From: Candidatus Competibacteraceae bacterium
GTDB taxonomy: Bacteria > Pseudomonadota > Gammaproteobacteria > Competibacterales > Competibacteraceae
NCBI GenBank assembly: GCA_020444905.1
Contig: JAGRHQ010000003.1
Span: 1 to 48,436, forward strand
Length of the DNA: 48,436 bases
Direction: 5' to 3'
Positions within the stretch are counted from its first letter, which is position 1. Each line of letters opens with the position of its first letter. This document shows, in pieces, positions 1-48,436 of the stretch. Both the position numbers and the translations under genes were made by a program. Under the pieces are notes generated by a model. The model did not search any database, was not told the origin of the DNA, and was given only the letters and a program-made list of their open reading frames with translations.

Positions 1-332
1 TCATTACCGGCGATCCAGGGCCAATCCCAGTGCCGCGTTGTGAACCGACGCCGCTCGATGGCGTGGATGTGTTGACCGCGCCCGCCGCCGGAGTGCTGGT
101 CTATCGCAAACAGTTGGGTGATGCTGTGGCGGCGGGCGAAGTGGTCGCGGAATGGGTCGATCTGCTGGGCAATCCTCCTGGCATGGCGCGGATGCCGATT
201 TGTAGCGCTACTCATGGCCGACTGTTTGCCCGCATGACCGAACGATTGGCGCGACCAGGGCAGAAGATTTGCAAAGTTGCCGGAGCCGAATCGCTAAGTC
301 ACCGGCAGGCGGGCAAGTTGCTGGAAGATTGA
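1..332 (+). CDS. Succinylglutamate desuccinylase/aspartoacylase-family (M14-like) deacylase, C-terminal part
   Basis: This is the 3' end of a gene that starts left of the window; the frame is open from base 3 and stops with TGA at 330-332. The visible part resembles the C-terminal beta domain of zinc-dependent M14-like deacylases related to succinylglutamate desuccinylase and aspartoacylase. Its recognisable elements are a GDPGP stretch, PLDGVDVLTAPAAGVLVYRK, VAAGEVVAEWVD and a final LFARMTERLARPGQKICKVAG. The catalytic zinc-binding residues lie in the missing N-terminal part, so substrate and activity cannot be judged. A decayed copy of the same region lies at 2829-3222. The family call rests on recalled similarity of the C-terminal domain. 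Confidence 0.7.
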   Translation, partial: ITGDPGPIPVPRCEPTPLDGVDVLTAPAAGVLVYRKQLGDAVAAGEVVAEWVDLLGNPPGMARMPICSATHGRLFARMTERLARPGQKICKVAGAESLSHRQAGKLLED

Positions 333-429
333 GAAGTTTTGCAAAAGTTCCCCTCTTCCACAGGAGAGGAGAGTTGTTAATGGCGTTTTCAATGACCACA
401 CACCCTGCTCTGCTTGGTAACCATTCAGT

Positions 430-518
430 CCCCCCCTTTGGCAAAGGGGGGTGAGGGGGGATTTTGGCTCCGTCGCCCGTGCGGAATCCCCCCCGGCCCC
501 CCTTTTTCAAAGGGGGGG
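430..518. repeat. Inverted pair of GC-rich palindromic repeats (CCCCCCTTTG family)
   Basis: Two copies of one short element face each other. Copy 1 (about 430-465) reads CCCCCCTTTG, a one-base centre, CAAAGGGGGG, then a second G-run and ATTTT. Copy 2 (about 484-518) is the same pattern on the other strand. Each copy is a strong hairpin, and the two together could form a longer one. Further copies occur at 36147-36184 and 46387-46420. The pair sits between the convergent ends of the deacylase fragment and the beta-helix gene, so it could also act as a bidirectional transcription stop. Translated, it yields Pro/Gly-rich peptides that make spurious reading frames here. Confidence 0.85.
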
Positions 519-542
519 AGGTGAACGCTTACCTCTGCTTGT

Positions 543-2465
543 TCAGAAGCCTAATGCTTGCATGAAGGAGGCAAATTCGGGTACGAAGAGGAAGTCGCCC
601 ATCGCCTGATCGCGACCATAACCATTCGCCAGTCGGTTCAACCAGAAATCCATCCCACCCTGGTCTGGTTCCCGCTGGAAGAAGGTGAAATACAGGTTGG
701 TGATGAATTCTTCATCCGTGGTGTTTCTTGCCAAATATTCGTCGCTAAAGAAAAAGAAGTTGGCCATTTGCCGGAACACAGGCTTGACATCTTTCCCTTG
801 CGCCTGTTTCTCGGCAATAAGCGCTTGCCAAAAAGCTAGTCCATCCGGTTCAGGGCTACGGCGTAAAATGGACTCGTAGTAGTGCGTGATCAGGGTAGTG
901 GCGGGATCGGCAGCGCCTACTTCCACCGCGCCGATGTCCACGATGCTATTCACGATGCGCGGGCCATAGCCGCGTTGGTCGGTGATAACTGTTTCGGGTA
1001 CGAGCAGGTTATCGCCCGCGTCAATCGCCGGGCTACCTGCGACTGGAAGATGGGTCTGGGTCGGGCCGCCATTGTCCGCGAGAGGACCAATCGCCGTGCT
1101 GGCTGGGCCAGGGAGAATAAGATCACTGTTGATGGGATTGGCGTTCGCCAACCCTGGACTGCCGTTCTCACCGAACAGATTGTGGCCCAGGGACGTGAAA
1201 GGGCCATCGTTACGATAAACGTCCTTACCGATGTTCGCCGTGTTGCCAGCGATCAAGTTGTTGCCGAGTGTTAAGGAACCACTGAAGTTCACAATACCAC
1301 CGCCGCTGTTTACAGCCGAATTACCGGACAGCGTGCTATTAGTGATCGTCAAGGGAGCTTCGCCGTTCGCAATACCACCGCCATTATCTGCTGCCGAATT
1401 ACCGGACAACGTGCTGTTGGTGACTGTCAGAGTAGCCCTGTAGTTATTAATGCCACCCCCTCCCTGAGTAGTCGCCGAATTGCCGGACAAGGTGCTGTTA
1501 CTGATCGCCAAGGTCGTCGTATTATTCGAAATACCACCACCACCTTCCATGGCTGAATTGTCGGACAGCGTGCTGTTACTGATGGTGAAGATCAGGTTGG
1601 CGTTAAAGCTCTCGCTATAGCTACTAATGCCACCGCCATAGACTCCCGCCGAATTGCCGGACAGTGTGCTATTCCTGATCACCAAACTCCCATTGGTGTT
1701 TGTAATACCCCCGCCGTCGTTCGCCGCTGAATTACCAGACAGCGTGCTATTGATAATGGTCGTCAAGTTGGCGTTCAAGTTTTCGCTCCAGCTACTGATG
1801 CCGCCTCCCCAAGCGCCTGCCGAATTGCCAGACAGCGTACTGTCACTCACTGTCAGGGTCCCTTTGGTATTCACAACACCACCGCCGTCGTTTATAGCCG
1901 AATTGTTGGCTAGCGTACTGTGGGTGATCGTTAAAATGCCGTCGTTAGCAATACCTCCACCCCAGGCAGCCGAATTACTGGACAATACACTGTTGTCCAC
2001 GTTCAGCGTTCCTGTACCGGTGTTGTAAATAGCACCCCCATTGCCCTCATTCCAGGCACTGGACTGAATCGTACTGTTGCTGAGAGTCAGCGTTCCGTGG
2101 TTATCAATCCCACCATTCTGGAGCTGCAGACCCGAGAGCGTAGCGGTCACGCCACTGTTGATCGTGAAAATCCGCTGGGCATTGTTGCCATTGATGACCA
2201 AGCTTTCCCCAGGCCCTTGAATATCAAGATTGTCGGTAATGATGAAGCCGCCACTGGTTTGCAGGGCGCCGTTGATGCCGGCTTGAAATATGACGGTATC
2301 ATCAGTGGTTGTGGCGTTATTGGCGTCAATGATGGCCTGTCGCAACGAGCCAACACCATTGTCATTGGTATTGGTGACGGTAAAAATTGCTGCGTTTGCA
2401 GGTTCATTAACAAATAAAAACAATACCATATAAAAGATTAAGGAAGGCAGTTTCTGACTGTGCAT
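543..2465 (-). CDS. Secreted right-handed beta-helix (Pmp-like repeat) protein with C-terminal DUF4214 domain
   Basis: A 640-residue protein. The ATG at 2465 is chosen because GGAG lies 8 bases upstream and a typical signal peptide follows, ending near NEPANA; an upstream TTG would only add 15 residues. After the signal comes a FTVTNTNDNGVGSLRQAI segment, typical of the N-terminus of bacterial surface beta-helix proteins. Nine or ten repeats of the form NSTLSGNSA...GGGI follow (about residues 115-390), resembling polymorphic outer-membrane-protein repeats that stack into a beta-helix. The last ~110 residues match DUF4214 (ESILRRSPEPDGLAFW; FFQREPDQGGMDFW), a domain of surface and exported proteins. 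Probable role is at the cell surface or in adhesion. No transport partner is adjacent. Confidence 0.85.
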   Translation of the reverse strand: MHSQKLPSLIFYMVLFLFVNEPANAAIFTVTNTNDNGVGSLRQAIIDANNATTTDDTVIFQAGINGALQTSGGFIITDNLDIQGPGESLVINGNNAQRIFTINSGVTATLSGLQLQNGGIDNHGTLTLSNSTIQSSAWNEGNGGAIYNTGTGTLNVDNSVLSSNSAAWGGGIANDGILTITHSTLANNSAINDGGGVVNTKGTLTVSDSTLSGNSAGAWGGGISSWSENLNANLTTIINSTLSGNSAANDGGGITNTNGSLVIRNSTLSGNSAGVYGGGISSYSESFNANLIFTISNSTLSDNSAMEGGGGISNNTTTLAISNSTLSGNSATTQGGGGINNYRATLTVTNSTLSGNSAADNGGGIANGEAPLTITNSTLSGNSAVNSGGGIVNFSGSLTLGNNLIAGNTANIGKDVYRNDGPFTSLGHNLFGENGSPGLANANPINSDLILPGPASTAIGPLADNGGPTQTHLPVAGSPAIDAGDNLLVPETVITDQRGYGPRIVNSIVDIGAVEVGAADPATTLITHYYESILRRSPEPDGLAFWQALIAEKQAQGKDVKPVFRQMANFFFFSDEYLARNTTDEEFITNLYFTFFQREPDQGGMDFWLNRLANGYGRDQAMGDFLFVPEFASFMQALGF

Positions 2466-2828
2466 TGTTTGATCTCCAAGGCATGTTGAAATTAGTCTCA
2501 GACGAAACAACTTTTATAAATAGTTCACTTAATCGTGGTATTCAAGTGACAATCCCTAATATTTTTATATAACACTGTATTTTTTATTGACAAAAAATCT
2601 ATCCAACAGACCTTATTTTTATCTAAAAACCATTAGATAAATATTAGATACAAATAAAAGGCGAATCCCAACCAATTGAGTAAACCATAACTACTACCAA
2701 ATACCGATATATAGGAGTCCGCTTGCGGGCGATAAGCTATTGAATCGTTGGCAAGCCAGTTCCTACAAAAACACAACTTTTTTTGAGAAACGGTATACAT
2801 TTGCAAGACGTAATTATTGGTACAGTTT
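2466..2828. other. AT-rich intergenic region
   Basis: This stretch separates the beta-helix gene from the deacylase remnant. It is markedly more AT-rich than the surrounding coding DNA, most strongly from about 2510 to 2700. Apart from the candidate promoter at 2566-2593 I see no gene, RNA or clear terminator. The composition suggests acquired or decaying DNA. Confidence 0.6.
2566..2593 (-). promoter_or_regulatory. Candidate sigma-70-type promoter of the beta-helix gene
   Basis: On the minus strand TTGTCA (2593-2588) is followed after 16 bases by TATATA (2571-2566), about 100 bases upstream of the chosen start at 2465. The surrounding DNA is very AT-rich, so chance matches are likely. Confidence 0.3.
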
Positions 2829-3222
2829 GCTAGACGCGGAACTGGGCGCAGAAGTCGTGTTGCTGGAGGAGAATCCAGGTGGCGAACCGTTCGACGAAGC
2901 CTGTGCTGACCTGTGGTGGAAACTGCGCGAAGCATTGCCAGCACATGAGGATGTAATACCGCTGGCCTGCTTTGCGACCACGGTTGAATTGCGTGCTTAA
3001 GAGGATGTTAATGATAAATATGCGACGGCTGGGCTGATGCAACGGCGTTGCTACGTTTCCTGCAACGGCGCGGCGCCATTACCGGCGATCCCGGCGCTGT
3101 CCTGGAACCGCGTTGTGAACTGACGCCGCTCGATGGCGTGGATGCATTGACCACGCCCGCCGCCGGGGTGCTGGTCTATCGCAAACAACAGTTGGGCGAT
3201 GCTGTGGCGACGGGCGAGTAGC
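2829..3222 (+). pseudogene. Decayed copy of the M14-like deacylase 3' region
   Basis: Translation from about 2829 gives family-typical sequence (LLDAELGAEVVLLEENPGG, PFDEACADLWWKLREALP, PLACFATTVELR) that breaks at a TAA at 2998-3000. Homology then resumes in another frame from about 3040 (ALLRFLQRRGAITGDPG, PLDGVDALTTPAAGVLVYRK) and stops at TAG 3220-3222, where the left-edge copy continues. Bases 3077-3215 align closely with bases 2-140, including CATTACCGGCGATCC and GATGGCGTGGATG, with a three-base insertion. The 5' half of the gene is absent and replaced by the AT-rich region. The lesions are one stop, one frameshift, a premature end and 5' loss. It is best read as the remains of a tandem paralogue, not a working gene. 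Confidence 0.85.
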
Positions 3223-3231
3223 CGGTCATGA

Positions 3232-5163
3232 TTAAGCCAGTTTAAAGAACCCTAACAATCCCTGAAGCTCCACTGCCTGATCGCGTAAGGATTGACAGGC
3301 GGCGGACGCTTCCTCGACCAAAGCGGCATTTTGCTGGGTTACTTGTTCCATTTGCAAAACAGCCGTATTGACTTGTTCTATACCAGATGCTTGTTCCTGG
3401 CTGGCTACGGTGATTTCGGCGACAATGGCGCCGGCTTTTTTGACCGCAATAACAATTTCCTGAAGGGTGTGACCTGCGCGTTCGACGAACGTGTTCCCAT
3501 CTTCCACTTTAGCAACACTATCGGTAATCAGGCTTTTGATCTCCTTAGCCGCATCAGCGCTGCGTTGCGCAAGCTTGCGGACTTCAGCAGCCACGACAGC
3601 AAAACCGCGACCTTGCTCGCCAGCGCGAGCGGCTTCAACCGCCGCATTCAAGGCCAGCAAGTTAGTCTGAAATGCGATCTCGTCAATCACGCCAATGATG
3701 TTGACGATCTTACGGCTGCTGATATGGATAGCGTTCATAGCAGTGACAACCTGGTCAACTACCTGCCTGCCCTGTTCCGCCTGTGAACGAGCCTCCGCTA
3801 CTACTTGATTAGCTTGCCCGGCATTGTCAGCGCTTTGCCTCACGGTTGCAAGGAGTTCTTCCATACTCGCAGCGGTTTCTTCCAAGGCGGCTGCCTCCTC
3901 TGAAGTTCGCTGGGCCAGGTCTTCCTTGCCTTGAGACATTTCGCAACTGCCGTTCTCAACGATCTCTGCTGCTTCCTTGATCTTTCTTAGTACTTTTATT
4001 AATGCTTCCTGAGTAACAGCCAGCGATTCCAACAATTGACTCACTTCATCGGCGCCTGTGATATTAATCTTGCTGTCCAGTTGACCTACTGCAATGGCCC
4101 TAGCGACCGTTTCGGCCTGCCGTAACGACTTTACGATAGTGCGGACAATACTATAGGCCAGACCTAACGCCACAAATACACAGAATAAAACTCCTGCTAA
4201 AATTTGATATTTTCTTGCACTCAACGCCGTAACCCGTTGTTGCAACAATTCCATAAGTCCTGGGCTGGCTATATCGTAGAGGTTGAATCCAGCAACAATA
4301 GCGCGGGTGCCAGCGTCAAAAACTTCACCTGCGCTAAGAGAGGTATCGACCTGTTGTTCGCCGTTCACAATATGTTGCTCTACAAGAGCAAGAAAATCAT
4401 GAGTAGACGTAATGAAAGATTCCTGCTGGCTGCCCAAAATCGGTTGAAGCGCTGGATTATATTTGAACGCCTGATCCAGACTGTTCTGTACACCTTCTTG
4501 CATGATTTGAGAACGGGCGATTAATTTTGAAAGCTGTGTTCTTTCACGATCGGCCATTTGACCGCGCGCCACAATACCTGCCGATAGTCCCCGTAGTTGG
4601 CCCATATCCTCGACGATTATGAGTAGCCCATTGATGACGCAATCCATCAGGAAATAACTGTCGGGTTCAGGATCCAGGATCAGATTGGAATTCACGCCAA
4701 CTTGCAGCGTCAAATCAATTAACTGTTTAATCAATGCCGTATGTCGTGCAAAGCTTTCCTTGGCGGGCAGACTGAAAGCGTCAGTATGAAATTTCTGCCA
4801 TTCCGCCTTAATGCTTTGCCATTGATCTGTGCTGTTCAACAGGACGCCGTATTTTGCGTCAACCGCATCTATCAATTCGATATCATTTGTAATTTGATTC
4901 TGTTTAGCAAGAATTTTCTCTCGAAATGAGGCGTCGCCATTCAGATAGGCATTACTCATACCACGGTGCTCAGCCGTATGCTGCAATAATTCACGTACTG
5001 TTTGTATGTACTCTACCCCTTGAGTTTCCTTGTGAGTAAACCGGATGGCAATATTCATCTCTGTGACCAGCAGGTAGGCCAGCAAAAAAATAGGGATGCT
5101 AAGCACCAATCCAATAATCGCCAGTTTTTTCCAGATTCTTATGTTCTTAAAAAGGTTTGCCAT
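3232..5163 (-). CDS. Methyl-accepting chemotaxis protein with NIT-like sensor domain
   Basis: A 643-residue transmembrane chemoreceptor. The ATG at 5163 has GAGG 9 bases upstream; a TTG five codons earlier is less likely. Order: membrane segment about residues 14-33; a long periplasmic helical region resembling nitrate/nitrite-sensing NIT domains ([31 protein letters not shown]); second membrane segment about 323-342; a HAMP linker; and a cytoplasmic signalling domain with the conserved hairpin tip [38 protein letters not shown]. It should relay a periplasmic ligand signal to CheA/CheW. No che genes are in the window. The ligand is unknown, and NIT membership is inferred from pattern, not shown. 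Confidence 0.9.
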
Positions 5164-5594
5164 GCTAGAAATCCTCAAAATATGTACAAAAGTTAATCTA
5201 TCGATTTAGCCTGTTTGCGAGCGATGCTTGGGTTATTACCTGCAAGCAGACTTTGCATAAAGTATTCCATCTATAGTTTATTTATTAATTATTTTTATAT
5301 TCAAATAGATAAAATAAAAAACAAATGACAGCGTGTGCAGTAGCTCAAGATAATGTTTCAATATGAAATGCTATTCAGGTCACTTATTTCATTTTGAAAC
5401 ATGAACAATTTATAGCCCGAAAAGGACTCTCATGACACAAGTGAGTCTGATCGAACGGTATCATTGTAAAAATAGACATATATAAGTTATAAAGAACAAT
5501 TGAATTCAGACGAGTTGATTTGTTTTCTTATTTCCATTATATTGAAAATATAAAATTCTAATCTGACCCAATTGTTCCGGAGTACACCCACCCC
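5164..5594. other. AT-rich divergent intergenic region upstream of the ars operon
   Basis: About 430 bases lie between the divergently transcribed chemoreceptor and acr3. I see no credible gene. The region is AT-rich (notably 5270-5330) and holds the two dyads listed at 5356-5399. A weaker interrupted repeat, GACTC at 5425-5429 and GAGTC at 5443-5447, is also present. Promoters for both flanking genes should lie here. Confidence 0.6.
5356..5399. promoter_or_regulatory. Two tandem TTTCA-N3-TGAAA dyads, candidate operators
   Basis: TTTCA-ATA-TGAAA lies at 5356-5368 and TTTCA-TTT-TGAAA at 5387-5399. Both have perfect 5-base arms and a 3-base centre. Their starts are 31 bases apart, close to three helical turns, and as larger arms (GTTTCA..., ...TGAAAC) they are also inverted relative to each other. 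The arrangement fits paired binding of a dimeric regulator. The target could be the ars operon (start 5595) or the chemoreceptor (start 5163). The regulator is unknown. Confidence 0.4.
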
Positions 5595-6692
5595 ATGAGC
5601 GCAGCGTGTGAAATCAACGTCAAAGTAGCGGAAGACTTGCAACTGGGATTTTTCGAGCGTTATCTGACCCTGTGGGTCACGCTTTGTATTGTTGCCGGCA
5701 TCGTCCTGGGGCATTTTCTACCCAAAATGTTCCAGGCCATCGGCGGGCTGGAAATCGCCCAGGTTAATCTGCTGGTGGCGGTGCTGATCTGGCTGATGAT
5801 CATTCCGATGCTGATCAAAATCGACTTTTCCGCGTTGTGCGAGGTCGGCCAGTACTGGCGGGGGATCGGCGTCACCCTGTTCATTAACTGGGGCGTCAAG
5901 CCGTTCTCAATGGCGTTATTAGGTTGGTTGTTCGTCGGCGGTTTGTTTGCGCCGCTGCTGCCGGCGGAGCAGATCGAATCCTATATCGCGGGATTGATCC
6001 TGCTGGCGGCTGCGCCCTGCACCGCAATGGTGTTCGTCTGGAGCAACCTGACCCAAGGCGAACCGCATTTCACGCTAACTCAGGTGGCGTTGAACGATGT
6101 GATCATGGTGTTCGCTTTCGGCCCGATCGTGGCGTTGCTGCTGGGCTTGACCTCGATTGTCGTACCTTGGGAAACGCTGTTTCTATCCGTCGTGCTGTAC
6201 ATCATGATTCCCCTGATCATCGCTCAGGCGGTGCGCAGCGTCGTGCTGAAATCTCAAGGTACAGCAGGATTGGCGCGATTGCTGGACATCCTGGGGCCAA
6301 CCTCACTGGTCGCGTTGTTGACGACGCTGGTGCTGCTGTTCGGTTTCCAGGGCGAGCAAATCGTGGCGCAGCCACTGGTGATTCTGTTGCTGGCGATTCC
6401 GATTCTGCTCCAAGTATTTCTTAATTCGGGACTGGCCTACTGGCTGAATCGCAAGGTCGGGTCGCCGCATTGCGTGGCGGGACCGTCGGCGCTGATCGGC
6501 GCGAGCAACTTCTTCGAGTTAGCGGTAGCGGCGGCCATTGCATTATTCGGCTTCAATTCCGGTGCGGCGCTGGCGACGGTAGTGGGCGTCCTGATCGAAG
6601 TGCCGGTGATGCTGCTGGTGGCCAACCTAGTCAATCGCAGTCGCGGCTGGTATGAACAAGGGAGCAATGTTCTTGCTGCACGAACCCTTTAA
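5595..6692 (+). CDS. acr3: ACR3-family arsenite efflux permease
   Basis: A 365-residue integral membrane protein of the ACR3 (bile acid/Na+ symporter superfamily) type, exporting arsenite across the inner membrane, usually by exchange with protons. About ten hydrophobic segments are evident. The diagnostic segment AAPCTAMVFVWSNL contains Cys142, matching the conserved essential cysteine of ACR3 proteins. Length is typical of bacterial Acr3. A weak GGAG lies about 12 bases before the ATG. It is the first gene of a four-gene set with the permease, thioredoxin-like protein and arsenate reductase. No ArsR regulator gene is present on either side within the window. Confidence 0.93.
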   Translation: MSAACEINVKVAEDLQLGFFERYLTLWVTLCIVAGIVLGHFLPKMFQAIGGLEIAQVNLLVAVLIWLMIIPMLIKIDFSALCEVGQYWRGIGVTLFINWGVKPFSMALLGWLFVGGLFAPLLPAEQIESYIAGLILLAAAPCTAMVFVWSNLTQGEPHFTLTQVALNDVIMVFAFGPIVALLLGLTSIVVPWETLFLSVVLYIMIPLIIAQAVRSVVLKSQGTAGLARLLDILGPTSLVALLTTLVLLFGFQGEQIVAQPLVILLLAIPILLQVFLNSGLAYWLNRKVGSPHCVAGPSALIGASNFFELAVAAAIALFGFNSGAALATVVGVLIEVPVMLLVANLVNRSRGWYEQGSNVLAARTL

Positions 6693-6719
6693 ATCGTGAG
6701 AAGCTTTACGGATCATTCC

Positions 6720-8108
6720 ATGAAAACTCCCATCCCCTCCCCCATGCCGGTTGATGCCTGTGAGCGCACGCTGAGTCGGCTATGCACACTCGCGCGGAAG
6801 AACCCCACTGAAATGAAATGGCTGGCCGGCATGCTGGCCCTGTTCCTGGCGGCGTTCTTCATGCCTGCGGGTGCGGCGCGCTTTGATAATGCCGTTCTCG
6901 AAGGATTGGCCCTGCTGAAATGGTACGCCCGTGAGCATGTGATCCTGTGTCTGGTTCCAGCGTTCTTTATCGCCGGGGCTATCGCCGTGTTCATCAGCCA
7001 GAGCGCTGTGATGAAATACCTGGGTCCCGCTGCCCGCAAGACGTCCGCCTATGGGGTGGCTTCAGTATCAGGTTCGATTCTGGCGGTCTGCTCCTGTACG
7101 GTGCTGCCGCTGTTTGGCGGCATCTACCGGCGCGGCGCGGGACTGGGACCGGCCATTGCCTTTCTCTATTCCGGGCCGGCGATCAATGTGTTGGCCATTG
7201 TCCTGACAGCGCGCATATTGGGCATGGAGCTCGGCGTAGCGCGGGCGATTGGCGCTATCGTTTTTGCCCTGGTGATCGGACTGATCATGCACTGGATTTA
7301 CCGCCGCGAGGAGCTGGCGCGAGCGACGGCGTCCAAGGGGTTCACTCTGGATGAACAGGACAGTCGGCCATTGGGCGAGACCACAACTTTTTTCGCCCTG
7401 ATGATCGCGGTGCTTGTGTTCGCCAATTGGGCGCCGGCCCGCGCTGAAGACAGCGCCGTTTGGCATACGATTTTTGCCTGGAAATGGCCGCTGACCGCCC
7501 TGAGCGGAGCCGGTCTGGCAGTCCTGCTGATCGGGCGCTGGCAGTGGGACTGGCGACCGTTGGCGGTGACCGGCGCAGTGGTTACCGGGCTGGCGATTTT
7601 CGCCCCCCAACATCCGGAACTGGCTTTTGCCGCCGGACTATTGGGCTTGACCCTGGCCGTCACCCTGCGTCCAGATGAAGGTGAGGAATGGCTGAGTCAA
7701 ACCTGGGGATTCGCCAAGTTGATCCTGCCCCTGTTGCTGGCCGGCGTGTTGCTGGCCGGATTTTTGTTAGGCCGACCGGGTCATGAAGGCGTCATTCCTT
7801 CAGCGTGGGTCAGCGCGCTGGTTGGCGGCAATTCCCTGCTGGCCAATCTGTTAGCCGCGTTTTTGGGCGCACTCATGTACTTCGCCACGTTGACCGAAAT
7901 TCCCATCGTTCAGGGTCTGTTGGGCGCAGGTATGGGTAAAGGGCCGGCCCTAGCCCTGTTGCTGGCGGGGCCGGCGTTGTCCCTGCCGAACATGCTGGTC
8001 ATCCGCAGCATTCTCGGTACGCAAAAGACCCTGGTTTATTGCGCGCTGGTCGTGGTCATGGCGACCTGCTCCGGCGTGATATTTGGCGTGTTCTATTCAT
8101 ACAACTGA
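6720..8108 (+). CDS. Permease of the ArsP/YraQ-like (DUF318) family
   Basis: A polytopic membrane protein of about 462 residues. ATG 6720 is chosen for a GGA 7 bases upstream; a GTG at 6696, just after the acr3 stop, is possible. The family shows two related membrane halves, and both signature regions are visible: CSCTVLPLFGGIYRRGAGLG with GPAINVLAIVLTARILG in the first half, and TLTEIPIVQGLLGAGMGKG with GPALSLPNMLVIRSILG in the second. Members named ArsP export trivalent organoarsenicals, but the wider family is functionally broad. Its place between acr3 and arsC supports a role in arsenic handling, and the paired Cys near the first signature could bind metalloid. The exact substrate is inferred. 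Confidence 0.85.
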   Translation: MKTPIPSPMPVDACERTLSRLCTLARKNPTEMKWLAGMLALFLAAFFMPAGAARFDNAVLEGLALLKWYAREHVILCLVPAFFIAGAIAVFISQSAVMKYLGPAARKTSAYGVASVSGSILAVCSCTVLPLFGGIYRRGAGLGPAIAFLYSGPAINVLAIVLTARILGMELGVARAIGAIVFALVIGLIMHWIYRREELARATASKGFTLDEQDSRPLGETTTFFALMIAVLVFANWAPARAEDSAVWHTIFAWKWPLTALSGAGLAVLLIGRWQWDWRPLAVTGAVVTGLAIFAPQHPELAFAAGLLGLTLAVTLRPDEGEEWLSQTWGFAKLILPLLLAGVLLAGFLLGRPGHEGVIPSAWVSALVGGNSLLANLLAAFLGALMYFATLTEIPIVQGLLGAGMGKGPALALLLAGPALSLPNMLVIRSILGTQKTLVYCALVVVMATCSGVIFGVFYSYN

Positions 8109-8120
8109 GGAGTAAGGTTC

Positions 8121-8357
8121 ATGATGAAATTGCAAATTCTCGGCAAAGGTTGTTCCAAATGCCTCACGCTCGGCGAACATGCAGCGAGCGCGGCCCAAGC
8201 GCTGGGACTGGACTATGAGATGGAAAAGGTCACCGACATGAACGCTATTATCGACGCCGGGGTGATGACCACGCCGGCGCTGGCGGTGAATGGCGAAATC
8301 AAGAGCGCCGGCAAAGTGTTATCGGTGGAGGAAATCAAAAAGCTGTTGAGCGCCTGA
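8121..8357 (+). CDS. Small thioredoxin-fold protein (Thioredoxin_3 type)
   Basis: A 78-residue single-domain redox protein. The CSKC active-site pair (residues 11-14) follows the first beta strand (MKLQILGKG), and a cis-proline is seen in TTPALAVNG (Pro52). These small proteins often accompany ArsP/DUF318 permeases. Here it lies 12 bases after the permease and 2 bases before arsC. An obvious role is to supply electrons to the arsenate reductase or keep permease cysteines reduced; both are inferences from context. GAGGAG-like purines precede the start (GAGGAGTAAGG), giving a strong ribosome site. Confidence 0.88.
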   Translation: MMKLQILGKGCSKCLTLGEHAASAAQALGLDYEMEKVTDMNAIIDAGVMTTPALAVNGEIKSAGKVLSVEEIKKLLSA

Positions 8358-8359
8358 CG

Positions 8360-8839
8360 ATGAACGTCTTGTTTCTTTGCACGGGTAATTCCTGCCGTTC
8401 GATCCTGGGCGAGGCCACCTTCAATCATCTGGCGCCACCGGGCTGGAAAGCGCTGAGCGCCGGGAGTCATCCGACGGGTCAGGTGCATCCACGCTCGCTG
8501 GCCTTGCTGGCGCGCGAGGGTATTTCGACCGAGGGGTATTACAGCAAGTCCTGGGATAACCTGCCGGTCACGCCTGACATCGTGATTACGGTTTGCGCCA
8601 GCGCGGCGGGCGAAACTTGCCCGGCGTATCTGGGGCCGGCGTTACGCACCCATTGGGGCGTGGAAGATCCGGCGCACGTGACCGGTACTGATGAGGCGAT
8701 TAACGCGGCGTTTATGCACGCTTATCGGGTGCTGCGGAACCGTATAGAAGCGTTCCTGGCGCTACCGCTGACTGAGTTGCAAAACGACCGCGCCCGGTTC
8801 AAGAGCGAGTTGGATCGTATCGGCGCGCTATTGCCTTAG
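8360..8839 (+). CDS. arsC: Arsenate reductase, low-molecular-weight tyrosine phosphatase fold
   Basis: A 159-residue cytoplasmic enzyme of the thioredoxin-coupled ArsC class, reducing arsenate to arsenite for export. The P-loop CTGNSCRS gives the CX5R motif with Cys7 and Arg13. A second conserved element, WGVEDPAHVTG, carries the general-acid aspartate of the LMW-PTPase fold. This is distinct from the glutaredoxin-dependent plasmid R773 type. It starts 2 bases after the thioredoxin-like gene, so translation is probably coupled, and that protein is a natural electron donor. It ends the arsenic operon. A GC hairpin without a T-run follows at 8885-8901. Confidence 0.92.
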   Translation: MNVLFLCTGNSCRSILGEATFNHLAPPGWKALSAGSHPTGQVHPRSLALLAREGISTEGYYSKSWDNLPVTPDIVITVCASAAGETCPAYLGPALRTHWGVEDPAHVTGTDEAINAAFMHAYRVLRNRIEAFLALPLTELQNDRARFKSELDRIGALLP

Positions 8840-8972
8840 CGATTTTAGGCCGTTTATTGGGCGTTCAAATCAAGATCGGCGGGCGGGCCTGATCCAGGCC
8901 CGATGGACGGCGCTTTCCAAACTCAGGAGCAACCCACGCTATAACGATGGGATATGTTGGTGTTACATAGCA

Positions 8973-9488
8973 TCAAAGATTCGTTCGCGCCCTCCACCAG
9001 TCAAATTGAGTGACCGCTTCCTGATCGCTGGATAGCGTCTCATGCAATTGATTGAAGAAAATGGCGGCATCTGCACTGGCCAATTGAAATTCCCGGCAGC
9101 CCTGTCGCCCTGTAACAATCAAGGCAATGCCCAGTACGGATGGCGTGGAATTATCCGCAACATTTCCCGCACGTCGCTCCACCAGCTCGACAAGCTTTTG
9201 CAAGCGTTGTGAGGCGATCACGATGTTGGTAATTCCATATTCATCGTTGGCATGGAGCAGCTGATGTCGTTTCAACATTTCCAACGCTTCGGGAATTACG
9301 CGCACGCTGAATAACAAGGAAGGAATTGGCTTATCCTGTATGCCGAGATAGGTCAACTTAACGACCATTCTTTCCATGTTGTCGGTAAGATCTTGGTTCA
9401 TAACACAACCCCATGTAGCTATTGGAGAAAAAATCATTGTTGTAAGAATTAGGCTCAGGAAAAAACTTTTGGCAGCGCACTGAGTCAT
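8973..9488 (-). CDS. Hypothetical protein, possibly exported
   Basis: A 171-residue reading frame with no family I recognise. From the ATG at 9488 it begins with a hydrophobic stretch (FFLSLILTTMIFSPIAT) resembling a signal peptide, and a Cys follows at residue 28, though the preceding residues do not form a standard lipobox. That start lacks an evident ribosome site. A later ATG at 9401 has GGGG 7 bases upstream and would give a cytoplasmic protein starting MNQDLTDNMERM. The remainder is mixed alpha/beta with a helical central region (ASQRLQKLVELVERRAG). Coding status is supported by length and neighbouring gap structure only. Confidence 0.5.
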   Translation of the reverse strand: MTQCAAKSFFLSLILTTMIFSPIATWGCVMNQDLTDNMERMVVKLTYLGIQDKPIPSLLFSVRVIPEALEMLKRHQLLHANDEYGITNIVIASQRLQKLVELVERRAGNVADNSTPSVLGIALIVTGRQGCREFQLASADAAIFFNQLHETLSSDQEAVTQFDWWRARTNL

Positions 9489-9595
9489 TTTGATTCGACG
9501 CTATCGGTTGAGGCAAGATGGCCGCATAATCGCAAACGCCATTCCATACACCCCCATAAGCAGAAGGCTTTCATCATGGCGAGACCTCCGGTCGA

Positions 9596-10330
9596 TCAGG
9601 GCGTTCCCTTTCTGAAAGTCCATCCCATATCTTTGAAGTAAGCCTTAGTGCCTGGCAGATCTTTTAACCCAAAGCCGTCTTTCAAGAGGGCGAGATGGTC
9701 ATCGACCTCCGCCTGAGTTGCTTTTCTAGCAGGAACTTTGGTCACGACGCCTTTTGGATCTTTGTCGAACCCCCAGTAATGGGTGTCCAGAACTGTAACC
9801 CGCTTGTCAGTGACCACGCCGATCGAGAGCATCGCCCGCCATTCTGTGGTTCCCTTGGCCTTTAAGGGAGGATGCCGAAACGGCGCATCGGAAAAGGTAG
9901 TACGCCGTTTTGGATCTGCCGTCAGTTCGGTGTCCGTATAATAAAACGGTTGATTGTCGTCCGGCGGTGATGAGGGATCCACGACAAAGCGTGGAGCTCC
10001 ATAGGGAGCATTGCCAAAAGGTTGATTGCCACGATCCACGGTTTGCACCCAACGCAGTCTCGAACCTTGCAGACCGTCTCGGGTGGCTTGGAATTGAACC
10101 TTGGTCTTGGCCGCGTCAAAGACCATAGTGGTCGTTTTAATGGTCCACGGGATGGGAATGTACACAATATCATTGGGTTGTATCAGTTCCGGTCGCTTGC
10201 GCAACGCCTTGAGCTTACTGTTTTTCGCGTCATTCCAAACAGTGATCCAATCACTACCTTTATAGCCATAGGCATAGACCAGTTCACTTAAGGTGTCGCC
10301 CTTTTTGATCTCAACATCTTCGTAGTGCAT
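9596..10330 (-). CDS. LysM-domain protein of unknown function
   Basis: A 244-residue protein. The ATG at 10330 is preceded by a textbook AAGGAGG site 6 bases upstream, overruling a longer frame. The N-terminus is a LysM-like module (residues about 5-60): EIKKGDTLSELVYAYGYKG, WITVWNDAKN, and the closing LIQPNDIVYIPIP. LysM modules bind peptidoglycan or serve as structural modules in phage-tail-like and secretion machines. There is no signal peptide, which favours the second type of role or a cytoplasmic one. The remaining ~180 residues (rich in Pro, Asp, Trp) match no family known to me. Neighbours give no functional clue. Confidence 0.75.
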   Translation of the reverse strand: MHYEDVEIKKGDTLSELVYAYGYKGSDWITVWNDAKNSKLKALRKRPELIQPNDIVYIPIPWTIKTTTMVFDAAKTKVQFQATRDGLQGSRLRWVQTVDRGNQPFGNAPYGAPRFVVDPSSPPDDNQPFYYTDTELTADPKRRTTFSDAPFRHPPLKAKGTTEWRAMLSIGVVTDKRVTVLDTHYWGFDKDPKGVVTKVPARKATQAEVDDHLALLKDGFGLKDLPGTKAYFKDMGWTFRKGTP

Positions 10331-10503
10331 AGTCGTCCTCCTTCTGGGATCATCATTGAGAAAATAAAAAGTGGTATGTTGACATCTTGCCAGCACTGAC
10401 CATGCCAAAATCTTAATAAATTGTTTTATAATAAAAAATTAATGAAAATGAGAATTCAAAACTTGATCATCAGTAAGCAGTCGATAGCAGTTCGTTGTAA
10501 TTA

Positions 10504-10529
10504 GCTCAAAGTGGATGGCTCAAAGTGGA
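10504..10529 (+). repeat. Short direct repeat upstream of ftsY
   Basis: GCTCAAAGTGGA occurs at 10504-10515 and again at 10518-10529, a 14-base period. It lies about 60-85 bases upstream of the ftsY start in an AT-rich gap. It could be a regulator half-site pair or a simple duplication. Confidence 0.5.
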
Positions 10530-10589
10530 GATCGATTTAACCAAAACAGCTCATTGTGACCGCCGTACTAACCCTTCTGGATCTTCCTT

Positions 10590-11675
10590 ATGACTGACCC
10601 TAAACATGACTCCGTCACCCGCACTCTCAGCGCCGACCTCCCGGAACGCAAAAAACCCGGTTTACTTGAGGTATTGAATCGCCCAATTCGCTTTCCTTCC
10701 TTCCGCAAGGATAAGACATCTGGGGAATCCCCCGAAGCCGCAGAGCCGAAACCAGAGCGCTTTGCCCGATTGCGCGACCGGTTGCGGCGCACCCGCCAGG
10801 GATTGGTCTCCGGTTTGGCGGGCCTGTTCAAAGGGCGGAAACTGGACGATGAGGCGCTGGAAGAACTAGAAAGTCGCCTGTTGCTGGCGGATGTGGGTGT
10901 GGACGTCACAAATCACCTGATTCGGCGGCTGACCGAGCGAGTTTCACGCCAGCAATTGAGCGATGTGACCGCCTTGCTCCAGGCCCTGCGCGACGAACTG
11001 TTGGCGATCCTCACACCTTGTCAGCAACCCTGGCGACCCAGTGAATCCCGTCCCTACGTGATTCTCATGGTTGGGGTGAACGGCGTTGGCAAAACCACGA
11101 CGATTGGTAAACTGGCGCAATGGCTGCAAACTGAGGGACATTCAGTGCTGCTGGCCGCCGGCGACACTTTCCGCGCCGCCGCCGTCGAACAATTGCAGGT
11201 CTGGGGCGAGCGCAACCATATTCCCGTGATCGCCCAGAAAAGCGGAGCCGACGCCGCCTCGGTGATCTATGACGCGATTCAGGCCGCCAAAGCCCGTGAA
11301 GTCGACGTAGTGATTGCCGACACCGCTGGTCGCCTGCACACCCAATCGAATCTGATGGAGGAACTGAAAAAGATTAAACGGGTCATGGGTAAAGTCGATC
11401 CCACAGCGCCGCATGAGGCGCTGTTGGTCGTGGATGCCAGCACCGGCCAGAACGCCTTAAATCAAGCTGTGCAGTTTCATGAAGCGGTCGGCGTAACCGG
11501 CCTGATCCTGACCAAGCTCGACGGCACAGCGAAGGGCGGGATTGTGTTTGCCATCGCCCGCCGGCTGGGTCTGCCGATTCGCTTCATCGGCGTGGGCGAA
11601 AGCATCGAAGATTTACGTATGTTTGACGCTGCCGAGTTCGTCGCCGCTCTGCTGGATGAGGAAGCGGGCTACTGA
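10590..11675 (+). CDS. ftsY: Signal recognition particle receptor FtsY
   Basis: A 361-residue SRP GTPase that receives ribosome-SRP-nascent chain complexes at the inner membrane. An N-terminal charged region (residues 1-75) stands in for the long acidic A domain of enterobacterial FtsY. The NG domain follows: helical N domain about 75-145, P-loop [15 protein letters not shown] near 162-176, the [12 protein letters not shown] insertion-box region, [16 protein letters not shown] (G3), and [10 protein letters not shown] (G4 and closing loop). It is followed 97 bases downstream by rpoH. In many gammaproteobacteria ftsE and ftsX lie between these two genes; here they are absent. Confidence 0.97.
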
Positions 11676-11708
11676 ACCACGGTTTGGCGAACGGAACCTC
11701 TCCCAAAT

Positions 11709-11735
11709 TTGGCACTCTAAGGGCATGAGTGCTAA
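11709..11735 (+). promoter_or_regulatory. CIRCE element (HrcA operator) upstream of rpoH
   Basis: The sequence reads TTGGCACTC-N9-GAGTGCTAA (left arm 11709-11717, right arm 11727-11735). It matches the CIRCE consensus TTAGCACTC-N9-GAGTGCTAA at 17 of 18 defined positions with the exact 9-base spacer. CIRCE is the operator of the heat-shock repressor HrcA. It overlaps both core elements of the candidate promoter, as expected for direct repression. No hrcA is in the window. Confidence 0.88.
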
Positions 11736-11738
11736 AAT
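11709..11738 (+). promoter_or_regulatory. Candidate rpoH promoter
   Basis: TTGGCA (11709-11714) and TAAAAT (11733-11738) are separated by 18 bases, a reasonable vegetative promoter. The -10 box lies about 35 bases upstream of the rpoH ATG. Both boxes sit inside or against the CIRCE arms, so HrcA binding would block RNA polymerase. Confidence 0.65.
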
Positions 11739-11772
11739 AGTGCTTAATCAAGTGAATCAACGGGAGGAATGA

Positions 11773-12654
11773 ATGACGATGACGACGACTGCGCTGGTTC
11801 CCCGTATTGAAAATCTGCCGGCACCGGTCGGCAACCTGGAGAGCTACATCCAGGTTGTTAACCGGATGCCGATGCTCAGCGCCGAAGAAGAGCAGGAACT
11901 AGCCCAGCGTTTGCGGCTGCGCCACGATCTGGAAGCAGCGCAACGCCTGATCGTGGCCCATCTGCGCTTCGTGGTGCATATCGCCCGTGGTTATCTTGGC
12001 TACGGCTTGCCGCTGGCCGATCTGGTTCAGGAAGGCAACATTGGTCTGATGAAAGCCGTCAAGCGTTTCGACCCGGCCTACGGCGTGCGGCTGGTCTCGT
12101 TCGCGGTTCACTGGATTCGGGCGGAAATTCACGAATTCATCCTGCGCAACTGGCGAATCGTCAAGGTCGCCACCACCAAGGCGCAGCGCAAACTGTTCTT
12201 CAAGCTGCGCGGCTCCAAAAAGCGCCTGGGCTGGCTCAATCACGAGGAAGTCAACACCGTTGCGCGGGAGCTTGGCGTCAGCGCCGAAAATGTCCTGGAA
12301 ATGGAATCGCGACTCAATGGCCATGATGTATCGTTCGACCCTTTCCCGGAAGCCGATGGCAACGACGATGCGGAGAATTTCGCACCCGCCGCCTATTTGC
12401 GTGACGAACAGGCTAATCCAGCGGAAGCGCTGGAGCGCGACGACTGGGATGAACGGGCGGTCAGTCAACTGGGCGAAGCGCTGGAGCGGCTGGACCCGCG
12501 CAGCCGAGACATCGTGCAACGTCGCTGGCTGAGCGATGCTAAACCGACTTTGCACCAGTTGGCGGCTGAATATAAGGTTTCCGCTGAACGCATCCGGCAA
12601 TTGGAAAACAGCGCTATGAAGAAATTGCGCGCGGCTTTACCCGCGCCGGCCTGA
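11773..12654 (+). CDS. rpoH: RNA polymerase heat-shock sigma factor RpoH (sigma-32)
   Basis: A 293-residue group 3 sigma factor directing transcription of chaperone and protease genes. Region 2 spans about residues 50-125 ([39 protein letters not shown]). The RpoH-specific box QRKLFFKLR follows. Region 4 is at the end ([20 protein letters not shown]), forming the -35-binding helix-turn-helix. GGAGG lies 5 bases before the ATG, with a second in-frame ATG two codons later. Its own promoter carries a CIRCE site, suggesting control by HrcA as well as any post-transcriptional thermosensing. A hairpin terminator follows directly. Confidence 0.97.
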
Positions 12655-12676
12655 AGCCGATGAGATGACCAGAACG

Positions 12677-12700
12677 CCCGCTTTGACAGCGGGTTTTTTT
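12677..12700 (+). terminator. Rho-independent terminator after rpoH
   Basis: CCCGCT (12677-12682), a five-base loop TTGAC, AGCGGG (12688-12693) and seven T residues form a standard intrinsic terminator 22 bases after the rpoH stop codon. Confidence 0.9.
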
Positions 12701-12866
12701 ATGTTCGGAACTTTCGATCCTGGGTAGGCGCATCAGGCTAAAGCGGACTCCATTGTCAAGACAAAAACCGTTGAAATTTAAGTTAAGGTTTCCAACCCTC
12801 TTAAGATCGTCAGTTAGGCGGCCTTCTCAGCTAATCAGGCTAAACAACAGGGTTGCAATCGAGTCG

Positions 12867-13514
12867 TCATTGTGAACCACTACCCTTGATTCTCTGACTT
12901 GCGCCCACGTCCAACATTCCCTGCTCAACAATAAAATCAATGACCTGATCCAGTCCCTGCTGGGTTTTCAAATTGGTGAACACAAACGGTCGCTCACCGC
13001 GCATCTGCAGCGCGTCGCGCTCCATCACTTCCAGTGACGCGCCCACATGGGGGGCAAGATCAATTTTGTTGATCACCAGCAAATCGGAACGGGTGATGCC
13101 GGGACCGCCCTTGCGCGGAATCTTGTCACCCGCAGCTACGTCGATCACGTAGATCGTCAGGTCGGACAGTTCCGGACTGAACGTAGCGCTGAGGTTATCG
13201 CCGCCGGACTCCACTAACACCAGGTCCAGATCAGGAAAACGCTCGCACAATTGTTCGACCGCCGCCAGATTCATCGAAGCGTCCTCACGAATCGCCGTAT
13301 GCGGGCAACCGCCGGTTTCCACTCCGACGATTCGCTCCGGCTCCAATGCCTGAGCGCGAGTCAGGAACTGCGCGTCTTCGTAGGTGTAGATGTCGTTCGT
13401 CACGACGGCGATTTGATAGTAATTACGCAGCGTCTTGCACAGCGCTTCGACCAGGGCGGTTTTGCCGGAACCCACCGGGCCGCCGACGCCAACGCGCAGG
13501 GGTTGCTTATTCAT
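12867..13514 (-). CDS. ureG: Urease accessory GTPase UreG
   Basis: A 215-residue SIMIBI-class GTPase that powers nickel delivery to apo-urease with UreD, UreF and UreE. The ATG at 13514 has GAGG 8 bases upstream and gives the normal family length; a longer frame would cross the upstream gene end. Motifs: P-loop [17 protein letters not shown] (residues 8-24), [11 protein letters not shown], the nickel-binding CPH within [31 protein letters not shown], and base-specificity motif NKIDLAP. No other urease gene is in the window. It follows a PP2C-like gene by 16 bases, so the two are probably cotranscribed. Confidence 0.96.
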
Positions 13515-13530
13515 ATACAGCGCCTCTCTC

Positions 13531-14358
13531 TCAATTCGTCCTGACAAATACGCCCATGCCGACATCGTCGAGATTGAATACTTTTTGTTGACCATACTCA
13601 ACCAGTACACTACGGATCTGGCGCTTCATAAAACCGGCTTCAAGGTTTGGGAAATCCAACAACCGCCGGGCAACTTCCAGTATTTCTACGCGTTTCCCAG
13701 TTTCAACATTCATCAGGGAATGCAGACCATCGGTCGCTACCGCCACAGTAGGAAATGTTGCCAAAGGGAAACTGAACACGATGGGCGCATCAAAAGCGGC
13801 CTGACGAACAGTTGCCTCCCCCTCACCGAATTCATGGATACTTTGCGCCATCTGCGCGTTGCCAACAGCTTCGCAATACAAAGCGCACCGTTTGGCATCC
13901 AGCAAATAGCTTAAGTAGAAGGGGGCATTTTCAGCATACTCGATCTGGATTGCTCGGACCGATCCATCCGCTTGCCGGGTCGCAATGCAGCCATCCCCGT
14001 ATAGATGGCTATGTATGGCCTCCCCGTCACACCAGGCGATGAGCAACGTAGCATCGAGTACCGCCGTATCGACGCCCAAATCCCGGACCTGGCGGGCGGC
14101 GCGGCGGATGATGCGCCGTCCTAGCGACCAGTGCCGGACGGTTCTCTCTGCCAGGTCGTAACCTTTCAGGGCGAAACGCGGCAACAAACGACGCGCGGTC
14201 AAAACCAGCAACCGCGCTCCCAGGTCGCTGTCCGGAGCGGCAGAGCAGCCATCGGCCAAAATCACATAAGGCAAAGGTTGCCAGCCTTGACCCACATAAT
14301 CCTCGCAAAACAAATGCAGCTTGCCGATGGTGTAGTACGAATCCAAGGCAATCATCAT
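13531..14358 (-). CDS. PP2C-like (PPM) phosphatase-domain protein
   Basis: A 275-residue cytoplasmic protein with the layout of a PP2C-type metal-dependent phosphatase. [20 protein letters not shown] gives the metal-binding Asp-Gly (Asp36, Gly37). Residues 101-110 ([10 protein letters not shown]) correspond to the central strand, [12 protein letters not shown] holds the second DG motif (Asp210), and [12 protein letters not shown] supplies the terminal Asp pair (264-265). Family assignment is by motif order; overall similarity to standard phosphatases is low. AGGGA lies 10 bases upstream of tandem ATGs at 14358/14355. It is 16 bases upstream of ureG. Alternatives are a degenerate PP2C fold acting as a binding protein. 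Confidence 0.7.
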
Positions 14359-14503
14359 GATGAAAAAATCCCTGTGGTCGCATCGGGTTGGTATTAATTT
14401 AATCCCATGAGTTGCAAAAAGAAACGATTACAGTGGAATTTTACCTGCCTGAATAACTGCTATTATGCCAAACAAGGTCTTTCACCCGGAGATTCCCACC
14501 GTC

Positions 14504-15268
14504 ATGAGCGAATTATCGATTCCCGGCGAACTCATCACCCGCCTGCGCGCCGCCCAACGCATCGCCGTGTTGACGGGCGCGGGCATTTCCGCAGAGAGCG
14601 GCGTTCCCACTTTCCGCGAAGCTCAAACCGGACTGTGGGCGCGCTATAATCCCGAGGAACTGGCCACGCCCGAAGCCTTCCAGCATGATCCCAAGCTGGT
14701 CTGGGAATGGTACGCCTGGCGGCAGGATCGGGTGCGCCAAGCTGAACCGAATGCCGGTCATTTGGCGCTGGTCGATATGGAGCGCCACATTGCTGAATTC
14801 ACCTTGATTACCCAGAATGTGGACGGCCTGCATCGGCGGGCCGGCAGTCATCAGGTATTGGAACTGCACGGCAATCTGTTCCGCGCCAAGTGTTTTAACG
14901 AAGATCGTCCCGTAGAAAGCTGGCCGGATAGCGACGACATTCCGCCGCGTTGTCCCCGTTGCGGAGGACTGCTGCGACCGGACGTGGTCTGGTTTGGGGA
15001 GAGTTTACCGGAAGCAGCGCTGCGGGCCGCAGAACAAGCCGCCGCCCATGCGGACCTCTTTTTCAGCATCGGCACCTCGGCGCTGGTCTATCCTGCCGCC
15101 AATCTGCCGTTAGCCGCCTTGAAAGCCGGCGCAACCGTGGTGGAAATCAATCCACAGCCGACGCCACTGAGTTCTTATGTGACGTTCAGTCTGAATGGAG
15201 CCTCCGGCGTCATCCTGCCCATGCTGGTCGCGCAGACTTGGGGAAAACAGCGAATCCATAATCTATAA
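14504..15268 (+). CDS. cobB: NAD-dependent protein deacylase of the sirtuin family
   Basis: A sirtuin of about 254 residues from ATG 14504 (GGAG 12 bases upstream); an ATG at 14465 would add 13 residues without a ribosome site. NAD-binding signature GAGISAESGVPTFR, then QNVDGLHRRAG and the catalytic ELHGNLF histidine are present. WYAWRQDR shows Tyr and Arg three residues apart, the pattern of class III sirtuins that remove succinyl and other acidic acyl groups. The zinc site shows Cys in AKCFNE and the CPRC pair, with Glu where the second Cys of the first pair is often found. WFGESLP and IGTSALVYPAA complete the fold. Probable role: lysine deacylation of metabolic enzymes. Confidence 0.92.
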   Translation: MSELSIPGELITRLRAAQRIAVLTGAGISAESGVPTFREAQTGLWARYNPEELATPEAFQHDPKLVWEWYAWRQDRVRQAEPNAGHLALVDMERHIAEFTLITQNVDGLHRRAGSHQVLELHGNLFRAKCFNEDRPVESWPDSDDIPPRCPRCGGLLRPDVVWFGESLPEAALRAAEQAAAHADLFFSIGTSALVYPAANLPLAALKAGATVVEINPQPTPLSSYVTFSLNGASGVILPMLVAQTWGKQRIHNL

Positions 15269-15272
15269 CAAA

Positions 15273-16040
15273 ATGATCTCCATGCATATCTTTCCCTCTC
15301 CGCCCAATCGCTTGACCCTGGCCAGCGGCGACGCGCTCGCCTACCATCGCAGTCCGGGCGCTGCGCCCGGTATCCTCTTTCTAGGCGGCTTCACTTCGGA
15401 CATGACCGGTATTAAAGCCACGACGCTGGAACGCTGGTGCCAAGGCCGATGCCAAGCGTTTGTACGCTTCGACTACACCGGTCATGGCGCTTCCAGCGGC
15501 TCCTTCGCCGACGGCACGATAGGCCGCTGGACCCATGAAGCCTTGATCGTGCTGGATCAATTGACCGAAGGTCCACAAATCCTGGTAGGTTCCTCAATGG
15601 GGGCCTGGATCATGCTGTTGGCGGCGATGGAGCGGCCCGAGCGCATCGCTGGATTATTGGGCCTGGCCTGCGCGGCGGATTTCACCGAATACCTGTTGTG
15701 GGAACGCCTGGATGAACCGTTACGCGAACGCCTGCGGCGCGAACGAGTAATCAGTTTACCCTCGCCCTATGGCGAACCTTACATTATCGCTATGCGCCTG
15801 ATCGAGGAAGCAGCCCAGCATCGGCTGCTGAATCGAACCGAACTGCCGGTCTCTTGCCCGGTGCGCCTGATTCATGGCATGGGCGACGCCGATGCGCCGT
15901 GGCGCACTAGTCTACAAATCGCGGAAAAATTGACCAGTTCCGATGTGCGGCTGATTCTGGTCAAGGATGGAGAGCATACCCTGTCGCGGGAACCGGACTT
16001 AAGACTACTCACGCGCACTCTGGGGGAAATGCTGGAATGA
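15273..16040 (+). CDS. Alpha/beta hydrolase
   Basis: A hydrolase of about 255 residues (ATG 15273; next ATG 15282). It has the canonical fold order: FLGGFTSDMTG with the oxyanion region, FDYTGHGASSG, nucleophile elbow GSSMGAW, acid in HGMGDADAP, and histidine in DGEHTLS. The pattern resembles the ABHD10-like group of small serine esterases and thioesterases, whose bacterial members have no settled substrate. It begins 4 bases after the sirtuin stop and is probably cotranscribed with it. A role in acyl or thioester turnover beside a deacylase is an attractive guess only. Confidence 0.85.
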   Translation: MISMHIFPSPPNRLTLASGDALAYHRSPGAAPGILFLGGFTSDMTGIKATTLERWCQGRCQAFVRFDYTGHGASSGSFADGTIGRWTHEALIVLDQLTEGPQILVGSSMGAWIMLLAAMERPERIAGLLGLACAADFTEYLLWERLDEPLRERLRRERVISLPSPYGEPYIIAMRLIEEAAQHRLLNRTELPVSCPVRLIHGMGDADAPWRTSLQIAEKLTSSDVRLILVKDGEHTLSREPDLRLLTRTLGEMLE

Positions 16041-16120
16041 TCCTCTCATCGGGAACCGGATTGACCACCTAAAACTTTTGCCACTTTGGGGCAATGAACC
16101 AAGTCCAGGGTAATCAAACC

Positions 16121-16720
16121 ATGCTTGCCATCCAGGAAATGCCGCTGTTTCCGCTGAATGCCGTGCTGTTTCCCAGCGGCGTTTTGCCCTTGCGGATTTT
16201 CGAGACGCGCTATCTGGACATGGTGAGCGCCTGTCTGCGCGCCGATGCCGGGTTTGGCGTTGTCACCATCCATCAAGGCAATGAGGCGGGCGCTCAGCCG
16301 GTCAGTATTCATCCAGTTGGCGTTTTGGCGCGCATCATCGATTTTGACTCACTGGACGATGGGTTGCTCGGCATTACCTGCCTCGGTGTGCAACGCTTTC
16401 GCGTAGTGGGCCATCGCGTGCAACCCGATCAGCTGTTGCTGGGCCAGATTCGATGGCTGCCGGATGACCCGCAGCAATCGCTTCTATCCGCGCACGAACC
16501 ACTGGTTCGCGTCTTGCGCGATTTGCTGGAAAGCGAGGCGTTGGTCTCCCATAAGCGGTTCCTGATTCCGAATTGGGAGGATGCCGCGTGGGTGGGCAAC
16601 CGATTGGCAGAATTGTTGCCGTTGCCGCTGCAAATCCGCCAGGGCTTGCTGGAGATGACCGATCCTCGGCAACGGCTGGACATTCTACTGGGCATTTTCC
16701 AGGAACAGCGCACTGCCTGA
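16121..16720 (+). CDS. Lon N-terminal-domain (LON substrate-binding) protein
   Basis: A protein of about 199 residues from ATG 16121 (AGGG 10 bases upstream); ATG 16094 would add nine residues. It is a stand-alone version of the Lon protease substrate-recognition domain with no ATPase or protease part. The N-terminal signature EMPLFPLNAVLFPSGVLPL, IFETRYLDMV and later GITCLGVQRFRV are typical. Such proteins are widespread in proteobacteria and presumed to bind unfolded or modified polypeptides. It follows the hydrolase by about 80 bases on the same strand. Direct function is unknown. Confidence 0.88.
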   Translation: MLAIQEMPLFPLNAVLFPSGVLPLRIFETRYLDMVSACLRADAGFGVVTIHQGNEAGAQPVSIHPVGVLARIIDFDSLDDGLLGITCLGVQRFRVVGHRVQPDQLLLGQIRWLPDDPQQSLLSAHEPLVRVLRDLLESEALVSHKRFLIPNWEDAAWVGNRLAELLPLPLQIRQGLLEMTDPRQRLDILLGIFQEQRTA

Positions 16721-16792
16721 AATTCGTTGTGTTGACTGTTATATTATTCCTGTTGCTCTCCCAAAAACTTGAACCCAGGCCAGGAAAAAATC

Positions 16793-17395
16793 ATGCCCGA
16801 AGAACTCAACCTGACTCCAGCAGCCGACGCCACAGCACCTCGATCCAGCTTGTTACGACGGTTGTTCAGTCTCCATAGCATCGGCTTTTATCTGATGATC
16901 CTGCTCGCTTTAATCGGCGCCGCCTATACCTTCACCAATGCTGAAGGCAGTCGTTGGTACTGGCAGCGTTTGATTCCAGTGACCTTCGGCCTGATTTGCA
17001 TCATGATTCAATGGCCGGATGTCGAGCCGGCGCTGAAAGCCCGTGCGCTCCTTGTCGGGCGGCAAATTTTGCACTGGACGGGCGTACTCCTCACCATGCA
17101 TTTAGCCTTTCTCGCTTCGGGCTCCAGCCTCACGGATGCTTTGGACGACCGGCAGGTCAGTTTCCTGCTCATGCTGACGGTAACCCTGGGCACCTTTCTG
17201 GCCGGTGTTTATCTGGACTGGCGGCTTTGTCTGGTGGCTTTTGTCCTAGCGGCCAGTGCGATAAGTATGGTAATCCTGCAAAATCTGGCGCCAATGCTGG
17301 TGCTGGTTGGCATTAGCGTCGCCGCTATCTATTTTGTCTGGATCTGGTGGTATGGCCGTTGGCAGGCGCGCCGTACCGGCCAAACCGAAGCTTGA
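16793..17395 (+). CDS. Hypothetical multi-pass inner-membrane protein
   Basis: A 200-residue protein starting at ATG 16793 with AGGA 7 bases upstream; a TTG eight codons earlier is less likely. A polar N-terminus of about 25 residues is followed by five or six hydrophobic segments (for example FYLMILLALIGAAYTF, LLMLTVTLGTFLAGVYL, MLVLVGISVAAIYFVWIWW). The C-terminus is basic (WQARRTGQTEA), probably cytoplasmic. I do not recognise the family, and no catalytic or metal-binding motif is evident. It precedes a small exported protein and a glycine-zipper lipoprotein on the same strand, hinting at an envelope-related cluster. Confidence 0.75.
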   Translation: MPEELNLTPAADATAPRSSLLRRLFSLHSIGFYLMILLALIGAAYTFTNAEGSRWYWQRLIPVTFGLICIMIQWPDVEPALKARALLVGRQILHWTGVLLTMHLAFLASGSSLTDALDDRQVSFLLMLTVTLGTFLAGVYLDWRLCLVAFVLAASAISMVILQNLAPMLVLVGISVAAIYFVWIWWYGRWQARRTGQTEA

Positions 17396-17525
17396 ACTGG
17401 AGCTCTCCATAATCTTCATCGAGCTAAGGCTTGAAATCTCGCTCGCAGTTAATGCCGCCAAGTCCCGTGATCTCCCGTTACTGGAGATTTTTGTTAATCC
17501 CTGTATCTCATTCAAGAAGGTGCTT

Positions 17526-17948
17526 ATGAAAAAATCAGATCTGAAGCAGATATTGCTGGTCCTAGGTCTCGGCGCCAGCCTGGTAGGCTGGACTCCAGTC
17601 CAGGCGGCTGAACCCGCTGCTTCCTCAGCCTACGCTAACCCGGTCAAGGAACTCCCGTTTCCTGGCGGCAAGGAATGGCCGACTGCAACCGAGCGGGAAA
17701 AAATGGCCTATCTGCTCGGTGTTCTGAATATGGCAATGGTTGAGTATCAGTTGACCGGCCCGAATCCCAAGCATCGCACGACCGTCGAAAAGTTAGTGGA
17801 GTCCCTGGACGGGATGACGCTACGCCAAATCATGGAAACTGTAGATGCTTATTACCAGGCCAATCCCGATCAGCAACAGCGACCTATCTTTGAAGTGATC
17901 TGGTTTGAAATGGTCGAACCCAAGATTGCTGCCTCCAGGATGAAATGA
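17526..17948 (+). CDS. Hypothetical exported protein
   Basis: A 140-residue protein. ATG 17526 is preferred to an upstream in-frame start because AAGG lies 6 bases upstream and a classic signal peptide follows (KQILLVLGLGASLVGW, cleavage near VQAAEP). The mature part is mostly helical: ATEREKMAYLLGVLNMAMVEYQ, HRTTVEKLVESLDGMTLRQI and a C-terminal FEVIWFEMVEPK. No domain is recognised. The next gene's start lies 12 bases beyond its stop codon, so the two are probably translated from one message. Periplasmic location is inferred from the signal peptide. Confidence 0.75.
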   Translation: MKKSDLKQILLVLGLGASLVGWTPVQAAEPAASSAYANPVKELPFPGGKEWPTATEREKMAYLLGVLNMAMVEYQLTGPNPKHRTTVEKLVESLDGMTLRQIMETVDAYYQANPDQQQRPIFEVIWFEMVEPKIAASRMK

Positions 17949-17959
17949 GGATCAGGTTA

Positions 17960-18217
17960 ATGAAAAAAATAGCTTATCTACTAGCGGTCCCTGCATTTGC
18001 CCTCAGCGTGGGCTGCACCAATATGACGCCTACTGAACAAGGCACGCTTAGCGGCGCGGCCATGGGCGCAGCGGGCGGCGCTATCATCAGCGGATTGACC
18101 GGCGGCGATGCTGGAGTCGGCGCCATTATCGGCGGCGCGGCTGGCGCTGTAGCCGGTAATATCTATGGCCGCAACAAGGAAGAGGAACGGCGGCAACAGC
18201 GGCGCAACCGCTATTGA
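17960..18217 (+). CDS. Small glycine-zipper lipoprotein
   Basis: An 85-residue protein from ATG 17960, with GAGG 9 bases upstream. A short lysine-led hydrophobic leader (KKIAYLLAVPAFALSVGC) ends in a Cys in an imperfect lipobox, suggesting lipidation. The core is a glycine zipper of two hairpin-like halves (GAAMGAAGGAIISGLTGG and GAIIGGAAGAVAGNIYG), as in outer-membrane lipoproteins of the OmpA-related glycine-zipper and Rick_17kDa types. The tail is strongly basic (RRQQRRNRY). Such proteins sit in or near the outer membrane. Cotranscription with the preceding exported protein is likely. Confidence 0.85.
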   Translation: MKKIAYLLAVPAFALSVGCTNMTPTEQGTLSGAAMGAAGGAIISGLTGGDAGVGAIIGGAAGAVAGNIYGRNKEEERRQQRRNRY

Positions 18218-18232
18218 TGTTGATGCGAATCT

Positions 18233-18265
18233 CCCCTTCCCGGATATGAGGAAGGGGTGTTTGTT
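18233..18265 (+). terminator. Hairpin terminator candidate after the lipoprotein gene
   Basis: CCCCTTCC (18233-18240), a nine-base loop and GGAAGGGG (18250-18257) make a perfect 8-bp stem, followed by the T-rich TGTTTGTT. It lies 16 bases after the lipoprotein stop codon and also between convergent genes, so it may serve both. The T-run is weak. Confidence 0.65.
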
Positions 18266-18288
18266 GATGACAGGACGGAGCCGTGCGC

Positions 18289-19896
18289 TCAATGGACACT
18301 GAGATATTGCAACATCTGACGCGGAGTGAGCTTGATACTCGACGGCCCGCTGCGGATATGAAATTCCTCATTGCCTCCCGCAAGCAGAAAAGCGGGTTCA
18401 CGGGCTTTTTCGCATACCACAGCAACGACGGTTTTACCGCTGACCGGGCGAATTTCGGCATGAAGGTATTTGTTGAACTCGGCGCCGATGTGTTGATTGA
18501 TTAGATTCTTAAAATGGAGCAGGCATTTGTCGTCATTCTCAAATTGATCCGCCGCAATACCGATCACTTCCCCCTCATCGTTGACGCCGATCAATAAAAT
18601 ACCGCCATCCGTATTCAGAAATCCCACCACGCTTTTGAGCCAAGCCAGCTCAATTTCCTTCCCGGTCTTCCCGGTCTTGAGATTAGTGCGCAAGGTAGAT
18701 TTGAATTCCAGATTGGGACTCTCGCCATAGCGGATCAGCATCAACACTCTTTCCTCGAATTCAGCAGGATGATCAGTCAGCGAGGGCAGCGCCTTGAACT
18801 GGCGGCCATAATGGCGCGTGAGCAGCAGGGTCACAATCAATCCAGCGATGAGCGCCAGAACGCCCACGGTGATCACCAGAATCCAGCCATTTTTCAGCGC
18901 TCCGAGAAAATCCCATTCGGGAATCGTAATCCCCAACCAGAGACCTTTATCTGGATCGCCTAAAGGTTGCAGCCAGGCCCACCAGGTCCCACTGCGAAAA
19001 GTAATGGGTTGATGCGCTGGGCGCCCGGCATCCAACCATGCCTTTGCGGCATCGAAGACCGGCCCGACATCCAATTGCTCAGGCGACAGACTGGCCAAGA
19101 GCGAGGGATCCTCGTCATCCGTAGCAACCGGCGGCAGCAACACCGCGCCGTTCGCTTCAGTAATGAATGCCGCCCCGCGCTCGCCGACTCTTAACTGGGA
19201 AAGCGCATGCAGAATATCTCGCAAGGGCAGATCCATGCCAAGCACATAATCGCGGCCCGGCTCGCCGGGGCGCTGAAATCGCACCGCGCCCGTGATGCCG
19301 GCAGTGCGTTCAGTGAAAAACAGGTAAGGATGGGTCCAGAACACCGCGCTGGCATCTTCGGTCTCCAGCGCGCCCTTGAACCAGGGACGGGAGCGGGGAT
19401 CGTAACTCTCTTGTCCTCGGCGCTCCTCGATGGGCATACCCGGACCGCTCCAGCGTTGCCAAACTGCGTTGCCTTGCTCATCCAATTGACGAGAAAGCCA
19501 GCCGGATTCTTCACGGGTCAGGTAGAAGGAGTGCCCCTTGGAATCGGCCAACACCAGCGCCGAGACCTTGGCGAGATTCTCCAAGACCGGGATAAATCGG
19601 TTGACTAAGCCAGCGGTGTCACCCAAATCCAGATCACCGCCTTTACCCCAACCCTGGGCTATGCGCAAATTGTTCTCGGGGTTCTGCAAGAAACCCGTTA
19701 GGTCTTCGCTTGTCTTTTGAGCCAGTCCTTGCAATTGTTCCTGAGCCAATTGGTCGCGCAGAGTTTCGCCTGCAATGAATACGGCGACCAGCAGGCTGCC
19801 AATGGTCAGGGTCAAAAGCAGCAGAAGGTCGCGGAGCAGGCGTTTGCGCGGGCCAAGGCGGTCAGGTTTGCGGCGTTGAAGGTTGAAGAACCACAT
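18289..19896 (-). CDS. Membrane sensor: periplasmic Cache-type domain fused to cytoplasmic AlbA_2 (Schlafen-type) domain
   Basis: A 535-residue protein from ATG 19896 (AGGA 12 bases upstream; a TTG further up is possible). A basic N-terminus precedes membrane segment 1 (about residues 22-42). A periplasmic region of ~290 residues looks like a double Cache sensor, with the YDPRSRPWF signature at 165-173 and GLWLGITIPEWDF near its end. Membrane segment 2 is about 338-360. The cytoplasmic domain (about 388-525) matches AlbA_2, the putative nucleic-acid-binding domain of Schlafen-like regulators: ESPNLEFKSTL, KSVVGFLNTDGGILLIGVND, FHIRSGPSSIKL. There is no kinase, cyclase or HAMP output, which makes the fusion unusual. 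Ligand and output are unknown. Confidence 0.8.
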   Translation of the reverse strand: MWFFNLQRRKPDRLGPRKRLLRDLLLLLTLTIGSLLVAVFIAGETLRDQLAQEQLQGLAQKTSEDLTGFLQNPENNLRIAQGWGKGGDLDLGDTAGLVNRFIPVLENLAKVSALVLADSKGHSFYLTREESGWLSRQLDEQGNAVWQRWSGPGMPIEERRGQESYDPRSRPWFKGALETEDASAVFWTHPYLFFTERTAGITGAVRFQRPGEPGRDYVLGMDLPLRDILHALSQLRVGERGAAFITEANGAVLLPPVATDDEDPSLLASLSPEQLDVGPVFDAAKAWLDAGRPAHQPITFRSGTWWAWLQPLGDPDKGLWLGITIPEWDFLGALKNGWILVITVGVLALIAGLIVTLLLTRHYGRQFKALPSLTDHPAEFEERVLMLIRYGESPNLEFKSTLRTNLKTGKTGKEIELAWLKSVVGFLNTDGGILLIGVNDEGEVIGIAADQFENDDKCLLHFKNLINQHIGAEFNKYLHAEIRPVSGKTVVAVVCEKAREPAFLLAGGNEEFHIRSGPSSIKLTPRQMLQYLSVH

Positions 19897-20000
19897 GATA
19901 ATCGATAATCCTGTCAACGATGGCAACCCAATAAGCCGGTCAGTGAATCGGCATTGTCATCACGCACTGGGCCAGCTCAGCACCCTGGCGACCCGCTGTC

Positions 20001-21821
20001 CTAATCGCCTTGCCGGCGTGATGCGCGTTTGCGTTCATGCTCCAGCAGCAGTTTCTTGCGCACCCGAATGGATTTCGGCGTGACCTCGACCAGTTCATCG
20101 TCGTCAATGAATTCCAGCGCCTGTTCCAGACTCATGCGCACCGGTGGAGTCAGCAGGATGTTTTCATCGGAGCCGGCAGCGCGAATATTGGTCAACTGCT
20201 TGGCTTTAAGCGGGTTGACAACCAAATCGTTGTCGCGGGAGTGAATACCGACCACCATACCTTCGTAAACCTCGTCGCCGGGACCAACCATCATCCGCCC
20301 ACGTTCCTGGAGATTGAACAGCGCATAAGCCAACGCCTTGCCGGTGGCGTTGGCGATCAGCACGCCGTTTAGCCGCGCACCGATCGCGCCCTTCTTCGCC
20401 AGCCCGTAACGGTCGAAGACATGGTAAATCAGCCCCGTGCCGGAGGTGGCGGTCAGGAATTCGGTCTGGAACCCAATCAGGCCGCGCGCCGGAATCAGAT
20501 AATCCAGGCGCACCCGCCCTTTGCCGTCGGGCTGCATGTCCAGCAGTTCGCCGCGCCGTTCGCCGAGCTTCTCCATGATGGCGCCCTGATGCTGTTCCTC
20601 AACGTCTACCGTGAGTTGCTCGTAGGGTTCGCAGGGTTCGCCGTCGATCTCGCGAATGATGACTTCCGGGCGTGAGACGGCCAGTTCATAACCTTCGCGG
20701 CGCATGTTCTCAATTAGAATCGACAGGTGCAATTCGCCGCGCCCGGAGACCTTGAATTTGTCGGGATCGTCGCTGTCTTCGATGCGCAAGGCCACATTAT
20801 GAATGAGTTCCCGCTGGAGCCGTTCGCGCAGTTGGCGGCTGGTGACATACTTGCCCTCGCGCCCGGCGAACGGCGAGGTATTGACCTGGAAGGTCATGCT
20901 CATGGTCGGCTCATCGACCTTGAGCGGCGGTAGGGATTCAACGACGCTAGGGTCGCACAGCACGTCGGAGATGCCCAAGCCATCAATGCCGGTGAAAGCG
21001 ATGATGTCACCGGCGGACGCCTCGGGGAATTCGATGCGCTCCAGGCCCTGAAAGCCGAGGATTTGCAGCACCCGGCCATTGCGGCGGTTGCCCTGCCGGT
21101 CCAGGATGACCACCGGCGTGTTGGTTTTGACTTTGCCCCGGCGAATGCGGCCAATGCCGATGACGCCGACATAGCTGTTATAGTCCAGGGAGCTGACCTG
21201 CAACTGGAAAGTCCCGGCGGGATCGACTGCTGGCGGCGAAACATGGGCGACAATGGTTTCAAACAGCGGGTCCATGTTGCCGGAGCGCACGCTGTCGTCC
21301 AGTCCGGCGTAACCGTGCAGCGCCGAGGCGTAGATAACCGGAAAGTCCAGTTGTTCGTCGGTCGCGCCCAAGCGGTCGAACAGGTCAAAGGTGCGATCTA
21401 AAACCCAGTGAGCGCGAGAGCCGGGCCGGTCGATCTTGTTGATGACCACAATTGGCCGGAAGCCCATGGCAAAGGCTTTTTGCGTGACAAAACGGGTTTG
21501 CGGCATCGGCCCGTCCACCGCATCGACCAGCAGCAGCACGGAGTCGACCATGGACAGCACCCGCTCGACTTCGCCGCCAAAGTCGGCATGACCGGGAGTA
21601 TCGACGATATTGATGTGGTAGTCCCGCCAGTAGAGCGCGGTGTTTTTGGCGAGAATGGTAATGCCGCGCTCCTTTTCCAGATCGTTGGAATCCATGACTC
21701 GCTCGGCGGCAGCGGCGCGGTTATTGAGAGCGCCGGACTGTTGGAGCAGCTTATCCACCAGTGTGGTTTTGCCGTGGTCAACGTGGGCGATAATGGCGAT
21801 ATTGCGAAGTTTTTCAATCAC
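20001..21821 (-). CDS. typA: Ribosome-associated GTPase TypA/BipA
   Basis: A 606-residue translational GTPase that binds the ribosome and aids 50S assembly and stress adaptation, notably in the cold. It starts with GTG at 21821 and reads directly into the family N-terminus ([20 protein letters not shown]). G motifs: AHVDHGKTT (G1), ERGITI (G2), [14 protein letters not shown] (G3), NKIDRPG (G4). EF-G-like domains II, III and V follow, with the BipA-specific C-terminal domain ([35 protein letters not shown]). Length is standard. No clear ribosome site precedes the GTG, and it stands alone as a transcription unit as far as visible. Confidence 0.97.
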
Positions 21822-21949
21822 TGTTTAATCACACTGGGGGCTATCGGGCCAGATCGGAGGCGGCATTATAGCGAAGAATGCGGCGCAACATTCGCTTTGC
21901 TGCACCAGCGAGGCGGAGATCAGTATATTGTTTGCGGACTGCCTTAAGC

Positions 21950-22999
21950 CTATAACGATCCTCGCGCTTCCCAGGATGGCGAGATAATTTGCTCTGATCT
22001 TTTACGACACACGCTTTCCAGGTCCTTGAGAATGGTTTCCATGCCAATCAGTTTTTCGAGGATGGCGCGAATATCGCGCAGCGTGAAAATCACATCAACA
22101 TCCATTTCCAGGTACTTCTCCCGCTCTTTGCGTTCCGCTTGCTCGATCGCCGCCTGAATACTTTCCGATTTTTCGACTTCCGTACCTAGCAAGCGGATGA
22201 ATACCCGCAGTTTTTGACGCTGCTGGCTCAACCACTCATTATACAAATAAAACATTTCATAGCCATCTTCAATCGAATACGCCTTATAGCGAAATTTCAG
22301 TTTCAGATCATCAAAAGTGTTGCGGCGGAGAATTTTTCCGGCTTTCCAGTCATCAATGGTTTGCTGAAATTCAATCGGCAGGAAATCCACATCGGCTTCG
22401 ATGCGGTTTTTGATGAATTCCAGATCATGAACTTCTTTTTCAACACGTTCGGCGGTAGCGCGCACCTGCTCATGCACCGCCTCGACCTGGCTAACGGTCT
22501 TGGCGGGCGATTGGCCTGGCTTGGAAGCAGCCAACTGTTTGCCTTCACGCTCGGCTTCAACCCATTCCGCAATAGCGTCTTCGACAGCGCGCAATCGCTC
22601 CTCATTGGCTTCTGTCTCCTCGCGATTCTCACTGACTTTTTGCTGACGCGCCCGTTCAGCCTCGGCCTGCTCGGCGGCGGCCCACTCAGCAATAGCTTGT
22701 TCAACAGCCGCTTTCTCTGCCGCCGCTTTCTCGGCGACAGCCTTCTCGACCGCCGCTCGTTTTGCCGCCAGCCGCTCTGCCGCCGCCCGCGCAAGCGCCG
22801 CGCTGTGCGCCGCCGCCTTTTCCGCCACCGCCTTTTCCGCCGCCGCCTTTTCCGCCGCCGCCCGCTTAATGGCTGACAACCGCTCTTCGATCATTTGTTT
22901 CCGCTGCCGACTGTAGCGCAACAATAGCCAACCCCCGCCACCCATGACCGCAGCGATTCCTAATAACATAATTATACTAATAATTTGCCAACTGCTCAT
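21950..22999 (-). CDS. Membrane-anchored alanine-rich coiled-coil protein
   Basis: A 349-residue protein from ATG 22999. One N-terminal membrane segment (IISIIMLLGIAAVMGGGGWL) is followed by a basic stretch and a long Ala/Glu/Lys helix (about residues 35-125) built of AEKAAAEKA-like units, a strong coiled coil. A second helical section contains EWVEAEREGK and EQVRATAERVEKEV. The C-terminal ~170 residues are more globular (DFLPIEFQQTIDDWKAGKIL; YKAYSIEDGYEMFYLYNEWL) with no domain I recognise. Topology is probably inner-membrane with a cytoplasmic body, giving a spacer or scaffold. The repetitive section is GC-rich and could vary in length between strains. It lies between rdgC and typA on the same strand. 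Confidence 0.75.
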   Translation of the reverse strand: MSSWQIISIIMLLGIAAVMGGGGWLLLRYSRQRKQMIEERLSAIKRAAAEKAAAEKAVAEKAAAHSAALARAAAERLAAKRAAVEKAVAEKAAAEKAAVEQAIAEWAAAEQAEAERARQQKVSENREETEANEERLRAVEDAIAEWVEAEREGKQLAASKPGQSPAKTVSQVEAVHEQVRATAERVEKEVHDLEFIKNRIEADVDFLPIEFQQTIDDWKAGKILRRNTFDDLKLKFRYKAYSIEDGYEMFYLYNEWLSQQRQKLRVFIRLLGTEVEKSESIQAAIEQAERKEREKYLEMDVDVIFTLRDIRAILEKLIGMETILKDLESVCRKRSEQIISPSWEARGSL

Positions 23000-23083
23000 G
23001 GGTCGCCTGTCCAAACCTTTAAATGAGATAAACCTTTGTCGTCATCCATCAATTCCACTCTGGAAACCAAGCAGCGCTTCCCG

Positions 23084-23986
23084 TCATGCCTCGCCTCCGA
23101 ATAACTCTAGCAGCCGAGGCAGCAAGAGTGAGAGTTCTCCGGTCATTAATGCAAATTCTGCGTCAAACACGGCTTCCAGGGAATCGGTCGCAGTTTCCGA
23201 TAAAGACTCGCGCACCACGTCGAGAAATTGCAGGCGCCGCAAGATCAGTCCCTCATCCAGCACAAACGCCAGTCGATCGCTCCAGATCAAGCCGAGCCGC
23301 GTCACCAGCTTGCCGGCTTCCAGGTGGGCATGGATTTCATCGCTGGTCAAGTCCTGGCCCCGGCAACGCACGACACCACCGGTTTCACCCCCCTCGCGCA
23401 ATTCACAAATATCGCCCAGGGCAAATCCGTTCGGCGCCGAGCTTTCCACCAACCAGGCAGTCATTACTGCGGCTGGCGATTGCTGGACTTTGAGCGGCGC
23501 GATGGGCAGGGAACCCAGCGTTTCGCGCAAGGTTCCGGTGATTTCCTCTACCCCGCGCGGACTGGCGCTGTCCACGATCAACCATCCTGCCGCCAAATCC
23601 AGGTAAGCATAACTGAACCGGCTACGGGTAAGGGCGCGCGGCAGCAGTTCCTGAACCAGTTGATCACGCAGATCCAGTTTTTCCCGCCGCCGCACGGGTC
23701 GCCGCTGTTCGTCTTCAATCAAAGCGATGCGTTCCGCCAGCGCCTGATTCACCACGATCGGGGGCAAAACCTTTTCCTCGGTGCGCAGACAAATCAACCA
23801 GCGTCCCGCCACAGCATGCGCATGATCGCGGGCCTTGCGGCCCAGGGGCGGCGTCCAACCGAATGTGCTGGGTTGATGGCTCGGACAGGGTTGAAAAGCG
23901 CGCCGCTCCAACTGAGCCGCTAACGCTTCAATCGTCAGGGGCAACGGCTCGATGAGTCGAAACAGGCTAAGATTTTTAAACCACAT
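23084..23986 (-). CDS. rdgC: Recombination-associated protein RdgC
   Basis: A 300-residue DNA-binding protein close to the 303 residues of E. coli RdgC. ATG 23986 gives the family start MWFKNLSLFRL. RdgC forms a ring-shaped dimer around DNA and restrains RecA. Conserved parts include FGWTPPLGR, GRWLICLRTEEKVLPP, KLDLRDQLVQELLPRA and DLAAGWLIVDSASP, with a final helical section around ETATDSLEAVFDAEFALM. It is monocistronic or the first gene of the minus-strand set with the coiled-coil protein, 84 bases downstream. Only a weak GGA lies 8 bases upstream of the start. Confidence 0.95.
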   Translation of the reverse strand: MWFKNLSLFRLIEPLPLTIEALAAQLERRAFQPCPSHQPSTFGWTPPLGRKARDHAHAVAGRWLICLRTEEKVLPPIVVNQALAERIALIEDEQRRPVRRREKLDLRDQLVQELLPRALTRSRFSYAYLDLAAGWLIVDSASPRGVEEITGTLRETLGSLPIAPLKVQQSPAAVMTAWLVESSAPNGFALGDICELREGGETGGVVRCRGQDLTSDEIHAHLEAGKLVTRLGLIWSDRLAFVLDEGLILRRLQFLDVVRESLSETATDSLEAVFDAEFALMTGELSLLLPRLLELFGGEA

Positions 23987-24167
23987 GAAAAGCATCCGGG
24001 TTCGCGAAAGCGCCAATTATCCGCGAATGTCTGGTTATCGCCAAGCGGACGGGCCTTAGCGGTTTCGCATGACGAAAACCCGGAGTGGTATATTGCACTG
24101 CAACAAAAATCGCGTTATGCTGCAACCGCACAATTCGCTGTGATCGACAATTCCTGGGAGAATCAAG

Positions 24168-24512
24168 ATGAGTAACGATATGTTGGCCAAAATGTCCGAG
24201 CAGTATCAAAATTTTCTGAGTCCCGTCATCAAAGCCAACAAGTTATCCGCCGCCAATCTGGAAGCGCTGGTCAATTTCCAGATGAGCGCTTTGCAATCGT
24301 ATGTCGATATGGCTATGACGCGGATGAAAGCCGCCGCCGAGATCAGCGATCCGGCCAGTTTACAGACTTTTCTGACCAGTCAGGCCGAGACGATCTCCAG
24401 TCTGAATCAGAAGTTCGTGGAAGACACTAAAGCGCTGGGCGATATGATGGGACGCTTCAAGGCTGAATTTGACAAGCTGGTTAAGGAAAGCCTGCCGCCG
24501 GGCAAATCATGA
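24168..24512 (+). CDS. Phasin-family polyhydroxyalkanoate granule protein
   Basis: A 114-residue amphipathic, almost entirely helical protein with the phasin pattern: a short N-terminus, then ANKLSAANLEALVNFQMSAL, YVDMAMTRMKAAAEI, and SLQTFLTSQAETISSLNQKF with regular hydrophobic spacing. Phasins coat polyhydroxyalkanoate granules and control their number and size. The ATG has GGGAG 7 bases upstream. No PHA synthase or depolymerase gene is in the window, so the protein is a pointer to storage polymer metabolism elsewhere. mnmA follows 65 bases later on the same strand, probably by chance. Confidence 0.85.
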   Translation: MSNDMLAKMSEQYQNFLSPVIKANKLSAANLEALVNFQMSALQSYVDMAMTRMKAAAEISDPASLQTFLTSQAETISSLNQKFVEDTKALGDMMGRFKAEFDKLVKESLPPGKS

Positions 24513-24577
24513 TGCGCTGAACTCGGTGGGACGGGCGTCTTGCCCGTCCTGGCGGAGAAGCTGATTCTCTCCTTCCC

Positions 24578-25666
24578 ATGTCTAAAACCCGGATCATCGT
24601 CGGTTTGTCCGGCGGAGTGGATTCTTCGGTAGCCGCCCTGTTGCTCGTTGAACAGGGATACGAAGTCCACGGCGTATTCATGAAAAACTGGGAGGACTCC
24701 TTTGAAGCGGGTTATTGCGCCGCCGCTGAGGACTTGGACGACGCCCAGGCCGTGTGCGAAACTCTGAGCATCCCGCTGCACACGGTCAACTTCACCGCTG
24801 AATATCAGGAGCGGGTGTTTCGCTACTTCCTTGAGGAATATCGCCGAGGCCGGACCCCGAACCCGGATATTCTGTGCAACACCGAAATCAAATTTCGGGC
24901 TTTTCTTAACCATGCCCGTCACTTGGGCGCAGATGCCATCGCCACTGGCCACTATGTTCGGCGCATCGAACAGGACGGTGGTCAGCGCCTGCTCAAGGGT
25001 CGCGATCCAGGTAAGGATCAAAGCTATTTCCTCTACGGACTCGATCAGCAGCAATTGGCCAGCGCCTGGTTTCCGGTCGGCGATCTGTTGAAATCCGAAG
25101 TGCGGGAACGCGCTGCGGTCGCCGGACTGGTCACTCACGCCAAAAAAGATAGCACCGGCATCTGCTTCATTGGCGAGCGCCGGTTCCGGGAATTTCTGAA
25201 CCGTTATTTGCCCGCCCAACCAGGGCCGATTCAGACGGTGGATGGTCGACCGATCGGCGAACATGCCGGCCTGATGTTTCACACCATCGGTCAGCGCCAG
25301 GGATTAAGAATCGGTGGACAACGTCAGGGCAGCGGCGAACCGTGGTATGTAGCGGAAAAGGATTTGGAACACAACATCCTGATCGTTGCTCAGGGTCACA
25401 ATCATCCGGCTTTGTTTCATCGCCGGTTGCGCGCTTCGCCACTGCACTGGATCGCCAGCGAGCCGCCCACCCTGCCGCTCGCCTGCATGGCTAAAATTCG
25501 CTACCGTCAGCCGGATCAGCTTTGTGTGCTGGAAACGTTGGAGAAAGACCGTGCCGAGGTCTGTTTCACCGAACCGCAACGGGCGATCACTCCGGGGCAG
25601 TCGGTGGTATTTTATCGGAATGAGGAATGCCTGGGCGGCGGAATCATCGAGACCGGCTACAATTGA
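24578..25666 (+). CDS. mnmA: tRNA-specific 2-thiouridylase MnmA
   Basis: A 362-residue enzyme that thiolates U34 of the Lys, Glu and Gln tRNAs, using ATP and sulfur relayed by the Tus system. PP-loop SGGVDSS (residues 11-17), GHYVRR, and KDQSYFLY are visible. The two catalytic cysteines are Cys100 in NPDILCN and Cys196 in [10 protein letters not shown]. Length and domain order match the family. Gene order mnmA-hflD is the usual gammaproteobacterial one, 33 bases apart here. Start ATG 24578 gives the standard N-terminus [16 protein letters not shown]. Confidence 0.97.
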
Positions 25667-25699
25667 TCGCGTTCTCTTTGCAACTCATCATCGAAACTT

Positions 25700-26317
25700 A
25701 TGCCCAGAACCGACCATGATCGCGTCATCGCCTTGGCTGGCGTGATGCAAGCCGTTGATCTCGTGCGCAACGTTGCGCAACGGGGTCAAGTCGACGCCGA
25801 CATTTTCGAGACCTGTATGAGCAGTCTGCTCCAGGTGGATTCCTCCAGCAGCGAGGACGTGTACGGCGGCGTGACCCGACTTCATTCGGGTCTGCGCCTG
25901 CTAGAGGAACAGCTCCATAATCCGCGGGACAAGGAGTTAACTCGTTACGTGCTGACCTTGCTAAGCTTGGAGCGCATCCTGGCGCGGCGCAAAGACCTGC
26001 TGGATGTGATTGGCGCAGGCATTCAGGACATTAATCGGAATCTGGCGCATTTTCCGGTTACGCACAGCAACACGATTGCCCGATTTGCGGAGCTTTATTT
26101 GCAAACAATCAGCACCCTGTCGCGCCGCATCATGGTCAGCGGCGCGCAGATTCACCTGAACAACCCGGAAAACGCCAATCGAATTCGGGCGTTGCTGCTG
26201 GCGGGAATCCGGGCGGCGATTCTTTGGCGGCAAAGCGGCGGCACCCGACTTGGCCTGCTGCTGCGCCGCAATGTTCTGTTGCGCGAAACCCGATTGTTGC
26301 TCGCCGAGCGGGAGTGA
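25700..26317 (+). CDS. hflD: High-frequency lysogenization protein HflD homolog
   Basis: A 205-residue, mostly helical, membrane-associated protein. HflD is known in E. coli for binding the lambda CII activator; its normal cell role is unclear and its gene nearly always follows mnmA, as here. Conserved pieces are RVIALAGVMQAVDLVRNVAQ, YGGVTRLHSGLRLLEEQL, RYVLTLLSLERIL and the C-terminal LLLAGIRAAILWRQSGG. The family is essentially restricted to gammaproteobacteria, which supports the organism inference. No strong ribosome site is seen before the ATG at 25700. Confidence 0.93.
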   Translation: MPRTDHDRVIALAGVMQAVDLVRNVAQRGQVDADIFETCMSSLLQVDSSSSEDVYGGVTRLHSGLRLLEEQLHNPRDKELTRYVLTLLSLERILARRKDLLDVIGAGIQDINRNLAHFPVTHSNTIARFAELYLQTISTLSRRIMVSGAQIHLNNPENANRIRALLLAGIRAAILWRQSGGTRLGLLLRRNVLLRETRLLLAERE

Positions 26318-26414
26318 ATGGGTAAAATTGCTCCACGCTCGCCCATAAGGACTGATTCTTGCTAGGGTCAGTGTTACCCAGAGTCATGATAATCCCTCGT
26401 ATTTGCCAGATCGC

Positions 26415-28007
26415 TCAGCCTTGTCCCGAGGCTGTCTTGAAAACATTCACCGCGCCTGTCAGGGCGTTGGCCCGAAGTGTCAATTGCCCGGCTGCGGCGG
26501 TAATTCTTTCAGCAAAAGCCGCGTTTTCCTGGGTGACGCGGTCGATCTGCATGGCCGCTTCGTTAATCTGTCCGATGCCAGCGGCCTGTTCGCGGGTGGC
26601 TTGATTGATTTCGCTCATGATGGTGGATACCCGCTTAACGGCAACCACGACTTCCTCCATCGTGCCGCTGGCATCGCCAGAAAGTTTAGCCCCAGATTCG
26701 ACTTTACGCAGCGAATCGGAAATCAACGTTTTGATTTCCTTAGCGGCTAACGCGGTTTTTTGCGCCAGATTGCGCACTTCGCCAGCGACGACGGCAAATC
26801 CCCGGCCCTGTTCCCCGGCGCGGGCCGCCTCGACCGCCGCATTCAACGCCAGGATGTTGGTTTGAAAAGCGATATCGTCAATCACGCTGATAATATCCGC
26901 GATTTTTTTGGAGCTGGCGTCAATATCAGCCATATTGGCGGCAACTTGGCCGACAACTTTTCCACTACGCTCGGCGACCGTCGAGGCGTTCACCGTTAGT
27001 TGATTGGCTTGCTGGGCCAGATCCGCGGTTTGTTGTACGGTGGCGTGGATTTGCTCCATACTGGCAGCGGTCTCTTCAAGGCTGGAGGCCTGAGACTCCG
27101 TTCGGGCGGACAATTCGCTGATGCCAGAAGAGATTTGTTCAATTTCGCTGTGGATCTCCTGCGCCTGGGAGCGGACATCCCCCACAATCCCCAGGAGATT
27201 GACATTAGTTTGATTGAGAACTCGTAGGATGCGCCCGATTTCATCGCTACGAGTCGTGCTTATGCGTCCGCCCAAGTCGCCGCTGGCGATGCGCCGGGCA
27301 AAATCCAGGATAGCCTCCAGGGGTCGAATCAGCGTGCGCGACAACCAGGCGCCGAGTAGTCCTCCTACGCCCATACAGGTCACAATCAGCATCAGGAGTT
27401 GGCGCCAATCGAAGCCGGTCACCGGGGAGTCGGCTTGCAGCCAAAGCAGGCTGACGGATCGAATCCCGATGATCGCAGCCACCATCAACAGCATCGCGAT
27501 CCAGATTCGCGCATTGATGCCGATGCTCTTCCAGAAATTCAACTTGCCCAGCAGACCCTTACGGATGACCAGGCCATTACGTAGGCCGTAACGGCTTTGA
27601 CCGCTTCGTATATCCTGGTAGAGCGCGCTGGCTGCGGTAATTTCGTCACGGGTGGGCTTGACGCGGACGGACATGTAACCTACGGGCTTACCTTGTTCGA
27701 TGATGGGGGTCACATTGGCTTTTACCCAGTAATAATCCCCGTTCTTGCAGCGATTTTTGACCAGTGCGGTCCATGACCGTCCCGTTTGAATGGTCGCCCA
27801 CAAATCGGCAAACGCTTCCGGCGGCATGTCTGGATGGCGCACAAGGTTGTGCGGCGCGCCGATAAGCTCCTCTTCGCTAAAACCACTAATCTCGATAAAA
27901 GCTGGATTAGCGTAAGTAATCCGGCTCTTAAGGTCAGTAGTGGAAACCAGAGTGGCGTTCTCTTCGAGAATATGTTCTTTATTAGTGACGGGAAGATTAG
28001 TGCGCAT
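26415..28007 (-). CDS. Aer-like PAS-domain methyl-accepting chemotaxis protein
   Basis: A 530-residue chemoreceptor of the aerotaxis type. An N-terminal cytoplasmic PAS domain (about residues 15-120) carries [36 protein letters not shown] and [14 protein letters not shown], which in Aer bind FAD and sense redox. A pair of membrane segments (about 168-190 and 203-222) follows, then HAMP ([18 protein letters not shown]) and a signalling domain with [20 protein letters not shown]. There is no periplasmic sensor domain. It probably reports respiratory state or oxygen to the Che pathway. FAD binding is inferred from the PAS type. Confidence 0.9.
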
Positions 28008-28320
28008 GGTTACAATCCATTAGTTACTCTTTAAAGGCATTCGTAGTAATCAAAAGGCGATTTCCCCAATCCTTGAAAATCATGCGGGATTTTCTTTACA
28101 ACACCCTGAGAGAAGCCGCTGCCTAGTTCGTAAGCTTCAAGTTATCATTATAACATTAGCAAGTTTTTGGGGAAAATTCCGACTTTTTTTGTCGCTTTAA
28201 TCAAGCGCCGCCTCTCGCTGGAAATTGAGAGGCTCGGCGATCCAGCCGAAGCTTCGGCGAATTGGCGCGTTTTCGCCTAAAATGATAAGTTGTTCGCATT
28301 CACCATCTCAGTACGGAATC
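28008..28320. other. Divergent intergenic region between the Aer-like gene and nadK
   Basis: This region should hold both promoters. It contains CCTCTC (28211-28216) and GAGAGG (28227-28232) as a 6-base inverted repeat with a 10-base loop. A perfect 14-base palindrome GCCGAAGCTTCGGC lies at 28245-28258. A run of seven T's lies near 28184-28191. I see no gene; an in-frame extension of nadK upstream of 28321 is not convincing. Confidence 0.55.
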
Positions 28321-29226
28321 ATGTCCTCCACTCCGGTTTTCCACACCATTGGCCTGATTGGCAAATTCGGCGATCCAAATGTTGCCGGCACCCTCCATCA
28401 AATCGCTGCTCATCTGCAGCGACAGCGCCAACTGCGGGTGCTGCTCGATGACAGTTCGGCCCGTTTGATTCCCAATCACGATCTGGAGGTCGCTAGCCGG
28501 GAAGCAATTGGCGAACAATGCGATTTGGTCATTGTCATGGGCGGCGACGGCACCATGCTGAACGCCGCCCGTTCGCTGGTCGATTACGAAACGCCGATCC
28601 TGGGCATTAACTTGGGCCGGCTGGGCTTTCTGGCCGATGTGTCGCCGGGCGAACTTCCACATCGGCTGGATGAAGTGCTGAACGGCGAATTCCGTGAAGC
28701 GCGTCGTTTAATCCTGCATGCTCAGGTATTGCGCAACGGTCAGGTGACCGGCGAAGCCGATGCGCTGAATGATGTGGTCGTTCACAAGTGCGAAGTGGCG
28801 CGCATGATCGAAGTGGACACCTTTCTCGACAGCCGTTTTCTGAATGCCTACCACGCTGACGGACTGATTATTTCCACCCCGACCGGCTCCACCGCCTACG
28901 CGCTGGCGGGCGGCGGGCCGATCATCTATCCCGGTCTGGAAGCGGTGGTGTTAGTGCCGATTTGCCCACATACCCTGACGCATCGCCCGATCGTGGTTAG
29001 CGCCGACAGCAGCATCGAAGTCGTACTCAACGCGGCCACCACCACCCAATCGCAAATTACCTGCGATGGGCAGGTCAGTCTGGCGATTGAACCCGGCGAC
29101 CGCGTAGTGATTCGCAAGAAGGCGCATAAGGTCAGGCTGCTGCATCCGGTTAACCATGACTATTTCAAGCTGCTGCGGGCCAAGCTGCGCTGGGGCCTGA
29201 GTCCGGAAGCGTCGCCGTTCATCTGA
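28321..29226 (+). CDS. nadK: NAD kinase
   Basis: A 301-residue cytoplasmic enzyme making NADP from NAD and ATP (or polyphosphate). ATG 28321 gives the family-typical start FHTIGLIGKFGDP. Key motifs: MGGDGTML (residues 73-80), with the GGDG loop binding phosphate, the NLGRLGFLADV stretch, DGLIISTPTGSTAYALAGGG, and C-terminal CDGQVSLAIEPGD. Gene order nadK-recN is common in gammaproteobacteria, and recN follows 10 bases later, indicating an operon. Length is close to the 292 residues of E. coli NadK. Confidence 0.97.
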   Translation: MSSTPVFHTIGLIGKFGDPNVAGTLHQIAAHLQRQRQLRVLLDDSSARLIPNHDLEVASREAIGEQCDLVIVMGGDGTMLNAARSLVDYETPILGINLGRLGFLADVSPGELPHRLDEVLNGEFREARRLILHAQVLRNGQVTGEADALNDVVVHKCEVARMIEVDTFLDSRFLNAYHADGLIISTPTGSTAYALAGGGPIIYPGLEAVVLVPICPHTLTHRPIVVSADSSIEVVLNAATTTQSQITCDGQVSLAIEPGDRVVIRKKAHKVRLLHPVNHDYFKLLRAKLRWGLSPEASPFI

Positions 29227-29236
29227 ACTTGCCGTC

Positions 29237-30925
29237 ATGCTGACCCAGTTGCGCATTCGCGATTTCGCTATTGTTGAGGAACTGGAGCTGGAACTGGCGG
29301 CGGGCATGACCGCTGTAACCGGTGAAACCGGAGCCGGTAAATCCATTCTGGTCGACGCCATTGGTTTATTGCTAGGCGACCGGGCCGACAGCGGCGTAAT
29401 CCGGCATGGCGCAGAGCGGACGGACATCAGCGCGGCGTTCGACCTTGACGCCCTGCCAACAGCGCGGGCCTGGCTGACGGAGCGCGATCTGAGCGATGCC
29501 GGGGAATGCCATCTGCGCCGGGTCGTGGCTCGCAATGGCCGTTCCCGCAACTACATCAATGGCGTTCCGCAACCGGCCCAGGCGTTGCGGGAGCTGGGCG
29601 AGCGTCTGGTAGATATCCACGGCCAGCATGAACACCAGTCGCTGCTGCGGCGCGAAGCGCAGCGGCAATTGCTGGACGACTACGCGGACAATACGAATTT
29701 AGTCACCGAAGTTGCAGAGCGTTACCGAAGCTGGAGCCGGTTGCGCCAGGAATGGCGCGATTTGCGCCAAGCCAGTCAGGAGCGCGACGCCCGGCTGGAT
29801 ATTCTGCGTTATCACCTGCGGGAGCTGGCAGCGCTGAATCTGGCCGAGGGCGAGGTGGCGGAACTGGAAGCCGAGCAGAAACGGTTAGCTCACGCCAGTC
29901 AGTTGCTGGAGACCGGCCAGCGTCTGCTGATCTGGTTGAGTGAAAGCGATGAGAATGCGGTCGCCGACCGGCTGAATCAGAGTTTGCGGGAGCTGGAAAC
30001 GCTGAATCGGCTGGATGATCGACTCGCTCCGGTGGGCGAACTGTTGAATGCCGCTTTAATCCAGGTGCAGGAGGCCAGCAGTGAATTGCGCAGTTACGTC
30101 CAGGCCCTGGACCTCGATCCTGGGCATTTGGCGCAAATTGACCAACGGTTAAATGCCGCCCACCAACTCGCACGCAAGCATCGCATCGATGCCGGGGAGT
30201 TACCCGCGTTACGGGCGCGGTTCGAGACCGAACTAGATGGGTTGGAGCATAGCGAAACCCGGCTGGATGAGCTACAGCAAGCGGTGAAAGCGGCGCGGGT
30301 CACTTATCAGGAATCTGCCGACCGATTGAGCGAGCGGCGGGCAGCGGCGGCACGGGAGCTTGGGGAGCGGGTTTCGCAGGCTTTGCCCGGCCTGGGGATG
30401 CCGGGGGGACGTTTCAGCATCACGCTGGAGCGACTGGAAAAACCCACAGTAAGCGGCATGGAGACGGTGGAGTTTCTGGTCAGCGCCAATCCAGGTCAAC
30501 CCTTGCGGCCCTTATCAAAAGTCGTGTCCGGTGGCGAATTGTCGCGCATCAGCCTGGCTATTCAGGTGATCACCGCCCGCGCCGCGCGCATCCCGACGCT
30601 GATTTTCGACGAAGTGGATACCGGCATCGGCGGCGGTGTGGCGGAAGTCGTGGGCCGGCAATTGCGCACTCTGGGCGGCAATAGGCAGGTGCTGTGCGTA
30701 ACCCATTTGCCACAAGTCGCGGCGCAGGCCCATCAGCAACTCAAGGTGGAAAAGCAGACCGATGGCGAAAACACTCACACTCAGGTCATGCCGCTGGAGA
30801 TTGGGGAACGGATCACGGAAATTGCCCGGATGCTGGGCGGACTGGAGCTGACAGCGAATACTCTGGCCCATGCGCAGGAGATGGTGGAGAAGGCGGCTGT
30901 ATCGACGATAGACGGGGAACTCTGA
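29237..30925 (+). CDS. recN: DNA repair protein RecN
   Basis: A 562-residue SMC-like ATPase acting early in double-strand-break repair. The N-terminal Walker A is in TGETGAGKSILVDAIG (residues 28-43). Long coiled-coil arms fill the centre (around 150-360), and the C-terminal half of the head has the signature VVSGGELSRISLA and Walker B TLIFDEVDTGIGGG. Length matches the family (about 553 in E. coli). Its TGA overlaps the ATG of the next gene by one base, so translation of that gene is probably coupled. RecN is usually under LexA control; I did not see a clear LexA box upstream of nadK or recN. Confidence 0.97.
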   Translation: MLTQLRIRDFAIVEELELELAAGMTAVTGETGAGKSILVDAIGLLLGDRADSGVIRHGAERTDISAAFDLDALPTARAWLTERDLSDAGECHLRRVVARNGRSRNYINGVPQPAQALRELGERLVDIHGQHEHQSLLRREAQRQLLDDYADNTNLVTEVAERYRSWSRLRQEWRDLRQASQERDARLDILRYHLRELAALNLAEGEVAELEAEQKRLAHASQLLETGQRLLIWLSESDENAVADRLNQSLRELETLNRLDDRLAPVGELLNAALIQVQEASSELRSYVQALDLDPGHLAQIDQRLNAAHQLARKHRIDAGELPALRARFETELDGLEHSETRLDELQQAVKAARVTYQESADRLSERRAAAARELGERVSQALPGLGMPGGRFSITLERLEKPTVSGMETVEFLVSANPGQPLRPLSKVVSGGELSRISLAIQVITARAARIPTLIFDEVDTGIGGGVAEVVGRQLRTLGGNRQVLCVTHLPQVAAQAHQQLKVEKQTDGENTHTQVMPLEIGERITEIARMLGGLELTANTLAHAQEMVEKAAVSTIDGEL

Positions 30926-31401
30926 TGAACTGGCAAGAAGTCTGTGCGGATACGCATCTACGCAATCTGCCGTTTAAAATTGAATTAAATGAATACGGGC
31001 AGGTGGTCATGTCTCCAGTCAAGGTTTATCACTCGGCGTTTCAGGGAGAAATCGAATATCGGCTGCGCTTCCTGCTGCCTCATGGTCGAACTTTGCCTGA
31101 ATGCGCAATCGCGACGCCTAAAGGCACGAAAGCCGCTGACGTCGCCTGGATTTCCCCGGAACGCTTCCAGATCGTCCGGGAAGAAGATGAATGCTCCATT
31201 GCCCCGGAAATCTGCGTTGAAGTGATTTCGTCCAGCAACTCGAAACGCGAGACCAGCGAGAAAATCGCCCTGTATTTCAATCAGGGGGCGCTGGAGTGCT
31301 GGACCTGCGACGAGGATGGGAATATGCAGTTTTACGCCCCAGGCGGACCGCTGGGAAAATCAGTGCTTGCGCCAGATTTTCCGGTTAAAGTTGATTTGTA
31401 A
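30925..31401 (+). CDS. Uma2-family (DUF820) putative PD-(D/E)XK nuclease
   Basis: A 158-residue protein starting at the ATG that overlaps the recN stop. It shows the Uma2 pattern: LNEYGQVVMSPVKVYHS near the N-terminus, Asp72 in KAADVAWISPE, and Glu99 in EICVEVISSSNSKRET, corresponding to the acidic core of the PD-(D/E)XK fold. YFNQGALECWTCDEDG is also typical. It is somewhat short for the family (usually about 180-200). The Lys of the catalytic motif is not obvious at the usual place, so nuclease activity is uncertain. Uma2 genes are abundant in cyanobacteria and other environmental bacteria and have no established role; coupling to recN may be incidental. Confidence 0.8.
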   Translation: MNWQEVCADTHLRNLPFKIELNEYGQVVMSPVKVYHSAFQGEIEYRLRFLLPHGRTLPECAIATPKGTKAADVAWISPERFQIVREEDECSIAPEICVEVISSSNSKRETSEKIALYFNQGALECWTCDEDGNMQFYAPGGPLGKSVLAPDFPVKVDL

Positions 31402-31415
31402 ACGAGGATTCCGCT

Positions 31416-31982
31416 ATGCCCTTCAAGAATTCCGCAACGCACTATGGCTCGGTGACTCGCTTCCTGCATTGGTCAGTCGTCGCCCTGTTCCTCTGGCAAT
31501 ATGTCAGCGCGGCGATCATGACCCACCTGGCAAGGGACAAGACGTTGCTGAGCTTGACCCAGGGCGACTTCTACAACTGGCATAAATCTATCGGTTTGGC
31601 GCTGTTAGCTTTAGCGTTGGCGCGGCTGATCTGGCGCAAGACGACGCCACTGCCCGACTGGGCGCCAACCCTGTCGCCGGCGGAACAGGCGTTCTCCCAC
31701 TGGAATGAAGTCCGGCTCTACTGGTGCATGTTCCTGTTGCCCATCAGCGGCTATCTGTTCGTGATGGCCGGAGGATTCGGGGTCAAGCTGTTGGGTCTGT
31801 ACGACCTGCCCAATCCCATCGGCAAACAGGGTGGGCTGGCGACCACGATGATGGCGGCGCACATTGTCCTGGGCTACGCCGCCGTCGTATTCATCGCCTG
31901 GCATGTCGGCATTGGCCTCAAGCACCACTGGTTCGACAAGGATGGTTTTCTGAACCGCATGTTGCCGTTCAGGCGGTCTTGA
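31416..31982 (+). CDS. Cytochrome b561 family protein
   Basis: A 188-residue inner-membrane di-heme b-type cytochrome of the CybB type, transferring electrons between quinol and unknown partners. Four membrane segments are evident. Histidines fit for heme ligation appear in VTRFLHWSVVALFLW, YNWHKSIGLALLALALARL, MMAAHIVLGYAAVVFIAWHV and GLKHHW. Typical closing sequence is FDKDGFLNRMLPFR. GAGG lies 9 bases before the ATG at 31416. It follows the Uma2 gene by 14 bases. Its last 14 bases overlap the end of the convergent methyltransferase gene. Confidence 0.92.
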   Translation: MPFKNSATHYGSVTRFLHWSVVALFLWQYVSAAIMTHLARDKTLLSLTQGDFYNWHKSIGLALLALALARLIWRKTTPLPDWAPTLSPAEQAFSHWNEVRLYWCMFLLPISGYLFVMAGGFGVKLLGLYDLPNPIGKQGGLATTMMAAHIVLGYAAVVFIAWHVGIGLKHHWFDKDGFLNRMLPFRRS

Positions 31983-33015
31983 TCTTGCCAAACCGGTAAT
32001 GCGACACGCCCCATTCTTCGCCCTTGCGATAACCAAACAGTTCCGCATAGGCCATGAAGAACACCCGCCAGCGCTGAAACCAGCGCTCGGCTTCATCAAC
32101 GCCATAGGTTTCCCGGAATAGACCGAGAATCTCCTCCCGATGCCGATCCTGGTTCACCCGCCAGGCTTCCAATGTGCGTTGATAGTGGCGACCGTTGAAA
32201 TGCCAATCCTCCTCCAAGTGGAGGTCGCCTTGGAAACGCGGCAACAAGTCACGGGACGGCATCAGTCCTCCGGTGAAGAAGTAGCGTCCCATCCAGTTGT
32301 TCTCGCCCTCGATCTCGCAGGGACAGGCTAAAGCGCGATGCGTGCAAATATGTACGAACAGCTTCCCGCCCAGTTTCAACCAGGCATGGATGCGCCCCAC
32401 CCATTCTTGGTAGTTGCGTATAGGTCCGAACATCTCGACCGACAGCACCCGATCGAAACGCCGGTTGGTGGAAAAATCGTTCATGTCGGCGGTAATGACC
32501 TGCACGTTGTCGAAACCACGTTCCCGGCAGCGCGCCTCGATAAATTCCCGCTGCGAGTTCGAGTTGGACACGGCGACGATCCTTGAATCGGGATAAAACT
32601 CCGCCAACCACAAAGTCAGCGATCCCCAACCGCAGCCCAGCTCCAGAATATCCTGATCAAAGCCCAACTCCGCGCGTTCGCAGGTCGAAGCCAACATCGC
32701 GGCTTCAGCAGTTTCCAGATCCTTCACTTCATCAGGCCACCAGCAGGCGCTATATTTCAAGCGCGGCCCCAGGATTTTCTGAAAAAAGCCGACAGGCGCT
32801 TCGTAATGTTGTTCATGGACTGGGGTCGTGCGCCGGGCGATCAGGCTTTTGTGCAACTCAGTCTCTAACCGGAGCGCGTCGGCTTCCCGCGCTTGCCCAT
32901 CGCCTATTGCTTTGCCCATGCGCAACCGCTCACCCAACAGGTGCCGAATACCAATGCGGATCAACCCGTCGGGGATATAACCCTGTTCCATGAGGTCAAT
33001 CATGATTTTGAGCAT
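31969..33015 (-). CDS. Cyclopropane-fatty-acyl-phospholipid synthase-family methyltransferase
   Basis: A 348-residue SAM-dependent methyltransferase from ATG 33015, with GAGG 6 bases upstream. The SAM-binding motif is LELGCGWGS (residues 124-132). Upstream KYSACWWPDEV matches the conserved region of CFA synthases (KYS-C..W), and HYEAPVGFFQKILG precedes it. The family also includes tuberculostearic acid synthases and N-methyltransferases. The N-terminal lipid-binding domain of E. coli Cfa is absent, and the sequence is nearer the plant coclaurine-type/Cfa-like group, so methylation of lipid unsaturations is only one option. It converges on and overlaps cytochrome b561 by 14 bases. Confidence 0.85.
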   Translation of the reverse strand: MLKIMIDLMEQGYIPDGLIRIGIRHLLGERLRMGKAIGDGQAREADALRLETELHKSLIARRTTPVHEQHYEAPVGFFQKILGPRLKYSACWWPDEVKDLETAEAAMLASTCERAELGFDQDILELGCGWGSLTLWLAEFYPDSRIVAVSNSNSQREFIEARCRERGFDNVQVITADMNDFSTNRRFDRVLSVEMFGPIRNYQEWVGRIHAWLKLGGKLFVHICTHRALACPCEIEGENNWMGRYFFTGGLMPSRDLLPRFQGDLHLEEDWHFNGRHYQRTLEAWRVNQDRHREEILGLFRETYGVDEAERWFQRWRVFFMAYAELFGYRKGEEWGVSHYRFGKIKTA

Positions 33016-33127
33016 CAGCAACCTCTACTCGACAACCACTCGAACATTCACAGGATGCCAATAAGCGCACTTCCCGCCGCCGCTGTGGTCTTGTTGAAAA
33101 GCTCCTTTCATCGCCTCGGAAATTTCC

Positions 33128-33466
33128 ATGCTGCGTTTTGTCGTCATTATTTGCGGAATCCTGCTGGGCCTGCTGGCGACAGCGATTCTGATCGCCAGCA
33201 ACCACAGCCATGTGCTGGCCGGATTGCGTCATTTGATCACCGATCCCTGGGGCATCGTCACCCTGATTGACTTGGGTATTGGCCTGCTCTTTGTTGCGGT
33301 CTGGTTGTGGCTGGTGGAGCCGGTTCGCTGGCGGGCAGTTGTGTGGATCATTGCTCTATTCCTGCTGGGCAATGTGGTCACGCTGGCGTATTTGCTATGT
33401 CGGACCTGCCAGGTTCGGCACTGGTCAGAACTGTTTCTGCCTTCCCGTCCCGGCGACCGGCGATAA
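33128..33466 (+). CDS. Small membrane protein, three transmembrane segments
   Basis: A 112-residue protein with three hydrophobic segments: FVVIICGILLGLLATAILIAS, IVTLIDLGIGLLFVAVWLWLV and AVVWIIALFLLGNVVTLAYLL. The arrangement resembles small DUF1475-like membrane proteins, a low-certainty match. The tail is charged (FLPSRPGDRR). It lies divergently from the methyltransferase and upstream of yhdP. No function can be assigned. Confidence 0.7.
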   Translation: MLRFVVIICGILLGLLATAILIASNHSHVLAGLRHLITDPWGIVTLIDLGIGLLFVAVWLWLVEPVRWRAVVWIIALFLLGNVVTLAYLLCRTCQVRHWSELFLPSRPGDRR

Positions 33467-33493
33467 GCGACAATAGCGGCATGAATAAAAGAC

Positions 33494-33515
33494 TTGTCTA
33501 AAAAATCTTAGACAA
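33494..33515. repeat. Perfect inverted repeat between small membrane gene and yhdP
   Basis: TTGTCTAA (33494-33501), loop AAAATC, TTAGACAA (33508-33515). An 8-base perfect dyad of low GC without a clean T-run, so either a weak terminator of the preceding gene or an operator for yhdP. Confidence 0.55.
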
Positions 33516-33550
33516 TAATTGTACATTATATTTGCAAACCGCCCAGACTG

Positions 33551-33580
33551 TTTGCAAAATTTTGCAGATTTTTGCAGATT
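33551..33580 (+). repeat. Three tandem 10-base TTTGCAnAT(T) repeats upstream of yhdP
   Basis: TTTGCAAAAT, TTTGCAGATT, TTTGCAGATT follow one another exactly at 33551, 33561 and 33571. A partial extra copy TTTGCAAACC lies at 33531 and TCTGCAAAAA near 33593. The 10-base period equals one helical turn, so the motif recurs on one DNA face 60-85 bases before the yhdP start. Confidence 0.7.
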
Positions 33581-33636
33581 TCGAGATAGGGTTCTGCAAA
33601 AAACTCTTTGATTGCCGAATTTGTCCCGAAGCGCGC

Positions 33637-36600
33637 ATGAGACAGCTTTTTCGAAATACCCTTCTTACACCCACCAGCCGCACACGCTGGACTTTACGCT
33701 GGATCCGTCGGCTATTGCTCACTCTGTTGTTGCCGCTACTACTTCTGGCGGCATTCGGTCAGTGGTGGATATTGCCGCGCCTGAATGATTATCGTGATGA
33801 CCTGGCCAGCGCGCTGGGCGATGCGTTGCACATACCGGTGCGCATCGAAGCCGTCACCGCAACCCTGGATGGCTGGCGTCTGGCGCTCGGGTTACGGGGA
33901 GTGAGCCTGGACGATCCTGGGCAGGATGCGACCCTGGCGCACTTCAAACAGGCGGCCATTACCCTGAACCTGTGGCGCTCCTTGCGCGAATGGCAGCCCA
34001 TCGTTGGGCGCATCCGCCTGGAAGGCGGTATTTTAACGCTGGAACAGAGACCGGATGGAACACCCGGACTATTCAATACCCGCACTCATTCAGACCAGGA
34101 TGACTCCTCGCTGTCGGACGTCGTTCGACGACTGTTTGAGCTGCCACAGATGGAGATTATCGGTGAACAATTAACTCTACAACGATCCGATGGTTTCACT
34201 TGGCAACTGCTGCATCCCTACCTGCGTCTCCAGGAGACGGCGCGCGGACGCCGACTAGCTGTAACCGCCGATTTGCCGGTGAAGTTTGGTAAACAACTGG
34301 AGTTGACTGTCGAACAGACGCCCACCAAGGAGGCGACGGCTGAAAGAAACTGGCGATTGCAGGGAAAAATCCATTTCGAGGATCAGGCCGGTCAGGCGTT
34401 CACTCCTACCGAGTTCGAGGCCATGCAGAATAGGACTGGATGGCAAGTAGTCATTCGGCGCCTGCGAGCGGAGAACGCCTTGACCTGGGTGATGCCCTGG
34501 TTAAACGAATCGGCCCGTCAATGGCTGACGCCGCTCAACCCGCAAGGCGAGTTGCCAGAAATCACGCTACGCCGCGAACCGGCCACTGGAGCCTACCGGA
34601 TAACTGCCGTTCTGCAAGGGATAAACGTGAGTTCAACCCACGGACTGCCCGGCTTCGACAACATCGCCGGACGGCTGACGCTCACTCCAGAGCAGGGCCG
34701 GATTGAGCTGAACTGCCGCACGATTCAGGTGGACACCGCGGGCCTGCTGCGTGCGCCTATTACTCTCGATACCCTCAGCGGAACCGTCGACTGGCGTCGT
34801 TCCGCCGAAGGTCTACAGGTGGAAAGCGCCAGCCTCCAATTGGCTAATGCCGATCTCAATGGCCAGTTTTGGGGCAGCGTCACCGTTCCCGATACGGGCA
34901 AACCGTTGTTGAATATCCAGGGCCATTATCACGACGTACACGTCAAACAAGCCTGGCGTTATCTGCCAGTCGCGGTGATTCCGCCAAAAGGCGTCGCCTG
35001 GCTGGATCGGGCGCTGATCGATGGCCGGGTCGCGACCGGCGATCTGGTTTTTCGAGGACCGCCCGCCGCCTTTCCCTTTGATCAGGATGAAGGACTGTTT
35101 GAAACCGGTTTTCAGGTTGAAGACGCCGTACTGGACTATGCGCCGGGTTGGCCGCGCCTGGAACGGCTGCGGGCTGAGGTGCGCTTCCGCAACCGGGGAC
35201 TGACCGTCGAAGCCCGCAGCGGTCGATTACTGGATGGCGAGCTACAGAAAACCACAACCCGGATTGATGATCTTTCCCGAGTTGTCGTAGCGGTTAAAGG
35301 ACAAGTCAAGGGTCCCGGCGCCAGTATGTGGCGGGCGCTTCAGGAAAGTCCTTTCGGTCATGAACTGAACGAGGATCTGCCAGATTTGCAAATCAGCGGC
35401 GCCAGTACGCTCGATCTCGAATTGACCCTGCCAACCGATGGACGCCCAAGTCAGACGCGGGGGCGCGTGGGATTACTGGACAATGATGTCAGTTTACCCG
35501 CCTGGAAAGTTGAACTGAGTCGATTACACGGTGAGGCGCGTTTTACAGAAAGCGGTCTGGAAGCCCGAAATGTCCAGGCATTGTGGCGCGGCGAAGCGAT
35601 CCGGTTCGATCTGGATCTGGCGGACCGTGAGGGGCGTCGTGAACTGCGAACGCAAGTGTTGGGAAAGCTGGGATTGCCGGCGCTGATCGGTCCGTCTGCC
35701 GCAGCGGATCTGGAATCTCAAATCACCGGCGCCAGCGACTGGAAAGCCGTGCTGGCGGTTCCGACCCATCGCCGGGAACAAGAGTCTGCATTCTCCCTGG
35801 AGTTGAGTTCGGATTTGCGTGGAGTCGCTATCGACTGGCCTTCGCCACTGGGCAAGACGGCGAGCGAGCCCCGTCCTCTGCGAATCACCGTGCAACCGAC
35901 CGATCAGAACCGCTGGGGCGTGGCGCTGGAGTACGAACCTAAGGTGCGAGCAGCGCTGGAGTTAAGCGGCCTGCTGGATACGCCCCAGTTTGAACGGGGT
36001 GAGTTGCGGATTGGCGCTGGCGCTGCGCAACTTCCCAGTGAATCCGGTCTAGCGATCACCGCTAAGTTGCCACGCTGGTCTTGGGCCGCTCCGGCTAAAA
36101 CGCCCTCTTTCAACCCACCGGAAAATCGCAGCAATACAGGCGTTCGCCCCCCCTCTTTGGCAAAGGTGGGTCGGGGGGGATTTCGGAACAATCCGTGCGA
36201 ACGGCCAAGTGCTCAGGAATTCACACCCAACGCATTCGCGCTGGTGCGCAGTCTGGATGCGCAGATTGATGCGTTCATGGTCGCCGGTCAGTCTTTCAGG
36301 GAAATGACGATCCATGCCCGCCGTTCATCCAGGGAATTGCAGATTGAACTCAACAGTGCGGCTTTGTCCGGGCAGGCGACCCTGCCAGACCAACCCACTC
36401 CAGCGCGTCCCATCAATGTCGCATTACAGCGCTTGCAGATCCAGCGCGCTACAGATGGCGTCTCCTCGCAGGGCAGACGGAAATCCACCATAAACCCCTG
36501 CCAACTGCCGCCACTGGCGTTGACGGTCGCCAATTTACAGATGGACGATCAGCATCTGGGGCGGTTGCGGCTGGCGGCCATACCACGTCCTGATGGCATC

Positions 36601-37362
36601 CAGTTATCGGGAATTGAATTGCATTCCGAACAACAGCAGATTGACGCCGATGGCGCATGGTGGTGGAACGGCGGCCACCAGGCATCCCGGATCAAGGTCG
36701 CGCTGCACAGTCCAGCGCTAGGTGAAAGTCTGGCAGCATTCGGCTACCCGGAGTCCGGTATCGCCCGTGGTCAAACCCAGGCGCAACTGGACGCCGAATG
36801 GGCGGCGGCGTTGCCGGATTTCGCGCTGGACCGGATTTCCGGTACGCTGAATTTCGAGGTCGGTCCTGGCCAACTGTTGGAAATCAACCCTGGGCTGGGC
36901 CGCATGATTGGTTTGTTCAGCGTCCAGAATCTCAATCGCCGCCTGAACCTGGACTTCAGCGATCTATTTCAGCCAGGCACCAGTTTCGACCGGATCAGTG
37001 GCGAATTTACTTTCGAACAGGGGCAGGCGCATACCGATAACCTGAACATTGAAGCACCAGCGGCGCGGATAAAAATCCAGGGCCGGGTGGATTTGAAAAA
37101 TCGGGATTATGATCAACAGATCACGGTCACGCCCCAACTGGGCGGTGCGCTACCGATTGCGGGCGCGATTGTGGGCGGACCGGTGGCTGGCGCGGCAATG
37201 TTCGTCGCTGAACGATTGTTGCAAAAGGGTATTGAGCAGGTAACCCGTTATCAGTACCGATTATCGGGCTCGTGGGATGATCCCGTGCTGGAGCCGTTAC
37301 CCATAGAAACACCGCCCTCCCTATCCCCGCAGGGGTTTGCGAGTGATAACGAAACAAGGTGA
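33637..37362 (+). CDS. yhdP: YhdP-family AsmA-like protein
   Basis: A 1241-residue protein close to E. coli YhdP (1266). YhdP is an inner-membrane-anchored bridge carrying phospholipids to the outer membrane with TamB and YdbH. ATG 33637 is the likely start (a TTG far upstream would add 35 residues without a ribosome site). A basic N-terminus and one membrane segment (RRLLLTLLLPLLLLAAF) precede a very long periplasmic beta-rich region. The AsmA_2-like C-terminal domain is seen in ISGTLNFEVGPGQLLEINPG, GRMIGLFSVQNLNRRLNLDF and GAIVGGPVAGAAMFVAERLL. Residues about 826-861 are a low-complexity insertion encoded by a palindromic repeat. The nitrilase gene follows 6 bases later. Confidence 0.93.
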   Translation: MRQLFRNTLLTPTSRTRWTLRWIRRLLLTLLLPLLLLAAFGQWWILPRLNDYRDDLASALGDALHIPVRIEAVTATLDGWRLALGLRGVSLDDPGQDATLAHFKQAAITLNLWRSLREWQPIVGRIRLEGGILTLEQRPDGTPGLFNTRTHSDQDDSSLSDVVRRLFELPQMEIIGEQLTLQRSDGFTWQLLHPYLRLQETARGRRLAVTADLPVKFGKQLELTVEQTPTKEATAERNWRLQGKIHFEDQAGQAFTPTEFEAMQNRTGWQVVIRRLRAENALTWVMPWLNESARQWLTPLNPQGELPEITLRREPATGAYRITAVLQGINVSSTHGLPGFDNIAGRLTLTPEQGRIELNCRTIQVDTAGLLRAPITLDTLSGTVDWRRSAEGLQVESASLQLANADLNGQFWGSVTVPDTGKPLLNIQGHYHDVHVKQAWRYLPVAVIPPKGVAWLDRALIDGRVATGDLVFRGPPAAFPFDQDEGLFETGFQVEDAVLDYAPGWPRLERLRAEVRFRNRGLTVEARSGRLLDGELQKTTTRIDDLSRVVVAVKGQVKGPGASMWRALQESPFGHELNEDLPDLQISGASTLDLELTLPTDGRPSQTRGRVGLLDNDVSLPAWKVELSRLHGEARFTESGLEARNVQALWRGEAIRFDLDLADREGRRELRTQVLGKLGLPALIGPSAAADLESQITGASDWKAVLAVPTHRREQESAFSLELSSDLRGVAIDWPSPLGKTASEPRPLRITVQPTDQNRWGVALEYEPKVRAALELSGLLDTPQFERGELRIGAGAAQLPSESGLAITAKLPRWSWAAPAKTPSFNPPENRSNTGVRPPSLAKVGRGGFRNNPCERPSAQEFTPNAFALVRSLDAQIDAFMVAGQSFREMTIHARRSSRELQIELNSAALSGQATLPDQPTPARPINVALQRLQIQRATDGVSSQGRRKSTINPCQLPPLALTVANLQMDDQHLGRLRLAAIPRPDGIQLSGIELHSEQQQIDADGAWWWNGGHQASRIKVALHSPALGESLAAFGYPESGIARGQTQAQLDAEWAAALPDFALDRISGTLNFEVGPGQLLEINPGLGRMIGLFSVQNLNRRLNLDFSDLFQPGTSFDRISGEFTFEQGQAHTDNLNIEAPAARIKIQGRVDLKNRDYDQQITVTPQLGGALPIAGAIVGGPVAGAAMFVAERLLQKGIEQVTRYQYRLSGSWDDPVLEPLPIETPPSLSPQGFASDNETR
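36147..36184 (+). repeat. CCCCCCTTTG-family palindromic repeat inside yhdP
   Basis: The sequence has the C-run, CTCTTTGGCAAAGG, G-runs and GGGATTTCGG in the same order as copy 1 at 430-465, with a few mismatches that soften the palindrome. It is translated in frame as RPPSLAKVGRGGFR, the same Pro/Gly pattern the other copies would encode, and leaves the 1241-codon frame open on both sides. The similar tail ATTTCGGA...GTGCGA also recalls the bases after copy 1. Confidence 0.85.
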
Positions 37363-37368
37363 TCGCCC

Positions 37369-38190
37369 ATGTCCATCCTGGCTGCTATTCAAATGGTTTC
37401 CGAAGCGGAGGTTTCCACGAATCTGGCGGCGGCTGCCGATTTACTGGCGGAAGCGGCGCGGCGCGGCGCACGGTTGGCGGTATTGCCGGAAAATTTTGCC
37501 CTGATGGGCCGCCGGGAAAGCGACAAGCTGACGGTGCGGGAAGTAGAAGGCGATGGACCGATCCAGGCTTTTCTTGCGGAACAGGCCGCGCGTCATCGCC
37601 TTTGGCTGGTGGGTGGAACAATTCCGTTGCAAGTCAGCGGCGATGATCAACGGGTGCGGGCCGCTTGCCTGCTGTTCGATAACCAAGGTCGTCAGGTCGC
37701 CCGTTACGACAAGGTTCATCTGTTCGATGTGCAAGTGCCCGACAGTACCGAGCGGTATGCGGAATCAGCCACGATTGAACCAGGCGATCGCTATGTGGTT
37801 GCTGATACGCCGTTTGGCCGGCTGGGTTTGGCGGTCTGCTATGATTTACGCTTTCCTGAGCAATTTCGCGCCCTGTCTGCGCAGGGTATGGATATTTTGG
37901 CTTTACCCGCTGCGTTCACCGCCGCAACCGGCGCCGCTCATTGGGAAGTCTTGCTGCGCGCGCGGGCCATTGAAAATCAGTGCTATGTTATTGCATCGGC
38001 GCAGGGCGGTCGGCATGGCAATGGCCGTGAAACCTTCGGTGACAGTCTGATTGCCGATCCCTGGGGGTTGATTCTCGACCGGTTATGCGGAGGGCCGGGC
38101 GTAGCGTTGGGCAAACTGGATCAGGCGTTTCTGCAAAGCGTTCGCCAGCAGTTTCCGGTGCTGGAACACCGATCCTGGAATATCAATTGA
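37369..38190 (+). CDS. Nitrilase-superfamily amidohydrolase (Nit1-like, probable deaminated glutathione amidase)
   Basis: A 273-residue carbon-nitrogen hydrolase. The Glu-Lys-Cys triad is seen as Glu41 (AVLPENFALMG), Lys115 (RYDKVHLFD) and Cys157 (LGLAVCYDLRFPE). These motifs and HLFDVQVPD match the Nit1 group, which hydrolyses deaminated glutathione, a by-product of transaminases; that activity is inferred by subgroup. It starts 6 bases after yhdP, the usual neighbour in gammaproteobacteria. The tldD protease gene that commonly follows is not present, and a DUF1015 gene takes its place. Confidence 0.9.
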   Translation: MSILAAIQMVSEAEVSTNLAAAADLLAEAARRGARLAVLPENFALMGRRESDKLTVREVEGDGPIQAFLAEQAARHRLWLVGGTIPLQVSGDDQRVRAACLLFDNQGRQVARYDKVHLFDVQVPDSTERYAESATIEPGDRYVVADTPFGRLGLAVCYDLRFPEQFRALSAQGMDILALPAAFTAATGAAHWEVLLRARAIENQCYVIASAQGGRHGNGRETFGDSLIADPWGLILDRLCGGPGVALGKLDQAFLQSVRQQFPVLEHRSWNIN

Positions 38191-38212
38191 GTTGATTAAA
38201 GAGGCTCCATCC

Positions 38213-39553
38213 ATGAATTTCACACCCATCGGTCTCCAGGTTCCCAGGTTGCTGCTACCCCGTGCGGATGTGGATCTCGCCCAGTGGGCGGTGGTGGCCT
38301 GCGATCAATACACCTCGCAACCGGATTACTGGGCGCAAGTTGAAGCGCTGGTTGGCAAAGCGCCTTCGACCTTACGGTTGATTCTGCCGGAGGTTTATCT
38401 GGGCGCATCCGACGAGGCGCAACGGATTGAGGCCATTCACGAAACCATGCGCCGCTATCTGGCTGAGGGCGTGTTGGAGCCTCAAACGCCGGGAATGGTG
38501 CGCATTGAACGCGAGACGGCTCATGGCCGGACCCGCCGAGGATTGATCGCCGCCCTGGATTTGGAGCATTACGACTTCACTCCCGGCGCCAAGACCCTGA
38601 TTCGCCCTACCGAGGGCACCATTCTAGAGCGTCTGCCGCCGCGTGTGCGGGTGCGTGAACATGCGCCGCTGGAACTGCCGCATGTCATGGTGCTGATCGA
38701 CGATCCCGAACGCAGCGTTATTGAACCGTTGTTCGCCGAGCCACTGGAAATGCTCTATGACGTTCCATTGATGCTGGATAGCGGTCGGGTGCGTGGTGGG
38801 CGGCTGAATCATCCAATGGGGATTCAATGGGTCGTCGAGCAGTTGGCGCGGTTGGCGAATCCAGCGGCATTCAATGACCGCTATGGCGTGGTGGATGAAC
38901 CGGTGATGCTGTACGCGATGGGCGATGGCAATCATTCCTTCGCCACCGCCAAGACGATCTGGGAAAACCTCAAGCGCGCTGCGCCTGATCCGGCAGCCAT
39001 CATGGATCATCCGGCCCGTCATGCGCTGGTGGAACTGGTGAATCTGCATGACGAAGGGCTGGAGTTCGAAGCGATTCATCGCGTTGCATTTAACATTAAT
39101 CCAGACCACCTGTTGGGAACGATGGCGGCTTTCTGCGCTAAACAGGGTTCGACGCTGACGGTCATGGATCACCCATCATGGAGCGCAGCACAACAGGCAT
39201 GGCAAGAACAACAGCGGCCTGATAGCCACGCTATCGCTTTCACCAGCCATAATCATCATGGCGTTCTGATGATTGAGCGGCCACGACTCACCTTGCCCGT
39301 GGCCAGTTTGCAAGCCTTTCTTGATCAATATCTGGAAAATCGGCCTGACGCCCGGATTGACTACATCCACGGTGAGGACACTCTGGAACAGTTGGGCGCG
39401 CAACCCGGTAATCTGGGTTTCTATCTGCCGGCCCTGGCCAAGGCGGATTTTTTCCGCACCGTGATCCGGGATGGCGCGCTGCCCAGAAAGACCTTTTCGA
39501 TGGGCGAAGCGGATGAGAAGCGATTTTATCTGGAATGCCGGCGCATTGTTTAA
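38213..39553 (+). CDS. DUF1015-family protein
   Basis: A 446-residue protein from ATG 38213 with GAGG 8 bases upstream. The N-terminus (PRADVDLAQWAVVACDQYTSQPDYW) and the later segments MYAMGDGNHSFATAKTIWE and GLEFEAIHRVAFN are typical of the DUF1015 family, found across bacteria and archaea and sometimes linked to serine kinase-like (SbnI/SerK) activity. GDGNHSFA is the conserved core probably involved in phosphate or nucleotide binding. Function here is not proven. It is 22 bases from the nitrilase and 12 bases from the EF-G paralogue, so an operon of unrelated housekeeping genes is likely. Confidence 0.88.
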   Translation: MNFTPIGLQVPRLLLPRADVDLAQWAVVACDQYTSQPDYWAQVEALVGKAPSTLRLILPEVYLGASDEAQRIEAIHETMRRYLAEGVLEPQTPGMVRIERETAHGRTRRGLIAALDLEHYDFTPGAKTLIRPTEGTILERLPPRVRVREHAPLELPHVMVLIDDPERSVIEPLFAEPLEMLYDVPLMLDSGRVRGGRLNHPMGIQWVVEQLARLANPAAFNDRYGVVDEPVMLYAMGDGNHSFATAKTIWENLKRAAPDPAAIMDHPARHALVELVNLHDEGLEFEAIHRVAFNINPDHLLGTMAAFCAKQGSTLTVMDHPSWSAAQQAWQEQQRPDSHAIAFTSHNHHGVLMIERPRLTLPVASLQAFLDQYLENRPDARIDYIHGEDTLEQLGAQPGNLGFYLPALAKADFFRTVIRDGALPRKTFSMGEADEKRFYLECRRIV

Positions 39554-39565
39554 ACGGGAATTCCC

Positions 39566-41623
39566 ATGTCCAACGCTCCAGACCTTGCGCGAGTGCGCAA
39601 TATCGGCATCGCCGCGCATGTGGATGCTGGCAAGACCACCCTGACCGAGCGCATGCTGTATTACGCCGGCGTTTCCCACAAAATCGGCGAGGTCCATGAG
39701 GGGGCTGCCCACATGGATTATCTAGCCGAGGAACAAGCGCATGGGATCACCATTACCGCCGCGGTGACCCGCCTGCCCTGGCGGGAGCATCTGATTCAAC
39801 TGATCGATACCCCTGGTCATGTCGATTTCACCATCGAGGTCGAGCGCTCGATGCGCGTCCTGGATGGCTGTGTAATCGTGCTGGATGGGGTGCGCGGGGT
39901 CGAGCCGCAAACCGAGACCGTCTGGCGGCAACGCGCCCGATTTGGATTGCCCGCGCTGTTTTTCATCAACAAACTGGATCGGCCCGGCGCTGATTTTGGC
40001 CGGGCGCTAACCACGGTGCGCGAACGCCTGGATGCGGAACCGGTCGCGGTGACCGTACCGTCGCCGAATAATGACGGTACGGTCATCCACCTGATCGATA
40101 AAACACGGTGGCGTTTCACCGGCGAGCGTGGAGAGCAGGTGGACATCACGCCCTGCGATGAAGCCGCCTGGGAGCAAATGCGGCGCTGGCGGGAAAGTCT
40201 GTTACTGGCGGCGGCGGAGATGGATGAAGCCTTGGCTGAATTGGTGCTAACCGAACAGGAACCGGAACCGGAAGCGGTTTGGGGGGCGCTGCGGTTGGCG
40301 GCCTTGGCCGGCAAGGCGTTTCCCTGTTTCGCCGGCAGCGCCCTGCGCAACCAAGGAGTGCAGCCGGTCATGGATAGCGTATTGCGCTTATTACCCGCCC
40401 CGACCGAACGCCCACCCAGTCTGGCCCATCGACCGGATGGCGGTGAGGAGTGGATTGAAATGGCCGCCGATGGACCGCTGGCGGCGCTAGCCTTCAAAGT
40501 CCAGATGTGGGAAGGTCGTCGTCACGTCTTTGCCCGGCTCTATCGCGGAGTGCTGAAGCCGGGCGATGAAGTAGCGATTCCCGGCCTGGGGGGAACGGTG
40601 CGTCATGAGCGCGCGGCGCGGCTGTTCGAGGTGGACGCCAATCACAAGACCCGGCTGGACCAGGCGACTGCCGGGCAGATCGTCCTTATCGCGGGTCTGC
40701 GCTGGGCGACGACGGGCGATACTTTGTGTGCGCCGGATCATCCGCTGTGGCTGGAGCGCATCGAAGCACGTGAACCAGTGTTGGGACTGGCGATTGAACC
40801 GCAATCCAGCGCCGATGAGCAAAAGTTGCTGGAGGCCCTGGACAAGCTGCAACAGGAAGACCCTACTCTGCGCGTCGAAGAGGACCAGGAAACGGGGCAG
40901 CGGGTATTGCGCGGCATGGGTGAGTTGCATTTGCAGATCGCTGGCGAACGCTTGCGCCGCGAGTTTAATGTCAACATCCGCGTCGGCAATCCCGATGTGG
41001 TGACCCGCGAGACCATTGAACACACCACCGAAGCCGATAGCCTGTTTCATCGGGTGATTGAACAGCCGGATGGCAAAAAGCTGGAAATGAAAGCCTGGGC
41101 GCGGGTCGCGGTCGCGCCCTTGCCGCGCGGGGCGGATTCGACCGTAAGCGTTGAACCGGTAGTGCGACCGGAGGGCGCTCAACTCAGTCCGGCGCAGCAG
41201 GAGGCGATTTCCGGTGGCGTCGAGGACGCAGTAGCCAACGGGCCGATGACAGGAGCAATCTTGCAAGACTTGGCGGTGCGAGTGCTGGATGTGGAGCTGT
41301 TTGGCGCGCTCTCCAGCCCGCAAGCGGTGCGCATTGCCGTCGCGGAGGCGGTGCGAAAAGCATTGATTCGAGCAGGCGGGTTGGTGCTGCGGCCCATCAT
41401 GGCCACCGAGGTGGTGGTTCCGGAAAGCGATGTAGGGACGGTCATGGGCGATTTGCAATCCCGCCGGGCGGTCATTCGGGACACCACCAGTCTGGGGGAG
41501 ATGACCATTATCCATTGCGATTGCGCGCTGGACCGGTTGCTGGGCTACATCACCGATCTACGCGGCATGACCCACGGTCGCGGTCAGTTCACCATGACTT
41601 TTGAGCGGTTTGACGTGGCTTGA
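39566..41623 (+). CDS. Elongation factor G paralogue (EF-G2-like)
   Basis: A 685-residue translational GTPase. G1 is AHVDAGKTTLTERML (residues 17-31), G2 HGITITAAVT, G3 DTPGHVDFTIEVERS and G4 INKLDRPGADF. EF-G domains II-V follow (MGELHLQIAGERLRREFNVN; the domain IV/V region ending GRGQFTMTFERFDVA). It differs from canonical EF-G at many otherwise invariant places (AEEQAHGITIT instead of EQERGITIT), and it is not next to rpsL, rpsG or tuf, so it is a second copy rather than the main fusA. Such paralogues serve variously in recycling, alternative translocation or resistance. Its stop abuts the stop of convergent cobB with no gap. Confidence 0.9.
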   Translation: MSNAPDLARVRNIGIAAHVDAGKTTLTERMLYYAGVSHKIGEVHEGAAHMDYLAEEQAHGITITAAVTRLPWREHLIQLIDTPGHVDFTIEVERSMRVLDGCVIVLDGVRGVEPQTETVWRQRARFGLPALFFINKLDRPGADFGRALTTVRERLDAEPVAVTVPSPNNDGTVIHLIDKTRWRFTGERGEQVDITPCDEAAWEQMRRWRESLLLAAAEMDEALAELVLTEQEPEPEAVWGALRLAALAGKAFPCFAGSALRNQGVQPVMDSVLRLLPAPTERPPSLAHRPDGGEEWIEMAADGPLAALAFKVQMWEGRRHVFARLYRGVLKPGDEVAIPGLGGTVRHERAARLFEVDANHKTRLDQATAGQIVLIAGLRWATTGDTLCAPDHPLWLERIEAREPVLGLAIEPQSSADEQKLLEALDKLQQEDPTLRVEEDQETGQRVLRGMGELHLQIAGERLRREFNVNIRVGNPDVVTRETIEHTTEADSLFHRVIEQPDGKKLEMKAWARVAVAPLPRGADSTVSVEPVVRPEGAQLSPAQQEAISGGVEDAVANGPMTGAILQDLAVRVLDVELFGALSSPQAVRIAVAEAVRKALIRAGGLVLRPIMATEVVVPESDVGTVMGDLQSRRAVIRDTTSLGEMTIIHCDCALDRLLGYITDLRGMTHGRGQFTMTFERFDVA

Positions 41624-42919
41624 TCAGGGCAGGAACAAACGAGCCGCCGCTTCCGGATGACTGGCAAAGTAAAGATGCAGGTACGATGCGGTCAACCGTC
41701 CCACCCGATAGACCGCCTCGCCTGGCTGGCCATTGCGCTGGCGGTGCCCCTGTGTGAGCGGTGTCAACGGCGTTTCCAGTTTGGAGTGATGGAAAGTATG
41801 ACCGCGCAGTTCCCCTTCCGGTAATTGCACGGACTGCATCCCCAATCCCGCCAGTTTGGGTTGCATCACCGCCTGACCGGGCAGTAAACCCAACATGGAT
41901 GCGCGGTAGCCCTCTTTATCCGTCAACGACTCCAGGGTGTAGAGCAGGCCGCCGCATTCGGCATAAATCGGTTTGCTAGAGGCGTGATGCTGGCGCAAGG
42001 CCGCCCGCATCGGTTCGTTGCTGGCCAGCGTATCCAGATGCAGTTCCGGGTAGCCGCCGGGTAGGTAAACCGCATCGACCTCTGGCAGATCAGCATCGGT
42101 CAACGGCGAGAAGAAGAACAATTCCGCCCCCAACGCCCGCAGCGTGTCCAGATTAGCCGGGTAGAGAAAAGCAAACGCCATGTCGCGGGCGATGCCGATC
42201 CGCACGCCTTTCAACAGGGGCGGCGGCGGTTCTCTGTGCATAGCGGGGAAGGCCACCAGCGGCGGCAATTCAGCCAAGCCGGTTTCGGCGATCAGCGCAG
42301 CAACGGCATTCAGCCGGGTTTCCAGGTCCGCAATTTCCGCCGCCTGCACCAAACCCAGATGTCGGTCTGGCAGGGTGATTTCGCCATCGCGCGGCAACCC
42401 GCCATAATAACGGGTCTCAGGCGGCAGGCTTTCCGCCAGCAGTTCGGCATGGCCCGGCCCCGCGACGCGATTGGCCAGCACCCCAGCGAACGGCAGGCTC
42501 GGACGGTAATGCGCCAAGCCGTGAGCGACCGCGCCAAAGGTTTGCGCCATGGCGTGGGCGTTGATCAGGGCCAGGACGGGAACGCCGAACAGTTCAGCGA
42601 GGTCGGCGCTGGAGGGCGTGCCGTCGAACAAACCCATCACGCCTTCGATCAGGATCAAATCGGCTTCCTGCGCGGCCTGGTAGAGTAACGCTTTGCAGTC
42701 GCGCTCGCCGACCATCCACAAATCGAGCTGATAGACCGGTTGACCGGAAGCCCGTTCCAAAATCATCGGGTCGAGAAAATCCGGGCCGGTTTTAAACACG
42801 CGCACGGTGCGGCCCCGGTCGCGATGGTAACGCGCCAGACCCGCGGTCACGGTGGTTTTGCCCTGACCGGAAGCGGGAGCGCTGAGCAGCAGGGCGGGAC
42901 AGCTTGCAGAGATGGTCAT
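41624..42919 (-). CDS. cobB/cbiA: Cobyrinate / hydrogenobyrinate a,c-diamide synthase
   Basis: A 431-residue ATP- and glutamine-dependent amidase of the cobalamin corrin pathway, amidating the a and c side chains. The N-terminal ATP domain shows SAPASGQGKTTVTAGL (residues 12-27), VRVFKTGPDFLDP and LIEGVMGLFDG. The C-terminal glutamine amidotransferase domain has YLPGGYPELHL and Cys in YAECGGLLYTLES; HTFHHSK supplies the His region. CobB and CbiA differ by pathway (aerobic or anaerobic); a CbiD gene next door suggests the anaerobic cobalt-early route. It is transcribed away from cbiD. It shares the name cobB with the sirtuin at 14504 but is unrelated. No clear ribosome site precedes ATG 42919. 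Confidence 0.95.
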   Translation of the reverse strand: MTISASCPALLLSAPASGQGKTTVTAGLARYHRDRGRTVRVFKTGPDFLDPMILERASGQPVYQLDLWMVGERDCKALLYQAAQEADLILIEGVMGLFDGTPSSADLAELFGVPVLALINAHAMAQTFGAVAHGLAHYRPSLPFAGVLANRVAGPGHAELLAESLPPETRYYGGLPRDGEITLPDRHLGLVQAAEIADLETRLNAVAALIAETGLAELPPLVAFPAMHREPPPPLLKGVRIGIARDMAFAFLYPANLDTLRALGAELFFFSPLTDADLPEVDAVYLPGGYPELHLDTLASNEPMRAALRQHHASSKPIYAECGGLLYTLESLTDKEGYRASMLGLLPGQAVMQPKLAGLGMQSVQLPEGELRGHTFHHSKLETPLTPLTQGHRQRNGQPGEAVYRVGRLTASYLHLYFASHPEAAARLFLP

Positions 42920-42933
42920 AAAGGAAGAGGCTA

Positions 42934-42975
42934 AAGGTGAAAGGCTAAAGATTATAGTCTTTCATCTTTCACCTT
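42934..42975. repeat. Inverted repeat between divergent cobB/cbiA and cbiD
   Basis: AAGGTGAAAG (42934-42943) and CTTTCACCTT (42966-42975) are perfect 10-base arms 22 bases apart. An inner AAAG...CTTT pair extends the pairing. Only 82 bases separate the divergent start codons, so promoters or an operator for both genes must overlap this element. No cobalamin riboswitch fits in the gap. Confidence 0.6.
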
Positions 42976-43001
42976 GCGTCTTTTGCCTTTAACCTTGCAT
43001 C

Positions 43002-44156
43002 ATGCGTCCCGAAACTCCTGAAACGCCTCATCCTCTCCGCTACGGTTACACCACCGGGGCTTGTGCAACTGCGGCCAGCTTGGCGGCAGCCTGTCGACTA
43101 TTGACCGGCCTTGACCTTGATCAGATCGAGATCACTCTGCCGCGCGGCCAACGGGCGTGGTTCCCAGTGGAATACTGTCGGCTGACTCCCCAGGGTGCTG
43201 AGGCGGCGGTGGTTAAGGACGCCGGCGATGATCCCGATGTCACGCATGGCGCCTTGATCTTTGCTCAGGTTGCGTTGCATGAGCAAGCAGGCGTGAAGTT
43301 CTATGCGGGACCGGGCGTTGGGACTGTGACCTTGCCGGGTTTACCCATCCCGGTCGGCAAACCGGCTATTAATCCTACGCCGCGCCGGATGATCACCGAA
43401 CATTTGACTTGCTTAGCGGCTGAACAGAGTTATCGCGGCGGCTTTGCAGTGACGATTGGCGTGGAGCATGGCGAGGAACTGGCGCGGAAAACGCTTAATC
43501 CCCGGCTTGGCGTTGTCGGGGGACTCTCCATTTTGGGTACGACCGGCATCGTCCGGCCATTCTCCTGTTCCGCCTACATTGCGTCGATTCAGCAAGCCAT
43601 TGAAGTCGCCCGCGCCAACGGCCTTACCCACATCGCCGCCTGCACTGGGGCTACCAGCGAGCAGACCATTCGGCAATATTATGGCTTGCCGGACATCGCG
43701 TTGATTGAGATGGGCGATTTTGCCGGGGCGGTGTTGAAGCATCTGCGGCGAGCGCCGATCCCCCGACTCAGCTTGGTCGGCGGCTTCGGCAAGATTAGCA
43801 AGCTGGCGGCGGGGCATCTGGATCTACACAGCCGCCACTCCAGCGTCGACTTGCCCTTGCTGGCTGTGGAAGCAGCGGCGCTGGGAGCGGATCCTCAATT
43901 ACAGGAAGCGATACGAACTGCTAACACGAGCCAACGAGCGCTGACTTTGGCGCATTCCGCTGGATTGCCGCTGGGCGAACGCATTTGTATCATGGCCCAC
44001 AATCAAGCCCGTGCTATCCTGCCGCCTGAAGTAGCGGTGGAGGTGTGGGCCACTGATCGGGAAGGGAAGCCGGTGGGTCATGCCGGTTTTGATTGTGCGC
44101 AACAAGAACAGCTTGCGCCTTGTGAGAGCGAGACCATTCATGGACACTCCCCTTAA
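43002..44156 (+). CDS. cbiD: Cobalt-precorrin-5B C1-methyltransferase
   Basis: A 384-residue enzyme that methylates C1 of cobalt-precorrin-5B in the anaerobic (cobalt-early) corrin pathway, with S-adenosylmethionine as donor. The family start [16 protein letters not shown] is clear (residues 14-29), as are [36 protein letters not shown], the middle [18 protein letters not shown] and [18 protein letters not shown]. Together with cobB/cbiA it implies that B12 ring synthesis genes continue elsewhere, as neither neighbour is another cbi or cob gene. The next gene starts inside its last codons (17-base overlap). Confidence 0.96.
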
Positions 44157-44844
44157 AATTACCTACACGTACATTTTCCCGGGTAGCGACGAGCAAAGCT
44201 TCGAATTGCTCCTCAACGCTAAGACGCTCAATTTAATCACGCAACCCCGCGACTCGCCGCCGCCTTGGGCGTTGTTGACCCATAACCAATGTATCAATTG
44301 TCCCCTCGATTCCAGCCGTCACCGCTTTTGCCCGGTCGCGCTGAACTTCGTTGATGTCGCTGAGCAATTCGCTCATCGGGTTTCCTATGAGGAAGTACGG
44401 GTCATTGTAACCACTGCCGAGCGCACTTATCTAAAGGACACTGCGCTTCAACAGGGCCTGAGTTCGTTGTTGGGCGTCGTGATGACCACCAGCGGTTGTC
44501 CGGTCATGGAACCCTTGAAACCCATGGTGCAAATGCATCTTCCTTTTGCGACTCTGGCTGAAACTGTGTTTCGCGCCGTTTCCATGTTCCTCCTCGCCCA
44601 ATACTTGCGCTTTGGCGAAACCAAACCCATGAAATTCGGCCTGAAGGGACTGGCGGGCATTTATGCGGAAGTGGCAATTGTAAACCGGGATTTCGTACAG
44701 CGCCTGCGCGAGGCGGCGACCGAGGACGCGGACATCAATGCTCTGATGAGCCTAGATTGTTTCGCCACTATGGTGCCACTGATCGCTGAACACATGCTTA
44801 AGGAAATCCGGCCTTATTTCTCGGCTTATTTCGATGAACCCTAA
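44140..44844 (+). CDS. Conserved-looking Cys-rich protein of unknown function
   Basis: A 234-residue cytoplasmic protein whose ATG 44140 lies inside the cbiD end, so translation is probably coupled. I do not recognise the family with certainty. Near the N-terminus [21 protein letters not shown] holds a CxxC and a third Cys about 12 residues on, a likely metal or cofactor site. [16 protein letters not shown] adds another Cys. The rest is helical ([38 protein letters not shown]). Neither a signal peptide nor membrane segments are seen. Context beside cbiD could mean a cobalt or corrinoid role, but the urea operon follows too, so both are guesses. Confidence 0.75.
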
Positions 44845-44903
44845 AAGAGAAATCCCATATAACGCCCTCTTTTCGCGCTTCGCACCAGGATCAGCATCTG
44901 GTT

Positions 44904-45021
44904 TTGCACCATATTGCGGCGCAATGCCCTGATTTGGCGCTTCCACCGCCGCTATCCGATGATTAGAATCCGCTAACTGGCCAGTAAGTATCAGCATTCT
45001 CCCGATGGCATGGTCCTTGAT
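44904..45021 (+). promoter_or_regulatory. Candidate sigma-54 promoter with upstream NtrC-like dyad for urtA
   Basis: TGGCATG-N4-TTGAT at 45006-45021 matches the sigma-54 consensus TGGCAYR-N4-TTGCW with exact spacing, but has A for the usually conserved C of the -12 element. About 100 bases upstream, TTGCACC (44904-44910) and GGCGCAA (44918-44924) form a one-mismatch inverted repeat resembling an NtrC site, though its 7-base centre is longer than the usual arrangement. Nitrogen control of urea transport is common, so the idea is plausible but unproven. Confidence 0.35.
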
Positions 45022-45083
45022 ATAGACCCAGGAAGTTTGCTTCTGAGCGGACTCCCAACCACAACATTAATCAAGGGCTTAAT

Positions 45084-46376
45084 ATGACAAAGACCGTGCC
45101 GAAAACCCTCTCCTGGCTGTTAGCCGGCGCGCTGACAGTGGGCGCTACGCTGGCGCATGCCGCCGACACCATCAAGGTCGGCGTTCTCCATTCGCTGTCC
45201 GGCACTATGGCCATCAGCGAAACGACGCTCAAAGACACCGTGTTAATGTTGATCGACGAGCAGAACAAGAAGGGCGGCCTGCTCGGCAAAAAGCTGGAAG
45301 CTGTGGTCGTTGACCCCGCCTCGAACTGGCCGTTGTTCGCCGAAAAAGCGCGCGAGTTGTTGCAAAAAGACAAGGTCGATGTGGTGTTCGGTTGCTGGAC
45401 TTCGGTCTCGCGCAAATCCGTGCTGCCGGTCTTTGAGGAGCTAAACGGTATTCTGTTCTATCCCGTGCAATACGAGGGCGAGGAATCCTCTCGCAACGTG
45501 TTCTACACCGGCGCCGCCCCGAACCAGCAGGCGATTCCGGCAGTGGATTATCTGATGAACGATCTCGGGATAGAGCGCTGGGTGCTGGCGGGCACGGATT
45601 ATGTCTATCCCCGCACCACCAACAAGATTCTGGAAGCCTATCTGAAAGCTAAAGGCGTCAAGGACGTGGACATTATGATTAACTACACGCCTTTCGGTCA
45701 TTCCGACTGGCAGTCCATCGTCGCCGATATCAAAAAATTCGGTTCAGCGGGCAAGAAGACCGCGGTGGTCTCCACCATCAACGGCGACGCTAACGTGCCA
45801 TTCTACAAGGAACTGGGCAACCAAGGCATCTCTGCAACCGACATTCCGGTCGTCGCTTTCTCGGTGGGCGAGGAAGAATTGTCCGGCATTGACACCAAAC
45901 CGCTGGTCGGTCACCTGGCCGCATGGAACTACTTCATGAGCGTCAAGGACAAGGCCAACGACGCCTTCATCAAGCAGTGGCACACCTTCATCAAGGACAA
46001 GAAGCGCGTGACTAACGATCCCATGGAAGCCCATTACATTGGCTTCAATATGTGGGTGAAAGCGGTGGAAAAGGCGAAATCCACTGATCCTGACAAGGTC
46101 ATCGATGCGATGGTGGGCATTGAGTACCCCAATCTGACCGGCGGCGTCGCCAAAATGTTGCCTAATCACCATCTGACCAAGCCGGTGCTGATCGGTGAAA
46201 TTCAAGCCGACGGGCAGTTTGATGTGGTATGGAAGACCAAGGGTCTGGTGCCGGGCGACGCCTGGTCCGATTACCTGCCGGGCAGCAAGGACATCATTGC
46301 TGATTGGGCCGATCCCAAAATTCATTGTGGCAACTACAACACCGTCACTAAGAAGTGCTCTGGTCAGAACTACTGA
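45084..46376 (+). CDS. urtA: Urea ABC transporter substrate-binding protein
   Basis: A 430-residue periplasmic binding protein of the UrtABCDE high-affinity urea transporter. A signal peptide (LSWLLAGALTVGATLAHA, cleaved before ADTIKVG) precedes a type I periplasmic-binding fold. UrtA-like sequence includes VGVLHSLSGTMAISETTLKD, VVFGCWTSVSRKSVLPVFEE, LFYPVQYEGEESSRN and NGDANVPFYKELGNQG. Length and motifs match UrtA instead of amino-acid LivJ-type relatives. AAGGG sits about 7 bases before the ATG. It is the first gene of the operon; urtB and urtC follow on the same strand. Confidence 0.96.
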   Translation: MTKTVPKTLSWLLAGALTVGATLAHAADTIKVGVLHSLSGTMAISETTLKDTVLMLIDEQNKKGGLLGKKLEAVVVDPASNWPLFAEKARELLQKDKVDVVFGCWTSVSRKSVLPVFEELNGILFYPVQYEGEESSRNVFYTGAAPNQQAIPAVDYLMNDLGIERWVLAGTDYVYPRTTNKILEAYLKAKGVKDVDIMINYTPFGHSDWQSIVADIKKFGSAGKKTAVVSTINGDANVPFYKELGNQGISATDIPVVAFSVGEEELSGIDTKPLVGHLAAWNYFMSVKDKANDAFIKQWHTFIKDKKRVTNDPMEAHYIGFNMWVKAVEKAKSTDPDKVIDAMVGIEYPNLTGGVAKMLPNHHLTKPVLIGEIQADGQFDVVWKTKGLVPGDAWSDYLPGSKDIIADWADPKIHCGNYNTVTKKCSGQNY

Positions 46377-46386
46377 TCGATGCTGC

Positions 46387-46420
46387 GAAATCCCCCCTGC
46401 CCCCCTTTTTCAAAGGGGGG
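46387..46420 (-). repeat. CCCCCCTTTG-family palindromic repeat between urtA and urtB
   Basis: GAAATCCCCCCTGCCCCCC followed by TTTTTCAAAGGGGGG is the inverted orientation of the repeat at 430-465, and near-identical to copy 2 there. It begins 10 bases after the urtA stop and can form a strong hairpin, so it may reduce readthrough into urtB or protect the urtA message. It also creates a false N-terminal extension of urtB. Confidence 0.85.
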
Positions 46421-46475
46421 AACGAGGATCAGGGCGGATTTTCCCTCCACTTCCCTCCCAAGAGAGACATCCCGC

Positions 46476-48095
46476 ATGGTATCCCGCCCGTCATTTCGCG
46501 TTGGGTTGACCGGTCTTGCCTTGATGCTGTTGACTCTGTTCGCGCCACTGTCCGTCCAGGCCGCCGATGACGAAGCATTACGCGCTGTTCTTGCGCAACT
46601 GCGCGAAGCCAGTTTTTCGGAAAAAGCGACGCTAGTGGAAACGCTGGTGAACATGGATCATCCCCGGATCGCCGCGATTTTAAATGCCTTGGCGGCTGGG
46701 AACCTGTATTACCAGGAAAAGAGCAACCAGGCGGTCATCAGCCTGAGTGACGAGGCGGAGGAGGTGCCCATCGAAGCGGCGGTGACCGGCGAAGCTCTGG
46801 GAACTGTCACCAAGCGCGATTTGGAGCGCATTATCGCTAATAACCGATTGCGGGCGCTGATTGAAAATCAACTGGCCAGCCTGGGATTGTCCAGCGCTGA
46901 TCCCCAACAGCGTCGTGCGGCGGTCGAAGCCTTCCTGCGCAGTCCGAAACCCGAGGGTGTCTCTCGATTGAAGGCGCGGCTGGAAGTAGAACCGGACAAG
47001 AAAATTCAGGAATTATTGACAGCGGCGCTGGCGCTGGTTGATCTAGCCAGTCCCGATGCCGCCGTGCGTGCGCCCGCCGCCAAGGCGCTGGGCGGCTGGA
47101 CACAAGCGGAGATTCGCGGCCCGTTGCTGCGGGTGGCTGCCGAAGACAGCGACCTCACCGTGCGCGAGGCAGCCAAAGCTGCACTGGCCAAAACCGAATT
47201 TCGTCTGCAACTGTTGGGCTGGGCGGAAACCTTGTTCTTCGGTCTGTCACTGGGTTCGGTGCTGATTCTGGCGGCGATTGGCTTGGCCGTCACCTTCGGG
47301 GTCATGGGTGTGATTAATATGGCGCATGGCGAATTAATGATGATCGGCGCCTACACCACCTGGCTGACCCAGCAGTGGCTGCCGGTCAACTGGTCATTGC
47401 CAGTCGCCGTACCATTAGCGTTCCTGGTCGCCGCCCTGGTCGGCATCGCCATTGAACGCGGCGTGATTCGCTTTCTCTATGGTCGGCCCTTGGAAACTCT
47501 GCTGGCGACCTTTGGCATCAGCCTGATTCTGCAACAGGCGGTGCGCTCGATTTTCTCGCCGTTAAACCGTTCGGTAGCGACCCCGGACTGGATGAGCGGC
47601 ACGATTTTGCTCGGTCCACTGGAAGTCACCCTGAACCGGCTGGTGATCGTCGGCTTTTGCATCGCGGTATTCACCTTGCTCTGGCTGGCGCTGCAACGCA
47701 CCCGGCTGGGTCTGGAAGTCCGGGCGGTAGCGCAAAACCGGGCGATGGCGCGGGCCATGGGCGTCCGTTCGGCGCGGGTGGATGCGCTGACCTTCGGTCT
47801 GGGCAGCGGCATTGCCGGAGTCGCCGGGGTCGCCCTGTCGCAATTGACCAATGTCGGTCCTAATTTGGGGCAGAACTACATTGTGGATTCGTTTATGGTG
47901 GTGGTGTTCGGCGGAGTCGGTAATCTGTGGGGCACGATGGTGGCGGGACTGTCGCTGGGCGTCGCCAACAAACTGCTGGAACCCTGGTCTGGCGCAGTGT
48001 TGGCCAAGATTCTGGTGCTGATCTTCCTGATCCTGTTTATCCAGAAACGCCCGCGCGGACTGTTCCCGCAACGTGGCCGCGCGGCGGAGGTTTAA
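46476..48095 (+). CDS. urtB: Urea ABC transporter permease UrtB
   Basis: A 539-residue inner-membrane permease. ATG 46476 is chosen because a purine-rich GAGAGA lies 8 bases upstream and a signal peptide follows (LTGLALMLLTLFAPLSVQA, then ADDE); the longer frame from about 46380 only translates the palindromic repeat. Residues ~31-235 are a HEAT-like helical periplasmic region found in UrtB. The LivH-type permease domain follows, with about eight membrane segments and motifs GVMGVINMAHGELMMIGAY, RPLETLLATFGISLIL and VVVFGGVGNLWGTMVAGL. urtC starts 3 bases after the stop. Confidence 0.95.
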   Translation: MVSRPSFRVGLTGLALMLLTLFAPLSVQAADDEALRAVLAQLREASFSEKATLVETLVNMDHPRIAAILNALAAGNLYYQEKSNQAVISLSDEAEEVPIEAAVTGEALGTVTKRDLERIIANNRLRALIENQLASLGLSSADPQQRRAAVEAFLRSPKPEGVSRLKARLEVEPDKKIQELLTAALALVDLASPDAAVRAPAAKALGGWTQAEIRGPLLRVAAEDSDLTVREAAKAALAKTEFRLQLLGWAETLFFGLSLGSVLILAAIGLAVTFGVMGVINMAHGELMMIGAYTTWLTQQWLPVNWSLPVAVPLAFLVAALVGIAIERGVIRFLYGRPLETLLATFGISLILQQAVRSIFSPLNRSVATPDWMSGTILLGPLEVTLNRLVIVGFCIAVFTLLWLALQRTRLGLEVRAVAQNRAMARAMGVRSARVDALTFGLGSGIAGVAGVALSQLTNVGPNLGQNYIVDSFMVVVFGGVGNLWGTMVAGLSLGVANKLLEPWSGAVLAKILVLIFLILFIQKRPRGLFPQRGRAAEV

Positions 48096-48098
48096 GCC

Positions 48099-48436
48099 AT
48101 GCTCTTACCTCGTTGGCTGCTCTCCGACCGCGTTGGACTGGCGCTGCTCGCCGTACTGGCAATTATCGGTATCGGCGTGCCTATTCTGAATTTGCTGGTT
48201 CCGCCCGAGCATCCCCTGCATCTATCCGCCTACACTGTGACCTTGCTTGGCAAGTATCTCTGCTATGCTTTGCTGGCGGTGTCCATCGATCTGGTCTGGG
48301 GCTACATGGGCATTCTCACCTTGGGTCACGCGGCTTTTTTCGCCCTAGGCGGTTACTGCTTCGGCATGTATCTGATGCGCCAGATCGGGACGCGCGGGGT
48401 CTATGGCGATCCGGTGTTGCCGGACTTCATGGTGTT
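48099..48436 (+). CDS. urtC: Urea ABC transporter permease UrtC, N-terminal part
   Basis: The frame opens at ATG 48099, 3 bases after urtB, and runs past the window end without a stop. The visible ~112 residues give a LivM-type permease start: a membrane segment (ALLAVLAIIGIGVPILNLLV), LGKYLCYALLAVSIDLVWGY and GILTLGHAAFFALGGYCFGM, the last being the family hallmark. UrtC pairs with UrtB to form the channel; the ATPases UrtD and UrtE should follow beyond the window. Confidence 0.92.
   Translation, partial: MLLPRWLLSDRVGLALLAVLAIIGIGVPILNLLVPPEHPLHLSAYTVTLLGKYLCYALLAVSIDLVWGYMGILTLGHAAFFALGGYCFGMYLMRQIGTRGVYGDPVLPDFMV

Follow-up and report, generated by a model that had tools for sequence, protein, structure and literature searches.

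A predicted HrcA operator interlocked with putative sigma-70 and sigma-E-type promoters upstream of rpoH in a Competibacteraceae bacterium

Background

Textbook accounts of heat-shock control usually present either repression by HrcA or the use of sigma-32, the product of rpoH. In what was likely an earlier survey, Permina and Gelfand in 2003 reportedly examined CIRCE, the operator for HrcA, in the beta and gamma groups. In 2004, comparative genomics predicted a CIRCE ahead of rpoH in Geobacter sulfurreducens (PMC545781, Table 8), and the activity of HrcA itself is GroE-dependent, as summarised in a titration model (PMC6032397). Sigma-E/AlgU control is also described for this gene: rpoH is in the AlgU regulon of Pseudomonas (PMC7641640), and GAACTT-N16/17-TC is a known form of RpoE/AlgU promoters (PMC3247240; PMC7641640).

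The locus described here lies in a window of 48,436 nt (the whole stretch of DNA that was analysed) from the draft assembly of a Competibacteraceae bacterium. In our preferred reading, to which we assign a probability of roughly 0.78, the 46 bp at 11693-11738 would form a composite promoter-operator that lets HrcA gate transcription of rpoH by the housekeeping as well as the envelope-stress route.

Genomic context of rpoH

The features of the locus are collected in Table 1. The identity of rpoH is supported by a curated equivalog model, TIGR02392, whose cut-off is exceeded. A scan of the gap between ftsY and rpoH found no terminator-like site on the + strand, and read-through from ftsY is therefore possible.

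Table 1. Coordinates of features at the rpoH locus
Feature	Position	Strand	Basis or remark
ftsY, immediately 5' of rpoH	10590..11675	+	TIGR00064, 371 bits
Sigma-E-type -35 box GGAACCT (consensus GGAACTT)	11693..11699	+	exact composite match G000:C333:11693-11735
CIRCE operator for HrcA (predicted)	11709..11735	+	left arm 11709-11717, right arm 11727-11735; one mismatch to consensus
Sigma-70 -35 box TTGGCA	11709..11714	+	inside left CIRCE arm; promoter scan
Sigma-E-type -10 box TCTAA	11716..11720	+	last two left-arm bases and first three spacer bases; 16 bases from -35
Sigma-70 -10 box TAAAAT	11733..11738	+	extended TG at 11730-11731; first three bases belong to right CIRCE arm
Ribosome-binding site GGGAGGA	11762..11768	+	read from sequence
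rpoH (heat-shock sigma factor sigma-32, 293 aa)	11773..12654	+	TIGR02392 rpoH_proteo, 409 bits, cut-off 323

The placement of ftsY immediately 5' of rpoH is found in all 22 rpoH loci of Competibacteraceae (relatives of the 75-91 percent type and more distant ones; 10590-12654 in the window). Outside this family no ftsY was found within the rpoH upstream flank, and in E. coli rpoH is preceded by ftsX; Competibacteraceae have apparently lost or relocated ftsE and ftsX. On the minus strand, a UreG/HypB-like GTPase gene was called by eye at 12867-13610, and a second ORF (13531-14358) overlaps it.

The CIRCE operator and its conservation

The operator at 11709-11735 (+ strand) reads TTGGCACTC-TAAGGGCAT-GAGTGCTAA and matches the consensus TTAGCACTC-N9-GAGTGCTAA at 17 of 18 arm bases with a spacer of exactly 9 bases, bearing out the near-perfect CIRCE with one mismatch that had been described in an initial sequence-only reading. 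It is the sole match in the window at three or fewer mismatches. Dinucleotide shuffles of the window, 100 in all, contained none, and by our own arithmetic about 4e-5 chance matches at no more than one mismatch are expected per window. A search for further CIRCE sites, proposed in the same reading, found no second copy in the 4.0-Mb draft assembly (three or fewer mismatches), a result that says little because the groE promoter region is missing from the draft: no groES was detected there, and of groEL there is only a fragment at a contig edge, so that a groE operator, though expected, would escape detection. An HrcA regulon dedicated to rpoH alone, considered on the strength of this uniqueness, was rejected given these gaps and the CIRCE elements present in the groES loci of sister genomes.

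Conservation of the dyad before rpoH in close relatives, on which the sequence-only reading had staked its proposal, is extensive. CIRCE (two or fewer mismatches) precedes rpoH in 28 of 30 loci of relatives, in both of two further genomes looked at separately, and in each of the five genus members that yielded an rpoH locus. An alignment of four members of the genus has both arms and the following AAT invariant, with variation in the flanks and at most spacer positions. In a diverse proteobacterial set, 79 rpoH loci offered sufficient upstream sequence, and CIRCE (three or fewer mismatches) lies before 42 of them. CIRCE before rpoH is thus a widespread and common arrangement in hrcA-bearing proteobacteria, not an unusual one.

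The arrangement as a whole can also be followed. The composite pattern GGAACYT-N9/10-TTRGCACTC-N9-GAGTGCTAR, searched without mismatches, was found in 55 of the 369 class genomes, spread over 42 of 272 genera; a reversed control pattern had no match in this set, and rpoH is directly downstream in each of the 30 composite loci examined. Some rpoH operators depart from the standard sequence: those at L065, L089, L139 and L143 carry the same or nearly the same change in both arms (TTAGCAGTC-N9-GACTGCTAA), and the L139 genome keeps a standard CIRCE at groES (L150). Such symmetry suggests that a modified HrcA site has been selected for.

Association with hrcA

Control by HrcA presupposes an hrcA gene, a point on which the sequence-only reading had been made to depend, and one is encoded in the same assembly (TIGR00331, 332 bits; PF01628 and PF03444; winged-helix domain). 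Across the diverse set, 39 of the 42 operator-bearing rpoH loci are in genomes with a detected hrcA, and 31 of the 37 operator-less loci are in genomes where none was detected, the other six being in hrcA genomes. With genomes counted as independent, though they are related by descent, the association of CIRCE before rpoH with the presence of hrcA has a Fisher p of 1.7e-12 (79 loci). The three operator-bearing genomes with no detected hrcA are draft metagenome assemblies, in which the gene may possibly have been overlooked. In one relative with no detected hrcA (G041, locus L146), the operator looks decayed and GGAACTT-16-TCTCA is intact.

Two further observations concern hrcA itself. The hrcA flank examined has no CIRCE, either in the host genome (L002 / L207) or in the rest of the genus, and several related genera of the family have one; autoregulation of hrcA may accordingly have been lost in the genus. 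Pseudoalteromonas luteoviolacea (L077) has a perfect CIRCE before rpoH, and its only HrcA-family match is weak (46.6 bits), possibly representing a divergent HrcA.

Two predicted promoters sharing the operator

A promoter scan of the + strand found a single sigma-70-type promoter, TTGGCA-18-TAAAAT, with an extended -10. The sequence-only reading held that CIRCE covers the -35 box and abuts the -10 box; the first part stands, and the second is to be amended to a three-base overlap, the right arm supplying TAA, the first half of the -10 box. TAnnAT follows the operator in register at 26 of 28 family and 35 of 42 diverse rpoH CIRCE sites, and at none of the 27 groES or 16 hrcA CIRCE sites.

This promoter is interlocked within 11693-11738 with a second predicted one, of sigma-E type, GGAACCT-16-TCTAA. 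It matches the GGAACTT-N16/17-TCNNA form with one mismatch in the -35, and CIRCE shares bases with its -10 as well as with both sigma-70 boxes. The claim that the operator sits on the only good promoter before rpoH consequently does not hold. HrcA control of rpoH appears to be the best reading, supported by the presence of hrcA and the conserved dyad; the sequence-only reading of it was incomplete in that the sigma-E promoter had been missed.

The sigma-E block was discovered by aligning rpoH loci on the operator, after which GGAACTT was scored at one mismatch or fewer. It is present at a fixed offset, beginning 16 or 17 bases 5' of the operator, at 20 of 28 family and 25 of 42 diverse rpoH CIRCE sites (45 of 70), with means of 0.09 and 0.29 matches per set in comparable windows further upstream. 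At groES (0/27) and hrcA (0/16) CIRCE sites it was not found in either orientation. The evidence for the sigma-E -10 is weaker than that for the -35, because the CIRCE arm supplies TC automatically and the hrcA operators share the preference for T and A in the spacer; a TNA preference in the rpoH spacers, considered as separate proof of this box, was downgraded since hrcA operators also show T and A at spacer bases 1 and 3.

It might be argued that HrcA represses the sigma-70 promoter only, GGAACYT being a remnant or recognised by something else. About one third of rpoH CIRCE sites, several from Burkholderiales among them, do lack a good GGAACTT, and at some sites the -10 is poor (TCTAT in relative G003) or the -35 is imperfect (GGAACCG in relative G004; the GGAACCT of the window is itself one base off consensus). 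This explanation is nonetheless unlikely, given the fixed register and the restriction of the motif to rpoH among CIRCE sites, and GGAACTT also precedes many rpoH genes that have no CIRCE. Upstream of rpoH in E. coli K-12 is TGAACTT-16-TCTGA, which we take to be promoter P3, with the same spacing as the site in the window. The host genome, moreover, encodes rpoE (TIGR02939, 322 bits, above cut-off), itself preceded by a sigma-E-type site of equal spacing that includes TCTA (GAACTT-16-TCTAC), as in close relatives. A strict scan requiring a final A found no match before the rpoE loci, and a relaxed scan with the last base free found none in about half of them. An rseA homologue follows rpoE (PF03872 RseA_N, 58 bits, above cut-off; below cut-off for the full-length RseA model PRK10863).

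Alternatively, the dyad could act chiefly at the RNA level and not as a DNA operator, folding into a hairpin (an attenuator or stability element) in mRNA that reads through from ftsY into rpoH. A 9-bp stem is possible in such RNA, there being no terminator between the genes, yet this seems very improbable: the predicted sigma-70 start is 3' of the dyad, which is hence absent from that transcript, no T-run follows the dyad, no Rfam match was found in the window, and the arms hold the exact CIRCE sequence, with no free covariation, in a distribution that tracks hrcA. A chance or relic dyad with no present function, for which one might cite the operator-less hrcA of the host and the lack of another CIRCE in its draft genome, is refuted by arms that are invariant in the genus and kept across the class, and the missing groE promoter region and the groES operators of sister genomes weaken the second of these points.

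A model for rpoH regulation

Under the composite promoter-operator reading, bound HrcA would exclude RNA polymerase carrying either sigma factor. Misfolded proteins would titrate GroEL and leave HrcA inactive, as is known for HrcA elsewhere, so that rpoH would be derepressed and sigma-32 would rise. With groE and dnaK in the sigma-32 regulon, newly made GroE could then restore HrcA and close the loop. Envelope stress, acting through the sigma-E promoter, might raise sigma-32 further, although this input would be gated by HrcA. Transcripts that read through from ftsY could escape control at the operator.

Tentatively, and at somewhat less than even odds, the fused sigma-E/sigma-70/HrcA hub may be ancestral for rpoH across Gammaproteobacteria in the GTDB sense, which takes in the beta group. 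Where hrcA was lost, as in the enterics, the sigma-E promoter alone would then have been kept, P3 of E. coli rpoH being a leftover, and in the ancestral form envelope stress would raise sigma-32 only if cytosolic chaperonin capacity were also exhausted.

What sets these loci apart from the taught dichotomy is that the repressor site lies at the gene for sigma-32, as it does in a large fraction of proteobacteria, and is interlocked with a promoter for the envelope-stress sigma factor. If the model is correct, 46 bp would bring three stress systems together, and E. coli, lacking hrcA, would be a poor model of rpoH transcription in its hrcA-bearing relatives.

Relation to described systems

Geobacter sulfurreducens likewise has a perfect or near-perfect CIRCE close to the 5' side of rpoH and hrcA in its genome (PMC545781). 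It is, however, a deltaproteobacterium, and the source's entry names the site only, with no overlapping sigma-E promoter mentioned there (PMC545781). The sigma-E-type or AlgU control of rpoH in E. coli and Pseudomonas is similar to that proposed here, but comes without CIRCE; hrcA had no match in the E. coli control genome or in the Pseudomonas genomes tested.

The groESL CIRCE of Competibacteraceae itself has the same operator sequence and presumably the same repressor as the rpoH site. In the two genus members concerned, however, the groES operator begins just 3' of a separate TTGACA-17-TATGAT promoter and forms none of its boxes, and unlike the rpoH operator it has no GGAACTT upstream. A search of the open-access literature, with subscription journals outside its scope, returned no paper that joins rpoH, sigma-E, HrcA and a promoter. 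The component parts are thus known, and within the open literature searched it is the fusion of CIRCE with a sigma-E promoter at rpoH that seems to be new.
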